Of a stretch of 64,000 nt of DNA, positions 1 to 64,000 are shown piece by piece (the first letter of the stretch is position 1; each line of letters starts with the position of its first letter). Source of the DNA: Hahella ganghwensis DSM 17046 (GTDB taxonomy: Bacteria; Pseudomonadota; Gammaproteobacteria; Pseudomonadales; Oleiphilaceae); assembly GCF_000376785.1 (NCBI RefSeq), contig NZ_AQXX01000142.1, positions 62,001 through 126,000 on the forward strand, read 5' to 3'. Made by a program: the position numbers and the translations under genes. The notes under the pieces are model-generated. The model had not been told where the DNA came from. It saw only the letters and a program-made list of their open reading frames with translations, and searched no databases.

Positions 1-2
1 AG

Positions 3-92
3 GAACTCTCAAGCAACAAAGCAGATCGTAAGACTTTGGCGAATCTTCTGGCCAGTATGGCGAATAACCTGACGGCTGACGAAATGGGTTAA
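3..92 (+). CDS. C-terminal end of an unidentified gene (partial)
   Basis: An open frame enters from the left edge and stops at TAA 90-92, giving 29 residues that end in LTADEMG. The tail is hydrophilic and helix-prone with no recognisable motif. The next gene starts two bases after the stop, so the two are very probably co-transcribed and translationally coupled. Function cannot be assigned from this fragment. It matters because it may be the third member of the OmpA/GTPase module that follows. Confidence 0.5.
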   Translation, partial: ELSSNKADRKTLANLLASMANNLTADEMG

Positions 93-94
93 TA

Positions 95-1864
95 GTGTCC
101 ACTTGCACTCCCCCTACATCCTCCGACAAGCCAAACAGCTCAAAGGAAGAGCTTCACCGTCTGCGGCAGTTGGTTCTGGGACCTGATTACGAACAGGCCC
201 TGAGCACAATGCTGTCTCAAAGCGATACGGAACGTATCGCCACAACCATTTCAGAAGCGATCATTCAGCGCAACCTTTCAGACAAGAGCGTGGCCCAGGC
301 TTTGGCACCAATCATTGACGATGCCATTGATAATGCCATCCGGCATCGCCCTCAGAGAATTACCCGAGTTATCTACCCGATTATTGGCCCCTCGATACGA
401 AAGTCTGTTGCCAGAGCCTTGGCAGACATGGTGCAGAACCTTAATCAGATTCTGGAAAGCAGTCTGAGCATCAGATCATGGGGATGGCGTTATCAGGCGT
501 GGCGGGCAGGCATGAAATACGGCGAATACGTCCTGCTGAAAACTCTCGATTTTCGCGTGGAACAGGTGCTGCTGATTCATCGGGAAACCGGTATTCTCCT
601 GCATGCGGAGAATGCGGCCGGATTTCAGGTCGAGGATCCCGAACTGGTCTCCTCCATGCTGACGGCTGTCAGTGATTTCATCTCTGATTCTTTCAGCCGC
701 CATCCAGACAGCTCTCTGGACAATATTCGGGTTGGTGATTTTATCCTGGAAATTGAAACCGGCCCTTCAGCCATTCTCGTAGCGGCTATAAGAGGAACTC
801 CGAGCAAGCAAGTCAGCCAAACCCTGAAAACAACTCTGGAACGTCTTCACCTGGTATTTTCCAGAGAGTTTGACCGATTCGACGGCGACCGCACCATTTT
901 TGCCTCCGCCGCTGACCTGATGCGCCCTTGCCTGCTGATAAAACACAAAGAACACACCAGACCCGGCATCCCCTGGCGGGCGTTGACCATGCTTGCATTT
1001 TTCATTGGATACGGTTTCTGGGCAGGATATCTGAAGGTTCAGAATGAAATCATGTACCTACATATCCTGGATGCACTACAGACCTCCCCGGGTTATGTGG
1101 TCGTCGGCGAAAGCAGGAACATGCCCCGGCTCAATATTGAAGTATTGCGGGCGCCCACTTCGGAACCATCGAGAGAAATATTGAATCGACTCGACACTGG
1201 CAATTGGGATGTCGCGGTAACAGAGCATATTGCCCCTCTGGATATGCAGGAATATCTACTACCCATGATTCCCAGCATGTTTCATCTTGGCCGGGATACC
1301 AATTTCACCCGTGACGGACAGGCGCTAGTGGTTACAGGCTCACTGAAAGAAACTCAGCGCAACAACCTGGAACAGAACCCTCTTTTGAAATCGGTTTATT
1401 CCCATATCGATTTTTCCTCAGTTGAGGTTTACGCGGACCAGACACCGGAAGAGCAGCAGAAAAACGAGTGGCGACAACTCAAGGCAACCATTGAAAATAT
1501 ACGCTTCCAGTTCCAACCTAATACCGCCGAACTGGTCTCCGGAGAGGAGCAAAAGATACCAGCATTGGTCGCCAATATTGAAAGCATTCGCTCTCTGGCC
1601 GAAAAAATTCCGGTTTATCACTGGCAACTGTACATCGTAGGACATGCCAATAGCGCCGGAACGGATACTGCCAACTTGAGAATCAGTGAAGAACGGGCCA
1701 AACTGATCAATGAGTTATTGATAACCAACCATCTGGACGCCGAACTGCTATTGGCCTGGGGGGCTGGCAATCTGCCGAACAGCCGGCTGCCAGAGCATCA
1801 ACAGCGTATGGTTTCCCTGCAACTGATCCACTCACCTTTCATACCGGGAACGGAGTACCCATGA
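95..1864 (+). CDS. Inner-membrane protein with roadblock-like cytoplasmic region and C-terminal OmpA-like domain
   Basis: The protein has 589 residues and starts with GTG. Residues 1-150 are helical and polar. Residues about 153-262 (starting FRVEQVLLIHRETG) resemble a roadblock/longin-type alpha-beta fold; this is inference from pattern only. One strong membrane segment lies at about 294-312 (TMLAFFIGYGFWAGYL). The C-terminus (about 469-585) has the OmpA-like peptidoglycan-binding pattern, with GHANSAG and the RISEERA helix. The expected topology is cytoplasmic N-terminus and periplasmic C-terminus. The stop overlaps the start of the GTPase gene in an ATGA, so the two proteins are made together and probably interact. 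Similar OmpA-plus-GTPase pairs exist in other proteobacteria, with role unsettled. Confidence 0.75.
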   Translation: MSTCTPPTSSDKPNSSKEELHRLRQLVLGPDYEQALSTMLSQSDTERIATTISEAIIQRNLSDKSVAQALAPIIDDAIDNAIRHRPQRITRVIYPIIGPSIRKSVARALADMVQNLNQILESSLSIRSWGWRYQAWRAGMKYGEYVLLKTLDFRVEQVLLIHRETGILLHAENAAGFQVEDPELVSSMLTAVSDFISDSFSRHPDSSLDNIRVGDFILEIETGPSAILVAAIRGTPSKQVSQTLKTTLERLHLVFSREFDRFDGDRTIFASAADLMRPCLLIKHKEHTRPGIPWRALTMLAFFIGYGFWAGYLKVQNEIMYLHILDALQTSPGYVVVGESRNMPRLNIEVLRAPTSEPSREILNRLDTGNWDVAVTEHIAPLDMQEYLLPMIPSMFHLGRDTNFTRDGQALVVTGSLKETQRNNLEQNPLLKSVYSHIDFSSVEVYADQTPEEQQKNEWRQLKATIENIRFQFQPNTAELVSGEEQKIPALVANIESIRSLAEKIPVYHWQLYIVGHANSAGTDTANLRISEERAKLINELLITNHLDAELLLAWGAGNLPNSRLPEHQQRMVSLQLIHSPFIPGTEYP

Positions 1865-2361
1865 TCGCCAAGAAAATCTGCTTATTGGGCTCCTTCGCGG
1901 TTGGCAAAACCAGCCTGATCCGCCGCTATGTGGAAAGTATTTTCAGTGAGAAATACCACACAACAATTGGCGTCAAGATCGACAAAAAGATCGTCCACTG
2001 CCAAGGGCAGGATGTGCAACTGATGATCTGGGATATTGAAGGCAAGGATGAATTCAGCGTCTATCGGCAGAGTTACCTGCGCGGTGCTGCAGGCTACTTT
2101 CTGGTTGTGGACGGAACCCGCCCGGAAAGCGTTGAGGTGGCAAAAGAATGGCACACACTGGTTAATGAGCAGAGCCTGTCGCTTCCTTTCGTTCTGCTGG
2201 TAAACAAATCAGACCTGTTCTATGAACAAAGACTCAAGGAGGAAAACCTTGCCGAACTCACCACCATGGGCTGGGAGATCATCCTTACCAGCGCCAAAAC
2301 AGGTGACAATGTGGACAAAGCGTTTGAACGCTTGACAACACGGCTGCTTGAAAAGAGTTAA
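1861..2361 (+). CDS. Ras/Rab-like small GTPase
   Basis: This is a single G-domain protein of 166 residues. Visible motifs are the P-loop GSFAVGKTS (10-18), switch I HTTIG (33-37), DIEGKDE in switch II (58-64), NKSD (115-118) and TSAKT (143-147). The position equivalent to Ras Gln61 is Lys (GK instead of GQ), so intrinsic hydrolysis may be slow and depend on a partner. There is no C-terminal cysteine for lipidation, so membrane attachment would have to come from the partner protein. It overlaps the upstream OmpA-domain gene by 4 bases (ATGA). Prokaryotic Ras-like GTPases such as MglA work with roadblock proteins in polarity; a comparable role here is only a hypothesis. Confidence 0.85.
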   Translation: MIAKKICLLGSFAVGKTSLIRRYVESIFSEKYHTTIGVKIDKKIVHCQGQDVQLMIWDIEGKDEFSVYRQSYLRGAAGYFLVVDGTRPESVEVAKEWHTLVNEQSLSLPFVLLVNKSDLFYEQRLKEENLAELTTMGWEIILTSAKTGDNVDKAFERLTTRLLEKS

Positions 2362-2592
2362 TCCCAGCATGAAGCTGGAGTATGATGGAAAGCAGGCAAT
2401 CGGACGCCCAACAAGTGTACGCTCCGTGATGAAGCCCTATATTCAAGAAAGTGGCGAAAAATATTTCCTTACGGTGGCGACAACAGATGGATAGCCAGGG
2501 ATAAATCTTGAACATTCGTTCCCCAGGGATATTGGCCTTGATAGGATAAGGCCTGTTGGAATCCGAGGCGAGGACGCTAGGAGGCATCTCCG

Positions 2593-4755
2593 ATGGATAG
2601 CCAGAATTTGTTGGAATCGTTACTGAGTGAACTGGATATTGCACTGTTTCAATGTGAATCTCCAGACGATGAATTACCGAACTTTCAACTCCTGAACGAA
2701 CCACCTTCGTGGACTTCCGTGTTTCAGGATATTGCCCGCAATCAACCTCTCGCCCTGACCGAAGTTTTCCCCTATCTGGAGGCCTTTCTTCCCGAAGCAC
2801 GTGAGTCGTGGACATCTACGAATAACAGCCGGGCCAACTCCGGGGTATGGACAGAAGTCGACGACGAAGGCAACAACCAACAGCTGGAAGCCCTTGCATT
2901 GCGCATTTCCGGCGCTCCTATTCTGGTACTGTTGAATCTCACCCGCAATTTCGACGAACGTCACCACCTTTATCAACGCGCTCGCGAAATAGCTCTGGCC
3001 AACGAAAAACTCATTGTTCAGCTAAATCATCGTCAACGGGAATTGCAGAATAGCCTGGAAAAACGCCTGCAGGATAATCAGGCATTGCGGGATATCGAAA
3101 ACAGTGTGCGCAATAATGCCTCCGCTGTACTTATCTGCAAACCTGACGGTGGTGTGGAAATCATGAATCAGGCTTTGATCGACATCTATCGGGTAAAGGC
3201 CCCAGAGGATACCAACGAATCTCTCCTTGATAAGTGGCTGAAAGAGGCTGAGAAAATCTATCCGGAGATTCACCGCATTGTAGCTTCAGGATCGTACTGG
3301 GAAGGTGAGTTTGAAAGCCATAACGAGTCTGGAGAATCGAGATGGATCAGACTGGCCATTGGCCCAGTATTGGATACCTCCCATAAACTGACCCATTATG
3401 TCTGCATCGCCAATGACATCAGCATGCTGAAGAAAAGCAGTGCCGAAATTGAAAAGCTGGCTGACTACGACTTCACCACACACCTTCCCAATCGTCGTCA
3501 TTTCTGGAAACAACTGACCCGCTGCCTGGACAAGGGGGCTCAAAAGAGTACCAGTCTGGCGCTGATCTATGTCGATCTCGATCATTTCAAACGAGTCAAT
3601 GACAGCCTTGGACACCACGCCGGTGACTTTCTGCTAAGCACCATCGGTACACGTCTGGCAAGATGCATTAAACGGGGAGACTTTATTGCGCATTTGGGTG
3701 GTGATGAGTTCGCTATTATTTTGGAGTTACCCTACCCCAACATCAATATTGAGAACATTGCACAGCGGGTTCAATCCGCCGTCAGCAAGAGCATTACAAT
3801 TGAAAACTCAACACTGAAGATGACCGCCAGTATCGGCATTGCGCTATATCCCCGCGATGGTCGCGACGCCACCTCGCTCATGCGACATGCCGACCTTGCC
3901 ATGTTTCATGCCAAGAAAATGGGCAGAGGAAAGTACCAGACCTTCACACCCAATATGAATTATGAATTCCTACAAATGCTGCAACTGGAAATCGATTTGC
4001 AGAAGGCAATAGAACAACAACAGTTCAATCTCGTTTATCAACCCCAGGTGTGTTCGGGACAGGATCACCACCTACGCCTGGAGGCATTGATCAGATGGCA
4101 ACACCCAGAAAAAGGCAGCATCTCCCCAGGGCGCTTTATTCCAATCGCAGAAGAAAACGGCATGATTCTGGATATCGGTTTATGGGTGTTGGAGCATGCA
4201 TGTAAGCAAGCGATAAATCTTCTCAACGAAGGCTTCAATGTCATCATGGCCGTTAACGTCTCCGCCAAACAAGTGCGCCAGGAGAATTTCAAAGACCTCG
4301 TCAAGACAGTACTCACCAAAACCAGCCTGCCTCCGCAACACCTCGAACTGGAAATCACCGAGACCACGGTCATGGAAGAAATGGACGTCGTGGTGGCCTT
4401 ACTGAAAGATCTGCGCAAACTGGGCGTCTCCATTTCACTGGACGATTTTGGATCCGGATTTTCCTCACTGACTTATCTTAAAAACCTGCCAGTAGACTAT
4501 CTGAAACTGGACCGCGCTTTTATCCACGAACTTCCCGCCAATGAAGAAAGTAAAGCAATTACCACGTCAGTCATAAACCTGGCCCATGAATTAAAAATCA
4601 AAGTGATAGCTGAAGGTGTAGAAAACCAGGATCAGGTAAACTTTCTTACTGAGAAAAAATGCGATTATATGCAGGGTTTTTTATTTTATTACCCAATGGA
4701 AATTGAAAAGATACGGGATATATTTACAGCCATCAGAGGCGCTGCCAATCACTGA
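2593..4755 (+). CDS. PAS-GGDEF-EAL c-di-GMP synthase/phosphodiesterase
   Basis: This is a cytoplasmic signalling protein of 720 residues. Residues 1-130 are an unassigned input region, followed by a short coiled coil (130-170), a PAS domain (about 168-280), a GGDEF domain with intact GGDEF at 369-373, and an EAL domain from about 463 with EAL at 497-499, NVSAKQ, DDFGSG and IAEGVE. Both catalytic signatures are complete, so it could make or break c-di-GMP. The inhibitory RxxD site reads KRGD, so feedback control may be weakened. A good ribosome site (AGGAGG, 2579-2584) lies 8 bases before ATG. No transmembrane segment is seen. It lies next to the flagellar block, where FleQ is a c-di-GMP receptor. 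Confidence 0.9.
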   Translation: MDSQNLLESLLSELDIALFQCESPDDELPNFQLLNEPPSWTSVFQDIARNQPLALTEVFPYLEAFLPEARESWTSTNNSRANSGVWTEVDDEGNNQQLEALALRISGAPILVLLNLTRNFDERHHLYQRAREIALANEKLIVQLNHRQRELQNSLEKRLQDNQALRDIENSVRNNASAVLICKPDGGVEIMNQALIDIYRVKAPEDTNESLLDKWLKEAEKIYPEIHRIVASGSYWEGEFESHNESGESRWIRLAIGPVLDTSHKLTHYVCIANDISMLKKSSAEIEKLADYDFTTHLPNRRHFWKQLTRCLDKGAQKSTSLALIYVDLDHFKRVNDSLGHHAGDFLLSTIGTRLARCIKRGDFIAHLGGDEFAIILELPYPNINIENIAQRVQSAVSKSITIENSTLKMTASIGIALYPRDGRDATSLMRHADLAMFHAKKMGRGKYQTFTPNMNYEFLQMLQLEIDLQKAIEQQQFNLVYQPQVCSGQDHHLRLEALIRWQHPEKGSISPGRFIPIAEENGMILDIGLWVLEHACKQAINLLNEGFNVIMAVNVSAKQVRQENFKDLVKTVLTKTSLPPQHLELEITETTVMEEMDVVVALLKDLRKLGVSISLDDFGSGFSSLTYLKNLPVDYLKLDRAFIHELPANEESKAITTSVINLAHELKIKVIAEGVENQDQVNFLTEKKCDYMQGFLFYYPMEIEKIRDIFTAIRGAANH

Positions 4756-4990
4756 CTTTCAACCAAATGCATTAGTCTGATACGTATAACCTTAACGGAA
4801 ACTCTTCGTATTTTTCACATTACCTGAATAATTCACCAGATTATTAATCCTTACGGCCGATTAAGTATATTATTAGGTTGAATATTCAATTAAAAATCGC
4901 AATAGTGTGCTCTTTGATCAGCGGTTGGACTAAACTGCAACTTGAGATCAACTGCAATGCAATTTCCCAGCAACCATTTGGAGTTTTGTA

Positions 4991-6004
4991 ATGGCCAAAA
5001 AAGAAAAAGGCGTATTAAAAAAGAATGTCAAAAAACTGAGCGACACACTCAGTAAAGAACTGCTGAAAGCCACCGATCAGGTACAGTCGGTTGTATCCGA
5101 TTTCTACAAACAGGCTGAAGACATTCAAAAGCAAATTAGAGAGCCAGTTGTAAAGCTCGTTAAAGACCTGGAAGATCTGCGCGAAAAAGAACTCAAGCGG
5201 GTACAGGACGAATACCAAAAGGTCGTCAAGGAAATCAATACTCTTCAGGAACAATTCCTGGATAAATTGGGCATTGCTCCCCCCAAAAACACTTCTGCCG
5301 GCACAGCCAAGAAAACCACTCGCAAATCGACCACAACTCGTGGCAGCACCACAACGGCTAAGAAGACCGGGACCACCACCAGAAAAACGGCAACAACCGC
5401 CAAGAAAACATCAACTGCTGCCAAGAAAACCGGCACAACTGCAAAGACCGCAGGCACCACCGCAAAGAAAACTGGCGCTGCTGCGGCAAAGAAAACCAGT
5501 ACTACTACGAAGAAAACAGGAACTGGCACTACTGCGAAAAAAACAGGGACCAGCACTGCCGCTAAGAAAACCGGCACCACGGCCAAGAAAGCAGGTACAA
5601 CGACCAGAAAAACGACAGGTGCGACCAAATCTGCCGCTTCAAAGACAACAGCAAGCAAGCCGGCAACGACCCGCAAAGCTCCTGCGAAGAAAACGACAGC
5701 AGCATCCAAGGCCAAAACCACTTCAGGCTCAGCCGCAAAAGCAGCCGGCCCCAAAACCGCAGCCACCAAGGCAGCAACTACCCGTAAGCCTGCAGCAAAA
5801 ACTACTACGGCCAAGAAACCTGCTACTGCCAGCAAATCCACAGCTACCACAACAACTGCAAAGACTGCTACCGCAGCAAAAAAACCAGCCCCCCGTCGCC
5901 GTACCGCAGCGAAAAAGACAGACACTCCAAGTACTGCGACACCTGCAGCGACTACTACTGAGACCTCTTCTGCCACCAGCAGCAGTGAGTCCACTTCGTC
6001 CTGA
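4991..6004 (+). CDS. Histone H1-like Lys/Thr/Ala-rich protein (AlgP/PhaF type)
   Basis: The protein has 337 residues. Residues 1-95 form a long amphipathic helix or coiled coil resembling a phasin/AlgP N-terminus, with many KEL and EIN heptads. After LGIAPP, residues 105 to about 310 are degenerate repeats built on TTAKKTG or KKTGTTA, strongly basic, like eukaryotic H1 tails and the C-termini of Pseudomonas AlgP and PhaF, which bind DNA non-specifically. The last 20 residues are Ser/Thr-rich and acidic. GGAG lies 7 bases before ATG. The repeat DNA invites slippage, so length probably varies between strains. Whether it is a nucleoid protein or a granule-associated phasin cannot be decided, since no PHA genes are nearby. 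Confidence 0.8.
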   Translation: MAKKEKGVLKKNVKKLSDTLSKELLKATDQVQSVVSDFYKQAEDIQKQIREPVVKLVKDLEDLREKELKRVQDEYQKVVKEINTLQEQFLDKLGIAPPKNTSAGTAKKTTRKSTTTRGSTTTAKKTGTTTRKTATTAKKTSTAAKKTGTTAKTAGTTAKKTGAAAAKKTSTTTKKTGTGTTAKKTGTSTAAKKTGTTAKKAGTTTRKTTGATKSAASKTTASKPATTRKAPAKKTTAASKAKTTSGSAAKAAGPKTAATKAATTRKPAAKTTTAKKPATASKSTATTTTAKTATAAKKPAPRRRTAAKKTDTPSTATPAATTTETSSATSSSESTSS

Positions 6005-6020
6005 ACAGGGTGAAGGCAAC

Positions 6021-6050
6021 AAAAAAGCCTGGTTAAAACCAGGCTTTTTT
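6021..6050. terminator. Two-way rho-independent terminator
   Basis: There is a perfect 14-bp stem (6021-6034 with 6037-6050) containing GCCTGG/CCAGGC, with an A6 run on one side and a T6 run on the other. It lies between the end of the histone-like gene (+) and the end of the DUF2802 gene (-) and can stop transcription from both directions. Confidence 0.93.
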
Positions 6051-6122
6051 GTTTGTGTAGACTTTTGACAGAATCAACCCAATATCAGCTAACCCTGATT
6101 TAGACAAGAACCAAAAGATCGA

Positions 6123-6530
6123 CTATCGGTATCTTGCCTGACTGGACATTTGGCTGTTGTGCAGAACTTTGATTAAGTCCGCTTCTGCCCGGGACAACCC
6201 ACAGGTTGTCATGACATCATCAACATCAGCACCGAGAGAGAGCAGCCTTACGGCTTCGTTGTAAGAGACCTGTTGGACGTCATTCGACTCAAGTTCCTTT
6301 TGCTTTCTTTCCGCAGCTTTCATGCGCTTATCCAGAGCGACCACTTTGCGACCGACACCTTTGCCGCTGTCAGACACCATCAACAATTGCTCATCAAAAG
6401 TTTCCAATCTCTTTTCCAGATCCTGGATATAATGACGTTGCTGACGGATATACAACATTAAAGCTCCACCGACAGTAAAATTGGCGGCAAGCCCGACAAG
6501 TGTGACCCAGCCTGGGATGGACTCAAACAT
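6123..6530 (-). CDS. DUF2802 membrane-anchored protein
   Basis: This 135-residue protein has an N-terminal membrane segment (residues about 7-27), a coiled-coil stretch (30-80) and a C-terminal helical segment with NEAVRLLSLGADVDDVM and CGLSRAEADL, which looks like a small HTH-like fold. The pattern fits DUF2802, whose gene follows cheW at the end of chemotaxis operons in Pseudomonas and relatives. It starts 29 bases after the cheW stop and is the last gene of the operon, ending at the shared terminator. The biochemical role is unknown; its position suggests a link with the polar chemoreceptor array. Confidence 0.8.
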   Translation of the reverse strand: MFESIPGWVTLVGLAANFTVGGALMLYIRQQRHYIQDLEKRLETFDEQLLMVSDSGKGVGRKVVALDKRMKAAERKQKELESNDVQQVSYNEAVRLLSLGADVDDVMTTCGLSRAEADLIKVLHNSQMSSQARYR

Positions 6531-6559
6531 ATCCCCAACCTCTTATTAACTGACTTAAA

Positions 6560-7045
6560 TCAGATCGATGCCAGTTCCGACCATTCTTCTTCCGACATCA
6601 TTTTCTCAAATTCAACCAAAATGATGAGTTCACCATTTTTATTGCAAACACCTTGAATGAATTTGGCACTTTCCTCGTTGCCGACATTCGGTGCTGTTTC
6701 CATTTCTGATTGCCTCAGATAAACCACTTCAGCAACGGAATCCACAAGAATCCCGACGACCTGGTTATCCACTTCAATCACCACAATGCGGGTTTGATCC
6801 GTGACTTCCGACTCAGACAGCCCGAAACGTTTACGGGTGTCAATGACGGTTACAACATTGCCACGCAGATTGATAATTCCCAGCACGTAGTCCGGAGCCC
6901 CTGGAACCGGAGCAATCTCGGTGTACCGAAGTACTTCCTGAATCTGCATTACATTAATGCCGTAGGTTTCATGATCCAGCTGGAATGTCACGTACTGCAG
7001 AATAGGATCGTCAGAGCTTTGGCCTTGTCCGGTTTGGGATGCCAT
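6560..7045 (-). CDS. cheW: Chemotaxis coupling protein CheW
   Basis: CheW links CheA to chemoreceptors. The 161-residue product is a single CheW beta-barrel domain with the family signature VPGAPDYVLGIINLRG and the FIQGVC segment. The ATG at 7045 was chosen: AGAGG sits about 8 bases before it, and the protein then begins MASQTGQ as in Pseudomonas CheW. A longer frame back to 7144 would add 33 uncharacteristic residues. It follows parP after a 250-base spacer that could hold an extra promoter, although it is probably also read from the parC promoter. Confidence 0.93.
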   Translation of the reverse strand: MASQTGQGQSSDDPILQYVTFQLDHETYGINVMQIQEVLRYTEIAPVPGAPDYVLGIINLRGNVVTVIDTRKRFGLSESEVTDQTRIVVIEVDNQVVGILVDSVAEVVYLRQSEMETAPNVGNEESAKFIQGVCNKNGELIILVEFEKMMSEEEWSELASI

Positions 7046-7295
7046 ATCTATCAACCTCTTTTTAGCAAACCTGTGCGCTCGATATCGTGTCTCCAATACC
7101 CAAGGAAACCGCCTATCCGGGCAATCTCTTCTGGCATCAGACAATTAGCGTCAATTATTTAACACTTCTAATTATCTAATATAGAACAACGCAGGATCTA
7201 TGCCAGCCTAATTGAAGTGAAATTAACAACAGCGGGAAAGGAAGATGTCTTGGTGAATCCCTTCCAGATGAGCTCAAAGTCCCTTATCCTGATGC

Positions 7296-8555
7296 TCAAT
7301 TTTCTGATGAAGAATGAGCATCGCCAAGTAGCTTCTCAAATCCTGCGACATCAATCAAGGCACACATGTGGGTAACAACAGTTCCAGCCAGCCAAGGACG
7401 CCTGGAGCGCTCAGTACGCCACTTCACCTGCTCAGGGTCAAGAGTAAAGGCTTCAGCAACGGTATCACAGCCAATCCCCCACTCGGAATCCTGCAGTCTG
7501 ACAATATATTTCAACTGCTCAAGCCACTTCTCCGAATACCGTTCAGGCATCACCCAAAGCGCTGTGTCAACCACGTTCAGATTCAGGTCTCCGTGAGGAA
7601 ACAGACCCAGAAACCACTTGGGCATTCCAAATAGCGGAGTCAGTTCGCGATCCAGCGCATACACACCACCCAAAGACACCAAAGGAACGGCCAACTTCAA
7701 CCCGGCCACATGAAACAGGAGACACTCAAACCTTTCCTGGGCCCAGGATGGCCTTTCATTCGGCCAGGCTCCGTCAGGCGTTCCATTATCCAGCGAAGCG
7801 TCCTCTGCAACCTCCTGCTCCTGCACCACCACTTCTTCAACAACCTTTTGACGCTCGATGTCGACTTTGGCCTGCGGTACGTCAATTTTATGACGGGACG
7901 CAATATCAGGGGACTCTTGTTTCGCTTCCTCAACTTGTTTCGGTTCAGCTTTGACCTCTGTTTTAGCTTTCGCTATGCCTTCCTTCAGAGAATCTTGCGT
8001 TTTGACAGCCTGCCTGGCCACTGTTTCTGTAGCCGTTTTCAGCGCAGCGCTTTTCGTGGAAACCGGTGCAGGCTTCGCCTCTTCAACTGCTGACTGAATC
8101 TTGAATTTCGGTTTAAAGCTGAGCTTAGGAGGTTCCAGCTCCTGCAACGGTCGCCTCTTCTCAACCCGAGCATCCTCTCGGTGAGCCAACCAATCCTCCC
8201 TGGCTCTTTTTAAAATCGAATCAGCATGGTCAGCAGGCTCCTCACTTTTTCGGCGTCCCGTCATGGCGGATCCAAAAGAAGGCTTCCGATCAGACAAAGA
8301 GAACTCTGGTTTGGCTGCCGGCTTGCTTAAGGGCTTTGCTGCTGATCCAGGACCTGCCCCGGATTCAGGGGACGATTTTGGCTCAGGAACGAACTCAGGC
8401 GCTTTTGCCTCAGCTTTGACCTTCTCTCGGGGAGGTGCACCCTGCTCACGCGCCTCTTCATCAACCTGCAGAGGGACTGGTCGCAGTAAATCCGACAGGT
8501 AATCCATGATTGCCTGATCGGATTCATTAGGGTCTGCAAAACGTTTATCAGACAT
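7296..8555 (-). CDS. parP: ParP-like CheW-domain polar array protein
   Basis: The 419-residue product has a long low-complexity N-terminal half rich in Lys, Glu, Ala and Pro (to about residue 255), then a C-terminal CheW-like domain (about 275-410) carrying FECLLFHVAGLKLAVPL and GIGCDTVAEAF. In Vibrio, ParP has the same layout, is encoded beside the ParA-like ParC, and binds CheA and ParC to hold arrays at the pole. The start chosen (8555, MSDKRF) falls 22 bases after parC; upstream in-frame starts would lie inside parC. Its disordered linker diverges fast, so the name rests on architecture and neighbourhood. Confidence 0.8.
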   Translation of the reverse strand: MSDKRFADPNESDQAIMDYLSDLLRPVPLQVDEEAREQGAPPREKVKAEAKAPEFVPEPKSSPESGAGPGSAAKPLSKPAAKPEFSLSDRKPSFGSAMTGRRKSEEPADHADSILKRAREDWLAHREDARVEKRRPLQELEPPKLSFKPKFKIQSAVEEAKPAPVSTKSAALKTATETVARQAVKTQDSLKEGIAKAKTEVKAEPKQVEEAKQESPDIASRHKIDVPQAKVDIERQKVVEEVVVQEQEVAEDASLDNGTPDGAWPNERPSWAQERFECLLFHVAGLKLAVPLVSLGGVYALDRELTPLFGMPKWFLGLFPHGDLNLNVVDTALWVMPERYSEKWLEQLKYIVRLQDSEWGIGCDTVAEAFTLDPEQVKWRTERSRRPWLAGTVVTHMCALIDVAGFEKLLGDAHSSSEN

Positions 8556-8577
8556 GAAATCTCGCCATCCGGACCAG

Positions 8578-9393
8578 TCATGCCTGTGAGGTAGACGGTT
8601 CCCTTGTACCGGAACTGACACCAACATTCGCGTCGATGAGATCCTCCAACAACTTTCGATACCCTCTGACTCCATGAGTCATTGGATCAAAAGCCGAAGG
8701 AATCAGGCCGGCTTTACTGGCATCCCGAAATTTAGTATCGATAGGGATCGCGTAACGCCACACCTCATCAGCGTATTGTTTGCGAAGCGTTCTGAAAGTA
8801 TGCACAGATGCCTGTGTACGACGATCAAACATGGTGGGAATAATAGTGTAAGTCAATTGACTGCCTTGACTCTTCATTACCATCCCAAGAGTATGCAGCA
8901 TTCTCTCCAGCCCCTTAAGCGCGAGAAACTCTGTCTGCACAGGAATCAATATGTGCTGACTGGCAGCCAGGGAGTTGATCAGCAACACGCCTAGCACCGG
9001 CGTGTTGTCCAGAAACGCGTAATCAAATTCATCCCATAGATGGGCGAGCGCCTTTGAAATAATCAGCCCCATACCTTCCACGCCGACCATCTTCCGCTCC
9101 AATGTTGCCTGAGCCGTAGAAGCCGGAATCATTTTCAGATTGGGATGTGTGGTATCCTGAATTAACTGTCTTGGCAGATCGGCCGGAACTTTGCCATTGT
9201 GCATGAACAAATCGTAGACGCTACCGCGTTGAGTATCCGGATCAAAGCCAAAATAAGAAGACAAAGAGCCATGCGGATCCAGATCCAGCATCAGCACACG
9301 CTTGCCCTGCTCTGCCAGCAATCCCGCCAATGATACCGTGGTCGTGGTTTTACCCACACCACCTTTCTGGTTTGCAACTGTCCAAATACGCAC
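8578..9393 (-). CDS. parC: ParA/MinD-family ATPase ParC (polar positioning of chemotaxis arrays)
   Basis: This 271-residue protein has a deviant Walker A (KGGVGKTT, residues about 10-17), LDLDPHGSL with the A' aspartate, and FDYAFLDNTP as Walker B. ParA-type ATPases dimerise on ATP binding and move cargo; ParC of Vibrio recruits chemotaxis proteins to the old pole. The neighbouring ParP gene and che genes support this assignment over plasmid or chromosome partition, and no ParB is encoded nearby. It starts with GTG behind GGGGGA. A sigma-28 promoter lies about 350 bases upstream. Confidence 0.88.
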   Translation of the reverse strand: MRIWTVANQKGGVGKTTTTVSLAGLLAEQGKRVLMLDLDPHGSLSSYFGFDPDTQRGSVYDLFMHNGKVPADLPRQLIQDTTHPNLKMIPASTAQATLERKMVGVEGMGLIISKALAHLWDEFDYAFLDNTPVLGVLLINSLAASQHILIPVQTEFLALKGLERMLHTLGMVMKSQGSQLTYTIIPTMFDRRTQASVHTFRTLRKQYADEVWRYAIPIDTKFRDASKAGLIPSAFDPMTHGVRGYRKLLEDLIDANVGVSSGTREPSTSQA

Positions 9394-9825
9394 CAGGGAT
9401 ATCCCCCAAACTTAGTGATGTCGACTCAACTGGTAACGATCAGCGATTCGCAACCGCTATCGTCCTGCTTTGTTCCCTTTCCGATTCATTGTTCCCTGTC
9501 TGCACTTCATGCCATCGCCGCATGCATTGCCATATGTATCGTTCCAAGGCTGTAGGTTAAATTTCAGCGCCGTGCATTTAATTATAGTGCCAGCCACACT
9601 TTCACGCTTCCCCGGTTTTGATTCCCACAGCGGCAATAAGCTTCCGGTTTACGGACAAAATATTGTCTTATTCGCTCAAAATTCGTGTTAAATGTTGGCT
9701 GAAGTGAATACAGCAGAATGCGTGCCACCTGCTGTAGATGTTTATAATTATCGGCAGATAGCGGAAAGACTTTAGACCCAGTTGACCTTATCAGCAGCTT
9801 TGAACGATGAAGTAAAACACCTCCG
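9394..9825. other. Long spacer between motD and parC
   Basis: These 432 bases hold a sigma-28 promoter (9748-9774, minus strand) about 355 bases before the parC start codon. No convincing coding frame or terminator was seen in the roughly 345-nt leader, which is unusually long and could be a regulated 5' untranslated region or give rise to a small RNA. Confidence 0.5.
9748..9774 (-). promoter_or_regulatory. Sigma-28 (FliA) promoter of parC-parP-cheW
   Basis: On the minus strand the bases read TAAAGTCT-N11-GCCGATAA, against the enterobacterial consensus TAAAGTTT-N11-GCCGATAA. The -10 is perfect (9748-9755), the spacing is exactly 11, and the -35 (9767-9774) has one mismatch. FliA is encoded in this same cluster, so late-class control of parC, parP and cheW follows naturally. 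Confidence 0.85.
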
Positions 9826-10608
9826 CTACTTGCGCACGGTCAAGCGAACTCTTTCATCTTTGGCAATTAACAGGACCACTCGGCGATTACGCTGGCGCCC
9901 CTCAGAAGTATCGTTGCGGGCAAGAGGCTGAAATTCGCCATAGCCGACGGCCGCCATGCGTTTCGGGTCCACACCACCAAAGGCCAGCAACCTTACGACA
10001 GCCGATGATCTGGCCGCAGACAACTCCCAGTTGGAAGGATAAACCGGACTCCGGATCGGTACATTGTCTGTAAACCCTTCCACAAGAATGGCATTGGGGT
10101 AGTCTCTAAGTATTTCGGCAATGGTGTCGAGCAGCGGGAAAGCCGCATCCACCGGCACCGCATCACCACTGCTAAACAAGAGATTATTGCGCAAAGAAAG
10201 CTCAATCCAGTCGTCATTCGCATTCACAGACACCAGACCGTCACTGATCAACTTTTTAAGACTGGTGCTGAAGCGGTCGGCAATTTGCCTCATGGTCCCT
10301 TCCACATCAGCATTCCCGGTTCCCCCAACAGGCTTTCTGTCAGGATTTTCAAAAGGCTGCACAATAGGAGAGTCACTCTTTGGAGGGGACGAGGATTGTT
10401 GTCCGACCTGTATTGGCGTCAGGCTTTTTTGTGTCGCATTGAATACCCCCTCCAGAGTTTCAGAAAGCACTTTGTACTTCCCTTCATTCACAGAGGATAC
10501 GGAATACATCACCACGAAAAAGGCGAACAGGAGCGTTATGAAATCCGCGTAGGACACCAACCAGCGTTCATTGTTGTGAGATTCTTCTTCACGACGCCTA
10601 CGTCTCAT
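9826..10608 (-). CDS. motD: Flagellar stator protein MotD (MotB family)
   Basis: The product (260 residues) forms the peptidoglycan-anchored half of the stator. After a very basic start, one membrane segment (about 17-40) carries the ion-binding Asp in WLVSYADFITLLFAFF. A Gly/Pro-rich linker leads to an OmpA-like domain (about 125-250) with VEGFTDNVPI and NWELSAARSSAV. Its partner motC lies 46 bases upstream. Pseudomonads carry a second stator (MotAB) elsewhere; the MotC/MotD names follow this che-cluster location. Confidence 0.92.
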   Translation of the reverse strand: MRRRRREEESHNNERWLVSYADFITLLFAFFVVMYSVSSVNEGKYKVLSETLEGVFNATQKSLTPIQVGQQSSSPPKSDSPIVQPFENPDRKPVGGTGNADVEGTMRQIADRFSTSLKKLISDGLVSVNANDDWIELSLRNNLLFSSGDAVPVDAAFPLLDTIAEILRDYPNAILVEGFTDNVPIRSPVYPSNWELSAARSSAVVRLLAFGGVDPKRMAAVGYGEFQPLARNDTSEGRQRNRRVVLLIAKDERVRLTVRK

Positions 10609-10654
10609 GATTGGCCACCTCGATCATCCCAGGGCCTGCGGGGAAAAGCGCGCA

Positions 10655-11398
10655 TCAGGAATCAACAAAGCCTTTGAGCTTCAACTCAATCGCTTTGGGA
10701 TTCTCCCCTTCCGCGATCGCCACAACGCCTTCGATCATCATTTCACGAAACAGGGATTGCTCGTGAACAATACCCTTGAGCTTATTGGCGATAGGGAAAT
10801 AAAACAAGTTTGCCAGAGCAACGCCGTAGATTGTTGCAACAAAAGCTGTCGCGATTCCGGGCCCGAGCATGGAAGGGTCTTCCAGGTGACGCATCACCTG
10901 AATCAATCCCAGCACCGCACCGAGAATACCCAGCGTTGGCGCATACCCGCCCATGGCCTCATAAACTTTGGTACTGTTCAGTTCACGCTGCTCACGACTT
11001 CCCAGCTCCAACTCCATCACATTTCGGATAGACTCTGGCTCGGCGCCGTCCACCAGTAACTGCAAACCTTTCTGAGAAAACGGGTCCATTTCATTCTCGG
11101 CCACTTCCTCAAGACCGAGCAACCCTTCCTTTCTCGCCACCATACTCCAGCCAACGATCTTTTCGATACCTGCCTGGAAGTTAATATAAGGAGGTAAGAA
11201 CACCCACCCGAACTGAATAAGCGAGCGTTTTAGAACCGCACCGGAGTGCTGCAGGATAATCGCACCGACGGTGCCACCCAACACAATCAGGGCCGCCGGA
11301 AGATTCAACAGAGCGGAGACTTCCCCACCCTCAATAAGGTTACCACCGATAATAGCGACGAAGGCGATGATAACGCCTACAATACTAAGAATATCCAT
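10655..11398 (-). CDS. motC: Flagellar stator channel MotC (MotA family)
   Basis: This 247-residue MotA-type protein has four membrane segments (about 1-22, 27-48, 147-170, 182-203) and the cytoplasmic loop between segments 2 and 3 with the torque-generating charged patch. The family stretch EAMGGYAPTLGILGAVLGLI opens segment 3. It ends YDDFVDS-like with KGFVDS. It begins 5 bases after the cheB stop, indicating co-transcription, and works with MotD as the ion channel of the motor. Confidence 0.92.
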   Translation of the reverse strand: MDILSIVGVIIAFVAIIGGNLIEGGEVSALLNLPAALIVLGGTVGAIILQHSGAVLKRSLIQFGWVFLPPYINFQAGIEKIVGWSMVARKEGLLGLEEVAENEMDPFSQKGLQLLVDGAEPESIRNVMELELGSREQRELNSTKVYEAMGGYAPTLGILGAVLGLIQVMRHLEDPSMLGPGIATAFVATIYGVALANLFYFPIANKLKGIVHEQSLFREMMIEGVVAIAEGENPKAIELKLKGFVDS

Positions 11399-11403
11399 AG
11401 TCT

Positions 11404-12573
11404 TTAAGAGACGCTTTCCACCATCCGGCCCGCAAACTCATCCAGCGACAGAATATCATCTGCCAGCCCGGCCGTTGCCACCGCCATCGGCATCCCGTAT
11501 ATGACGCTGGTTTCCTCGTCCTGAGCCCACACCGTTGCCCCGGAGTCCTTCAGCATACGACACCCCTCACGCCCATCAGCTCCCATTCCGGTGAGAATAA
11601 TACCAAGCACCTTACCCGGAAAAGTTTTGGCGGCAGATCCAAATGTTACATCCACACAGGGCTTGTAATGCAATCTTTCATCGCCATCCAGAATTTTAAT
11701 CCTGGCAGAACCACCAGAGCGCTCAATCAGAGTCTGCTTACCTCCCGGGGCAATATAGGCCACACCAGGCTTAAGCACTTCACCGTTTTCCACCTGTTTC
11801 ACGCCGATGGCCGACAGACGATTCAGACGTTCCGCAAAGGCGGGAGTGAAGGTCGCAGGCATGTGTTGCACCAACACCAGAGGTTTCGGAAAATTGGCTG
11901 GCAACTGAGTTAAAATTTTCTGCAATGCCACAGGCCCCCCTGTAGAGGTACCGATCAATACAATACTGGCATTGACCTTTTCACCTTTGCGTGAAGGGGG
12001 TCTTTTGATCTCGGGCTTTGCCGGTGCAGCTGCTGGCGCACTCTTTTTAAGAGAAGCGGCCTGCGCTGTCGCTTTGGCAGCAGGAGAAGGCTTTACCGGC
12101 GTAATCCCCGGCCTGGAGGACCTCTCTGCGGGCTTGGGAGATACAGGTGCAGCGACTCCCCCGGAACGACCTTGTCGGCTACCTGATACAGCCATAATCC
12201 GGTCGTGCAATAATGCCTTGATCCTGGTCGCATCCCCTGACATAGCCTCAAAGCTTTTGGGCAGAAAATCCACCGCTCCGGCTTCAAGTGCATCAAAGGT
12301 TACCCGAGCCCCTTCGTAGGTGAGAGAGGAAAACATCAACACCGGAGTGGGATTTGTGCGCATGATTTCCTTAACGGCAGTAATTCCGTCCATCACCGGC
12401 ATTTCATAATCCATGGTGATGACATCTGGCTTCAACTTGGATACCAGATCAATTGCCTCTCTTCCGTTGGTGGCGGCGCCGACGACTTCAATGTCCGTCA
12501 TAGGTTGCAGGATCTCACTCAGGCGACGCCTGAAAAACCCGGAATCATCTACAATGAGGACCTTAACGGCCAT
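11404..12573 (-). CDS. cheB: Chemotaxis methylesterase/deamidase CheB
   Basis: CheB demethylates glutamyl residues of chemoreceptors. The 389-residue product has an N-terminal receiver (1-125) with phospho-acceptor D55 in ITMDYEMP, a long Ala/Pro/Lys linker (about 135-195) and the CheB esterase domain with catalytic Ser in IGTSTGGP, His in QHMPATF and Asp in GMGADG. The linker is longer than in enterobacterial CheB but typical of polar flagellates. It lies between cheA (167-base gap) and motC. No cheR is present in the window. Confidence 0.94.
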   Translation of the reverse strand: MAVKVLIVDDSGFFRRRLSEILQPMTDIEVVGAATNGREAIDLVSKLKPDVITMDYEMPVMDGITAVKEIMRTNPTPVLMFSSLTYEGARVTFDALEAGAVDFLPKSFEAMSGDATRIKALLHDRIMAVSGSRQGRSGGVAAPVSPKPAERSSRPGITPVKPSPAAKATAQAASLKKSAPAAAPAKPEIKRPPSRKGEKVNASIVLIGTSTGGPVALQKILTQLPANFPKPLVLVQHMPATFTPAFAERLNRLSAIGVKQVENGEVLKPGVAYIAPGGKQTLIERSGGSARIKILDGDERLHYKPCVDVTFGSAAKTFPGKVLGIILTGMGADGREGCRMLKDSGATVWAQDEETSVIYGMPMAVATAGLADDILSLDEFAGRMVESVS

Positions 12574-12740
12574 TCAAACTACGCCCCCTGCTTCCTCATA
12601 CCTGTTCTTTTTCAGGTAAACCTACTTTATTCAATACACCCGGCTTCATCAGGCATACCCCATTATGGTGCTGGATTACAAACGCCCGCCTGTATTTTCT
12701 CCGGATGTTCTCATTCCAGCGGTCATGTTTATCACCCTGT

Positions 12741-15161
12741 TCAGCCTGCCGAAAGCGCGGTAGGGGAATCACTGGAAAGTGCGATATCATCCTCATCTTT
12801 GAAAGACGGCCGACTGAAAACCTTACTGGTTTTAGCGTAGCGTCCGAGCAAACTCGGAATGTCCAGAATTAGAGCAATCCGACCGTCACCGGTGATCGTG
12901 GCCCCGGCCATCCCCGGAGTACCATGGAGCATTTTGCCCAGAGGCTTAATCACAACTTCTTCCTGGCCGACCAATTGATCCACTACCAGACCGACACGTT
13001 TGGTTCCCACTGAAACAATCACCACATGACCGGCTTTACTGGATTTTTCAAACTGAGCCCCTCTCACCAACCAACGCTTGATATGGAACAGAGGATACAC
13101 ATTCTCTCGTACAACAATACATTCCTGTCCATCCACGATATTGGTTTTGGTCAAATCCAGATGGAAAATTTCCACCACACTTACCAGAGGGAATGCAAAG
13201 GCCTGACTGCCCAGAGTGACCATCAAGGTCGGCATAATGGCAAGAGTCAAAGGCACTTTAATAATGAGACGCGAACCTTTGCCAAGCACAGAATCGATAT
13301 GAATCGTACCGTTGAGTTGGGTAATTTTGGTTTTCACCACATCCATACCCACACCACGACCTGACACGTCTGATATCTCGGTCTTGGTCGAAAAGCCCGG
13401 CGCAAAAATCAGGTTATAGGCTTCTGAATCTGTCAAACGCTCTGCGGCATCGGCATCAAAAATACCTTTTTCCACGGCTTTTTGGCGCAGAACCGTCGGA
13501 TCCATCCCTGCCCCATCATCTTCGATGGAGAGCAGTATATGATCTCCTTCCTGTTCTGCCGCCAAAACCACCCGTCCGACTCTGGGTTTGCCGTTCTGTT
13601 CGCGCTTTTCAGGGGATTCAATACCGTGATCAACCGCATTTCGAACCAAGTGAACCAGAGGATCAGAGAGAGCTTCCACCAAGTTTTTATCCAGATCCGT
13701 ATCTTCCCCTTTCAGCACCAGGTTCACCTCTTTCTTGAGGTTACGAGCAAGATCCCGAACGACCCTGGGGAATCGGCCAAACACTTTCTTGATCGGTTGC
13801 ATCCGCGTCTGCATGACTGCCGACTGAAGATCCGTGGTAACCACATCCAGATTGGATACGGCTTTACTCATGTTCTCGTCTGCAAATTCCTCACCCAATC
13901 GCTTGAGCCTGTTCCGCACCAGCACCAGCTCACCCACCATATTCATGATGTCATCGAGACGCTTAGTGTCTACCCTGACAGTGGTTTCGGTGGCAATGTT
14001 GGCCTGAGGCTCTTTCGCTGGCGCTGAGGCCGCGGCAGGTTTAGCTTCCTTGCCGGGCGCAGCCTTGGCGGGAGTCGCTTTAGCGGGAGTGGGCTTAGCC
14101 GCAGATTTCGCGGCGGCTGCTGGTTTAGCCTTATCATCCCCTTTCGCTTTAGGCACTACTGCTGGCCCTTTGCCTTTGCCATGCAAATCATCCAGCAGTT
14201 TCTCAAACTCATCGTCTGTAATCAGATCAGAATCCCCATCAGAGGATTCTGCCGGCGCTTTCTCTTTGCTGGCCGGCTTTTTAGCTGTGTCAGCCTTGGG
14301 CGCTTCACCCTTCTCAACGACACCGCCGTCAAATTTTCCTTTACCATGCAGCTCATCCAGCAAACTCTCAAACTCATCATCCGTAATTTCGTCACTGTCA
14401 CTGGATGAAGAAGCTGTTTCCGCTGTCTTCGATTCTTTGGGCTTCGCTGGTTCCGCGGCTGGTTCCGCGGGTGCTTCTGAGGATGCGGCACCACTAAACT
14501 TGCCGGGGCCATGGAGCTGATCCAGCAAGGCCTCAAACTCATCTTCGGAAATTTCATCACTGTCTGACTCAGCGGCAACAGACCCAGCCTCTGCTTCAAC
14601 AGCTCCAGCTTCGGCCTCTCCGTCGTCCAAAGCATTCAGCAGGTTTTCAAACTCGTCATCAGTTATATCGCCTTCGTTTACCGGCTCACTGACATCCTCT
14701 TCCTCAGCCTCAACAATGTCTTCAGCAACCTCTTCCTCTGCCGCCTCTTCCTCGCCGGCATCCCCGATAGGTTCGCCTTTTACAAGACACTCAAGAGCAT
14801 GGATCAGAGCCGGGTCTGCCGGAGTGAGTTCTTCGCGACTCTTCACTTCATCGAACATCGCATTGACCGCATCCAGAGCCTGCAATACGACATCCATCAA
14901 TTCGGAATTGACCGACAGCTGCCCGTTTCGAAGCAGGTCGAATACGTTTTCAGCAACATGGCAACAGTCAACCAAGGGGTCCAGCTGAAGAAAGCCGGCT
15001 CCACCCTTAACGGTATGAAATCCCCGGAATATGGCATTGAGCAGATCCTTATCTTCAGGATTTTGCTCCAACTCCACCAATTGCTCAGAGAGTTGTTCCA
15101 GTATTTCCCCTGCCTCAACCAAAAAGTCCTGCAGGATTTCTTCGTCAGCTTCGAACCCCAT
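12741..15161 (-). CDS. cheA: Chemotaxis histidine kinase CheA
   Basis: This 806-residue kinase has a P1 Hpt domain with H49 in FHTVKGGAGF, then a 260-residue acidic/Ala-Pro-rich stretch in place of a recognisable P2 domain, P3 dimerisation (about 393-460), P4 ATPase with N-box HLVRNAVDHG (503-513), G1 EDDGAGMD and G2 SGRGVGMD, and a P5 CheW-like domain (about 660-780). The linker contains four copies of an I-(S/T)-(E/D)-DEFE-LL motif (164-332), three with LHGxGK. In Vibrio a region between P1 and P3, the LID, binds ParP/ParC; these repeats may be its counterpart. It follows cheZ by 11 bases. Confidence 0.95.
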   Translation of the reverse strand: MGFEADEEILQDFLVEAGEILEQLSEQLVELEQNPEDKDLLNAIFRGFHTVKGGAGFLQLDPLVDCCHVAENVFDLLRNGQLSVNSELMDVVLQALDAVNAMFDEVKSREELTPADPALIHALECLVKGEPIGDAGEEEAAEEEVAEDIVEAEEEDVSEPVNEGDITDDEFENLLNALDDGEAEAGAVEAEAGSVAAESDSDEISEDEFEALLDQLHGPGKFSGAASSEAPAEPAAEPAKPKESKTAETASSSSDSDEITDDEFESLLDELHGKGKFDGGVVEKGEAPKADTAKKPASKEKAPAESSDGDSDLITDDEFEKLLDDLHGKGKGPAVVPKAKGDDKAKPAAAAKSAAKPTPAKATPAKAAPGKEAKPAAASAPAKEPQANIATETTVRVDTKRLDDIMNMVGELVLVRNRLKRLGEEFADENMSKAVSNLDVVTTDLQSAVMQTRMQPIKKVFGRFPRVVRDLARNLKKEVNLVLKGEDTDLDKNLVEALSDPLVHLVRNAVDHGIESPEKREQNGKPRVGRVVLAAEQEGDHILLSIEDDGAGMDPTVLRQKAVEKGIFDADAAERLTDSEAYNLIFAPGFSTKTEISDVSGRGVGMDVVKTKITQLNGTIHIDSVLGKGSRLIIKVPLTLAIMPTLMVTLGSQAFAFPLVSVVEIFHLDLTKTNIVDGQECIVVRENVYPLFHIKRWLVRGAQFEKSSKAGHVVIVSVGTKRVGLVVDQLVGQEEVVIKPLGKMLHGTPGMAGATITGDGRIALILDIPSLLGRYAKTSKVFSRPSFKDEDDIALSSDSPTALSAG
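14166..14672 (-). repeat. Tandem protein-coding repeats inside cheA
   Basis: Four motif copies are encoded at CheA residues 164-178, 201-222, 256-277 and 311-332. The last three are spaced exactly 55 residues (165 bp) apart and share DEFExLLDxLHGxGK, with Ala/Pro/Lys/Ser-rich filler between them. The first copy is shorter and lacks LHG. Confidence 0.8.
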
Positions 15162-15172
15162 TCACCTGCTCC

Positions 15173-15943
15173 TCAGAAACCAAGGCTTGATAACAGGTCG
15201 TCTACATCATCCTGGCTGGAAACGACATCTGAGCGCCCTTCTGTTTGTATCTGCGGGCCTTGCCCTTTTAAAATATCTTCTTGTTCTGCCTTCAGCTCAT
15301 GCTGAATCCCGGTCATTCGATCCACTTTACCGGCCATGGAAACCAGATTGACCAGGTTTTCCTCAACCTCCCGTACCAGGGTCGTGACTTTCTGGATAAC
15401 CTGGCCCGTAAGATCCTGGAAATCCTGCGCCAGCAGGATTTCAGAAAGGTTCCCGTATACGGTGTCGCTGTTCTTGGACAGCTCCAGAAAGAACTTGTCG
15501 ATACGTTTATAAAGCTCCCTGAACTCAGATGGGTCCATTTCACGGCGACGCAGACGTCCCCATGCCTCTTTCAGCTCAGTCGCCTCATTTCTGATTTCTA
15601 CAGCAAGAGGCATACTTTCCTCAACCAGGTCCATGGTCCGGTTGGCAGCTTTGTTGGTCATGTCGACCACATACCCCAGGCGATCAGACGCATCGGCAAT
15701 TTTCGACATTTCCTCCCGCTGCTCGGCAGTACCAATATCAATCTCGAATTTTCGAATCGCTTCGTGCAATGAGCGGGTAAGTTTTCCAACCTCCTGATAA
15801 AGCGTCCTGTCACGGGTCTCGTTCAGCTCGGAAATGACCTTCATCGCTTCGGCATAATTGCCCTTGGACACATGCTCCATCAATGTGGATGCCTGCTCAC
15901 TCAGGCGTTCTTCCTGCTCACCGTAATCGGGTTTCTTATCCAT
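15173..15943 (-). CDS. cheZ: CheY-P phosphatase CheZ
   Basis: The 256-residue product is a long helical hairpin protein. The active-site segment QDFQDLTGQVIQKV supplies the catalytic Gln, and the C-terminal amphipathic peptide DDVDDLLSSLGF is the CheY-binding tail. It removes phosphate from CheY to end the switching signal. It lies 23 bases after cheY and 11 bases before cheA, in the order seen in Pseudomonas. The start at 15943 gives MDKKPDYGEQ, a usual CheZ beginning. Confidence 0.94.
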   Translation of the reverse strand: MDKKPDYGEQEERLSEQASTLMEHVSKGNYAEAMKVISELNETRDRTLYQEVGKLTRSLHEAIRKFEIDIGTAEQREEMSKIADASDRLGYVVDMTNKAANRTMDLVEESMPLAVEIRNEATELKEAWGRLRRREMDPSEFRELYKRIDKFFLELSKNSDTVYGNLSEILLAQDFQDLTGQVIQKVTTLVREVEENLVNLVSMAGKVDRMTGIQHELKAEQEDILKGQGPQIQTEGRSDVVSSQDDVDDLLSSLGF

Positions 15944-15966
15944 CGGTAATTCTCTTAGGGAGCTGT

Positions 15967-16350
15967 TCAGTCAATCCGCTCAAATATTTTTTCTATTTTT
16001 TCCTTCAACACAGCGGCGGTGAATGGTTTAACCACGTATCCATTTACACCAGCCTGGGCGGCGGCGACAATCTGATCCCGTTTTGCTTCGGCGGTTACCA
16101 TTAACACGGGCAGGTTCTTCAGACTCTCATCTGCACGAACGGCTTGTAAAAGTTCAATACCAGTCATGCCGGGCATATTCCAGTCAGTCACCAAAAAATC
16201 AAACTTACCGGTCTTCAGCATGGGCAGAGCCGTTTGCCCGTCATCCGCTTCTTCGGTATTGGTAAAACCAAGATCCCGGAGCAGGTTTTTAATAATTCGC
16301 CTCATGGTCGAAAAGTCATCGACTACGAGAATTTTCATATTCTTGTCCAA
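15967..16350 (-). CDS. cheY: Chemotaxis response regulator CheY (TTG start)
   Basis: This single receiver domain of 127 residues binds FliM when phosphorylated and switches rotation. The acidic pair DD (11-12), phospho-acceptor D56 in LVTDWNMP, Thr in MVTAEAK and Lys in VVKPF are all present. A TTG start at 16350 is preferred: GGAGG lies 5 bases before it, and the protein then begins [12 protein letters not shown], as I recall for marine relatives. The ATG at 16338 is 17 bases from that ribosome site, and the ATG at 16360-16362 overlaps it. Confidence 0.92.
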
Positions 16351-16394
16351 TGTAACCTCCACAATGGCGACGTTGGAAACTCTTTGATTTCATT

Positions 16395-16446
16395 GCCCTA
16401 CTGGATAAGTCTAGACGTAGTTCGAGTACTATCCAGTTTTTAGGGC
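16395..16446. repeat. Long bulged inverted repeat between fliA and cheY
   Basis: The arm GCCCTA-CTGGATA (16395-16407) pairs with TATCCAG-TTTT-TAGGGC (16430-16446), giving 13 bp broken only by a 4-base bulge, with a 22-base loop. It lies in the 200-base gap after the fliA stop and 45 bases before the cheY start codon. It could be a partial terminator or attenuator setting cheYZA expression, or an operator. Confidence 0.6.
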
Positions 16447-16550
16447 ACTCCAATTAAAATATTTACCATCTTCTCTTGATAGGAAAATGACACGCACTTC
16501 CGGGCAGACTTTTCGCCTTCCGGTTCGGCGCGGCAGAATATATACCCGGA

Positions 16551-17288
16551 TCAGCTTTCAGTCCAATCCGTGAGACGAGATCGCAACCTTATCGTTGCCT
16601 GAGAATGAATCTGACTGACCCTGGACTCACTGACCGACAGTACCTGGCCAATTTCTTTCAGATTAAGCTCTTCGTCATAGTAAAGTGACAGCACCAGCTT
16701 TTCCCTTTCAGGTAAAGCGTCGATAGCCGCTGTGAGTTTTTTCAGAAACGCCTCGTGTTCGATGCCAGCCAGAGGATTACGATTATGAGGGTCTTCTCCG
16801 AGCGGATCCTGATCACCGTCAAACCCCATCTCATCCAGACTAAACAGGCGGCCCGCAGACGCGTCTCTGACCGTGCCATGATACTGTTCCAGCGTTATTC
16901 CCAGTGCCTCTGCCACTTCATGGTCCTGGGCATCTCGTCCGGTACGGGCTTCAATCTCATGAATTGCCTTGGCAATACTACGCGCATTCCTGTGCACTGA
17001 ACGGGGAATCCAATCCCCTTTGCGTATCTCATCCATCATCGATCCGCGAATGCGGATGCCCGCATAGGTTTCAAATGAAGCGCCCTTGCCAGCATCGTAT
17101 TTATGGGCAGCTTCCAACAGACCGATCATACCGGACTGTATCAAATCCTCTACCTGCACACTGGCAGGTAATCTTGCTATCAGATGATGCGCAATACGCT
17201 TGACCAGAGGTGCATATTGCTGGACTAACAGGTCTGCGCGTTTACCACCGGCATCACTGTAGATCATATATGAATTCGCCACATGCAT
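16551..17288 (-). CDS. fliA: Flagellar sigma factor FliA (sigma-28)
   Basis: The 245-residue protein has sigma region 2 (YAPLVKRIAHHL, QVEDLIQSGMIGLLEAA), region 3 (GRDAQDHEVAEALGI) and region 4 (LPEREKLVLSLYYDEEL, LKEIGQVLSVSESRVSQIHSQA). It directs transcription of late flagellar and chemotaxis genes, and at least one matching promoter is present in the window (9748-9774). It follows flhG by about 90 bases. The start at 17288 is not backed by a strong ribosome site; ATG at 17267 is an alternative. Confidence 0.95.
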   Translation of the reverse strand: MHVANSYMIYSDAGGKRADLLVQQYAPLVKRIAHHLIARLPASVQVEDLIQSGMIGLLEAAHKYDAGKGASFETYAGIRIRGSMMDEIRKGDWIPRSVHRNARSIAKAIHEIEARTGRDAQDHEVAEALGITLEQYHGTVRDASAGRLFSLDEMGFDGDQDPLGEDPHNRNPLAGIEHEAFLKKLTAAIDALPEREKLVLSLYYDEELNLKEIGQVLSVSESRVSQIHSQATIRLRSRLTDWTES

Positions 17289-17377
17289 TTACTTGTATTA
17301 ATGGAGCTTACGACAGTCCGCTCCCGATGGCCCACGCCCGGCATAAATGACGAAGCCGAAACGACTGCGGATACCGA

Positions 17378-18190
17378 TCAATGCTGTACCAACCGCTCCA
17401 CAAAAAATTCCAGATTGCCACGAGGGCCTGTAGGAAGCGGCCAATTATCCACGCGTTGAGCCAGTTGCCTGAAGGCCAGAGATGCCTTTGACCTGGGATA
17501 AGCTTCGTATACCGGACGCTGTCTTTGTACCGCCTTCCGAACCGTCTCATCAAACGGGATACTGCCTTCATATTGTAGCGCAACTTCAAGGAAGCGTTCG
17601 GTGACTTTGGAAAGTTTATTAAAGAGATTGCGCCCCTCATCATTGGAACGAACCATGTTCGCCAGCACCCGGAACCGGAACAGATCGTGATTCTTATTGA
17701 GAAGCTTGATCACAGCATAGCAATCCGTGATGGATGTGGGCTCATCACAGACCACCATCAGGATTTCCTGGGCAGCTCTGGCAAATGACAATACCTGCTC
17801 CGAGATACCGGCAGCAGTATCAATAATCAGCACATCAAGATCATCGCTGATTTCGCTGAAAGCATTGATTAACCCGGCATGCTCAAGAGGAGACAGATGC
17901 GTCAGATGCTGGGTGCCGGACGATGCGGGAACAATTTTAATACTACCGGGGCCATCAACCATTACCTCCCTCAGACTGCATTCTCCCGACAATACATCGC
18001 CGATGTTACGGGACGCGGTAATCCCCAGAAGGACATCAATATTGGCCAACCCCAGGTCAGCATCAAGAACGACAACCCTGCGCCCCATTTCTGAAAGCGC
18101 CATTGCCAGATTAATGGACACATTACTTTTTCCAACACCACCTTTACCGCCGGTGACTGCAATGACCTGAACCGGATGTAGTCTGCTCAT
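17378..18190 (-). CDS. flhG: MinD-like ATPase FlhG/FleN controlling flagellar number
   Basis: This 270-residue MinD/ParA-family ATPase restrains FleQ and limits the cell to one polar flagellum. It shows the deviant Walker A GGKGGVGKS, LDADLGLANIDVLLG, and LIIDTAAGIS. The C-terminus ends PRGNLEFFVERLVQH, a pattern shared with Pseudomonas FleN. ATG 18190 was chosen because the protein then begins MSRLHPVQVIAVTGG; a TTG 36 bases upstream is possible but less usual. It is encoded downstream of flhF after a 310-base gap. Confidence 0.94.
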   Translation of the reverse strand: MSRLHPVQVIAVTGGKGGVGKSNVSINLAMALSEMGRRVVVLDADLGLANIDVLLGITASRNIGDVLSGECSLREVMVDGPGSIKIVPASSGTQHLTHLSPLEHAGLINAFSEISDDLDVLIIDTAAGISEQVLSFARAAQEILMVVCDEPTSITDCYAVIKLLNKNHDLFRFRVLANMVRSNDEGRNLFNKLSKVTERFLEVALQYEGSIPFDETVRKAVQRQRPVYEAYPRSKASLAFRQLAQRVDNWPLPTGPRGNLEFFVERLVQH

Positions 18191-18500
18191 ACCGGTATAC
18201 TTCTCCTCAACATACTCCTCCCCCAAACCGGCCTGTCCGGTTTACCCGAAAGCCGCCTAATCGACGGATGGAAATCTTTTAATAGTTTATACTTCAGCTC
18301 CAATCGCTCATCGGCCATTACATCAACAACTGCTTTAAACCAAGCCATGGCATATCGGAAATTCTCCCGCAGGCCCTCGTCTTCACCAAACCTGCCGATC
18401 CCTATAATCTACTGCCCATAACCTATTGTTAAGTAAAACACCTCACGCCTGGATTTCCATTTTTTCATCTGACACGATGACCACCCACCTTTTACAGCCA
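18191..18500. other. Spacer between flhF and flhG
   Basis: These 310 bases separate the end of flhF from the flhG start codon. No coding frame, RNA gene or clear terminator is seen. The length suggests that flhG has its own promoter, but no convincing motif could be assigned by eye. Confidence 0.4.
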
Positions 18501-19910
18501 TCAGACAACCAGATTCTGTAGATTGCTGGCCTGATTCCTGGTTTGCTTTTCCCACTCGGATGAAGCCTGCCACAAGGACACAGCGCGAACCACCAGAGCA
18601 TGAGCCCTGGCATGATGAATATCCCGGGGGATTTGCTGGCCGTCAGTAAAATAGGCTACGGGAAGTCGATTTACAATGGACATACTGATGACTTCTCCAA
18701 GGCTGAACGCTTCATCCACCTTGGTAATGACGCATCCTGAAAGCCCCAGCATCTTATAGTAATGATAAGTGGACTTCATAACCTGCGGTTGATTGACCGC
18801 GGATAATACAAGATAGTTCCTTAACTCATGCCGCTCAACCTTAAGGTCACAGCGCTGAACCTCCCAGTTAGGGTCCTGGGGATTCAAACCGGCCGTATCA
18901 ATCAGAACCAGACGTTTATCCGCCAGTTCATCCAGAACATCATCCAGTTTACGACGCTCATCCACCACGATAACGGGCACGTTGAGCAAACGGCCAAATG
19001 ACTGTAGCTGCTGTGTACCAGCCACCCGGAAACGGTCCGTGGTGACCAGAGCCAGCTTGTTATTGCCATATTTCTGAACAAATCGGGCAGCCATTTTAGC
19101 GATAGTGGTGGTTTTACCTGCCCCTGTAGGGCCAACCAGAACCACATTGCCCTGCTGGTCGATCAATTCTTCCTCTTCAGCCCGCAAACTGTGCGCCAGA
19201 CGCGCCATGAGGTTGCGCCACTGCTCCTCCAACCCTTTGCTTTCATTCAGCTTGGCGGTCAGCGGGTCCTGCAGTTCCGGAAATATACCCATAGCCTGCA
19301 TGCGTTGCGTCAACGCTTTATCAGCCACGTTAACATTATCCATCGTGCTATTTTTAACTGTAACCGAATGACTATCAGGACGGGATGTTGGTGCCTGGGG
19401 TTTCGAGGCTTCAGCCACCGAAGCCGCTGCCGTCCCCTCGTGGGAATTCTTCAGTTGAATCATATTGCGCAGCTGCATGATTTCTTCGCGCATTTCAGCA
19501 ATGATCTGACCTGTCTCTCCTGCAACAGAAGAAGCCTGATGTGCCGCAGCCGGTTCGGATTGCCTGTACATTGATTCGGAAAATGCACTCTCTCTTCTGG
19601 GCTCAGATCTTGGTTCTGGCCGAGGCTCACGCATTTGATCCAGTCTGGTACGAATCCTGGCCATTTCATCTTCCAGTTGCGCATGGCGGGACGCGGCCTC
19701 TCTGGCAATGGAAGATGCTGTTGCACTTTCCAGACTTGGCTCCGAAATTCGCTCCCGAGCTTCGGCTTCGTCATAATTCAGCGCGCATACCACTTCGACA
19801 CCGCCGGCAATTTTTTTACTGGACAGTATCACTGCATCAGCACCCAGCTCTTCACGAATGTCGCGCAGTGCATGTTGCATATTTGCCGCAAAAAATCGCT
19901 TCATCTTCAT
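18501..19910 (-). CDS. flhF: SRP-type GTPase FlhF (polar flagellum placement)
   Basis: The 469-residue protein has an N-terminal basic/B region starting MKMKRFFAANM, a variable linker with many Arg/Glu/Ser, and an SRP-family NG domain (about 230-450) with P-loop GPTGAGKTTT, TTDRFRVAGTQQL, LIDTAGLN and TKVDE. FlhF marks the pole and recruits early basal body parts; FlhG stimulates its GTPase. The gene starts 20 bases after the flhA stop, so the two are co-transcribed. Confidence 0.95.
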   Translation of the reverse strand: MKMKRFFAANMQHALRDIREELGADAVILSSKKIAGGVEVVCALNYDEAEARERISEPSLESATASSIAREAASRHAQLEDEMARIRTRLDQMREPRPEPRSEPRRESAFSESMYRQSEPAAAHQASSVAGETGQIIAEMREEIMQLRNMIQLKNSHEGTAAASVAEASKPQAPTSRPDSHSVTVKNSTMDNVNVADKALTQRMQAMGIFPELQDPLTAKLNESKGLEEQWRNLMARLAHSLRAEEEELIDQQGNVVLVGPTGAGKTTTIAKMAARFVQKYGNNKLALVTTDRFRVAGTQQLQSFGRLLNVPVIVVDERRKLDDVLDELADKRLVLIDTAGLNPQDPNWEVQRCDLKVERHELRNYLVLSAVNQPQVMKSTYHYYKMLGLSGCVITKVDEAFSLGEVISMSIVNRLPVAYFTDGQQIPRDIHHARAHALVVRAVSLWQASSEWEKQTRNQASNLQNLVV

Positions 19911-19930
19911 TTTCTATGCCTCGATCAGGG

Positions 19931-22096
19931 TTAACCGCTGATGGTTGCTACAATGGTAATCTGTTTGTTGTCCGGCACTTCCTGGTATGCCAGCACATGC
20001 ATACGTTCTACGCCCAGCCTGACAAAACGGGACAACACCGACCTCAGGGTATTGGACACCAGGAGAATGGCCGGCTTTCCTAACATTTCCTGACGCTGGG
20101 CCGCATCTGATAAAGAACGATGCAGTTTTTCCATCATGCTCGGCTCCAGAATCAGTCCTACATCATCCATGCCACCAGCCTGCTGGGCCTGCTGCATGGA
20201 CTTCAACAACAGTTGCTCAAGCCCGGGATCCAGTGTCACCACTGGCAGCTCAGCTTCATTGCCGATAATGTTCTGCACAATCAGCCGACGCAACGAAGCA
20301 CGTACTGACGCAGTCAAAATTCCGGCATCCTGGGTTTTGGGAGATGTATTGACGATGGCTTCAGCTATGCTGCGCATATCCCGAATGGGAACATCTTCCT
20401 GCAGAAGGTTTTGCAAGATCTTCAACAGCAGACTGACGGAAACTGTGTTGGGCACCAGCTCTTCTGCCAGTTTGGAAGCGGATTTACCCAGCTGCTCAAG
20501 CCACTGCTGAACCTCTTCATGACCAAGCAGTTCGTAGGCGTGCTTGTTCAGCACCTGGTTTAAATGAGTCGCAACAACAGTACTGGCATCAACGACCGTG
20601 TATCCCAGAGTCTGCGCCTGCTCTTTTTGATTGGGATCGATCCAGATCGCTTCGAGGCCGAATGCGGGATCTTTGGTATCAATGCCTTCCAGCTTGCCGA
20701 ATACCTGACCGGGATTAATCGCCATTTCCCGATCCGGGTGAATTTCTGCCTCTGCGATAGTCACTCCCATCAGAGTGATGCGGTAGAAGTTTGGCATCAA
20801 GTCAAGGTTGTCCCGGATATGCACTGATGGCATCAGAAAACCCAACTCCTGAGAAAGTTTTTTTCTCACTCCCTTAATCCGGGCCAGTAGCTGTCCGCCC
20901 TGGGATTTATCTACCAGCGGAATCAACCGATACCCGACTTCAAGCCCGACGATATCGACATTTACCACATCATCCCAACCCAATTCTTTGGTTTCCGGCG
21001 CTTTAACCGCTGGTGGCGCTTCACCGTCCCCCAGAGCAGGACCTCCCGCGGGTGCCGGACCACCGGCACGGCGAGCCGACGGCGCAGCCCCCTCATCCAC
21101 CACCTCAGCTTCCTGCTTCTTCTTCCAGATAAAATAAGCAATCGTGGCTGCGATGGTAGACAACCCCAGAAAAGCCACGTGCGGCATTCCGGGAATAACC
21201 CCCATAATAAAAAGAATGACCGCTGGAATCGCCAATGTTCTGGAGGAACTGAACATCTGTCGAATAACCTGGGTTCCCATATCCTGTTCACTGCTGACCC
21301 GGGTGACCATGATGGCGGCAGCAGAAGACAGTAACAGGGAAGGAATCTGGGCAACCAGACCATCACCGATGGTCAGCAGTGCATATTTCTGCATGGCATC
21401 GCTGAACTCCAGGTCATGCTGCATCATACCGATACTGATCCCACCGATCAGGTTGATCGCCAATATCAGCAATCCAGCAATCGCATCCCCGCGAACAAAT
21501 TTGCTGGCACCATCCATGGAACCGTAAAAGTCAGCTTCCTGAGCAATTTCTTGTCGCCTGGACTTGGCATCTTCCTGGTCAATCAAGCCCGCATTCAGAT
21601 CCGCATCAATCGCCATCTGCTTACCGGGCATAGCATCCAGAGTAAATCTCGCGCTGACTTCAGACACCCGGCCGGCGCCTTTGGTGACCACCACGAAGTT
21701 GATAATCATCAGAATCGCGAAGACCACAATCCCGACCGCATAGTTACCACCGATCAACACAGCGCCAAAGGCTTCAATCACCTTACCGGCCGCATCTCCC
21801 CCCTCATGCCCTTCCAGCAGGACGACACGGGTGGACGCAACGTTCAAGGCAAGACGCAACAGCGTCGCCACCAGCAACACCGTCGGAAAAATGGCGAAGT
21901 CCATCGGGCGCATGGCATACACACACACCATGAGAATGACGATGGAAAGGGCAATATTAAAGGTAAAGGTGACGTCCAGCACAAATGGCGGCATCGGCAG
22001 CGTCATCATGGCAAGCAGAACCATGAGTAGCAGCGGGATACCAAAATTTCCCTGGGTATGGGAGCGGAAACTTGTCAGCGCAGCGGCTCGATCCAT
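19931..22096 (-). CDS. flhA: Flagellar export gate protein FlhA
   Basis: The 721-residue product has eight predicted membrane segments in the first 330 residues with the FHIPEP-family loop (DAMPGKQMAIDADLNAGLI), then a cytoplasmic chaperone/substrate-docking domain. ATG 22096 was chosen: AAGG lies 6 bases upstream and the protein begins MDRAAAL, matching the Pseudomonas family start; an in-frame codon at 22126 would add ten residues. A sigma-54-like element lies about 70 bases upstream. Together with FlhB and FliPQR it forms the type III export gate. Confidence 0.95.
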   Translation of the reverse strand: MDRAAALTSFRSHTQGNFGIPLLLMVLLAMMTLPMPPFVLDVTFTFNIALSIVILMVCVYAMRPMDFAIFPTVLLVATLLRLALNVASTRVVLLEGHEGGDAAGKVIEAFGAVLIGGNYAVGIVVFAILMIINFVVVTKGAGRVSEVSARFTLDAMPGKQMAIDADLNAGLIDQEDAKSRRQEIAQEADFYGSMDGASKFVRGDAIAGLLILAINLIGGISIGMMQHDLEFSDAMQKYALLTIGDGLVAQIPSLLLSSAAAIMVTRVSSEQDMGTQVIRQMFSSSRTLAIPAVILFIMGVIPGMPHVAFLGLSTIAATIAYFIWKKKQEAEVVDEGAAPSARRAGGPAPAGGPALGDGEAPPAVKAPETKELGWDDVVNVDIVGLEVGYRLIPLVDKSQGGQLLARIKGVRKKLSQELGFLMPSVHIRDNLDLMPNFYRITLMGVTIAEAEIHPDREMAINPGQVFGKLEGIDTKDPAFGLEAIWIDPNQKEQAQTLGYTVVDASTVVATHLNQVLNKHAYELLGHEEVQQWLEQLGKSASKLAEELVPNTVSVSLLLKILQNLLQEDVPIRDMRSIAEAIVNTSPKTQDAGILTASVRASLRRLIVQNIIGNEAELPVVTLDPGLEQLLLKSMQQAQQAGGMDDVGLILEPSMMEKLHRSLSDAAQRQEMLGKPAILLVSNTLRSVLSRFVRLGVERMHVLAYQEVPDNKQITIVATISG

Positions 22097-22162
22097 ATCA
22101 CACCTTTGTTCAACACATGACGCCAAATCTTTGACATCAACTACCGGTTTTTAAGGTGTGCT

Positions 22163-22177
22163 GCAGGAATCATACCT
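22163..22177 (-). promoter_or_regulatory. Sigma-54-like -24/-12 element upstream of flhA
   Basis: The minus strand reads AGGTATGATTCCTGC against TGGCACG-N4-TTGC. The invariant GG and GC are exactly 10 bases apart and 7 of 11 conserved positions match by eye. It lies in the 123-base gap after flhB. The flhA genes of polar flagellates are commonly FleQ/sigma-54 dependent. Confidence 0.45.
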
Positions 22178-22219
22178 AAACGTATCGGGCCCCAGAATTA
22201 AAGCACCAGAAGTTTATAT

Positions 22220-23356
22220 TCAGCTTTCCCGCCGCAAATGACTGGGGATATCGAAATCCGGAATTTTTCCTGGGCGCTTGCCGAAACCTCGACGGAATCG
22301 ACGCAGCTGGAAGACATAAGCCAGCACCTGTGCCACCGCCAGATAAAGGCCTGAAGGTATTTCTTCGTCAATATCCGCGTGATAATAAATCGCCCGGGTC
22401 AATGGTGGCGTTTCCACGAGTTCAACATCATGGGCTCGTGCAATTTCCCGGATCTTCATGGCCATATGATCCACCCCTTTGGCGACAACCACCGGTGCAT
22501 CCATGGTTTTCGCATCATATTTCAATGCGACCGAGTAATGCGTGGGGTTGGTAATCACGACATCCGCCTTGGGCACTTCCTGCAACATCCGACGCTGGGT
22601 CATCTGATATTGCAGTTCTCTTACCCGGCGCTTGACCTCCGGTTTACCTTCCGTGTCTTTAAACTCGTCTTTCACTTCCTGTTTGGTCATTTTCAGATTC
22701 TTGGTGTGGTCATAAATCTGAAACGGAATATCCACCATGGCAATCAGGATCAGGGAACTGGCCAGAAACAGAAAGCTCCAGGCCATGATCTCCAGTGCAT
22801 GCCAAATACTGACCATCGCGTCCTGCTTGGTCATATCCTGCAAGTTCGGAACGGCATTGGTCAGAATCAGCCAGCCAACACCACCAACAACCAGTGTTTT
22901 GGCAATAGCCTTGAAAAGCTCCATTAGAGACTTCAGCGAGAACATCCGCTTGAGCCCCTCAAGTGGATTGATACGACTGAATTTGGGCATAACGCTTTTG
23001 CCGCTGATCAGCATCCCTCCCAGGGCAATATTGCCGAGAATCGAAGCCACCAGCAAAATCAGCATAAACGGAATCAGCGCAACAGCCGCCTCCATGGCCA
23101 TGGCCCCCAGATGAAGGACCGGCATGGCAGGATCAAAGATTTCATCTCTGGTCATAGAAAAACTGTACTTAAGAATATTCTCCAGCGAGCCTCCCAGTGC
23201 AGGGCCGAAGACCAGAAAAGCAACAGCTGCAGACATCAGTATTGTCATGGTGCCGAGTTCCTTGGAACGCGGAATCTGCCCTTCCTCCCGGGCTTTCTGG
23301 ATCTTTCGCCCGGTGGGTTCTTCGGTTTTTTCCTGACTGCTGTCGTTCTCTGCCAT
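22220..23356 (-). CDS. flhB: Flagellar export switch protein FlhB
   Basis: The 378-residue protein has four membrane segments (about 30-210) and a cytoplasmic domain containing the self-cleaving NPTH motif (in VVITNPTHYSVALKY), which changes export specificity from hook to filament proteins together with FliK. The N-terminal KTEEPTGRKIQKAREEG segment is characteristic. It follows fliR by 19 bases and closes the fliLMNOPQR-flhB group. Confidence 0.95.
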   Translation of the reverse strand: MAENDSSQEKTEEPTGRKIQKAREEGQIPRSKELGTMTILMSAAVAFLVFGPALGGSLENILKYSFSMTRDEIFDPAMPVLHLGAMAMEAAVALIPFMLILLVASILGNIALGGMLISGKSVMPKFSRINPLEGLKRMFSLKSLMELFKAIAKTLVVGGVGWLILTNAVPNLQDMTKQDAMVSIWHALEIMAWSFLFLASSLILIAMVDIPFQIYDHTKNLKMTKQEVKDEFKDTEGKPEVKRRVRELQYQMTQRRMLQEVPKADVVITNPTHYSVALKYDAKTMDAPVVVAKGVDHMAMKIREIARAHDVELVETPPLTRAIYYHADIDEEIPSGLYLAVAQVLAYVFQLRRFRRGFGKRPGKIPDFDIPSHLRRES

Positions 23357-23375
23357 TGTCGGTTACCAGGACAAA

Positions 23376-24161
23376 TTAAGGTTGTGGAGCTAGCAGCATC
23401 CCACGCATGAACTCAAAAGTGTTTTCGCTGAATCCGGTAAACTGTGGAATCACGTTGCCCACATTGATCCAGAAGACCAACAATCCGAACAGGACCGTTA
23501 ACGGAAAGCCGATAGAGAAAATATTCATCTGCGGCGCCGCTCGGGTCATTACGCCAAAAGAAATATTCACAATAAACACAGAAGTCACCGCCGGCAGCGC
23601 CACCACCAGCGCACCAGCAAACATCCAACTGATCCGCGAGGCCAGATACCACCAACTCAAATTGTCCATCCCCCCCTGGGAAATCGGCAGAATGGTAAAA
23701 CTCTCAATCAGGGTTTCAAACATCACCAGATGACCATTCATTGCCAGAAACAGCAATGTCACCAGCATCAGATAAAACTGACTGAGCGCCGTCACCGATA
23801 TCCCGTTGGTGGGGTCAACCATGGCAGCGAACCCCAACCCCATCTGCATCGCAAGCATCTGCCCCGCCACAACAAACAACTGAAACAACATCAGAACAGC
23901 AAACCCCATCGCCAGGCCGATAAAGACCTGATGAAAAATCAGGGTCACCGCCGACAAACTCAGTGGATCGATCTCAGGTACCGCGGGCAATGCGGGAACG
24001 ACTACAACCGTCATCAGCAACGCCAACAGCAATCGAACCCGGGCGGGGACAATCTGCGTCCCAAGGATGGGGGCTGTCATCATAAAACTGGAGATGCGAA
24101 ACAGTGGCCAGAGATGGCTGCCGATTAGTGCTCCGATCTGTTGCTCAGAAAACTCAAACAT
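23376..24161 (-). CDS. fliR: Flagellar export protein FliR
   Basis: This 261-residue, very hydrophobic protein has six predicted membrane segments and forms the export gate with FliP and FliQ. Family marks include the N-terminal FRISSFMMTAPILG and central LAMQMGLGFAAMVDP. It starts 9 bases after the fliQ stop, in the fixed order fliP-fliQ-fliR-flhB. Confidence 0.94.
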   Translation of the reverse strand: MFEFSEQQIGALIGSHLWPLFRISSFMMTAPILGTQIVPARVRLLLALLMTVVVVPALPAVPEIDPLSLSAVTLIFHQVFIGLAMGFAVLMLFQLFVVAGQMLAMQMGLGFAAMVDPTNGISVTALSQFYLMLVTLLFLAMNGHLVMFETLIESFTILPISQGGMDNLSWWYLASRISWMFAGALVVALPAVTSVFIVNISFGVMTRAAPQMNIFSIGFPLTVLFGLLVFWINVGNVIPQFTGFSENTFEFMRGMLLAPQP

Positions 24162-24170
24162 GGACAGGCT

Positions 24171-24440
24171 CTATCCGATCACCATCGGAATATTGGTGAT
24201 CAGCATATTGGTGTAATCCATAATTTTGGTCAGCATATAAGGCCCGGCAATAATGATGACCAGCAATGTCACCAACAACCGGGGAAGGAAGCTCAGGGTT
24301 TGTTCGTTGATCTGTGTCGCCGCCTGAAAAATACTGACAATCAGCCCCACCACCAGACTTGGCGCAACAATGAGCGTTACCAGCGAGACAATCAGCCACA
24401 GAGCTTCACGAAAAATATCGAGTACAACTTCGGGAGTCAT
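24171..24440 (-). CDS. fliQ: Flagellar export protein FliQ
   Basis: The small protein (89 residues) has two membrane segments (about 15-40 and 50-75) separated by the conserved QAATQINEQTLSFLPR loop. It is a ring component of the FliP5Q4R1 export gate. It lies between fliP (105-base gap) and fliR (9 bases). Length and sequence are normal for the family. Confidence 0.94.
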   Translation of the reverse strand: MTPEVVLDIFREALWLIVSLVTLIVAPSLVVGLIVSIFQAATQINEQTLSFLPRLLVTLLVIIIAGPYMLTKIMDYTNMLITNIPMVIG

Positions 24441-24545
24441 CGTTATCCCCTTCTATATTTGAGCTTTTTTCAGCGAAAGCTTCATTTCACTTTTCCCAAC
24501 TGGCATGAGTTAAACAGCCTCAGCCGCATACTTGAACGTCTCTGA

Positions 24546-25304
24546 TCACACCCCAAAGCTTGCCGCCAGGGTTCCCATAATCAGCGCCCAACCATCAACC
24601 AGAACAAATAGCATGATCTTGAAGGGTAAAGAGATAATGATCGGTGACAGCATCATCATCCCCATAGCCATCAGAACGCTGGCCACGACCATGTCGATAA
24701 TCAAAAAAGGTATAAATACCATAAACCCTATCTGGAAGGCGGTTTTAAGCTCACTGGTGACAAACGCGGGCAGCAGTATTCGGAAGGGCACATCCTCTGG
24801 GTTGCTGTACTGTCCTTCTTCCCGGGCGATACGAACAAACAGATTGAGATCATCTTCACGCGTCTGTGCCAGCATGAATTCTCGGAAAGGTCCACTGGCG
24901 GCGGCCACTGCGTCCTGCATCACCATTTCTTCCGCCAGGTACGGCTGAAGACCAGCTTCGTTCGCCTTCTCGAATACCGGGGACATGATAAAAAAAGTCA
25001 GAAACAGTGACAGCCCCACCAATATCTGGTTAGAGGGTGTTTGCTGCAACCCCAGCGCCTGTCGAAGAATGGCAAACACAATCACGATGCGGGTAAAAGA
25101 CGTCACCATCATCATGAAAGCCGGAATAAACGTCAGCGCCGTCATCAGCGCCAGGATCTGCAGGGTTACGCTATATTCCTGGGTGCCATCGGGGTTGGTG
25201 ATCAGCTTGACAGCAGGCAGCCCCTCGATGGCAGCTGATGCCAGGGAGGGAACTGATAAAAGTATGAAAGGTAATGCAGCTCTAAACCACCTATTGCGTA
25301 CCAT
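24546..25304 (-). CDS. fliP: Flagellar export protein FliP
   Basis: The 252-residue product has a cleavable signal peptide (MVRNRWF then a hydrophobic run to SLASA), then membrane segments and the FliP signatures [19 protein letters not shown] and [17 protein letters not shown] 25304 was chosen: it has AAGG 8 bases upstream, overlaps fliO by 14 bases and gives a clean signal peptide, whereas codons further upstream would add a polar extension before it. Confidence 0.94.
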
Positions 25305-25752
25305 TCGCTTCGCCTTCTGCCTCGTTTTCATTACGACGCAAAAGGGACTGCAACTTCCGTGCAAACTCACCGCCAGGCTGCGAAAGATCTAGGGGTTCAT
25401 CCAATACATAGAGGGTTGAAATTTGTTGAGGAGTAATACCGACAAGAATTTGACGGTCCCCCACCTGAACCAGGGCGATACGCTCCCGGCTCCCGACAGG
25501 CAGAACCGCAACGGTTTTCAGATTCTGATTATTCTGAGGTGTCAGACCGGTAAATCTCTTACTGAACCAGGCAATCCCCAGAATCATCAGAACCACCAGA
25601 ATGAGAGCACCAAAGATCTGCATAATCTGGCCGCCCTCTACACCTGTGACCGGCACCGGTGCCTTTTCAGCCTTCTCCGCCGCCAGGGCAGTGACACTGA
25701 CTCCCAACCAGACCAGACCGTGGGACAGCAATTTAACAGGTTTCAGGAGCAA
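25291..25752 (-). CDS. fliO: Flagellar protein FliO (TTG start)
   Basis: This 153-residue protein helps FliP assemble. It has a signal-like N-terminus (to about residue 25), one membrane segment ([18 protein letters not shown], about 46-63) and a cytoplasmic tail with [18 protein letters not shown]. The start is TTG at 25752, one base after the fliN stop, with GAGAGG 5 bases upstream; the next ATG would remove the N-terminal hydrophobic part. It overlaps fliP by 14 bases. Confidence 0.88.
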
Positions 25753-25753
25753 A

Positions 25754-26284
25754 TCAGCCTCTCAGTTTTTTGATGCGCTCGGTAGGACTGATCACGTCTG
25801 TCAGCCGGATACCGAATTTTTCATTGACCATAACCACTTCCCCATGGGCGATCAGCGTTCCGTTCACCAGCACATCCAAAGGTTCGCCCGCCAGCCGGTC
25901 AAGCTCGATGACGGAGCCCTGGTTAAGCTGCAACAGATTACGGATAGCGATCTGAGTGTTCCCGACTTCCATGGAAATGGTGACCGGGATATCCAGAATA
26001 ACATCCAGATCCGGTGCGCCAACGGCAGTCGTCGTGGTCTCAGAAAATGATTCCATAGGGGCCTGACGAACATCCTCTTCAGGTTTTTCTGATGTTTGCT
26101 CTGCAGCTTCAGCTTCTGCCATGGCAGCCGCCCATTCATCTTCCACGCTTGCCTCGTCTCCCCCGCCAGATTCATCATCCTGCTGTTGTTCCAGAGCTGC
26201 AGCCCACTCATCCGCCAACGCTTCATCGTCAGCAGAATCAGCACCACTCAACTCTTCTTCTTCGTCTCGTTTGTCTTCAGCCAT
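25754..26284 (-). CDS. fliN: Flagellar motor switch protein FliN
   Basis: The 176-residue protein has a C-terminal SpoA (surface presentation) domain at about 93-172 with LLQLNQGSVIELDRLAGEPL and GEVVMVNEKFGIR. The N-terminal acidic extension of about 90 residues contains two copies of DEWAAA (about 25 and 48). FliN completes the C-ring and receives FliH/export cargo. Ribosome site GGAGG lies 4 bases before ATG, inside the fliM end; fliM and fliN overlap by 37 bases. Confidence 0.94.
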   Translation of the reverse strand: MAEDKRDEEEELSGADSADDEALADEWAAALEQQQDDESGGGDEASVEDEWAAAMAEAEAAEQTSEKPEEDVRQAPMESFSETTTTAVGAPDLDVILDIPVTISMEVGNTQIAIRNLLQLNQGSVIELDRLAGEPLDVLVNGTLIAHGEVVMVNEKFGIRLTDVISPTERIKKLRG

Positions 26285-27273
26285 TCTGCCTCCTTCAACA
26301 TACCACTACCGGTGGAACGTTTGATCTTGTCTACAATTTTCAACGCCAGATTTTCGTTACACTGTCCAACCTTCGCGGTATAAACGGGAACGCCATTGGC
26401 TGTGACCGTCACAGTCTCAGGCAATTCCACCGGAATAATATCTCCTGCTTTCAGCCTGGATAATTGCCGCAGTGAAATTTTCTGCTTCACCACAGACGCA
26501 TTGATGGGTACCTGTGCATCCAGAATGTCCTGCTGCAAGGCGTTGATCCAACGCTCATCCACATCATCCACATCACTCTGAACGCCCGCATCCAGCACTT
26601 CCCTGATCGGCTCGATCATGGAGTACGGCAAGGCAACATGCATATCACCACCACCGCCATCCAATTCAATATGGAAAGTACTGACCACAACCACTTCGCT
26701 TGGACTGACGATGTTGGCCATAGCCGGATTCACTTCTGAACCGGTATATTCAAATTCGACTTTCATGACGGCGTTCCAGGCTTCTTTCATGTCGACGAAG
26801 ACCTGCTCAAGCACCATCTGTACAATGCGGATTTCTGTCGGCGTAAATTCACGCCCTTCGATCTTCGCGTGACGGCCATCGCCACCGAAAAAGTTGTCGA
26901 CCAGCTTAAAGACCAGCTTGGCATCGAGAATGAACAGTCCCGTTCCGCGCAGTGGCCGGATTTTTACAAGATTGAGACTGGTAGGCACGTAAAGTGTGTG
27001 AATGTATTCACCAAACTTCAGTATCTGCACCCCGCCGGATGCCACATCGGCGCTACGTCTGAGCAAATTGAAAAGACTGATGCGGGTGTACCGTGCAAAC
27101 CGTTCATTAATCATTTCGAGCGTCGGCATCCGACCGCGCACGATACGATCCTGACTGGTCAGATCGTAGGTCTTGACCCCCGTTGCATCGACTTCCTCTT
27201 CGGTATCGATGTCACCGTCGTCTACACCGTGTAAGAGGGCATCGATCTCGTCTTGTGATAATAAATCTTGCAC
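26248..27273 (-). CDS. fliM: Flagellar motor switch protein FliM
   Basis: The 341-residue protein begins with the CheY-P binding peptide (LLSQDEIDALL, residues 4-14), then the CheC-like middle domain with GGEG-type segment NFFGGDGRH, and a C-terminal SpoA domain. Phospho-CheY binding to its N-terminus reverses the motor. The start codon is GTG with AAGG about 9 bases upstream. It follows fliL after a 230-base gap and overlaps fliN by 37 bases. Confidence 0.95.
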   Translation of the reverse strand: MQDLLSQDEIDALLHGVDDGDIDTEEEVDATGVKTYDLTSQDRIVRGRMPTLEMINERFARYTRISLFNLLRRSADVASGGVQILKFGEYIHTLYVPTSLNLVKIRPLRGTGLFILDAKLVFKLVDNFFGGDGRHAKIEGREFTPTEIRIVQMVLEQVFVDMKEAWNAVMKVEFEYTGSEVNPAMANIVSPSEVVVVSTFHIELDGGGGDMHVALPYSMIEPIREVLDAGVQSDVDDVDERWINALQQDILDAQVPINASVVKQKISLRQLSRLKAGDIIPVELPETVTVTANGVPVYTAKVGQCNENLALKIVDKIKRSTGSGMLKEAEWLKTNETKKKS

Positions 27274-27503
27274 CCGCTACTACCTTTTACCCACATTAAT
27301 GGCTTGTGCTTAAATCAGCTCAGATTGACACTTGCAGGTGTCAGCCTGTTTCTGACATTGATACTGCTTACCGCGATTTCCTTGTTCTTTATCACATTTC
27401 CCGTGCTATATGCGATTTTACATATTCTACTATGTCATCCCGGCAGAATGTCATCCCCATGTATCCCTTTGCGGCATTCTGAGCAAAAGCAGGACTTCCA
27501 TCA

Positions 27504-28016
27504 CTACTGCAGCACGAGATTCGTATACAGAACTTTATCCACCGGGGTTTCCTGCCCCTGGTCCAACAATACCTGATTGATAACCGACAGGGAGCTTTCC
27601 TGCATCTGTACCCGACCCTCATTGGTTTGCAGCTGCTCGAATGACATACCACCGAAAACATTCAGCAACTTATTGCGGATCAGTGGCATATGGAGCTCCA
27701 CGGTTTTAATGACATCCTCATCCCGACTCATCAGCGTGAGCGATGCCTGCATGTATCTCTGCCTGCCCCCTACATCAAAAGTCACGATGATCGGAGGCTT
27801 CACATCAAAATAGACCGCTGGAGCTTTGGTGACTTCTTCTCCAGCCCCCTCTTCGGGCTTATCACCACCATTATTACCGCCGGCCACCAAAAACCAGGTA
27901 ACACCTACACTGGCAGCCACTGCCAGGAACAGCACAACCACCACGATAATAATCAGCTTTTTATTCGACCCACCACCGACTCCCTGGGCCTTGTTTGCAC
28001 CGTCTTCTTTCGCCAT
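27504..28016 (-). CDS. fliL: Flagellar basal body-associated protein FliL
   Basis: The 170-residue product has one N-terminal membrane anchor (about 19-45, IIIVVVVLFLAVAASVGV) and a periplasmic domain with YMQASLTLMSRDEDV and a conserved helix toward the end. FliL stabilises stators around the motor. It heads fliLMNOPQR-flhB and is separated from fliK by 150 bases, in which no sigma-54 element of good quality was found. Confidence 0.92.
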   Translation of the reverse strand: MAKEDGANKAQGVGGGSNKKLIIIVVVVLFLAVAASVGVTWFLVAGGNNGGDKPEEGAGEEVTKAPAVYFDVKPPIIVTFDVGGRQRYMQASLTLMSRDEDVIKTVELHMPLIRNKLLNVFGGMSFEQLQTNEGRVQMQESSLSVINQVLLDQGQETPVDKVLYTNLVLQ

Positions 28017-28167
28017 GATTCGACTAACTCACCTTAGCATCTCGCGTTACCCCGGAGGGCTTTTCATCGGCCAACATGATGCAGCCGATCCTCATATTCT
28101 TCTGCTAAGTGTAGCCCATTACTTTGATTTATCAGTAAAAAACCATAAGGCATCAGCTTTGAGAGCG

Positions 28168-29490
28168 TTATACGTAATAATCCACCAGTTGATCCAGCGC
28201 CAGACCCTGTTCTACGCCGTGCGAGGTCTCCTCACCCTGCAGATCGTCAGCCATTGCCAGGTCCTGATTCCCGGATTCATCCTGACCGTCCCCGCTCTCA
28301 GCACCGGATTGCTCGCCCTGCTGACTTGATACATCAAACTGAGAGAGCTCAATTCCCTGATCCGCCAGCATGTCGCGTAATCGGTTCACCGTACCCTCCA
28401 TCAGGTCGCGGGTCACCGCATGCTGACTGTGAACCTGGATATGAGCCTGATCTTTATGCACCTGAATCTTCATTTCAATAGGACCAAGTTCAGCCGGATT
28501 CAAATGAATCTTCGCGCTCTGAATATTCTGGTTTACCATCCACATCACCTTGTTCGCCATACCATCCTTCCATTCCGGATGCTGCAACGATTGCTGCAAA
28601 GTAGTGATATAGGGACCTGATGCTATACCCGCGTCAGCTCTGGCAGGACTCAGTTGCATCGCCAGTTGTCCTGGTATGGAAGCATTCTGGGCCGGTAATT
28701 TAATCTGTCCACTGTCAGCCAGCTTTGCCAGAATTGCCTCAAGCCCCTGCTGGTCACTACCGCCGGCCTTCAGATTCAGCGAAGGTGCAGACACTTTTCC
28801 GATAAAGTCTTTCAATAGCTGCGAAACCTCAGCCACTTTCTCAGGCTCGACACCTTTCAGAGCATTCTCTACTCCCTGCTTGCCTTTAGCGTTCTTCAAA
28901 ATGGACTGAATGACTTTCGCCAGCTCAGTTCCGGCCTCGCCAGCATCAGCGACTTCAGCGCCTTTTACCTGTCCACCCTTACCGCCAGCCAGCGCCGCAA
29001 GAGTGGTGATAAATTCAACCACTTCGTCAGAGGTTTCCGTATTCGCAACAGATAAATCCTGGGCCAACAACTCTTCCGCAACGACAGCCTCGACAACGGC
29101 TTCGCCGCCTCCCTCATCTGCGGTTTCTCCGGCATCAGCCTTTGGATCGTCGACTTCCCCGGCGCTTGCCTCTTTGACCGGCAAAGAATCTCCGCCATTG
29201 TCAGACTCTTCTACAGCCCTATCTTCCTCATGACCATCTTTCTTGCGGTCAGCCTCATGTGATCGATTATCTGAGCGTGCACTGGAAGCCTCCTCTCTGG
29301 AAGCCTCCGGCTTTGAAGTGTCTTTTCGCTCGGAGGCACTACCGACACTGTCGTTATACACTTCAGAAAACGGTTTTTTCTTTTCTGCCATAGAGTTAAA
29401 GGAATCAGCCACAGAAGAAGATGTTTTTTTCGCCGCGGCTTTCGGTGTGGAAGCGATGTCCAGAATCGACGTTGATGCAGGTGCAGCCAT
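28168..29490 (-). CDS. fliK: Flagellar hook-length control protein FliK
   Basis: The 440-residue protein is mostly a disordered Ala/Ser/Glu-rich ruler with a conserved C-terminal Flg_hook domain (about 320-405) containing IHLNPAELGPIEMKIQVHKD. It measures the hook and triggers the FlhB switch. ATG 29490 was chosen because GAGG lies 5 bases upstream; a codon 19 residues further up lacks such support. A sigma-54-like element lies 32 bases upstream. Confidence 0.92.
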   Translation of the reverse strand: MAAPASTSILDIASTPKAAAKKTSSSVADSFNSMAEKKKPFSEVYNDSVGSASERKDTSKPEASREEASSARSDNRSHEADRKKDGHEEDRAVEESDNGGDSLPVKEASAGEVDDPKADAGETADEGGGEAVVEAVVAEELLAQDLSVANTETSDEVVEFITTLAALAGGKGGQVKGAEVADAGEAGTELAKVIQSILKNAKGKQGVENALKGVEPEKVAEVSQLLKDFIGKVSAPSLNLKAGGSDQQGLEAILAKLADSGQIKLPAQNASIPGQLAMQLSPARADAGIASGPYITTLQQSLQHPEWKDGMANKVMWMVNQNIQSAKIHLNPAELGPIEMKIQVHKDQAHIQVHSQHAVTRDLMEGTVNRLRDMLADQGIELSQFDVSSQQGEQSGAESGDGQDESGNQDLAMADDLQGEETSHGVEQGLALDQLVDYYV

Positions 29491-29521
29491 AACGACCTCT
29501 TTCGATGTATTCCAACCACAG

Positions 29522-29536
29522 GCAAGAATCTCGCCT
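29522..29536 (-). promoter_or_regulatory. Sigma-54-like -24/-12 element upstream of fliK
   Basis: The minus strand reads AGGCGAGATTCTTGC against TGGCACG-N4-TTGC. GGC and the complete TTGC half are present at the correct spacing, 8 of 11 conserved positions by eye. Its -12 half lies 32 bases before the fliK ATG, giving a leader of about 20 bases. Confidence 0.5.
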
Positions 29537-29655
29537 GCGGCAATCAATCATTCAAAGTGGTTATATGCACAGAACGGGCCAAGGGGCAAAGTCACCTCTG
29601 GCGAACAGATAAAACTTCATTCCGAATGGCCAGATCGAAGTATGGCCTCAATAGG

Positions 29656-29997
29656 TCAGACGTAGTCCTTCAGTAGATCCGTTACCTGCTCAAATTCCTC
29701 CTTAATATCGCCTACCAGTTCTCCAGCGGCATCCATCTGATCACTGTATCCCAGTTCTTCCCCCTGTCGACACAGCTCGGAAAGCCTTGGCAACCCAAGG
29801 TTGGTCGCGCTACCTTTGAGGCTATGGCAGGCTCTGCCAAAAGCAGCGGAGTCTCCAGAATCCAGTTGATGCTGAATATCTTCAAGACGCTGAGCTGAGT
29901 CATCCAGGAAGGTAGTCACCAGAAACTCGAATTCACCTTCCATCATTTCCCGCAGGTCTGACAGAACGGCATCATTCAGATGTGTTTCAATAGTCAT
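29656..29997 (-). CDS. hptB: Histidine phosphotransfer protein HptB-like
   Basis: This 113-residue four-helix Hpt protein has the phospho-acceptor His58 in CHSLKGSATNLG. In Pseudomonas aeruginosa HptB collects phosphate from several hybrid kinases and passes it to the receiver of HsbR. The genes for HsbR and HsbA lie directly upstream here, which supports the name. AAGG lies 8 bases before ATG. It lies between hsbR and fliK. Confidence 0.85.
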   Translation of the reverse strand: MTIETHLNDAVLSDLREMMEGEFEFLVTTFLDDSAQRLEDIQHQLDSGDSAAFGRACHSLKGSATNLGLPRLSELCRQGEELGYSDQMDAAGELVGDIKEEFEQVTDLLKDYV

Positions 29998-30185
29998 TAT
30001 ATAAGCCTTGAATTCAGTGCGACTGACATCACAGCAGTCAGTTCATCTTTTTATTGTTTTATACGCCTACTGCGAAAATTACTATCACCCGTTTGGCCTC
30101 CGCCAATTGCCTATAATCTTGTCAGACGTTATACGGTGAGCCTTTCCGGGGATTTCCCCTGCCACCATTATACTGATAAAGGGGC

Positions 30186-31913
30186 TTATAATCGCCATTC
30201 ATATTCAACTTCCACCACATTGCCTGGCTCAAAATATTCCACCCGCCGGCAAAGGGACTTCAACAACGCCACCCCACGCCCGGAATACTGACTGGCACAA
30301 GGCTGTGTAGAATTGATTTTCTGCCAGTTAAACCCTTGCCCACTGTCTTCCACCCGGATAGTCAGCACTCCTCCCTGATGTGTTCCATCATGCTTGAGAC
30401 GGACCATTACATGGGCATCCACAAGTTGATTGCAACGCTGCTCACGTAGCCGATAGTACTCGGCAAAACCTTCCGAACTGTTTTTCAGACTGGAATCCAG
30501 CTTCAGCACACCATGATCCAGCGCATTGGAATAAAGCTCACTGATAATGGTGAAGATTTCACCATTAAAACTACGCATACCGGGAACTTCCATGACGATC
30601 TGTAGCAATAATGGGATCGGATCAAACCTGGCCAGAGAGTCATCCGTCAGGCGATAACTCATCTCCCATTTCCCCGGCCCCCTGCCACCGGCACTGGCAT
30701 GTTCACTTTCATGTATCCCCAGCTCATGCTCTGGCATCATGGTGACTTCCGCCATGGTGAGATCATCCCCTGGCCCGCAATCACCAGCAAACGCCAGCAC
30801 ATCCCGCTGAATCCGATAGAAGAGCTCATCAGACTCGATATATTGTTCGACTAACGCCTGCAAGCGCTCTTCGCCATAAAACTCATTTTGGGAATTTGCA
30901 GCCTCAATGATACCGTCTGACCAGAGGTAGAAACGGTCACCATCATGCATTTCATAACGTTCAGTTGAGGCATCGAAAGAATCACTGCCACGAATACCCA
31001 ACGGCAGATGCCGCGATGGCACTTTGATCAGTTTGCCGCCCTGCAACAGGTAACCACTGGGCAGCCCGCCACTCCATATTTCAATCGACTTGTCGCCGAA
31101 TTCCACATCGATCATCGTGGCACAGCAGAAAAATCCAACCGGCAGTATGGTTTTCAGTTTCAGATTGATTTCCCGGAGGATATCCGGCAGTGCGTACCCC
31201 TTGGTGGTCATCCCGTAGAATATCTCTGCCATAGGCATAGCCCCGATCGCCGCAGGCAGACCATGGCCGGTAAAATCCCCAAGCAGAACATGCATCCCGC
31301 CAGAGGGCTTCTGGCATGCCAACAGGACATCACCGTTAAACACCGACAATGGTGACAGCAAGTGACGGATGTTTCTTGCCCCCAGACAGCCGACATGAGC
31401 GACATTGTCAAAGACCTTTTTGGCAACTTCCTGTTCCCTGACCAGATGCTCATTGTGATCAGCGATCTGATCCCTTTGCATCTGCAGCGTCCTGTGCATC
31501 ACCCGCATACGATTAAAGGCATTAATTTTGGCCTGCAGAATGATGGGGTTATAGGGTTTTGAAAGAAAATCATCACCGCCGGCTTCCAAACACTTGGCCA
31601 ATGACTCTGCATCACTCAAAGAGGTCAGGAAAATAATAGGAACAAGATCTTCACCTGAGAGCTTTTTGATCTCCTTGGCAGCATCAAAACCGTCCATGCG
31701 GGGCATAAGAGCGTCCAACAAGATAATATCTGGCTCTTCTGCAGAAAATTTCTCTACCGCATCCACACCGTCTACGGCAGTCACAACATGATGTCCCTGA
31801 CGTTTGACGATGGCCTGAAGGATAAGACGGTCAGAATGATTGTCATCGGCAATCAGAATCTTGAGAGGGCCTGCGGAAGCTTCCTCAGGTTTGGGGGCTG
31901 ACTCCGTTACCAC
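30186..31913 (-). CDS. hsbR: HsbR-like receiver/PP2C-phosphatase/anti-sigma kinase
   Basis: The 575-residue protein has a receiver (about 16-135; phospho-acceptor in IILLDALMPRMDG), a SpoIIE/PP2C phosphatase (about 190-395; GDFTGHGLPAA and GPGDDLTM supply metal ligands) and a C-terminal GHKL kinase (about 425-575; N-box ELYSNALDHG). In Pseudomonas HsbR this combination phosphorylates or dephosphorylates the anti-anti-sigma factor HsbA, with HptB controlling the switch. The start is GTG (31913) with only a weak GAG upstream. A 20-bp repeat array lies in the spacer between this gene and hsbA. Confidence 0.88.
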   Translation of the reverse strand: MVTESAPKPEEASAGPLKILIADDNHSDRLILQAIVKRQGHHVVTAVDGVDAVEKFSAEEPDIILLDALMPRMDGFDAAKEIKKLSGEDLVPIIFLTSLSDAESLAKCLEAGGDDFLSKPYNPIILQAKINAFNRMRVMHRTLQMQRDQIADHNEHLVREQEVAKKVFDNVAHVGCLGARNIRHLLSPLSVFNGDVLLACQKPSGGMHVLLGDFTGHGLPAAIGAMPMAEIFYGMTTKGYALPDILREINLKLKTILPVGFFCCATMIDVEFGDKSIEIWSGGLPSGYLLQGGKLIKVPSRHLPLGIRGSDSFDASTERYEMHDGDRFYLWSDGIIEAANSQNEFYGEERLQALVEQYIESDELFYRIQRDVLAFAGDCGPGDDLTMAEVTMMPEHELGIHESEHASAGGRGPGKWEMSYRLTDDSLARFDPIPLLLQIVMEVPGMRSFNGEIFTIISELYSNALDHGVLKLDSSLKNSSEGFAEYYRLREQRCNQLVDAHVMVRLKHDGTHQGGVLTIRVEDSGQGFNWQKINSTQPCASQYSGRGVALLKSLCRRVEYFEPGNVVEVEYEWRL

Positions 31914-32010
31914 GTTGAAAATCTCAGTTATGGTATGGATTACCCGGCCGGTTTCATCATCAGATCCACCCTATCACTTGTTCCGTTTCAACATCAGACG
32001 CATGGCTCAC

Positions 32011-32100
32011 TATCGAAAACCATGACCAGTTAACGAAAACCATAGTGACATCATGAAAACTATGGCGTAATAACGGAAACGCAGTGTATTGACTGAAACC
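32011..32100. repeat. 20-bp period tandem repeat array between hsbA and hsbR
   Basis: Four and a half degenerate copies repeat with an exact 20-base period: TATCGAAAAC, TAACGAAAAC, TCATGAAAAC, TAACGGAAAC and GACTGAAACC begin successive units at 32011, 32031, 32051, 32071 and 32091, and CATG, CATA, TATG follow in the first three. The array lies 100-190 bases upstream of the hsbR start codon and just after the hsbA stop. Confidence 0.8.
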
Positions 32101-32138
32101 ACCCGGTCTTTTAATGCCTCATCGTGCCCGAAAGGGCA

Positions 32139-32444
32139 TTACTGAATGACAAACAGTTGTTCAAAATTGGAAATGGTCAGAATTTTTCGGACATCATTGT
32201 TGCAATTGAGAATCTGGATATTGGCGCTGTCACCTCCGGCATAATCTCTCAGCAATAGCAGCATGCCCAGCGCAGAACTGTCGAGATAGGTCGTTTCAGC
32301 CATATCAATTTTATAGTGCTCATAGGGGCCTTCCGGGTTTTCATAGGCATCCCGAAATTCCTGATGGGAACTGAAGTCGAAACGGCCTTTTATACTGATT
32401 GTCAGCTCTGCCTGATTTGTCGACCTACTAGTCGTAATGGACAT
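32139..32444 (-). CDS. hsbA: STAS-domain anti-anti-sigma factor HsbA-like
   Basis: This 101-residue STAS protein carries the phosphorylatable Ser in the loop YLDSSALGMLLLL (about 54-66). In Pseudomonas aeruginosa HsbA binds the anti-sigma factor FlgM when unphosphorylated, freeing FliA, and otherwise a diguanylate cyclase, so it balances swimming and biofilm. A strong ribosome site AAGGAGG lies 6 bases before ATG. HsbR, its modifier, is encoded next. Confidence 0.85.
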   Translation of the reverse strand: MSITTSRSTNQAELTISIKGRFDFSSHQEFRDAYENPEGPYEHYKIDMAETTYLDSSALGMLLLLRDYAGGDSANIQILNCNNDVRKILTISNFEQLFVIQ

Positions 32445-33087
32445 GTTTCCTCCTTATCCAGGTGTTTCCTTACCTAAAATAGTTTAAGAAAACTTCTTTA
32501 ACATTTCATTCGTATTGTTGCGGCCAGCCTGACGACCCCTTTCACTGTCATATCCCTGACACATCGTCCGTAAGCATGCCCGGCCGCCATATTCCTGAAT
32601 GCCATTAACCTGAATATAGTATCAAGTTGTAAAAACCGAAAAATATTAATTCTTTTACACTAGTGGACCATGCGAAAAATTCAGCAACTTATTCTTCGCC
32701 ATTTTCCCTCTGACTCTGTTGCTTTGTCTTTGACGCAGTACCACTGGAGTTTGTTGATGTTTCATCTCACATTCATGCTGGAGTCTCGTTTTGCTCTCAG
32801 TAACAGTGGAAGGGGTGCCTCAGGACCATTGATTCATGCGACCGACAACCAATGCAAGCAACTGACAGCGCACGATGAAGCAAATTGGCACCCTCTCTGG
32901 CACATTCTTACATTAAAGACATTACGTACGTTAAAGAAAGCCTCCTAACCAACTTCCCATACACCCCGATATCGCAAGGGATGCATGGGAAGTCAGAAAT
33001 GCGCCTCCGAACCAACCGGCAACTCAACAGACCCTAATAATAATCAATAGCTTAAACTCTGAAAATGTCCAATCCGAAACAGGTCAA
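32445..33087. other. Gap between fliJ and hsbA
   Basis: These 643 bases interrupt the flagellar cluster after fliJ and before hsbA. A 92-codon plus-strand frame (32670-32948) exists but has no protein-like pattern or clear ribosome site. The A+T-rich part around 32610-32660 is the likeliest place for an hsbA promoter. Nothing else is recognised. Confidence 0.4.
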
Positions 33088-33537
33088 TTATATGTTTTTG
33101 TGAGCCCGTCGATAAGCTGCATCGTCAAGTCGACGTTGCTCTTTACGGTCTTCCTCTAACGTTTCTTCCTGACGACAGCGCTCAATATGTTCTTCCATGT
33201 TCTTTTTTTTCTGGTAGACCGCCTGCCATTTGCCGGTTTGCGCCTCCAGTTTCTGCTTGAGCAAAAGTGATTGTTGCTGCTGCTGCTCAATGGCAGTCCC
33301 CAATCGACTGATGAAAACATGAAACGTCTGAATATGCCTGACGGATTTGACAGAGGCACTGTTACTTTTCAAGTCCTCCTGGTACTGCCTCTGGTAGGCA
33401 ATCAGTTGCTCAATCTTGTCTTCAGAAGCCTGCATCTGGGTACGGATCTGCCCCAATAACTGCCGCTCCTGATCTTCCTCCCTGGCGATCAGATCAAGCA
33501 CAATCTGCAGGCGCTGAGAGCGTTTTTGCGTCGGCAT
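33088..33537 (-). CDS. fliJ: Flagellar export chaperone/stalk FliJ
   Basis: This 149-residue protein is a two-helix coiled coil rich in Gln, Glu and Lys, as expected for FliJ, the central stalk of the FliI ATPase ring that also escorts chaperones. It follows fliI by 54 bases, the normal place. The sequence itself is low in distinctive motifs, so the assignment uses both pattern and position. Confidence 0.88.
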   Translation of the reverse strand: MPTQKRSQRLQIVLDLIAREEDQERQLLGQIRTQMQASEDKIEQLIAYQRQYQEDLKSNSASVKSVRHIQTFHVFISRLGTAIEQQQQQSLLLKQKLEAQTGKWQAVYQKKKNMEEHIERCRQEETLEEDRKEQRRLDDAAYRRAHKNI

Positions 33538-33591
33538 TAACGCCTATCCTCCGGATATGTTGACGAAGCAGTGGAAAGCCTGCTGTGAGAA

Positions 33592-34962
33592 CTATCCTCT
33601 CTGCAACTGTGGAGTCTGTGGTGCCCCTTTGTCTGCCTTGGGCGTATCGAACAAGCGCCCCAGGCTTCCAATACTATCTTCCAACGACGCACTTTCCTTC
33701 AACCCCTGCTGAAGAAATTTTCGCATGTGCGGATAACGCTCAATGGCATAGTCTGTTTCCTTATCCGAACCTTGGACATAAGCTCCAACACTGATCAGAT
33801 CGCGGGTTTGCTGATAACGGGAATAGAGTTGTTTGAAGCGTTGTGCCTGCTGAAAGTGATCCGGCTTGGTCACCTGAGGCATGACTCGACTGATAGAAGC
33901 TTCAATATCAATAGCAGGATAATGACCTTCCTCCGCAAGACGCCGGTTAAGCACAATGTGACCATCCAGAATCGCTCTGGCCGCATCAGCGATTGGATCC
34001 TGCTGATCATCCCCTTCAGTCAGAACCGTATAAAAGGCCGTAATAGAGCCGCCTCCTGGCTTTCCGTTTCCAGCCCTCTCCACCAATTGCGGCAGCTTGG
34101 CAAATACTGAGGGCGGGTAACCTTTTGTCGCTGGAGGCTCCCCGACGGACAGAGCGATTTCCCGTTGCGCCTGTGCGTAGCGGGTCAGACTGTCCATCAA
34201 CAGTAATACATTCTTGCCCTGATCCCGGTAATACTCTGCAATCCGGGTGGTTAACACTGCCGCCCGCAGACGCATCAGAGGAGAGTCATCTGCCGGAGAA
34301 GCAACCACCACTGACCGGGACAGACCTTCCTCACCTAAAATATCCTCAATAAACTCCTTTACCTCACGCCCCCGCTCACCAACCAGTCCGACCACAGTGA
34401 TATCAGCATTGGTAAATCGTGTCATCATGCCCAGCAGCATACTTTTACCGACACCACTGCCGGCAAACAAGCCCAGACGCTGACCAATTCCCACCGATAA
34501 CAATGAATTGATCGCCCGGATACCTACATCCAGCTTTTGACGGATCGGCGCCCGATGCAACGGATTGATAGGCTCACCAAACAAATCCACATGGTGATCG
34601 GCCTCGATCGCTCCCCGACCATCCAACGGCTCACCCGCCCCGTTTAACACCCGTCCCAGCAGTTTTTGCCCTACCCCGATACGTCCGACACCAGCCATTG
34701 GCCGCACCCGTGCACCGGGTTGCAGCCCTTCAACAGCTGCCATGGGCATCAGATAAATTCTGTCTTCTGCAAAGCCCACAACTTCCGCTTCCACCATGCG
34801 CCCACCACGAACCTCGATCAGGCAACGCTCTCCCAGAGTCATCGGACAACCTACAGCCTCCAGCGTCAGCCCAATAACACGAGTCAAGCGACCGTTAATC
34901 TCCGGACGAATCTGTGTGGGAACATAATTCTGGTATTGCTTCAGACGATCAGCCAGGTTCAT
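33592..34962 (-). CDS. fliI: Flagellum-specific ATPase FliI
   Basis: The 456-residue protein is a hexameric F1-beta-like ATPase that powers export. P-loop [15 protein letters not shown], the [12 protein letters not shown] segment, Walker [18 protein letters not shown] and [11 protein letters not shown] are present. Length is typical. Its start overlaps fliH by 14 bases and it is followed by fliJ. Confidence 0.96.
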
Positions 34963-35944
34963 GATCAGACCTCTCCCCGGAAGGGAAATCGTCCGGGTGC
35001 TTCAACGACGCTTCATTCTCCCCAGACTCAGAGTCTGGGTCCGATTTCAGCTTACTCTTGTTTTCAGTCTCATTGCTGACGATCTCTTCCGCATCATCTA
35101 TAGACTTCGCAGCGGGGTTTTGAATGGCAGCCTCTTCAACAGCAGATTCGAGCAGATCCCGATGAAAATCGCTCATTTCCCCCATCTGATCAGTGTAATC
35201 ATGGGCGTCTGAACTCTCCGTTTCATCACTGTGCCGGGACAACAGTTGCTGTATTGCGGCCTGAAAACGCTTTTCTACAGTATAATCCAGTAAGGTATGC
35301 CGGGTTTCCACGCGACAACCGCCAGCCATCATCTTGGAATCTTTGGAGTATCGATAGGTATGATCGGCTGGCAAGTGTTCTTCCAGATAGGCTGCGTCCG
35401 CTGGAGAAATATACACCGTCACCTGTTCTTCCGTATTTGGCAGCGCAGCCAATGCTTCCCTGACCACCGTAGCAATTTGAGTTGGCCCCATGGTCAGTTC
35501 CCGAAAGATAACTGAGCGACTGATAGCGAATATCAGATTGAGCATGGCTTCCTCAACCTCTTCCTGGCATTCCTGGATCGGTTGCTGCAGCGCACGCAAT
35601 AGCTGTTCGAACTGGGTCATCTGGGCCTGGATAGCAGCACTTCTCACTTTGAGCGCCGCCGCTTCACCTTTGGCGGTGCCCAGTTTCAAGCCTTCCTGCT
35701 TTCCTTCTTCCAGACCTTTTCGGTAGCCTTCATCCCGGCCAGCTTTAAGGCCTTCGGCTTTCCCCTGCTCCAGACCTTCCTCATAGGCAGCCTCACGAAT
35801 ACCTTCAAGTTCCGCCGCTGTCGGAGGCTTATGGGATTTTGACGCAGATTGCCGATTCTCAAATTCTTCCCCAATCACCGGCAACTCCCAGCGCTCATAG
35901 GCTGTGAGCTGTTCTGGTGGCGTCTTGGGATCGGATTTCTTCAT
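34949..35944 (-). CDS. fliH: Flagellar export regulator FliH with long acidic tail
   Basis: The 331-residue protein is the FliI regulator that docks the ATPase at the C-ring. Residues about 55-95 hold the glycine-every-four repeats characteristic of FliH ([15 protein letters not shown]), and the C-terminal V-type E-subunit-like domain spans about 120-245. Residues about 246-331 are an extra Asp/Glu/Ser-rich tail beyond the usual end. It lies between fliG (77-base gap) and fliI (14-base overlap). Confidence 0.92.
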
Positions 35945-36021
35945 CGGTGTTTCCTGGCTTGATAGAGGCGGTAGATGAACTATTTGACGGCAGTCAGCAG
36001 CAAGCGGCTACCGCTAATCTA

Positions 36022-37050
36022 TTACAACATTTCCTCGCCGGCGCCACCAAGCATAATCTCGCCCGCATCTGCCATACGTCGGGCAATCGTAAGAATTTCT
36101 TTCTGGGCCGCTTCCACTTCACTGATTCTGACCGGTCCGCGAGCCTCCAGATCATCTCGCAGCAATTCCGCAGCCCGTTTTGACATATTCCGGAACACTT
36201 TCTCCTGCAGGTCGTCATCAGCCCCTTTCAATGCCAAAATCAGGTTGTCAGAGGAGACTTCCCGCAGCAGAGCCTGAATACCGCGATCATCCACATCCTT
36301 CAGATTATCGAACACAAACATCAGATCTTCGATCTGGGTTCCGAGATCCGTATCCATCTCCTTGATGGAATCCATTAACGGCGCTTCAATACTGCTATCC
36401 ATGAAGTTCATGATGTTAGCCGCACATTTCACACCGCCAATTTTACTTGTCTGGGCAGAGGTACCGCCGGAAAACTGACGCTCAAGAATATTATTCAATT
36501 CCTGCAGCGCCTGAGGCTGTATCGTCTCCAGGGAGGCGACACGCATGATAATATCCAGCCGCACTTTTTCATCGAAGTTGGCCAGCACTTCAGCGGCCTG
36601 GTCCGCATCCAGATAAGAAATGACAATCGCCTGAATCTGCGGATGTTCATAGCGAATAATATCGGCAACCGCTCGGGACTCCATCCATTTTAATGTATCC
36701 AGCCCAGTTGTATTGCCTCCCATCAAGATCCGGTCAATCAAGCCGGAGGCCTTGTCTTCCCCCAGTGCCTGGGTGAGCATGGTGCGGATATAGTCATCAG
36801 CCCCGATCCCCAGACCGGTTTGCCCGCCAACAGCCTCCAGGAACTCTGATGTCACCTGCTCAACCACTTCCTGGGTAACATTCTGCAGCTGCGCCATCTG
36901 AGCGCCAACACGCTGCACTTCCTTCGGCCCCATATGCTTCAGGATCTGTGCGGCATCTGCCTCACCCAGAGACATCAGCAATATGGCAGCCGCTTCAGTC
37001 CGATTGACCTTTCGTACCGGCTTTTTTTCGCCAGATTTTGCTTCACTCAT
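36022..37050 (-). CDS. fliG: Flagellar motor switch protein FliG
   Basis: The 342-residue torque ring protein has three armadillo-like domains. Marks include AAILLMSLGEADAAQIL at the N-terminus, the EHPQIQAIVISYL motif in the middle and the charged torque helix with LREVSSDNLILALKGADDD at the C-terminus. It overlaps the fliF end by 8 bases. It binds the MS ring through its N-domain and the stators through its C-domain. Confidence 0.96.
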   Translation of the reverse strand: MSEAKSGEKKPVRKVNRTEAAAILLMSLGEADAAQILKHMGPKEVQRVGAQMAQLQNVTQEVVEQVTSEFLEAVGGQTGLGIGADDYIRTMLTQALGEDKASGLIDRILMGGNTTGLDTLKWMESRAVADIIRYEHPQIQAIVISYLDADQAAEVLANFDEKVRLDIIMRVASLETIQPQALQELNNILERQFSGGTSAQTSKIGGVKCAANIMNFMDSSIEAPLMDSIKEMDTDLGTQIEDLMFVFDNLKDVDDRGIQALLREVSSDNLILALKGADDDLQEKVFRNMSKRAAELLRDDLEARGPVRISEVEAAQKEILTIARRMADAGEIMLGGAGEEML

Positions 37051-38773
37051 CCGCCATTACCCACTGCCGAACCACCTGAGCTACGCGACCAGGATCCTCG
37101 GCGACAAGACCTTTTAATGCGTTAATCTGTTTTTCATAACTCTCGGAAGCTCCCGGGAGCATAAACTCACCGCTGGCTGACAGTCCTACGCCTTCTTCCA
37201 CTCCTTCAGTATCGCCAAGCTTTTGTAATTCTACCAATCCTTCTTCGTCTCCTGCGAGAGCAAGATCCTTTGCTTCCGATCCACCGGTCGACAGGTTTTT
37301 AAGTGTGGGGCGGATTACCCCGAACACGAGAATCAGGATAATCAATATGGCAGCCACCCATTTCAACAGCCCACCAGCCCAAAGCTCCCACAGTTGCTGC
37401 ACTATGGAAAGTTCTTCTTCGACAAACTCCTGCTCTTCGGCCAGGAACGGCGTGTTAATCACATTCACACTGTCTCCTCTGGCCGCAGAATAGCCCACTG
37501 CATCGCGCACCAACACCGTCAGCCGCTCCAGCTCTTCCTGGGGCCAAGGCTCCATGGTCACGCCATCAGGTCCAGGGCGTCGAATATCGTCCACCACCAC
37601 AGCCACTGTCAGCCGCTTAATTTTACCCTGATGATGCTTGATGTAACTGACAGTCCGGTCCACTTCATAGTTTCTAACGGTCTGCTTGCGAATATCGGTA
37701 GATTGGCTCTGTCCTTGCCCCTGAGCTCCCCCGCCTGCCTGCTCCGGCACACTCGTCTCGCCCGGTGGCTGGTTGGAAAGCGCTCCCGGAATCCCTTGTG
37801 GTCCGGTACCCGCCACTCTTTGCTCACCAATTTCCTGCTCGCTACGAATCGCCTGCAGGTCAGGGTTGAATACTTCTTCTGCCTGTTCAATGGCGGTAAA
37901 GTCCACATCAGCTGACACTTCCGCCCGGAATCTGCCCATCCCCAGAATCGGCTCAAGAATACTGTTGACCCTGCGATTCAGAACCTCTTCCATTTTGCGG
38001 GCATATTCAAACTCTCTGGAAGTGCGACGATCATCCTCACTCAGATTATTCATGGAAAGCAGGGTACCGCGCTGATCTACAACGGTGACATCGCTCTGAT
38101 CCATCTCTGGCACACTACTGGATACCAGATTCACGATGGCCTCAACCTGAGAGGGCTGCAAGGAACGGGTACCAATCAGTTCCAGAAAGACAGAGGCGGA
38201 AGGTTTACGATTATCACGTACAAAGACACTTTGTTTGGGAATGGCCAGATGCACCCGCGCACTTTTAACGTTACGCAGACTGGCAATGGTTCTCGCCAGC
38301 TCTCCTTCAAGTCCACGACGATAGCGAGTGGACTCCATGAATTGACTTGTCCCCAGACCTGTATCCTGATCCAACAGCTCAAAACCAATGGTCTTATCTT
38401 GTGTAATACCCGCTGAGGCCAACTGCAAACGAGCTCTATGGAGATCTTCTGCCGCGATCAACAAAGCCCCCGTCTTCGGCTCTATTTTGAAGGCGACATC
38501 GTTCTGGTTCAGGATACTGGCCACTTCAGTTGCATCGTAGCGACTCATGTCCGCAAATAGAGGCTGATAGGCAGGCTCGTTAGCCCACAGGATGATGGCA
38601 ATCCCCATGGCGATACTGGCAGCCACTCCAATCATCAACACCAGTTGTCGCAATAACGAGAGGCGATTGAACCCCAGCAGCATATCGCTTTTGTTTTCAA
38701 TCAGATCAGTATCGGCGCCACCAACATTGGCCGTCATATTGTTGCCTGGAATTTCAGCCGGTACGGATGCCAT
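37043..38773 (-). CDS. fliF: Flagellar MS-ring protein FliF
   Basis: The 576-residue protein has two membrane segments (about 42-64 and 460-482) bracketing a periplasmic ring-building region with LARTIASLRNVKSARVHLAIP and RRVNSILEPILG. The C-terminal cytoplasmic tail binds FliG. The disordered Gly/Gln-rich loop around residues 330-365 is typical. It starts 108 bases after the fliE stop. A start at residue 13 is possible. Confidence 0.95.
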   Translation of the reverse strand: MASVPAEIPGNNMTANVGGADTDLIENKSDMLLGFNRLSLLRQLVLMIGVAASIAMGIAIILWANEPAYQPLFADMSRYDATEVASILNQNDVAFKIEPKTGALLIAAEDLHRARLQLASAGITQDKTIGFELLDQDTGLGTSQFMESTRYRRGLEGELARTIASLRNVKSARVHLAIPKQSVFVRDNRKPSASVFLELIGTRSLQPSQVEAIVNLVSSSVPEMDQSDVTVVDQRGTLLSMNNLSEDDRRTSREFEYARKMEEVLNRRVNSILEPILGMGRFRAEVSADVDFTAIEQAEEVFNPDLQAIRSEQEIGEQRVAGTGPQGIPGALSNQPPGETSVPEQAGGGAQGQGQSQSTDIRKQTVRNYEVDRTVSYIKHHQGKIKRLTVAVVVDDIRRPGPDGVTMEPWPQEELERLTVLVRDAVGYSAARGDSVNVINTPFLAEEQEFVEEELSIVQQLWELWAGGLLKWVAAILIILILVFGVIRPTLKNLSTGGSEAKDLALAGDEEGLVELQKLGDTEGVEEGVGLSASGEFMLPGASESYEKQINALKGLVAEDPGRVAQVVRQWVMADE

Positions 38774-38881
38774 GGGAAACCTCTATTACAAACTTGTTGT
38801 CATGCAGAAACCGTTTCTCAACCATTTCATACTGTTCTTAGATCACTGCTGCTCTTAGATCATTACAGGTCTAAAATTGTT

Positions 38882-39241
38882 TTAGATCGGCATTTTCATA
38901 ATATCTTCGTAGGCCTGGACCACCTTGTTTCTCACCTGAGTCAACGCCTGAAAAGCAATGGAAGATTTCTGGGAGGCAATCATCACTTCTGTCAGATCTG
39001 CCTGAGGATCGCCAGCCTGATAAGCCGTCGCCAGATTATTGGCGTTCTGCTGCAGATCGTTCACCTGGCCGACCGCCTGCGTCAGCATCTGATTAAAACT
39101 TGGGGCCGCTTCTTTCGCCTGCTGTACACCACGAACTTCATTGGGATTGACTTCGGGCTGGACTTTGACAGGCTGCTGCATCTGCGAACGAATGCTTCTG
39201 ATTTCCGCCAAAACATTGTTAATGTCCACTCGATTATTCAT
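38882..39241 (-). CDS. fliE: Flagellar hook-basal body protein FliE
   Basis: This 119-residue protein joins the MS ring and export gate to the rod. The conserved C-terminal part holds [14 protein letters not shown] and [34 protein letters not shown] 39241 was chosen because GAGGAG lies 6 bases upstream; a codon 16 residues earlier lacks this. A sigma-54-like element lies 120 bases upstream, so fliE probably begins the fliEFGHIJ transcript. Confidence 0.94.
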
Positions 39242-39361
39242 GCTGCACTCCTCGTCTCGATACCCAATCCCGATGACAGGTGACGCCACTCATGCTCTGC
39301 GTCAATAATTCGTCGTTTCAGGCTGAAAAATGGGTAAATTGAAAGCCTTTCCCATTACAAA

Positions 39362-39376
39362 GCAGATTCCATACCA
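39362..39376 (-). promoter_or_regulatory. Sigma-54-like -24/-12 element upstream of fliE
   Basis: The minus strand reads TGGTATGGAATCTGC against TGGCACG-N4-TTGC, with GG and GC 10 bases apart and 8 of 11 conserved positions matched by eye. It lies just after the fleR stop. In Pseudomonas aeruginosa fliE is a FleR/sigma-54-dependent promoter, which fits. Confidence 0.55.
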
Positions 39377-39390
39377 TCTGCGAAAAAGCC

Positions 39391-40812
39391 TTATACTGCC
39401 CGTGCCAACTGTTCATCCACATCAATACCACAATCCCGCATACGGGCAATTTTATATCGCAGCGTCCGGGGAGAAATACCCAACTTTTCCGCCACCCGGT
39501 TGCGACGCCCACCCTCACTTTTCAAAGTATCCAGGATGATCTGGAACTCACGCATTTTCATTTCCTGCCCCAAGCCACTGGTGTCTTCGTCCTCCACCCG
39601 GAGGCTCTCAGTCGCCACATCATCACCAGACACACTGCTATCCGTCGAGACAGCATGATTCATCATCACGTTATCGAGACCGGCACCTTCAAGACACAGA
39701 TCCGCAGCTGTAATCACACCACTTTGCTGCAGTATCAAGGCTCGCTGGACAGCGTTATCAAGTTCACGGACATTACCAGGCCAGCTATGGGACATGAGGA
39801 CGCCTCTGGCGCTGTCATCAAACCTGACAAAGGACAATTTCATCTTACGTGCATGATTCGCCAGCAGGTGTTCCGCCAATGGCACGATATCATCCCGCCG
39901 TGCACGCAGCGGCTGCCAGGAGATTGGAAATACAGACAACCGATAGTACAAATCTTCCCGGAAGCGACCTTCCTGAACATAGGTTTTCAAATCCCGATTG
40001 GTCGTCGCTAACACCCTGACATCGAGTTGAATGCTTTTACGCCCCCCGATTCTCTCCACTTCACGCTCCTGCAGAACACGCAACAGCTTAGCCTGCAAAC
40101 CCATATCCATTTCCGAGACTTCATCCAGCAGCAGAGTTCCGCCGTTAGCCTGCTCAAACTTTCCAGGCATGCTGGCATGAGCACCGGTAAAAGCGCCTTT
40201 TTCATGTCCGAATAACATGGCTTCCAGCATATTCTCCGGAATTGCGGCACAATTGATTGCAATAAATGGCGCATTACGGCGTGACGATTTCTGATGAATA
40301 TAGCGCGCCAGCACTTCTTTACCGGTACCGCTTTCCCCCGAAATCAACACCGTAGAATCTGTTCTGGCCACCCGCAAAGCTAACTGGAAAACCCGTTTGC
40401 TATTGATATCGACAGCTACGGGTTCATCTTTCGAGGATTCATTGGCGGTTTTGCCCAGGTATTTTTCCAGCATGGATACCAGCGCTTCAGATTCGAACGG
40501 CTTCACCATGTAATCCACCGCCCCTTTCTGCATCGCCGCCACCGCCTGACTGATCTGTCCATATGCAGTCATCAATAGCACTGGTATGCCAGGATATTGG
40601 CGCCGGACCTCTTCCATTAACTCAAACCCATTCATCCCCGGCATATTTACATCGCTGACCACCATGTCCACCGTCTTTTGCTCCAGCACCGCCAGAGCCT
40701 CTTTGGCAGAGTCGACGCCAATGTATTCAAAGCCATGGATTTCCAGCGTCGTGGTTAACGCATCCAGCAGTTCCAGATCATCTTCCACAATTAGCACTGT
40801 TGATTTATTCAT
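39391..40812 (-). CDS. fleR: Sigma-54-dependent response regulator FleR
   Basis: The 473-residue NtrC-family activator has a receiver with intact acidic pair (VEDD) and phospho-acceptor in VVSDVNMPGM, an AAA+ domain with [14 protein letters not shown] and DEVSEMD, and a Fis-type HTH (VAEKLGISPRTLRYKIARM). It activates mid-class flagellar promoters when phosphorylated by FleS. ATG 40812 was chosen (GGGAG 7 bases upstream). It follows fleS by about 90 bases. Confidence 0.94.
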   Translation of the reverse strand: MNKSTVLIVEDDLELLDALTTTLEIHGFEYIGVDSAKEALAVLEQKTVDMVVSDVNMPGMNGFELMEEVRRQYPGIPVLLMTAYGQISQAVAAMQKGAVDYMVKPFESEALVSMLEKYLGKTANESSKDEPVAVDINSKRVFQLALRVARTDSTVLISGESGTGKEVLARYIHQKSSRRNAPFIAINCAAIPENMLEAMLFGHEKGAFTGAHASMPGKFEQANGGTLLLDEVSEMDMGLQAKLLRVLQEREVERIGGRKSIQLDVRVLATTNRDLKTYVQEGRFREDLYYRLSVFPISWQPLRARRDDIVPLAEHLLANHARKMKLSFVRFDDSARGVLMSHSWPGNVRELDNAVQRALILQQSGVITAADLCLEGAGLDNVMMNHAVSTDSSVSGDDVATESLRVEDEDTSGLGQEMKMREFQIILDTLKSEGGRRNRVAEKLGISPRTLRYKIARMRDCGIDVDEQLARAV

Positions 40813-40903
40813 GGGTTCTCTCCCGGGTATCAAATTCGTTTTACTACCAGTTTCCAGCCTGTCGGCCTCAACTAATGCCGATCAACGTCGGCTGGTGATG
40901 CCA

Positions 40904-42181
40904 TCATTCGCCATGACACACCGGCAACGTCATGATGGCGCGAGCCCCTTTACCAAGGCCTTTGGAGGTAATAAAGAACCTGCCATGATGGGCCTGAGCC
41001 ACACTATTCACCACTGCCAACCCCAATCCTGTTCCATTGGACTTAGTGGTATAAAATGCATCCATCAGCCTTACTGTCTCTTCAGGCTCAAAGCCTGCTC
41101 CGTTATCTCGCACCTCAATAGAAGCGAACCCTTTCACAGGAACATTGAAATGCACCTCAATGACCGGCGCCTCTACGCCGGACAAAGCTTCGCAAGCATT
41201 ATTAATCAGGTTCTGAAGGGCACCGATCAGAGCATCCTTGTTCCCGACCAGATCGACATTAACGTTGTCCGCGTACCATTTAATGGAAAGATTGTCAGGA
41301 CCCCGCCCTCCTTCGGCAGCCACTCGTGTCTGCTCGTAGAGGTCCGCCAATGAAATTCTCTCCGCAATGGGTGAGTCTCCTTTGGCGAACACCAGCATAT
41401 CCCGGACCTGTTGCTCCAGATGAGCAAGCCTTGACTGCAGCTTTCCAGCACACTTGATTCGCAGAGCCGGCGTAATGTCTTCTGCTGCCAGATGACTGGC
41501 ATACAACATTGCCGCAGATAATGGCGTTCTGATCTGATGAGCCAGTGAAGCAACCATTTTCCCCATCGCCGAAAGGCGCTCATTACGCGCCAACTGTGAT
41601 TGCAGGTTACGAGTTTCTGTCAGGTCCGAGAGCAGAATCAGCTGCCCGAAACCATTTTCCAGAGAGCACGTCTGAATATTCAGGCGACGACCATCCTTCA
41701 GAGAAACTTCATGCCCATCATCAGCTTTTGGTGAAAAGCAGCGCTGAATAATATCCACCCAACGCTCTCCCTCAAGCGGCTCACCCAGAAGATCAACAGC
41801 GGCGGGATTGCAGTCCTGAACCGACCCCCTGGCATCGAGTACCACGACACCAGCAGGAAGCGCCTTCAGCAAAGTGGAAAGCCTGTCGGCCAGTTTCTCT
41901 TTTTCTTCAAATTCCGCCTGACGCCGGCGGCCCAGAATTTTCAATTCCTCGGCCAGCGCACTGATACGCCCATTCAGCTCGGAGTAGGAGTGCGAAATTT
42001 CATCGGCAATATCATCAAAGAGAGCGACGGCCCGATCCATCTCATGGTCTGGCTGGCGCGGGATGGCAGACCTTGAAGGCTGGTTGAACTTAGTGTTCAG
42101 AGCCTGGTCGGTGGTTAGTGAATGCAACATCGTCACATTCGCTTCAGTCCCTCTGTCAGATACTGCTTTTGGTAAACTCAT
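40904..42181 (-). CDS. fleS: Soluble sensor histidine kinase FleS
   Basis: The 425-residue kinase has no membrane segment. It has a coiled-coil N-terminus, a PAS domain (about 105-200), the phospho-acceptor His in SLAHQIRTPLSAAM, N-box NLINNACEAL, and G boxes VRDNGAGF and GTGLGLAVV. It phosphorylates FleR. ATG 42181 (MSLPKAV) was chosen with GGGGA about 6 bases upstream; 25 extra residues upstream look untranslated. A 280-base gap separates it from fleQ. Confidence 0.92.
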   Translation of the reverse strand: MSLPKAVSDRGTEANVTMLHSLTTDQALNTKFNQPSRSAIPRQPDHEMDRAVALFDDIADEISHSYSELNGRISALAEELKILGRRRQAEFEEKEKLADRLSTLLKALPAGVVVLDARGSVQDCNPAAVDLLGEPLEGERWVDIIQRCFSPKADDGHEVSLKDGRRLNIQTCSLENGFGQLILLSDLTETRNLQSQLARNERLSAMGKMVASLAHQIRTPLSAAMLYASHLAAEDITPALRIKCAGKLQSRLAHLEQQVRDMLVFAKGDSPIAERISLADLYEQTRVAAEGGRGPDNLSIKWYADNVNVDLVGNKDALIGALQNLINNACEALSGVEAPVIEVHFNVPVKGFASIEVRDNGAGFEPEETVRLMDAFYTTKSNGTGLGLAVVNSVAQAHHGRFFITSKGLGKGARAIMTLPVCHGE

Positions 42182-42461
42182 AAGTTTCCCCGACTTTTCA
42201 TAACGATGATTCTTTGACACACAAAGAGGCGCTACGGGGTACCAATCACAGATCATGCCACCTGCATTTTTTACTTTTTATTCATATAGATAGAGAAACA
42301 GATTATCGGCCTGTGGCGGATTTTTGACGCAGAGAATTGAAAACCTGGGCGCTGGAAACACCTAAACACAGCGCAACTGAAGGACAAACCAATGAAGTGA
42401 AATAGTTGGTCGCTGTGACAGAAAAGCGAATACTCCATCACAGCAACGGAAGGAATGAAAA

Positions 42462-43898
42462 TTACTCAGAGGTATTCAGATTATATTTCCTGACTTTTTC
42501 TACCAGGGTGGTACGGCGAATATGAAGTCGCTCTGCCGCTCTGGCCACAACGCCACCCGCCTCATCAAGCGCCTGTCTAATCAGATCCTTTTCCAGATTG
42601 GCCAAATAATCTTTCAAGTCCAGACCGTTGACCGGCAACACTGCCGGACTATTTAGCCCAACCAGACCAGGCTCGCCTTGAGACATCTCGCCCAGGTCCG
42701 CCAGATCTTCATCATCGTCATCAATGTGCCTGAATTTGGCCGGCAACTCATGAACCCCAACAACACCGTAGGGATACATGATCGCCAGACGCTCCACCAG
42801 ATTGGCCAGCTCCCGCACGTTCCCCTGCCACTCATGACGACACAAACTCAATATGGCAGCGGAATTGAAACGAATGGAACCTCGTTTTTCCTTTTCCATT
42901 CTGGAAATCAGTTCATTGATCAGCAGAGGAATATCTTCTGAACGCTCCCTTAGCGGAGGCATATCGATAGGAAAAACATTCAGTCGATAATACAGATCTT
43001 CCCTGAACTCCCCTTTTTCAATCATCTCATCCAGATTTTTATGAGTCGCAGCAATAATTCTGACATTAGCATCGATTGTTTTACTACTGCCCACTCTTTC
43101 AAATGTACGTTCTTGCAATACACGAAGGATTTTCACCTGCATGTGCAAGGGCATATCGCCGATTTCATCCAGAAACAAAGTACCGCCCTGAGCAAGCTCA
43201 AAACGTCCAACACGAGAGGTAATCGCCCCTGTAAAAGCCCCCTTCTCGTGTCCGAACAATTCACTTTCCAGCAATTCGGCAGGAATCGCTCCGCAGTTCA
43301 CTGGCACAAAAGGCTCATTGCGTCGATGGGAGTTATAGTGCAGGTTTCTGGCGACCACTTCCTTACCGGTTCCAGACTCACCGGTAATCAGCACACTGAC
43401 TTCCTTATCCGCCACCTGAGACATCAGTTCCCGGACCTTCTGGACACTACGACTGGTCCCCACCAGACTCCGAAATAACAGAATTTCCCGCTGCTGCCCA
43501 CGACCGCGGTTAGCGGCATACTGCTCACGGTAAACCTGTGCCCGATAAAGACAATCCATAAATTTGTTGTATTGTGGCGGCATCTCCAGCTGAGCAATCA
43601 CTTTTCGATGACAATTATCATCCAAGTGATCCAACTCGGTCTCGCCCAGCATGAGTACCGGCAACCCTGCATCCCACTCATGCATTCTCGTCAGTAGAGC
43701 ATCCAAATCACCACATTGACTGTCGACCAGTGCGACTCCGACCTCCGAGCTACCTTCAACCTCGCCCGATATATCATCTTCCCAATTATCTTCACCACAA
43801 GGCAGACATATTTCCCCCAGGAACTCCAGAATAATCTGAACCGCATGACGCCGTTCATTATTGTTGCTTACCAATAGAACTTTGGTTTCTTTATTCAT
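42462..43898 (-). CDS. fleQ: Master flagellar regulator FleQ
   Basis: The 478-residue sigma-54 activator has a degenerate receiver: the metal-binding acidic pair is replaced by SNNN, so phosphorylation is not expected. The motif LFRSLVGTS precedes the AAA+ domain, corresponding to the c-di-GMP binding segment of Pseudomonas FleQ. Walker [22 protein letters not shown] and a C-terminal Fis HTH ([19 protein letters not shown]) are intact. It is the first regulator of the hierarchy and is held in check by FlhG. A 255-base gap upstream should hold its promoter. Confidence 0.95.
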
Positions 43899-44154
43899 TG
43901 ATGTCGTCTATTTTCCCGGCTGTGCACACCGTTGAAGGCTGCTGTTATTATTTCAGGGAATTAAAGTATGAAAATGGGGCTGGGTCAAATAAATGACGCT
44001 TTATCCCTTCTGATGTGGTCAAAAGGTAGTCGCATTCAAAAAACCGTCACTTCTGACCTTGATGGACTGCCACACGCTGTAACAGAATACTGAAACCTAT
44101 CCCTGGTGAACCTCTGAAAGCGACCAGCATGATCACTGCCGCACGAGACTCTCT

Positions 44155-44448
44155 CTAAAACTTGGAAGAATCCAGATAAGACTTTGCTGCCTTATAGCTT
44201 CTCTGCATGGATGCCAGCTCACTGGCAGACTCTCCCTGCTTACGCTGCATGCTAGCCAGAGCGGTGGCATAGGACTGCTGCAGGTTATTCAAATCTTCCC
44301 GAATCTCATCACGATTATCGTCTGTAACCGATTGCACCGCCTGACTGATGACATCCCGCACAATTTCATCCAGTGCCGCAATTTGTTGCCATTGCGCCTC
44401 CTGCACCAGAAGATCAATTTTCTGCCTCAGAACCCTGAGCTCACTCAT
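44155..44448 (-). CDS. Small FliT-like flagellar protein
   Basis: The product has 97 residues and is entirely helical and charged (MSELRVLRQKIDLL ... AAKSYLDSSKF), with no membrane segment. Size and position just upstream of fleQ fit FliT, a chaperone of the filament cap FliD, but similarity is too weak by eye to be sure. ATG 44448 is preferred (AGG 7 bases upstream); the ATG at 44490 abuts the terminator T-run. No fliC, fliD or fliS is present in the window. Confidence 0.5.
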   Translation of the reverse strand: MSELRVLRQKIDLLVQEAQWQQIAALDEIVRDVISQAVQSVTDDNRDEIREDLNNLQQSYATALASMQRKQGESASELASMQRSYKAAKSYLDSSKF

Positions 44449-44490
44449 GCTGTCGCCTACCCTTGTCTCCGAGATATCTGCTTCTAACAT

Positions 44491-44524
44491 AAAAAAAAGG
44501 CCCTGGAATTACCAGAGCCTTTTT
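44491..44524 (-). terminator. Rho-independent terminator of oadGAB
   Basis: The stem AAAGGCCCTGG / CCAGAGCCTTT (44496-44506 with 44512-44522) has one mismatch and is followed on the minus strand by a run of eight T. It lies 15 bases after the oadB stop and directly before the FliT-like gene. Confidence 0.88.
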
Positions 44525-44538
44525 CAAAGCACAGCGAT

Positions 44539-45864
44539 TTAGCCGAGGAATTTAATCATAATCCCTGCAGCAACCGCCGAGCCGATAACACCGGCCACGT
44601 TTGGCCCCATAGCATGCATTAACAAGAAGTTCTGAGGATTCGCCTCAAGCCCAACCCTGTTCGACACCCTGGCCGCCATAGGTACAGCAGATACGCCCGC
44701 CGACCCAATCAGTGGGTTGACCTTATTTTTACTCAGGGCATTCATCAGCTTAGCCATCAGAACCCCAGTGGCGGTACCCACACAGAACGCCGCCAGACCA
44801 AGAACCAAAATCCCCAGCGTCTGCACATCCAGAAACTTATCAGCAGACAACTTACTACCGACAGAAAGCCCCAGAACGATGGTTACGATGTTAATCAATG
44901 CATTCTGCGCAGTGTCGCTCAAACGGTCCACCACGCCGGATTCCCGCATCAGGTTACCCAGACAGAACATCCCCAGCAGTGGCGCCGCATCAGGCAGGAA
45001 CAACGCGACCAGGACCAGGAGAATAATCGGGAAGAAAATCTTCTCGACCCGCGACACATGACGCAGTTGCTCCATTTTGATCTTACGCTCTGATTCGGTG
45101 GTCAGCGCCTTCATGATCGGCGGCTGAATCAAGGGGACCAATGCCATGTAGGAATATGCCGCAACCGCTATAGCTCCCAGCAGATGCGGAGACAGCAGTG
45201 TAGCCACATAGATCGAGGTTGGGCCGTCCGCTCCGCCAATGATACCGATCGCCGCAGCTTCTTTGATGGAGAACTCAATCAGCCCGGATGCATCCAGCGC
45301 CGCCGCTCCCAGCACGGTACCAAAAATTCCGAACTGCGCAGCAGCCCCTAACAGCAAGGTACGGGGATTAGCCAACAAAGGACCGAAGTCCGTCATGGCT
45401 CCCACGCCCATAAATATCAGAAGCGGCGCTATTCCACTCAGTATGGCCACTGAGAAGAATTGATAGAGCATTCCGTGAGCATACCCCATATCAGTAGCAG
45501 CAAAGGTCACGGCCTCATGCATGCCGGCACTCGAACTCTTATAAGCGACCAGCAATTCATGCCTCAACGCCTCATTGATCGTTGCCGCACTATCGAAGGG
45601 GACATTCAATGCCGCTGCAATATTCGCAAGTTGATCAGCATTGCCCAGGTGGATTGCATTTTCCACCGCCGACATAGCCAGACCCGCTTCGGGAATATTT
45701 GCCATTAACCCACCGAAACCGATAGGCAGCAAAAGCAGAGGCTCGAAGCCTTTGCGGATCGCGAGAAACAGCAACCCCAGACAAATCACGATCATCAGCG
45801 CCTGTCCCCATTGCAGGTTATACAGGCCGCTTCCGAATACCAGTTTAGACAAACCTTCCATCAT
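44539..45864 (-). CDS. oadB: Sodium-pumping oxaloacetate decarboxylase beta subunit
   Basis: The 441-residue integral membrane protein has about nine hydrophobic segments and carries out decarboxylation of carboxybiotin coupled to Na+ export. Conserved parts are GANIPEAGL-type [22 protein letters not shown], the [11 protein letters not shown] loop that carries the key Asp, and [17 protein letters not shown]-like C-terminus. It follows oadA by 13 bases and ends at a strong terminator. Confidence 0.95.
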
Positions 45865-45877
45865 AGAGTCAGTCCCC

Positions 45878-47671
45878 TTACGACAGGCTCAACAGTGTCT
45901 GGCCGACGGTTACTGCGTCACCAGCTTTCACATCGACACTGGCGACAGTACCGGCTTTAGGTGAGCGCACTTCCGTTTCCATCTTCATCGCCTCAAGAAT
46001 CAGCAAGAGATCGCCTTCCTGAACAGCATGGCCCGGTTGCGCCACAATACGAACAATGTTACCAGCCAGAGGAGCAGCCACTGGTTCTGCAGGACCCGCA
46101 GAAGGCGCTGGTGCAGCCGCTGCCGGTGCTGCAGCAGGAGCACCGCCTACAGGTGCCACCGCAGTGATATCACCACCTTCAGAGACTTCTGCCACATAGG
46201 ATTTGCCATTTACGGTAATGGTATACACCTCAGGCTCGCCAGGTTTGGCCGCCGCTGCCGGTTTCACTTCATCGCCGGTCGGCACAGGTTCAAAGGCATC
46301 CGGATTATTGCGGTTTTCCAGGAATTTCAGACCGATCTGCGGGAACAGTGCATAGGTCAGCACGTCATCCACTTTAGCATCCGCCAGCTTGATCCCTTTC
46401 TCCTCAGCCAGCTTGGAAAGCTCAGCAGTGAGCTTATCCATTTCCGGCTCCAGCAAATCTGCCGGTCGACAGGTAACAGGCTCTGCGCCTTCCAGTACTC
46501 TATCCTGAAGCTCTTTATTGAACGGAGCAGGAGCTGATCCATACTCGCCCTTCAAAACACCTGCTGTTTCTTTGGATATTGACTTGTAACGCTCTCCCGT
46601 CAACACATTCAGCACAGCCTGAGTCCCCACAATCTGGGAAGTAGGAGTGACTAGAGGTATGTAACCGAGATCTTCTCTCACCTTGGGAATTTCTTCCAAC
46701 ACGGCGTCCAGCTTATCTCCTGCACCCTGCTCACGAAGCTGGTTTTCCATATTGGTCAACATGCCGCCGGGAACCTGAGCAACCAGAATACGGGAATCCA
46801 CCCCTCGCAGAGCCCCTTCAAACTTGGCATATTTCTTACGCACACTCCGGAAGTATGCAGCAATCTCTTCCAGCAGATTAATATCCAGACCGGTATCACG
46901 ATCAGTACCTTCCAGAATCGCTACCAAAGCTTCCGTAGGAGAGTGCCCGTAGGTCATACTCATAGAAGAAATAGCTGCATCCACATTATCGACGCCGGCT
47001 TCTGCGGCCTTCAAGGCGGTAGCGGTCGACATACCCGTGGTAGCATGACAGTGCAGATGAATAGGGACAGCCACTTCTTTCTTCAGGCGACTGACAAGCT
47101 CATAAGCCACGTAAGGCTTCAACAGGCCTGCCATATCTTTAATCGCAATCGACTCGGCCCCCATACTTTCAACGTTCTTCGCCAGGTCAATCCACATATC
47201 GATAGTGTGAACCGGGCTAACAGTGTAGGAAAGTGTACCTTGAGCATGCTTGCCCACTTTCAAAACAGCCTTGACAGCGGTTTCAAGGTTCCTGGGATCA
47301 TTCATCGCATCAAAAACACGGAATACATCTACACCGTTATCAGCGGCACGCTCCACAAAACGCTCAACAACATCATCGGCGTAATGACGATAGCCCAGCA
47401 GGTTCTGTCCACGCAGCAGCATTTGCTGCGGTGTGTTGGGCATAGCTTTCTTTAATTGACGAATACGATCCCAAGGATCTTCGCCAAGATAGCGGATACA
47501 GGAGTCAAATGTCGCCCCCCCCCAGGATTCGAGTGACCAGAAGCCAACTTTATCCAGTTTTTCTGCTATGGGAAGCATGTCGTCAAGACGCATACGGGTC
47601 GCCAGTATGGATTGATGAGCGTCACGTAAAACAACATCCGTTATACCTAGGGGTTTCTTAGTCTCAGTCAT
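45878..47671 (-). CDS. oadA: Oxaloacetate decarboxylase alpha subunit
   Basis: The 597-residue protein has an N-terminal carboxyltransferase TIM barrel ([18 protein letters not shown] with the carboxylated Lys, HLHCHATTG metal site), a PYC_OADA helical region (about 310-440), an Ala/Pro-rich hinge (about 500-530) and a C-terminal biotinyl domain with EAMKME. It transfers the carboxyl of oxaloacetate to biotin. It lies between oadG (46-base gap) and oadB. Confidence 0.96.
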
Positions 47672-47717
47672 GGGTCTATAGCCTTAGGGTTAAAGGTTTA
47701 TTCTCGCGTTCCGACAC

Positions 47718-47972
47718 TCACTTCTTGTGGCGTGAGCGGTATTTAGATACGGCGGCCGCGATAACGGCCATAACATCTTGATCTATTTCAGAACCGGACT
47801 GCTTTGCCGCAGGTGCCGGCCCAGACGCAGGCGCAGGTTGAGCCTCCGGGAAATATTTATTCACCAGTTTGGACATTAGCGATGTTGCGAAGACCAGAAT
47901 GGTCAGGAAGAGGAACACAAACCCCATCCCCACAAGCATCAGCGTAATGGCATCTTGGAACAAATCATTCAT
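47718..47972 (-). CDS. oadG: Oxaloacetate decarboxylase gamma subunit
   Basis: This 84-residue protein has one N-terminal membrane segment (about 10-32, TLMLVGMGFVFLFLTILVF), a short Pro/Ala linker, and a C-terminal cytoplasmic helix ending AVSKYRSRHKK. OadG anchors the alpha subunit to beta and binds Zn2+. It opens the oadGAB operon. Confidence 0.92.
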   Translation of the reverse strand: MNDLFQDAITLMLVGMGFVFLFLTILVFATSLMSKLVNKYFPEAQPAPASGPAPAAKQSGSEIDQDVMAVIAAAVSKYRSRHKK

Positions 47973-48265
47973 CTCGCACTACCTGTTATTTTCTTTGAGG
48001 CACACTAACGCGGAAGAATCGAGCTCCCGAAATAGTGTCGTTATAGAGATTTACAAAACCTTTAGGAATGGCAAATCCCGCTTAATGTACAGAGATGATA
48101 TGAGAATCGCAACAAAAGGAGGGGCAAATTGAGAAAAAAGTTTACAATCTTGTCACACTTGTCAATACGTGATTTTACGTATCATCAAACACACCAAGGC
48201 CAGAGGTAATTTTTCGTCACAAAAATCAAGCCAAGGGAAATAAGAATGAGAAAAGACAAGGAAGA

Positions 48266-48342
48266 TGGCGCGCCAGGAAGGATTCGAACCTCCGACCGCC
48301 TGGTTCGTAGCCAGGTACTCTATCCAGCTGAGCTACTGGCGC
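48266..48342 (-). tRNA. tRNA-Arg (anticodon ACG)
   Basis: The 77-base cloverleaf has acceptor GCGCCAG/CTGGCGC, D-arm AGCTCAGCTGGATAGAG, anticodon loop CTACGAA (ACG), T-loop TTCGAAT and an encoded CCA end. It is one of two adjacent Arg genes. Confidence 0.97.
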
Positions 48343-48366
48343 GAAGAGTAAAGTCGTTTTTGAAAG

Positions 48367-48443
48367 TGGCGCGCTCGGGAGGATTCGAACCTCCGACCGC
48401 CTGGTTCGTAGCCAGGTACTCTATCCAGCTGAGCTACGAGCGC
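48367..48443 (-). tRNA. tRNA-Arg (anticodon ACG), second copy
   Basis: The 77 bases are identical to the neighbouring gene except for two compensated acceptor pairs (stem GCGCTCG/CGAGCGC) and one T-stem base that turns a G-T into a G-C pair. CCA is encoded. It lies 24 bases upstream in transcription order. Confidence 0.97.
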
Positions 48444-48497
48444 GCAAATTGTTTTCTATTTGATTGCCACACCCTCAAAGAAGGTGCGGCAAAATCA

Positions 48498-48589
<92 letters not shown>

Positions 48590-48667
48590 CTAAAAACGCG
48601 GCGTATAATACCACAGTTTTTCTAAAATGATAGGGCTAAATCGATAAAAATTTCAGAAAGTTTTCGA

Positions 48668-48871
48668 TTAATCGTCCTGATGGTCTGATTCACCGGCATT
48701 AGGTGATTTTTCGCGCTGAATGCGCTGATAAATCTCCTCCCGGTGTACCGCGACCTCTTTCGGCGCATTGACACCAATACGGACTTGGTTACCTTTTACC
48801 CCAAGAACGGTTACAGTAACGTCGTCACCCACCATCAAGGTTTCGCCAACACGGCGAGTCAAGATCAGCAT
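48668..48871 (-). CDS. csrA: Carbon storage regulator CsrA (RsmA)
   Basis: The 67-residue RNA-binding dimer starts [18 protein letters not shown] and contains [17 protein letters not shown], including the RNA-contacting Arg residues. It represses translation by covering ribosome sites with GGA. The tail beyond residue 55 is polar and variable. It sits between lysC and tRNA-Ser, the usual arrangement. Confidence 0.97.
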
Positions 48872-49214
48872 TTGAATCTCCTTAAAGATCGACCTATTCC
48901 AATCTACCCTTTGTCGCCGACCGGACCGAAATAACTTTCATCGCCACCGACAACTACTGCTCCCTATGAGTATTGTCTAAATTCCGTTTTTTTAAAGGGC
49001 ATATTTTTTATTTAAGCAGAGAGTCATTCTGATTTTGCCATTTTTGACAAACGAATTGACTCTCCATTTCTTTTTGGCCAGTCAGACTGGCCGGTTAATT
49101 GGAAGGCGATTGACTCGTCTCAAGTATCAGCAAACTGCCATCGTCTTCCACATCAGCAATAGAGCTAAGCCGCCGCCATTCTACCCAGCATTTCCAGTTA
49201 TGACAAAAAGTCTT
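48872..49214. other. Spacer between lysC and csrA
   Basis: These 343 bases contain an inverted repeat (GGCCAGT / ACTGGCC, 49076-49092, 3-base loop) that has its T run on the wrong side to terminate lysC. The A+T-rich stretch at 48985-49015 is the likely csrA promoter area. No gene is seen. Confidence 0.4.
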
Positions 49215-50441
49215 TTAAGCCGGCTTCTCACTTAACTCAAACGCACTATGCAGACTTCTGACGGCAAGCTCCAGATATTTTTCATCAATCACAACGGAAA
49301 CTTTAATTTCCGATGTGGAAATCATCTGAATATTGATCCCCTCTACAGAGAGAGCCTCAAACATCTTACTGGCAACACCGGCGTGAGAACGCATACCAAC
49401 CCCAACGATGGAGACCTTGGCAATTTTGTCGTCACCCTTCACTTCTTTAGCCTCAAGCTCCTCAGACAGTCTCACAAGGATTGCCTGAGCCTTCTTGAAA
49501 TCATTACGGTGAACCGTAAAAGTGAAATCAGTGTGATTATCTGCGCCAACATTCTGAACGATCATATCCACTTCGATATTGGCATCGCTCACCGGCTTCA
49601 GAATCTTGGAAGCCACACCAGGAATATCAGGCACGCCTGCAATTGTCAGCTTGGCTTCATCACGGTTGAACGCGATACCTGAAACAATGGGTTGCTCCAT
49701 ATTGTCGTCATCCTCTATGGTAATCAGCGTGCCCGGCCCTTCCTGAAAGGAATGCAGCACACGCAGGGGAACATTGTATTTACCGGCAAATTCAACTGAA
49801 CGAATCTGCAGTACCTTGGAACCAAGACTGGCCATCTCCAGCATTTCTTCAAACGTTATCGTGTCCAGCCGACGAGCACTGTCAACAACACGGGGATCCG
49901 TAGTGTAAACACCATCAACGTCGGTATAAATCTGACACTCATCCGCTTTCAATGCCGCCGCCAGTGCAACAGCTGTCGTATCTGAGCCTCCGCGGCCCAG
50001 CGTGGTGATATTGCCACTTTCATCAACACCCTGGAATCCGGCGACCACCACCACACGACCGGCAGACAGGTCCGCCTGAATGTTGTGGTTATCGATATCC
50101 AGAATCCTCGCCTTGGTATGCGAATCATCAGTGAGAATGCGAACCTGAGGTCCGGTATAGGACCTGGCCGCAACACCGCGCTTGTGTAGAGCCATACACA
50201 AGAGAGCAATTGTAACTTGCTCTCCGGTCGACACCAGCACATCCATTTCTCTTGCGGTCGGCTCCTCCATAATCTCGTTAGCCAGCGAAATCAGGCGGTT
50301 GGTTTCGCCGGACATCGCCGACACCACCACCACAATATCATCGCCCTGATCACGGAACTTTCTTACTTTTTCCGCAACCTTTTCGATGCGATCCACTGAC
50401 CCGACAGAGGTACCACCAAATTTTTGAACCAATAGGGCCAT
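49215..50441 (-). CDS. lysC: Aspartate kinase
   Basis: The 408-residue enzyme phosphorylates aspartate, the first step to lysine, threonine and methionine. Kinase motifs KFGGTSVGSVDRI and GRGGSDTTAVALAAAL, and TDVDGVYTTDPR are intact; two ACT domains fill the C-terminus (about 265-400) and give amino-acid feedback control. No leader peptide or lysine riboswitch is evident in the 50 bases before it. Confidence 0.96.
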   Translation of the reverse strand: MALLVQKFGGTSVGSVDRIEKVAEKVRKFRDQGDDIVVVVSAMSGETNRLISLANEIMEEPTAREMDVLVSTGEQVTIALLCMALHKRGVAARSYTGPQVRILTDDSHTKARILDIDNHNIQADLSAGRVVVVAGFQGVDESGNITTLGRGGSDTTAVALAAALKADECQIYTDVDGVYTTDPRVVDSARRLDTITFEEMLEMASLGSKVLQIRSVEFAGKYNVPLRVLHSFQEGPGTLITIEDDDNMEQPIVSGIAFNRDEAKLTIAGVPDIPGVASKILKPVSDANIEVDMIVQNVGADNHTDFTFTVHRNDFKKAQAILVRLSEELEAKEVKGDDKIAKVSIVGVGMRSHAGVASKMFEALSVEGINIQMISTSEIKVSVVIDEKYLELAVRSLHSAFELSEKPA

Positions 50442-50491
50442 AAGCTTTTATCTTACCCTTTTATCTATTCCAGAAATTTTGAGTGATTGAG

Positions 50492-53119
50492 TTACTGTTT
50501 TTCGACCCACCCATAAACAGATGCCAGCGCTTCATCCAGCTTGGCAACATCAGTACCGCCACCCTGAGCCATATCAGGGCGACCGCCACCTTTACCACCA
50601 ACCTGCTCTGCAACCAACTTCACCAGATCACCAGCTTTCACTTTACCGGTTTCTGATTTTGTCACACCGGCCACAATGCTGATTTTTCCATCCTCAACAG
50701 ATGCCAGCACCACAGCTCCCTGACCAAGCTTGTTCTTCAACTGGTCCACAGTATCCATCAGCGCCTTTCTTTCTACACCATCCAGTCTGGCCGCAAGCAC
50801 TTTCAGTCCATTAACATCCTTGGCTGAAGCTGCCAGATCGCCACCAGCTGCTGCTGCCAGCTTTGACTTTGCTTGCTCCAAATCCTTTTCCAACGCACGA
50901 TTGCGCTCCATCAATGCCTTCACCTTCTCCAGCACTGATTCACGACTACCTTTTACAAGACCCGCAATCTCTTTGAGAGACTGCTCTCCCGCCTTCACCC
51001 AGCGCTCCGCATTCTGGCCGGTTACCGCCTCAATTCGACGAACACCGGAAGAAATACCCGATTCGCTGGTAATCATAAACGATCCGATATCACCAGTACG
51101 CTTGACGTGAGTCCCACCACAAAGCTCAACGGAAAAGTCGTCCTCCCCCATCGCGAGCACACGTACGGTCTCGCCATACTTTTCGCCAAATAGCGCCATA
51201 GCGCCACGCTTCTTGGCAGACTCCATATCCATCAATTCAGTGGAGACATCAGCATTGGCTCGGATCTGGTCATTAACGATCTCTTCAACCTGACGCAATT
51301 GCTCAGGCGTCACCGCCTCATAGTGAGCAAAGTCAAAACGCAATTTCTCAGCATCGACCAGCGAACCTTTCTGTACAACATGTTCACCCAGAACTCGACG
51401 CAAAGCTTCGTGCATCAGGTGCGTGGCAGAGTGATTAAGCGCAGTCGCCTGGCGCTTGTGTCGATCCACTTCCACCGACACCTGATCTCCCTGACTGATA
51501 CGACCTTTACTCACCCGTCCGATATGAAGGATAGCCGCACCTTCTTTTTGAGTATCTTCTACCACAAACTCACTGTCGCCAACCTTGATCAAGCCAGTAT
51601 CACCAACCTGACCACCGGATTCTGCGTAGAACGGCGTACGATCCAGCACAAGAATCCCCTTCTGACCAGACTCAAGCGCTTGAACGCCCTGACCATCAAC
51701 AAGCATAGCCTCAACCTGATGAGATCCGCTTAATTCACGATAACCCGTAAACTCAGTGGCCACATCAAGATCCAGCCCGGCGTTGTAATCCACACCGAAC
51801 TTACTGGCTGCACGCGCCCTTTCACGCTGAGCTTCCATGGCCACTTCGTAGCCATCAATATCCAGCTCCAGGCCACGCTCACGAGCAATATCGTTAGTCA
51901 GATCCACTGGGAAACCGTAAGTATCATATAGCGTGAACACTGTTTGCCCGGGAATGACACTTCCCTCAAGTTCAGCAATATCCTGCTCCAACAAACGCAA
52001 CCCCTTATCCAGGGTTTTGGCAAATTGCTCTTCCTCCTGCTGGAGAACTTTTTCAATCTGTTCACGACCTCTAGCCAACTCCGGGAAGGCATCTCCCATT
52101 AAATCCACCAGGGCACCTACCAGCTTATGAAAGAATGGCTCTTGTGCACCAAGCTTATTTCCATGTCGAGCAGCACGGCGAATAATGCGACGCAACACAA
52201 AACCACGACCTTCATTGGAAGGCATGACACCATCAGCGATCAGGAACGAACAGGAACGGATGTGATCCGCAATAACGCGCAATGAAGACTCGGTTGTCGC
52301 CACACCACCCAACACCTTGGATGCAGCATTCAACAGATCCTGAAACAAATCGATTTCATAGTTGGAATGAACGTGCTGCAGCACAGCTGAAATCCTTTCC
52401 AGCCCCATCCCGGTATCAACGGAAGGTTTTGGAAGAGGCAGCATCTCGCCATCGGCCTGGCGATTGAACTGCATAAAAACCACGTTCCAGATTTCGATAT
52501 AACGATCACCATCTTCATCCGGGCTGCCGGGAGGACCACCAGCCACTTCAGGACCATGATCAAAGAACACCTCTGTACAGGGACCACAGGGACCGGTATC
52601 ACCCATCTGCCAGAAGTTATCCGAGGCATATTTGGCGCCTTTGTTGTCGCCAATTCGAACAATTCGATCAGCAGGCACGCCGATATCTTTATTCCAAAGA
52701 TCGTAGGACTCATCGTCCTCAGCGTAGACAGTGACCCATAATTTTTCTGAGGGGATGTTCAGCCAATCCGGGGAGGTCAGAAAGTCCCAGGCAAAGTGAA
52801 TTGCCTCTTTCTTGAAATAGTCACCAAAGCTGAAGTTACCCAGCATTTCGAAGAACGTGTGGTGACGAGCAGTGTAACCGACATTTTCCAGGTCATTATG
52901 CTTACCGCCGGCACGAACACACTTCTGTGACGTGGTTGCTCGGGAATAAGAGCGCTTGTCTTTCCCCAGAAAAACATCTTTAAACTGGTTCATCCCCGCA
53001 TTGGTAAATAACAGGGTTGGATCATCTGCAGGCACCAGTGAGCTACTGGACACGATTTCGTGACCGTTCTGCTGGAAAAACTTCAGGAAAGCATTACGTA
53101 TATCAGAGCTCTTCATCAT
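50492..53119 (-). CDS. alaS: Alanyl-tRNA synthetase
   Basis: The 875-residue enzyme has a class II catalytic core ([40 protein letters not shown]), the editing domain with [11 protein letters not shown] and [10 protein letters not shown] (Zn ligands), and the C-terminal C-Ala domain with [15 protein letters not shown]. Length is normal. It lies 50 bases upstream of lysC, as in Pseudomonas. Either of the first two ATG codons can start it. Confidence 0.97.
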
Positions 53120-53256
53120 CGTTCCGTTCTTCGGAGTTCAATTATTATGGGTGACGGGCCAGCCTTAATCCCAGGCGCAGAGCCCACCGAGCGGCGTACT
53201 TTAACACAGAATCATGAACGTAAAAACGGGCACTGACGGGCGAAGCGGCGGGCCTG

Positions 53257-53344
53257 GGCTTCATCTGCGACAGTCTTCGGCTTCATCTGCGACAGTATAA
53301 ACGGGATTTTCAGCAGAAATAGACGAGATTTTCAGCGCAACGCA
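53257..53344. repeat. Two pairs of direct repeats, 22-base period
   Basis: An 18-base unit (GGCTTCATCTGCGACAGT) occurs at 53257-53274 and 53279-53296. A second unit containing GATTTTCAGC occurs at 53301-53322 and 53323-53344. Both pairs repeat at 22 bases, roughly two helical turns. Confidence 0.75.
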
Positions 53345-53366
53345 CTGAAAATGTGGAAAGCACCAC

Positions 53367-53392
53367 AAAAAAAAGGCCCCTGATGGGGCCTT
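53367..53392 (-). terminator. Rho-independent terminator
   Basis: An 8-bp stem AAGGCCCC/GGGGCCTT with ATCA loop (53373-53392) is followed on the minus strand by a run of T (53367-53374). It ends the DUF5610-like gene. Confidence 0.9.
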
Positions 53393-53428
53393 CACTTACG
53401 GAATGGGCAACCAAAGATTAAAAAGCTC

Positions 53429-54772
53429 TCAAGCAGACAGTTGCCCCAACAATTGGCGAGCAAAGTCCATAAATTGCTCATTGTTCGCCCTCTCTACCTC
53501 AACACGGCTTACCAGACGGTCCATCACCTGCTCAATTAAACTGACAGAGTCACTGAACTGGCCAGCCTGTGCCAGCGCTCCAGCAAATTTCGGCACTTGG
53601 TCGGCCAACGGCTGGAATCTCTCAGCCGCAGGAGACCGACTTGACTGATAGGCAACACCCACCTGCTCATAACGGGTACTACTCATGGATACGGCATAGC
53701 TGGCAATTTCTGACATATCCACATCCAACTCCAGTGCTGCCGAGAAAGCGCTATCGAGATCCCCAGCAAAGAATGATCCGGCTATCTCCTCAATCTGCGC
53801 CAACATTTCTCCCAAAGCCGCCAACTCTTCATCATCCAGATCCCCCTCAACCAGCAGTTCAAAACCACTGCTTTCAAAGGAACTGCGACTCATCCCCAGG
53901 TATTCATTCTGCCCCCGCCCGGCATAGATTGCAGAGGTTTCACTTCCCGATGCCGCCCCAACATAAACAGTCACTTTATCACCATCCCGAGTGGTCACCG
54001 TCAACCCAAGATCATTCGCTGCCAACTCGGTCCGGTTATACGCAAAAGCCTGGGCCAGCCTGGACAGACCTGAACCATCAACAGACGACTGACCGGCATC
54101 ATCCGAGGACGCATCATCCTCAGCCGCCTGCCCAGCCTGAGAACTTTGAGCAACCACTGAATCTTCGTCTACCAAGTCAACCCCATCCGGAATAGAAGCC
54201 TCATCACCTTCGGCATTACCATTCGATTCATCAACGAGATATTTCTCACGCAAATCAGCCAACCCGACTTGTATCAGGCCATATCCTTCATCAATATCAG
54301 CTTGCAACTCTTCAGTAACCAACCCTCTTGCTTCCAGCTCCTCAAGCGCTTCACCATAGCCAGTATCAATACCTTCAACAGCCTGAGCAAAAAGACTCTC
54401 CAACTCCTCCTGAGAGGCACCGCTCTCAGCTTCGCGTGCAATACGCTGCTCAACAAACCCCAGAATCCGGTTGGCTACATCCTGCGGCGAGGGAACTTCG
54501 GCCTGATAGGAAGGAGCTTCAGAAGAACGAAAATCCGACAAACGACCGGACATTCTGGCTTCGAATACCTGAGCACTAAACTGCCGCCTTTCCGCAAAGA
54601 ATCCTTCAGACGACAAACTGATTTGAGTGGATGAATATTCTGCAGAAAAGGAGAAATGACTGATAGAGAGCGCGTTTCCGTTACCCAGCCCATTGGAATG
54701 CTGCGGCGGATGCCCCCCACCATGACTAAAACCGGCAACAAATTGATTTAACGACCCGATACCCTGAAACAT
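53429..54772 (-). CDS. DUF5610-like protein of unknown function
   Basis: The 447-residue product is acidic, with no signal peptide or membrane segment. Residues about 95-175 (VANRILGFVEQRI ... EALEELEARGLV) match my memory of the DUF5610 domain, a helical domain in marine gammaproteobacteria; this should be confirmed. The middle is low-complexity (Asp/Ser/Ala) and the last 100 residues are helical. It is a single-gene unit with its own terminator, divergent from the RDD gene. No function is proposed. Confidence 0.6.
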   Translation of the reverse strand: MFQGIGSLNQFVAGFSHGGGHPPQHSNGLGNGNALSISHFSFSAEYSSTQISLSSEGFFAERRQFSAQVFEARMSGRLSDFRSSEAPSYQAEVPSPQDVANRILGFVEQRIAREAESGASQEELESLFAQAVEGIDTGYGEALEELEARGLVTEELQADIDEGYGLIQVGLADLREKYLVDESNGNAEGDEASIPDGVDLVDEDSVVAQSSQAGQAAEDDASSDDAGQSSVDGSGLSRLAQAFAYNRTELAANDLGLTVTTRDGDKVTVYVGAASGSETSAIYAGRGQNEYLGMSRSSFESSGFELLVEGDLDDEELAALGEMLAQIEEIAGSFFAGDLDSAFSAALELDVDMSEIASYAVSMSSTRYEQVGVAYQSSRSPAAERFQPLADQVPKFAGALAQAGQFSDSVSLIEQVMDRLVSRVEVERANNEQFMDFARQLLGQLSA

Positions 54773-54949
54773 AGCCCGTCCTCCCGAAGGTTGTAACTTT
54801 ATATCGGCATGCCTACAAAAATCTTTAGAAACGTTGCCTTATGAAAACACCTCCTCTTACAACTCTGACTTATCAAATTCACCCGACAAATATTCAAGAC
54901 CCAACCGACCAAATGCGCCCTTTCAATGCAAGCTCGACCAAACAACTTA

Positions 54950-54958
54950 TGCTATATT
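54950..54958 (+). promoter_or_regulatory. Extended -10 promoter of the RDD gene
   Basis: TGC-TATATT (54950-54958) is an extended -10 element with no good -35. It predicts a transcript starting near 54965, which supports the downstream ATG at 54998 rather than one at 54926. Confidence 0.4.
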
Positions 54959-54997
54959 GCGCCTCCATTTAAGATTACAGGCATAAGACGTTCGACA

Positions 54998-55552
54998 ATG
55001 AAGCCAGCATCGGTCAAACAATTCCCCGAAGCCCCAACCTCACTCAGACCCGCTCCACTATGGAGGCGCTTTGCCGCCATGTTTTACGACGGCATTCTGC
55101 TGATCGCCATCTGGTTCGTCACCACAATGGTTTACCTGTTGTTAAAAGGCATGATAATCGGACTGGATGCCATGAAAGTTCTGGCGGAAAGTGATAAAGG
55201 CCCTGGCGATCCGCTTCTGACCATTTGTCTGTTTATATCCACCTACTATTTTTTCGCCTATTTCTGGACCCGGATCGGACAAACTCTCGGGATGCAGGTA
55301 TGGCGTATCCGAGTGCAGAATAAAGACGGCTTTAAAATCAACTGGAGCCAAAGTCTGCTGCGTTTTTTTGCGGCATTAGCCTCCGCCGCCTGCCTGGGCC
55401 TTGGCTATCTTTGGATGCTCTGGGATAAGGAAAAGCTAACCTGGCCTGACCGCGCATCCATGACAAAGATTGTTTACATCCCTTCTGAAAAAAATAAGAA
55501 ATCACAGGATGGCGCCACTCACCCAGCAAATGAAAACGACAAAAAACGCTGA
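54998..55552 (+). CDS. RDD-family membrane protein
   Basis: The 184-residue protein has the RDD signature in segment 1 (LWRRFAAMFYDGILL), two further membrane segments (about 73-93 and 120-140), TLGMQVWRIRV, and a basic/polar C-terminal tail. RDD proteins are small integral membrane proteins; some act as ion exchangers, most are uncharacterised. ATG 54998 was chosen because the predicted promoter lies downstream of the earlier ATG. Confidence 0.85.
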   Translation: MKPASVKQFPEAPTSLRPAPLWRRFAAMFYDGILLIAIWFVTTMVYLLLKGMIIGLDAMKVLAESDKGPGDPLLTICLFISTYYFFAYFWTRIGQTLGMQVWRIRVQNKDGFKINWSQSLLRFFAALASAACLGLGYLWMLWDKEKLTWPDRASMTKIVYIPSEKNKKSQDGATHPANENDKKR

Positions 55553-56152
55553 ACCAAAAAGTAGAAACCACGTTTTTTCCGGAAAAAGTTTTCACCACAT
55601 CAAAATTGGTCTATAAGGGATATCCGAAATTAGCTGATTGTTGACATTAAATTTCAATTAAGCTGGAATACCCCAGAACCGCAAACGAAGCGAGTCTTTC
55701 TGGAACCGCTGATTTGGATGGGACAAGGGCGCCTTAACAGGCGAAAGTTCCACATGATAGTCTGCGCTTAGTACGCATTCGTTCAAGGAAAATTCAGAAA
55801 GAAGGTTGAAAAAAATAACAACACGTTCCTGTGCGCGAGCAAGCATTTAGGACAAAACAGTAAAGCGGTCTGGTTCATATGAACATAGATACATCTAATC
55901 AACACACGAAGTCTGGCATTGCTGACGCCCTCGCCTCTTCGCTATCCTATCTGGATGATTTCCTCGCTACGCGCTTGTCTTTGAGCGAAGTGCTCGACGA
56001 GTAGCACCCCCAGCTCCCAAATCAAATCATGGAACCCGTCACTGAGCATCGTTGCGAGCATTCTGGATCGATAACCAGCATCGCAGCCGTCAGTGTCCAG
56101 GTATTCGCACACCTTGTTCAGGTGGATAAATTTTTATTACTGGAGTCTGCAT
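55553..56152. other. 600-base gap before the ABC transporter operon
   Basis: No gene is recognised. A 41-codon plus-strand frame (55879-56004) and a 62-codon minus-strand frame (55658-55846) exist but lack ribosome sites. The last part should hold the promoter of the transporter operon. A decayed gene cannot be excluded. Confidence 0.35.
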
Positions 56153-56923
56153 ATGACTGAAGTAGCCCCACTAGTCGTAAAAGATGTACACAAAAAGTTC
56201 AATGAACTTGAAGTACTTAAAGGGGTTTCTCTGCAAGCACAAAAAGGCGACGTTATCTCTTTGATTGGATCTTCCGGATCAGGCAAAAGCACCTTTTTAC
56301 GCTGCATCAATCTTCTCGAAATTCCGACCTCGGGCGAAATCGAGGTGCACGGAGAACAAATCAAATTCATGACGACCCGCAAAGGTGAGCGCAAACCTGC
56401 AGACAACCGCCAGGTGGAAAAAATGCGTTCCCGCCTCTCTATGGTATTCCAAAGTTTCAACCTCTGGTCGCACATGACCGTGCTCGACAATGTGATAGAA
56501 GCCCCTATTAATGTGCTGGGCATCAGCAAGAAAGAAGCGATGGAGCGGGCCGAATCCTATCTACAAAAAGTCGGTATTTGGGAACGTCGTAACTACTACC
56601 CGGCCCAGATGTCAGGCGGACAGCAACAACGTGCAGCCATTGCACGGGCGCTTGCCATGGAGCCAGACGTCATGCTGTTCGACGAACCCACATCAGCACT
56701 GGACCCTGAACTCGTTGGCGAAGTCTTGAAGGTTATGCGATCCCTGGCCGAAGAAGGCCGCACCATGATCGTCGTCACCCACGAAATGGCCTTTGCCAAA
56801 GACGTGTCCGGCCACGTGATGTTTCTGCATCAAGGCCGGATAGAAGAAGAAGGACCACCAAGCAAGGTATTTGAAAACCCTGATTCGGAACGTGTCCGTC
56901 AATTTCTTGCACCCAAGTATTAG
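56153..56923 (+). CDS. Basic amino-acid ABC transporter ATPase (HisP/AotP type)
   Basis: The 256-residue ATPase has Walker A GSSGSGKS, the Q-loop in [14 protein letters not shown], signature [16 protein letters not shown], Walker [16 protein letters not shown] and H-loop VVTHEM. It belongs to the polar amino-acid family, and the combination with the AotJ-like binding protein suggests arginine/ornithine or histidine/lysine uptake. ATG 56153 follows GGAG by 7 bases. First gene of a five-gene operon. Confidence 0.93.
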
Positions 56924-56973
56924 CGGGCGCAGGTTATACCCCAAACCAAATGAAAGACGTTGGAGTCAATACA

Positions 56974-57732
56974 ATGAAAAAACTGCTTATCTCTGTAGGT
57001 TGTGCGCTGTCACTGGTTGCCGGCCAGGCACTGGCAGACAAATGGGACACCGTTCGTATCGCTGTTGACGTACCATATGAGCCGTTCGAGTACAAAAAGC
57101 CAGACGGCACCCTGACCGGTTTTGAAGTTGAGCTGGGTAATGCTGCCTGCGAAGAAATCAAAGCCAAGTGTGAATGGATCGTTCAAGCCTGGGACGGCAT
57201 CATTCCAGGCTTGCTCGCACGTAAATACGACGCGATCATGTCTTCCATGTCCATTACCGCTGAGCGCGCAGAGAAAGTCCTTTTCTCTGAAGGGTACTAC
57301 AACACCCCGACAGCGTGGTTCGGCAAAAAAGAAAACGCCTCACTGGACGTTACTTCCAAAGACGCCCTGAACGGTAAAACCATCGGCGTTCAGCGCGGCA
57401 CTGTTCAAGACAATTACGCCACTGAAAACTTCGGTTCTGTCGCTGACATCAAGCGCTACAGCACCGCAGACGACCTGGTTTTAGACTTACAGGGCGGACG
57501 CCTGGACGTTGTTGTACTGGACTTCCCAGTTGGCGAACAAACCATCATGAACGATGACAAATACGACCAGATCGGCGAGCGCTTCCAACTGGGTGAAGGC
57601 ATCGGCATGGCATTCCGTAAGCGTGACAAAGAACTGGCGGCCAAATTCAACGCAGCTCTGGACAAGCTGAAAAAGAATGGCACCTACGACACCATCATGA
57701 AGAAATACTTCACTTACGACATCAAGATTTAA
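56974..57732 (+). CDS. Periplasmic basic amino-acid binding protein (AotJ/HisJ type)
   Basis: The 252-residue product has a signal peptide (MKKLLISVGCALSLVAG, cleavage after ALA) and a family 3 binding fold: VPYEPFEYKKPDG, GFEVELGNAAC, WDGIIPGLLARKYDAIMSSMSIT. The Asp/Glu and aromatic residues that hold basic side chains appear present. ATG 56974 follows GGAG by 8 bases. It is encoded 50 bases after the ATPase. Confidence 0.93.
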   Translation: MKKLLISVGCALSLVAGQALADKWDTVRIAVDVPYEPFEYKKPDGTLTGFEVELGNAACEEIKAKCEWIVQAWDGIIPGLLARKYDAIMSSMSITAERAEKVLFSEGYYNTPTAWFGKKENASLDVTSKDALNGKTIGVQRGTVQDNYATENFGSVADIKRYSTADDLVLDLQGGRLDVVVLDFPVGEQTIMNDDKYDQIGERFQLGEGIGMAFRKRDKELAAKFNAALDKLKKNGTYDTIMKKYFTYDIKI

Positions 57733-57743
57733 CCGTCCAATTA

Positions 57744-57768
57744 CCCGGCCCAGTTTTTTTGGGCCGGG
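57744..57768 (+). terminator. Intercistronic hairpin after the binding-protein gene
   Basis: The 9-bp stem CCCGGCCCA/TGGGCCGGG has a T-rich 7-base loop and no T run after it. It probably protects the binding-protein mRNA or thins transcription of the permease genes rather than ending the transcript. Confidence 0.6.
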
Positions 57769-57787
57769 CTTCTAAGAGCGTAACAAC

Positions 57788-58501
57788 ATGATTGAATACC
57801 TGTTCGATTTCCACGGCTACGGACCCTCAATCTTCAAAGGTGCCATCATCACCATTGAGGTCGGCTTTCTTTCCCTGATACTGGCACTGTTACTGGGCCT
57901 GCTGGGAGCGTCAGCCAAGTTATCCAATAACCCCGTCTCCAGAGGAGTTGGCACGCTCTACACCACGATCATCCGCGGCGTTCCCGATCTGGTATTGATG
58001 ATGCTGATTTATTTCGGCGGACAAGTCCTGATCAACAACTTTACCGATTGGTTGTTTGTGCAATTTGAGATCGACATATTCATCAATATTGACCAGTTTG
58101 TAGCAGGTGTCATTGCCATTGGATTCATATTTGGCGCCTATATGACCGAAACCTTCAGAGGCGCCTTTCTGGCAGTAGACAAAGGACAGATTGAAGCAGG
58201 CTATGCCTATGGCATGTCCAAATGGCAGGTTTTCACCCGGGTCATGTTTCCCCAGATGATGCGCCACGCACTCCCCGGACTTGGCAACAACTGGCTGGTC
58301 ATGCTGAAAACTACTGCCCTGGTATCCGTTATTGGCCTTGCCGACATGGTCCGTCTGGCGACAGAGGCCTCCAAGGCTGTACACCAACCATTCAAGTTTT
58401 TTATTCCCGTAGTGCTGGTATACCTGGCATTAACCACTGTTTCAGAGTGGTTTATCAAGACCATGGAACGCCGTTACAGCACTGGCGTAGTTAAGGGGTG
58501 A
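57788..58501 (+). CDS. Basic amino-acid ABC transporter permease (HisQ/AotQ type)
   Basis: The 237-residue permease has five membrane segments and the EAA loop (EAGYAYGMSKWQVFTRVMFPQ, broken here as EAGYAYGMSK then VMFPQMMRHALP) that contacts the ATPase. It starts 55 bases after the binding-protein gene, following a hairpin, and is 10 bases upstream of the second permease. Confidence 0.92.
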   Translation: MIEYLFDFHGYGPSIFKGAIITIEVGFLSLILALLLGLLGASAKLSNNPVSRGVGTLYTTIIRGVPDLVLMMLIYFGGQVLINNFTDWLFVQFEIDIFINIDQFVAGVIAIGFIFGAYMTETFRGAFLAVDKGQIEAGYAYGMSKWQVFTRVMFPQMMRHALPGLGNNWLVMLKTTALVSVIGLADMVRLATEASKAVHQPFKFFIPVVLVYLALTTVSEWFIKTMERRYSTGVVKG

Positions 58502-58511
58502 GGTTTATATC

Positions 58512-59228
58512 ATGGAATGGTTAGAACAAATATTATCCAGCAACAGCGTATTCAAGCTGTCCACTTTCGTGGAATACTGGGGCGGACTGACCCAAACGGT
58601 TCAACTGGTATTTCTATCACTTGTCATTGGCCTGTTACTGTCATTTCCCCTGGCCTTGATGCGCTCAAGCGACAATCCATATCTGTCACGCCCAGTTTGG
58701 CTGTTCACTTATGTATTTCGTGGCACACCTTTGATAGTCCAGCTTTACCTGATCTATTATGGCTCCAGCTTCACACTGCAAGACACTTTCCTGTGGCCTG
58801 TTTTTAAAGAAGCCTTCTATCCAGCCCTCATTGCCTTCGTTCTAAATACTGCGGCCTATACCACTGAAATTCTCAGGGGCGCTATAGTCACCACACCAAG
58901 AGGCGAAATCGAGGCAGCTAAAGCCTACGGTATGAGCTGGTGGAAAAGAACCCATAGAATCATCGTACCCAGCGCATTTCGCCGCGCACTGCCGGCGTAC
59001 AGCAATGAAGTCATCTTCATGCTCCACGCCAGCGCCATTGCCTCTACCGTCACTATTCTTGACTTGACAGGTGCAGCCTACAACATTTATTCCCGTTACT
59101 ATGCACCGTTCGAGGCCTTTATATTTGTGGCTTTTGTTTATCTCCTTATTTCTTTCAGTATCATTTACCTCTTCAAACACCTGGAAAACAAAATGATGGC
59201 TCATATGAAGCCTGCAGAAGCCAAATAA
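58512..59228 (+). CDS. Basic amino-acid ABC transporter permease (HisM/AotM type)
   Basis: The 238-residue permease has five membrane segments and the EAA loop EAAKAYGMSWWKRTHRI followed by VPSAFRRALP. It pairs with the preceding permease to form the channel. It lies 10 bases after that gene and 22 bases before the AstE-family gene. Confidence 0.92.
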   Translation: MEWLEQILSSNSVFKLSTFVEYWGGLTQTVQLVFLSLVIGLLLSFPLALMRSSDNPYLSRPVWLFTYVFRGTPLIVQLYLIYYGSSFTLQDTFLWPVFKEAFYPALIAFVLNTAAYTTEILRGAIVTTPRGEIEAAKAYGMSWWKRTHRIIVPSAFRRALPAYSNEVIFMLHASAIASTVTILDLTGAAYNIYSRYYAPFEAFIFVAFVYLLISFSIIYLFKHLENKMMAHMKPAEAK

Positions 59229-59250
59229 CCGGAGTATCACTCCCCTGTTT

Positions 59251-60258
59251 ATGAATACACTGTTTGCCCCTCACCCTGATTTTCTCCACCAGACTCTGAA
59301 CCACGACAAACCGGCAACGCCGGTTTTGTCGCTGGATTTCGGTACAATCAACATTCCTGATACAGGCTTTCTGATCTTCAGAACTCCAGAGGGAACCAGC
59401 AACAAAGTCGTCATTTCCGCTGGCGTGCATGGCAACGAGACAGCCCCAATAGAATTAGTAAATCAACTGGTAGACGATATCATCGCGGGACGATTAATTC
59501 CCAAAATCGATTGCCTGTTTATTCTTGGCAATCCCGAAGCGATGAATGCCGGCGAGCGCTTCGTAGATTCAAACCTGAACCGCCTGTTCACGACTCATGA
59601 TACCGCAACGCCCACAAACGACATCGAACACACACGAGCCAGACTCATTATGGCTCAGACAAAGGCGTTCCTCAGCGATGCAGGACACAGCATCCACTAC
59701 GATCTGCACACAGCAATTCGCGACTCGTTCTTCGAGAAGTTCGCGATATATCCGTATCTACCTGCCCGCACCTGCTCCCCTACACACATTCATCTACTGG
59801 GGCACAGCGACATCCAAGCCATTCTTTTGCAAAATAAGCCATCTACCACATTCTCAGGCTGGACAGCGGCCACTTTTGGCGCCGAGAGCTTCACTGTAGA
59901 GCTGGGCAAGGTCGCCCCATTTGGACAAAATGACCTCGACAGACTTAAAGGGATTAGCGAAACAATCCGACGGCTGCTTCAGAGAGATTCATACAACACC
60001 TTGCCGGACAAACTCCCGATTCAGTTTCAGGTTGTCGACGAAATCACCAATACCGGCGCTTCATTTGAATTGTGCATTGAAGAAGACACTGCCAACTTTA
60101 CAGAGCTGACGTCCGGATACGTTATTTGGCGCGACGCCAATACCGAATACCGGATAGGTGAAGAGTCTCTGTATATTGTGTTCCCCAACTCCAAAGTCGG
60201 ACCAGGACAACGGGCCGGCCTACTGGTAAAACCTATGGCCGGGATCACAATAGCCTAA
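59251..60258 (+). CDS. astE: Succinylglutamate desuccinylase (AstE family)
   Basis: The 335-residue zinc hydrolase belongs to the AstE/aspartoacylase family: SAGVHGNETAPIEL (His and Glu zinc ligands), NLNRLF (Arg/Asn), YDLHTAI (third ligand) and FTVELGK (catalytic Glu). AstE frees glutamate and succinate in the last step of arginine succinyltransferase catabolism. The transporter genes before it fit this substrate path. Pseudomonas aot operons contain a related gene, aotO, so the exact substrate is not certain. The other ast genes are not in the window. Confidence 0.88.
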   Translation: MNTLFAPHPDFLHQTLNHDKPATPVLSLDFGTINIPDTGFLIFRTPEGTSNKVVISAGVHGNETAPIELVNQLVDDIIAGRLIPKIDCLFILGNPEAMNAGERFVDSNLNRLFTTHDTATPTNDIEHTRARLIMAQTKAFLSDAGHSIHYDLHTAIRDSFFEKFAIYPYLPARTCSPTHIHLLGHSDIQAILLQNKPSTTFSGWTAATFGAESFTVELGKVAPFGQNDLDRLKGISETIRRLLQRDSYNTLPDKLPIQFQVVDEITNTGASFELCIEEDTANFTELTSGYVIWRDANTEYRIGEESLYIVFPNSKVGPGQRAGLLVKPMAGITIA

Positions 60259-60309
60259 AGCACAAGCACCGAACGAAAGGAAAATAACAGATTGGCTATG
60301 TGGCGCGAG

Positions 60310-61893
60310 CTATTCAGCAATCGGCAGTAGAAAATAAAAGGTACTGCCACCCAGCTCGTTAGGCTGATAGCCAATCTCACCACCATGCGAATGAATAATG
60401 GACTGACACAGGGTAAGACCAATACCCATGCCTGATTTTTTCGTTGTAAAGAAAGGACTGAACAGACTCTCCCTGAACTCCTCTTTCACCCCAGGGCCAG
60501 CATCTGAGACATCAAACCGCACTTTGTTTGACCCCTCTAACACCTGGACAGAAAAATCTATGGTGCCCTCGACACCCGCCTGCTCCATTGCTTCCATTCC
60601 GTTTCTCAGAAGATTCAACGCAACCTGCTGAACCTGGATCTCCTCCACATTCAGATTAGGCAGATTTTCTGCAACCTTGGTCACCAATTCGATGCCATGC
60701 TCCTTGGCCTCAATTTCCGCTAATTCGATGATATCGTGAGCCAGTTGCTCACCAGTCACAATTTCCTTGCCCTGCAAAGGCTTCTTCACAAAGTCCCGAA
60801 TATGCTGAATAACCTGACTGGCACGCAAGCACTGACTTTCAATTTTTTCCAGCGTACTGGTCATTGACTCCCTGTCCAGATCCTCCGCTTTTGAGATCCT
60901 GGCAGCAAGACGGACATAATTAACGATGGCCGTTAACGGTTGATTGACCTCATGGGCAATCCCAGCAGCCATCTCCCCCATCATACTCAGACGGGACACA
61001 TGAGCCAGCTGCGCTCTCTGGGCATCAAGGCTTTGACGGGCACGCTCCAGTTCCTGCTCCTGCTCCAGCTCTTCACTGATATCATGAAACACCACCACAG
61101 CGTGAGTAGAGAAGCTTCCCGAGCTGGTTGAGGCCGCACTGAAGGCGACAGGGAACACCGTACCATCCAGCCTTGAGAACATGGCATGACCAATTTTAAG
61201 AGACTCGCCGTTGGTCAAAACTCGCTGCAAGCGCTCTGTAATACGATCCAGATCGTACTCATTATCGCCCTCTGGAATATGACTGTGATTAAAGTGCAGG
61301 TTAGTAAAGCTCTGCCCCAGCAACTCACTTTCTTCACAACTATTCATGCGACAGGCGGCAGGATTGGCAAAGATAATCTGACCTTTGCGATTAAGCCCAT
61401 AAATCCCTTCACTCATCGCTTCCAGAATACTGGTCTTATCTGTCTGGAGTTCGAGATTTTTCCACTCCAGCTGCTGCTCAAGACGATGGATTTTGAGGTG
61501 AGTCTCCACCCTCGCGATGACTTCTTTTATCTGGAACGGTTTGGAAATGTAATCGACACCGCCCGCATCGAAACCGATCACTTTGCTATCGGTATCATCC
61601 AGAGCAGATAGGAAAATAATGGAAGACCGTGCGGTTTCGGGATCCTGCTTAAGCACCCGACAGACTTCAAAGCCGTCCATACCGGGCATCATAACATCCA
61701 GCAGAATCAGATCCGGATGTGATTTCTTGACAATACTGACCGCTTTCTCACCGCTGTCAGCCACAAGAAGCTTGTAGCCGCGACCATCCAATGTTTCGTA
61801 AAGAATCTTCAGATTAGCGGGATTGTCATCGACCAGCAGTATTTGATCTTGACGGGAAACCTTCTTGATCACATTAATTGCTGCTGTCGCCAT
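60310..61893 (-). CDS. Sensor histidine kinase with N-terminal receiver and PAS (FixL-like)
   Basis: The 527-residue soluble protein has a receiver (about 15-135; phospho-acceptor in LILLDVMMPGMDG), a PAS domain (about 150-275), coiled coil, the HisKA box with His in AGIAHEVNQPLTAI, N-box NLLRNGMEAM and G boxes VSDAGPGV and GMGIGLTLC. It has no membrane segment. It is encoded 129 bases downstream of a FixJ-like regulator, its likely partner. The signal is unknown; the PAS shows no clear haem ligand. Confidence 0.87.
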   Translation of the reverse strand: MATAAINVIKKVSRQDQILLVDDNPANLKILYETLDGRGYKLLVADSGEKAVSIVKKSHPDLILLDVMMPGMDGFEVCRVLKQDPETARSSIIFLSALDDTDSKVIGFDAGGVDYISKPFQIKEVIARVETHLKIHRLEQQLEWKNLELQTDKTSILEAMSEGIYGLNRKGQIIFANPAACRMNSCEESELLGQSFTNLHFNHSHIPEGDNEYDLDRITERLQRVLTNGESLKIGHAMFSRLDGTVFPVAFSAASTSSGSFSTHAVVVFHDISEELEQEQELERARQSLDAQRAQLAHVSRLSMMGEMAAGIAHEVNQPLTAIVNYVRLAARISKAEDLDRESMTSTLEKIESQCLRASQVIQHIRDFVKKPLQGKEIVTGEQLAHDIIELAEIEAKEHGIELVTKVAENLPNLNVEEIQVQQVALNLLRNGMEAMEQAGVEGTIDFSVQVLEGSNKVRFDVSDAGPGVKEEFRESLFSPFFTTKKSGMGIGLTLCQSIIHSHGGEIGYQPNELGGSTFYFLLPIAE

Positions 61894-62022
61894 ATACCAC
61901 CGAAATTTTGCCTAGACTTGCGACTATAGTCAGGGCTTCCGGGGCGAAATATACGCGAAAACACCTATACAAAATGGCCGCCCCCATTTGAACAGCCATA
62001 CACAAGACCTATACCAAAGAGC

Positions 62023-62634
62023 TTAAGAGCGCGCCGCCAGAACCATTTGAACCAATTGCGCCAGAGAATGGGTTCCCATTTTCTGCATCACTCTTGAGCG
62101 GTGAATTTCTACCGTCCTCTGGCTGATATCCAGCTCGATTGCGATAACTTTGTTGGCATTACCCTCAATCATCATATCCATAATCTCAAGCTCACGAGGC
62201 GTCAGTGACTCAATTCGCTGCTTCAGCTTCTCTTTGTATTTCAACGCCTCCTGCTGCTCAGCATCCATACTCAAAGCCTGCTTGACCTTTTCCAGCAAGT
62301 CTTCTTCCCGATAGGGCTTCTGGACAAAATCTACAGCGCCCAGCTTCATCGCCTCCACGGCCATGGCCACATCCCCATGACCTGTAACAAAGATCACCGG
62401 AATGGCACACCCCATCTCCAGCAACTTCTTATGCAGCTCCATTCCTGTCATTCCAGGCATCCGTATATCCAGAATCAGACACCCGGACAGATTTACCACA
62501 TCCTCTTCCAGAAACGCCGCTGCGTTCCCGTATCCTTTGGTGGCATACCCTTCCGCTTTCAAAAGCAGCAGCAACGAATCTCTGACTGGTTCATCATCTT
62601 CAACTACATATACGGTCTGGTTGAGTTCGCTCAT
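62023..62634 (-). CDS. FixJ/TodT-family response regulator
   Basis: The 203-residue regulator has a receiver (phospho-acceptor in CLILDIRMPGMTG, acidic pair EDDE, Lys in FVQKPY) and a LuxR/GerE-type HTH (LTPRELEIMDMMIEG, QRTVEIHRSRVMQKM). It is probably phosphorylated by the downstream kinase. An inverted repeat (62709-62726) lies 75-92 bases upstream and may be a self-control site. Confidence 0.9.
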   Translation of the reverse strand: MSELNQTVYVVEDDEPVRDSLLLLLKAEGYATKGYGNAAAFLEEDVVNLSGCLILDIRMPGMTGMELHKKLLEMGCAIPVIFVTGHGDVAMAVEAMKLGAVDFVQKPYREEDLLEKVKQALSMDAEQQEALKYKEKLKQRIESLTPRELEIMDMMIEGNANKVIAIELDISQRTVEIHRSRVMQKMGTHSLAQLVQMVLAARS

Positions 62635-62708
62635 TAAAACTTCCCCGGCTATTTTTTATCTTTTGCGTCGAGAAACGCCAGCTAAGTACGTTGTTTTCAA
62701 CAACCTGT

Positions 62709-62726
62709 TAGAGTCTGTTGACTCTA
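62709..62726. promoter_or_regulatory. Perfect inverted repeat upstream of the FixJ-like gene
   Basis: TAGAGTC-TGTT-GACTCTA has 7-base arms and a 4-base centre. It lies 75-92 bases before the regulator start codon, the size and place of a dimer binding site. No -35/-10 could be fixed with confidence. Confidence 0.5.
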
Positions 62727-62842
62727 TACTATGTAACACATAATCCCCGAACTGCCCATTAGGCATTCCGGGATGTTTTCAATGCAGGACCTCATAATCC
62801 GTTTTGTGGCAACATAAACGGCCCGCCTGATGCACTGTATTT

Positions 62843-63688
62843 TCAGGGTTGCGGTTCTGACATCAGCAACTGGGGATCCAACCGGGTATTAAACCAGTTG
62901 ATCCGCCAATCCAAATGCGGCCCTGTCGCCCTGCCTGTTGCCCCCACTCTGGCGATCGCATCCCCCTGTTTAACTTCTTGCCCCTCTTCAACCAGAATGG
63001 CATCCAGATGAATAAAAGTCGACGTTATGCCATATCCATGATCCATGATCAGAGTGCCGCCGGAAAAAAACATATTATTGTGGGCCAGGACCACCTTACC
63101 TGAAGCCGGGGCAATCACTTCTGCCCCCCTGGGGGCCGCAATATCCAATCCAAAATGCGGACGCCGTGGCTCTCCGTTGTAGAACCTCTGACTGCCATAG
63201 ACACCAGTGATCGGACCTTTAGCCGGCCAAATAAAAGTTTCCAGAAAGTCCTCCCTTACCGACGCCCCAGCCCTGGCTTTGGCGACCATGGAGTTTTCCC
63301 TGCGGATTCGCTTCAGGTCCTCTTCATTGGGAGACATGATTTTTTTGGAAATACCCTCAATATACTGGATATCATAATCCCTGGGTTTCACCTCAAGTTC
63401 CCTAAGCGCTTCAGTGCCATTTGGGTACTTTATCTTCAATTGATGGGTATTTTCTGAGTCTCGACCAAACCCGAACACAAAACGCCCATCCGGCGTAACC
63501 TTCACCACCTCATCATTCAACCAGACTTGACTCCCTTGTGGAGCTCGCCCGATCACCATACCGCCTTGAACCAACTCCCCCTGCAACTCCAGAAGGCTTC
63601 CCTGTCCAGCACTATCTGTCGCCCATACCTGTAGCGCCAACATAAACATTGCTGACACCACGAGCATCTTCTTTACAGTAAAATGCAA
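62843..63688 (-). CDS. LytM/M23-family peptidase (periplasmic)
   Basis: The product has about 281 residues. A signal peptide (KKMLVVSAMFMLALQVWA) is followed by a beta-rich N-terminal domain and a C-terminal M23 domain (about 165-275) with HFGLDIA, HLDWRI and ATGRATGPH, so all zinc and catalytic His positions are present and it should be active on peptidoglycan peptide bridges. A TTG start (63688) has GAGG 5 bases upstream; the ATG at 63667 would leave the signal peptide without its basic residues. Confidence 0.88.
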   Translation of the reverse strand: MHFTVKKMLVVSAMFMLALQVWATDSAGQGSLLELQGELVQGGMVIGRAPQGSQVWLNDEVVKVTPDGRFVFGFGRDSENTHQLKIKYPNGTEALRELEVKPRDYDIQYIEGISKKIMSPNEEDLKRIRRENSMVAKARAGASVREDFLETFIWPAKGPITGVYGSQRFYNGEPRRPHFGLDIAAPRGAEVIAPASGKVVLAHNNMFFSGGTLIMDHGYGITSTFIHLDAILVEEGQEVKQGDAIARVGATGRATGPHLDWRINWFNTRLDPQLLMSEPQP

Positions 63689-63898
63689 CAAAACCTCACC
63701 CTAAATTGACTCAGACCAGTCACAGGTCATTACCGACACACTATAATCTCTATTAGCCACAGCATCATAACGGCAGAACCCGACAGGTCAAACAACTAGC
63801 GAGTCATTTATCTATAAATAAGGGAAACTTACTAGGATCTGTTGACGTTTTACTGGAAACTCCTGCTGAGTGCAGACTCACATGAGTGCACCAAGGGT

Positions 63899-63904
63899 TA
63901 TAAT
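63899..63904 (+). promoter_or_regulatory. -10 element of the right-edge gene
   Basis: A perfect TATAAT lies 36 bases before the ATG at 63941. The sequence at the -35 position (ACTCAC) is poor, so strength is uncertain. Confidence 0.4.
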
Positions 63905-63940
63905 GGATATATGCGGCAAGGCAAACTGTAGGAGGTCATC

Positions 63941-64000
63941 ATGACTCACCTAAATCCTCCAGATTTTTATCCGACCCATTACTGGCATGAGCTGGAAGAC
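63941..64000 (+). CDS. N-terminus of a probable AmmeMemoRadiSam radical SAM protein (partial)
   Basis: The first 20 codons (MTHLNPPDFYPTHYWHELED) follow a strong ribosome site (AGGAGG, 6-7 bases before ATG) and run off the right edge. The YWHELEDG-like beginning matches my memory of AmrS, a radical SAM enzyme that begins with this Trp-His element before a CxLCP zinc site. That diagnostic part is outside the window, so the name is tentative. Confidence 0.45.
   Translation, partial: MTHLNPPDFYPTHYWHELED

Follow-up and report, generated by a model that had tools for sequence, protein, structure and literature searches.

The Rup family of small GTPases was defined by Wuichet and Sogaard-Andersen in 2014 (PMC4316618). 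As laid out in that paper, a Group 1 Rup system has four parts: a predicted coiled-coil protein, a protein in which a domain is followed by a transmembrane helix and an OmpA domain, a GTPase with Ras-type motifs, and an output protein. The GTPase is without the glutamine of the G3 motif, and the N-terminal region of the output carries an invariant glutamine that, as the authors speculated, could act in trans in its place (PMC4316618). No Rup member had been characterised as of that publication, and our literature search found no experimental study of Rup systems since 2014. A 2026 paper on actinobacterial conservons (PMC13343842) cites the 2014 work and does not contain the word 'Rup'.

Other GTPase systems bear a likeness to the locus described here. 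In the Myxococcus polarity switch MglA/MglB, too, a small Ras-like GTPase stands beside a partner protein, and ours is possibly roadblock-like. Mon1-Ccz1 is among the eukaryotic Rab systems with longin/roadblock GEFs, as is TRAPP. Roadblock/longin dimers are described as acting mainly as GEFs (PMC10933270). The conservons (CvnA-D, Mfp) are likewise four-gene GTPase systems with a signalling enzyme, for which MfpD is given as the GAP and MfpC as the likely GEF (PMC13343842). They differ in that CvnD is placed in the MglA family, the kinase sits in the membrane and, in the account of PMC4316618, no OmpA protein is found among the four.

Based on motif and neighbourhood, we assign a locus of Hahella ganghwensis DSM 17046, an organism that the main text of PMC4316618 does not name, to the Group 1 Rup systems, a kind already described in 2014. 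By the window we mean the whole stretch of DNA that was analysed, 64,000 nt long (GCF_000376785.1, NZ_AQXX01000142.1, positions 62,001-126,000, forward strand). Its first genes and their features are:

1-92, + strand: 3′ end of the upstream long-helix gene (full gene at contig positions 61457-62092, 211 aa)
95-1864, + strand: OmpA-domain membrane protein, 589 aa, GTG start at 95
488-490, + strand: codon of Arg132, kept in 49/51 relatives, just before the roadblock-like domain
542-889, + strand: cytoplasmic domain with weak Roadblock/LC7 and longin similarity, residues 150-265
980-1033, + strand: probable transmembrane helix, the only one, at roughly residues 296-313, from hydropathy
1511-1771, + strand: OmpA-like domain, residues 473-559, by Pfam
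1861-2361, + strand: small GTPase, 166 aa, ATG start, Group 1 Rup by motif and neighbourhood
2593-4755, + strand: output protein, 720 aa, with a PAS-like head and long helix, then by Pfam PAS_9 (residues 178-277), GGDEF (290-446) and EAL (468-698)
2974-2976, + strand: codon of Gln128, in the helix after the PAS-like domain, the same in 44/44 outputs

Gene for gene, the locus corresponds to the Group 1 Rup system (PMC4316618), with the long-helix gene as the candidate for its predicted coiled-coil protein. The stop codon of the OmpA-protein gene (TGA, 1862-1864) and the start codon of the GTPase (ATG, 1861-1863) share the tetranucleotide ATGA, and the stop codon of the long-helix gene is followed after a 2-nt gap by the GTG of the OmpA-protein gene. 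The original prediction, made from positions 3-2361, had pointed to a Ras-like GTPase overlapping an OmpA-domain protein by ATGA and to a third gene running off the left edge with a 2-base gap. Both open reading frames are where it placed them, and the third gene is the 211-aa one, whose stop lies 2 nt ahead of the GTG. Beyond the interval 3-2361, and overlooked, lay the fourth member of the system, the GGDEF-EAL output at 2593-4755. It follows the GTPase at a distance of 231 nt compared to at most 96 nt in 42 of 44 loci, so that its co-transcription with the GTPase is not certain. In and around the operon we counted 3 promoter-like sites, no excess over a shuffle mean of 2.7, and 7 terminator-like sites against a shuffle mean of 4.0 (sd 2.0).

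The original prediction had proposed a survey of gene neighbours in other genomes, which we carried out on 52 loci: the Hahella locus itself, 3 plasmid records, 8 relatives, 27 loci of the class set and 13 of the phylum set. These loci were picked from matches to the OmpA protein and are not a random sample; some are closely related, L025, L026 and L127 among them. Homologues were found by phmmer, and an ORF was taken as the output if its place and strand fitted and it coded for 330 aa or more. The GTPase gene directly adjoins the OmpA-protein gene, at most 150 nt after it, in 48/52 loci, and this adjacency argues that the pairing is not due to chance. The four other loci are L096, which is cut by a contig end, L105, L107 and L126. 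A long-helix homologue directly precedes the OmpA-protein gene in 40 loci, and phmmer found none in the remaining 12 of 52. An output ORF follows the GTPase in 44/52 loci (L035, L115, L130 and L132 are without one), and in 33 of these 44 the gap between the two lies between -4 and 20 nt. Further 3′, the genes differ between loci except for near relatives, among the neighbourhoods listed. For the counts that follow, L096 was dropped from the OmpA-protein alignment (A1) and L102, which has an insertion, from the domain alignment (A4).

Behind the loci without an adjacent GTPase, genomes G324 and G340 do have a GTPase, on other contigs, and two of the five genomes checked, G233 and G453, keep the OmpA-protein gene and have no GTPase match at E<=1e-8. 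Overall, the OmpA-protein family was found in 30/369 class genomes and 50/398 phylum genomes (E<=1e-10), and the GTPase in 48/398 phylum genomes (E<=1e-15). Both genes occur together in 46 genomes by a hand count of the two lists, compared to 6 expected if they were independent, an excess that kinship inflates. The search of the relatives set with the OmpA protein matched 14/58 genomes at E<=1e-3, 9 of them over the cytoplasmic part; in the remaining 5 the match covers only the OmpA part or is interrupted. The distribution is patchy even within the genus (3/7 genomes). In a plasmid collection, 7 records match the OmpA protein; for 4, from Rhizobium (2), Mesorhizobium (1) and Nostoc (1), the match extends over the cytoplasmic part. 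Two scans of viral contigs found no relative. The system is real, conserved and already described as a kind.

The GTPase belongs to the Ras family (Pfam, E 2.2e-33) and has the Ras-type motifs G1 to G5 of Group 1 Rup: a G-x4-GKT G1, DIEG for DxxG, NKSD for NKxD, and SAK. Across the 48 aligned GTPases, G10, G15, K16, D58, G61, K116, D118, S144 and A145 are invariant, and N115 is found in 46/48. The residue after G3 is not glutamine: at the position of Ras Gln61 the window GTPase has a lysine (K62, 2044-2046), the substitution that had been predicted, and glutamine is found there in 0/48. Instead this position holds E in 16, V in 5, A in 5, R in 4, K in 3 and other residues in the rest. The predicted lack of a lipid anchor also stands: the C terminus reads ...LLEKS, without cysteine, and a cysteine within the last six residues, the sign of a prenyl anchor, occurs in 1/48. 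No second copy of the GTPase was found in the genome at E<=0.001. When the GTPase profile was searched against the PDB, the best 60 of 624 matches were small GTPases of the Rab kind, led by Rab-23, Sec4 and Rab-35. The system resembles the eukaryotic Rab systems with longin/roadblock GEFs, since the GTPase profile matches Rabs best and the cytoplasmic domain has BET5 and FUZ/MON1/HPS1 among its weak hits. It differs from them in that a prenyl anchor is not seen and homology of the domain to longin or roadblock is not established.

The OmpA protein has the order expected of Group 1 Rup, a conserved domain before an inner-membrane helix and OmpA; its parts are a cytoplasmic N-terminal part, a domain with weak roadblock/longin similarity, a probable transmembrane helix, a periplasmic linker and an OmpA domain. 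A hydrophobic stretch above the hydropathy cut of 1.6 follows the cytoplasmic domain in 46/51 relatives, and the helix of the window's own copy is just below the cut. The OmpA domain of the window protein has a Pfam E of 5.4e-6 and scores 27.1 bits, just under the cut-off of 27.2. Domains of this kind bind peptidoglycan. At E<=0.01 a Pfam OmpA match is found in 34/51 relatives and a BON match in 2/51; given the 17/51 without an OmpA match at that threshold, binding to the wall may not be universal. The cytoplasmic side is better conserved, with a majority share of about 0.5 over residues 81-262 compared to about 0.3 in the periplasmic part, and P95 and G234 are invariant in all 51 family members, R132 and G139 in 49/51.

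We consider it somewhat more likely than not, on profile similarities that lie below normal significance, that residues 150-265 belong to the roadblock/longin superfamily. When the A4 profile (residues 150-270, 50 rows) was searched against the PDB, the best match was the Roadblock/LC7 protein 9jue (E 0.033) and the second the longin protein BET5 (7ea3, E 0.35), with unrelated proteins from E 0.6 on. A wider profile (A7, 45 rows) brought no improvement (9jue E 0.04, BET5 E 0.26). In hhalign against 28 of 30 bacterial Robl_LC7 loci (L135 and L145, cut short, were left out), local alignment gave P 0.0009 to 0.0024 with a probability of 12-23%, and global alignment P 0.005 with 3%. The score of 22.2 compares to a mean of 10.7 and a maximum of 17.2 for 200 column shuffles (P about 0.002), and to 11.2 and 14.2 for reversed profiles. 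Among 28 windows taken from the three family alignments, two reach the real score, both over this domain; the next (16.8) holds the start of the domain, and the best without it has 16.2. The margin is nonetheless small, because the Robl_LC7 set reaches 18.9 with the GTPase profile.

Family models give a different picture. Pfam Robl_LC7 (PF03259) matches 0/50 family members in a search to E 10 with the filters of HMMER on, and it has no match anywhere in the genome at E<=0.001. Longin models appear in one of 50 members each (FUZ/MON1/HPS1 E 0.055, INTU/CCZ1/HPS4 E 0.25), and unrelated models score better in other members (Rpb1_7 E 0.0017, DUF2065 E 0.0088); ILEI is matched in 3/50 (E 0.013). 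For the domain consensus, the best matches in Pfam, PDB and NCBIfam were PPDK_N, phosphonate-binding, endonuclease III and DNA glycosylase, and no roadblock chain was among its PDB matches. The FUZ/MON1/HPS1 longin model (E 0.15) came below unrelated families and is not counted as support. Structure prediction, suggested with the original prediction, gave a pLDDT of 36 for the cytoplasmic part (AlphaFold, residues 15-300, three rows: the window protein, L003 and L004), and the model was not used. A roadblock-like nature of residues 150-265 is thus suggested by the 9jue match and the hhalign score above all shuffles, but not by the Pfam roadblock family.

The 211-aa upstream protein has a long proline-free, helix-like stretch with a strong period of 3.6. 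Its heptad period of 3.5 is not above shuffles (505/1000 reach it), and 'long amphipathic helix' is for this reason a safer term than 'coiled coil'. All 40 homologues contain a 100-aa stretch whose period of 3.5/3.6 exceeds 95% of their own shuffles. They share a C-terminal motif, K-x-D-R-x-x-L-A, in which K188 is found in 37/40, R191 in 37/40 and L194 in 38/40.

The output protein of the window carries the signature letters of both GGDEF and EAL, and it looks like an enzyme for synthesis or breakdown of the messenger cyclic di-GMP (c-di-GMP). The 44 outputs together have four kinds of catalytic domain behind one N-terminal domain: Pfam finds HATPase_c in 17 and HisKA in 17, GGDEF in 12 and EAL in 12, nucleotide cyclase in 8 and HD in 7. 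The four kinds add up to 44, in a tally that is not listed protein by protein. According to the main text of PMC4316618, typical Group 1 outputs are diguanylate cyclases/phosphodiesterases and histidine kinases; the nucleotide cyclase and HD outputs extend this range. A common head that reads the GTPase would fit the presence of one N-terminal domain before four catalytic kinds. Aligned over their first 175 residues, the outputs share Gln128 without exception (44/44), and the next-best columns besides the start Met are L135 (37/44), A130 (34/44) and G84 (34/44). We liken Gln128 to the invariant Gln of the 2014 paper by description.

To this N-terminal region, residues 1-175, AlphaFold gave a model (three rows, pLDDT 82) with a mixed alpha/beta fold to residue 115 and a single helix from 117 to 174, in which Gln128 sits 11 residues into the helix. 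Foldseek returned 22 matches at E<=0.001, all of them PAS/LOV, with a query-normalised TM-score of at most 0.46, where the long helix of the query counts in its length. The best VIA structural match has Z 8.4 over 110 residues at an rmsd of 3.4 Å, Z under 8 being common according to the aligner. Pfam has no PAS match over residues 1-120. Judging from the model, we read what the 2014 paper called the N-terminal region as a PAS-like domain, residues 1-117 here, with the Gln in the helix toward the catalytic part. At this position the Gln could equally well help to pass on the signal or take part in catalysis in trans.

We favour, as moderately likely, a Group 1 Rup operon in which the OmpA protein holds the GTPase and sets its state, and the GTPase with GTP switches the output, here c-di-GMP. 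The OmpA protein would span the inner membrane, with its OmpA domain reaching the cell wall, while its roadblock/longin-like cytoplasmic domain would hold the GTPase. In response to the condition of the envelope, it probably determines which nucleotide the GTPase carries, as a GEF or scaffold, perhaps as a GAP. For the long-helix protein, a scaffold role is probable. Loaded with GTP, the GTPase would bind the PAS-like head and the helix emerging from it and thereby activate or silence the catalytic end. The signal would most likely pass from the envelope through the OmpA protein, the GTPase and the PAS-like head to c-di-GMP, whose level would be the read-out here because the catalytic end is GGDEF-EAL. 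We infer each protein contact, the direction of control and the stimulus sensed. In outline the original prediction of an envelope-anchored GTPase switch was right, and such a switch had already been published as Group 1 Rup (PMC4316618).

How the invariant Gln would act divides the related readings. The data are compatible with the idea of Wuichet and Sogaard-Andersen that the output Gln replaces Gln61 (PMC4316618). It is possible, though unlikely, that the operon works as a split GAP, in which the GTPase, its own site lacking Gln, borrows Gln128 from the output and perhaps Arg132 from the OmpA protein, so that the receiver ends the signal. The complementary counts (Gln128 44/44, Gln61 0/48) and the retention of Arg132 in 49/51 speak for it, the Gln part having been proposed in 2014 (PMC4316618), but the invariance of a residue 11 positions into the helix may instead serve the passage of the signal along that helix. 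We see a small chance for a combined version, in which the PAS-helix head, common to the c-di-GMP enzymes, histidine kinases, nucleotide cyclases and HD-domain enzymes, both reads the Rab-like GTPase and switches it off with its own Gln, and the wall-anchored roadblock/longin domain loads the GTPase. Control could also run in reverse, with the PAS output enzyme as the sensor and the GTPase as the output, with the OmpA protein and the envelope as its targets. Small molecules are common ligands of PAS sensor domains, which favours such a direction. In the actinobacterial conservon, too, the GTPase has been posited as the output (PMC4316618). We give this only a slim chance: since the catalytic end comes in four types and the N-terminal Gln of the head is invariant, a shared receiver fits better than a shared sensor.

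The original prediction had likened the pair to MglA/MglB and seen in it a polarity module acting on the polar flagellum, with the OmpA protein as a wall-tethered MglB-like GAP. The weak roadblock similarity of the cytoplasmic domain and the genes at 6560-12573 for two CheW-domain proteins, a ParA-like protein, MotB, MotA and CheB are compatible with this, but these flagellar and chemotaxis genes are on the opposite strand, the genes after the output differ, in the neighbourhoods listed, except between near relatives, and what is conserved beside the pair is the fourth gene, for a signalling enzyme that serves as the output. The GTPase motifs are also of the Rup type and not of the MglA type: MglA has TVPGQ or GTPGQ at G3 (PMC4316618) compared to DIEGK here, with the Ras-type Asp in 48/48. 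Rup GTPases are moreover reported not to be coupled to MglB (PMC4316618), and the partner here is a 589-aa membrane protein, in a genome devoid of Robl_LC7 matches at the threshold given above. A polarity module is thus very improbable. To an anti-phage defence operon, suggested by the patchy occurrence in the genus, we give almost no credence, as PADLOC (E<=0.01) has no match for the OmpA protein, the GTPase or the output. The long-helix protein weakly matches 19 varied PADLOC models (best ZorA, E 3.2e-5); long helices match varied models in this way, and we rejected a defence system on these matches.

What this analysis adds to Group 1 Rup is the Hahella member, the PAS-like model of the output head, numbers on how Gln is distributed between output and GTPase, kinds of output other than the two that the 2014 main text gives as typical, and weak support for a roadblock/longin domain. 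Two residues can now be tested, Gln128 of the output and the missing Gln61 of the GTPase, and because one N-terminal domain precedes four output chemistries, one assay could serve all outputs. If the reading in which the effector brings the Gln is true, the operon would be a G-protein pathway from the envelope to a second messenger, built from the control parts of eukaryotic Rab/TRAPP systems. Confirmation of the roadblock/longin part would tie sensing at the bacterial envelope to the components by which eukaryotic Rab GTPases are loaded.

The genes and spacers that flank or interrupt the operon are as follows.

L002 9314-11338 (L002 being the locus of this operon), to the left of the window and divergent from the operon: gene for a 7TMR-DISM + GGDEF protein
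Window 2362-2592: 231-nt gap between the GTPase gene and the output (GGDEF-EAL) gene
Window 4991-6004: gene for a protein of 337 aa whose N-terminus is helix-like and whose long repeat tail is rich in Lys, Thr and Ala
Window 6123-12573, minus strand: DUF2802, two CheW-domain proteins, a ParA-like ATPase, MotB, MotA and CheB

The gap before the output gene is unusually long: 231 nt here and 237 nt in L028, compared to at most 96 nt in 42 of the 44 loci with an output ORF. It may leave room for a promoter or an RNA; a scan of the gap for promoter-like sites found none.

Genes for the OmpA protein also occur in G233 (locus L105) and G453 (L126, which has the long-helix gene as well), two genomes with no GTPase match at E<=1e-8 anywhere in the genome. 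The GTPase may have been lost, be too divergent, or fall in an assembly gap.

The divergent gene lies 118 nt from the first operon gene, and L003, another OmpA-protein locus, contains an ORF resembling it. Downstream, the 337-aa protein has no Pfam match and in appearance is histone H1-like or phasin-like; in L003 and L004, too, the operon is followed by ORFs that resemble it but are shorter. Beyond it, the minus-strand genes form a chemotaxis and flagellar stator cluster.
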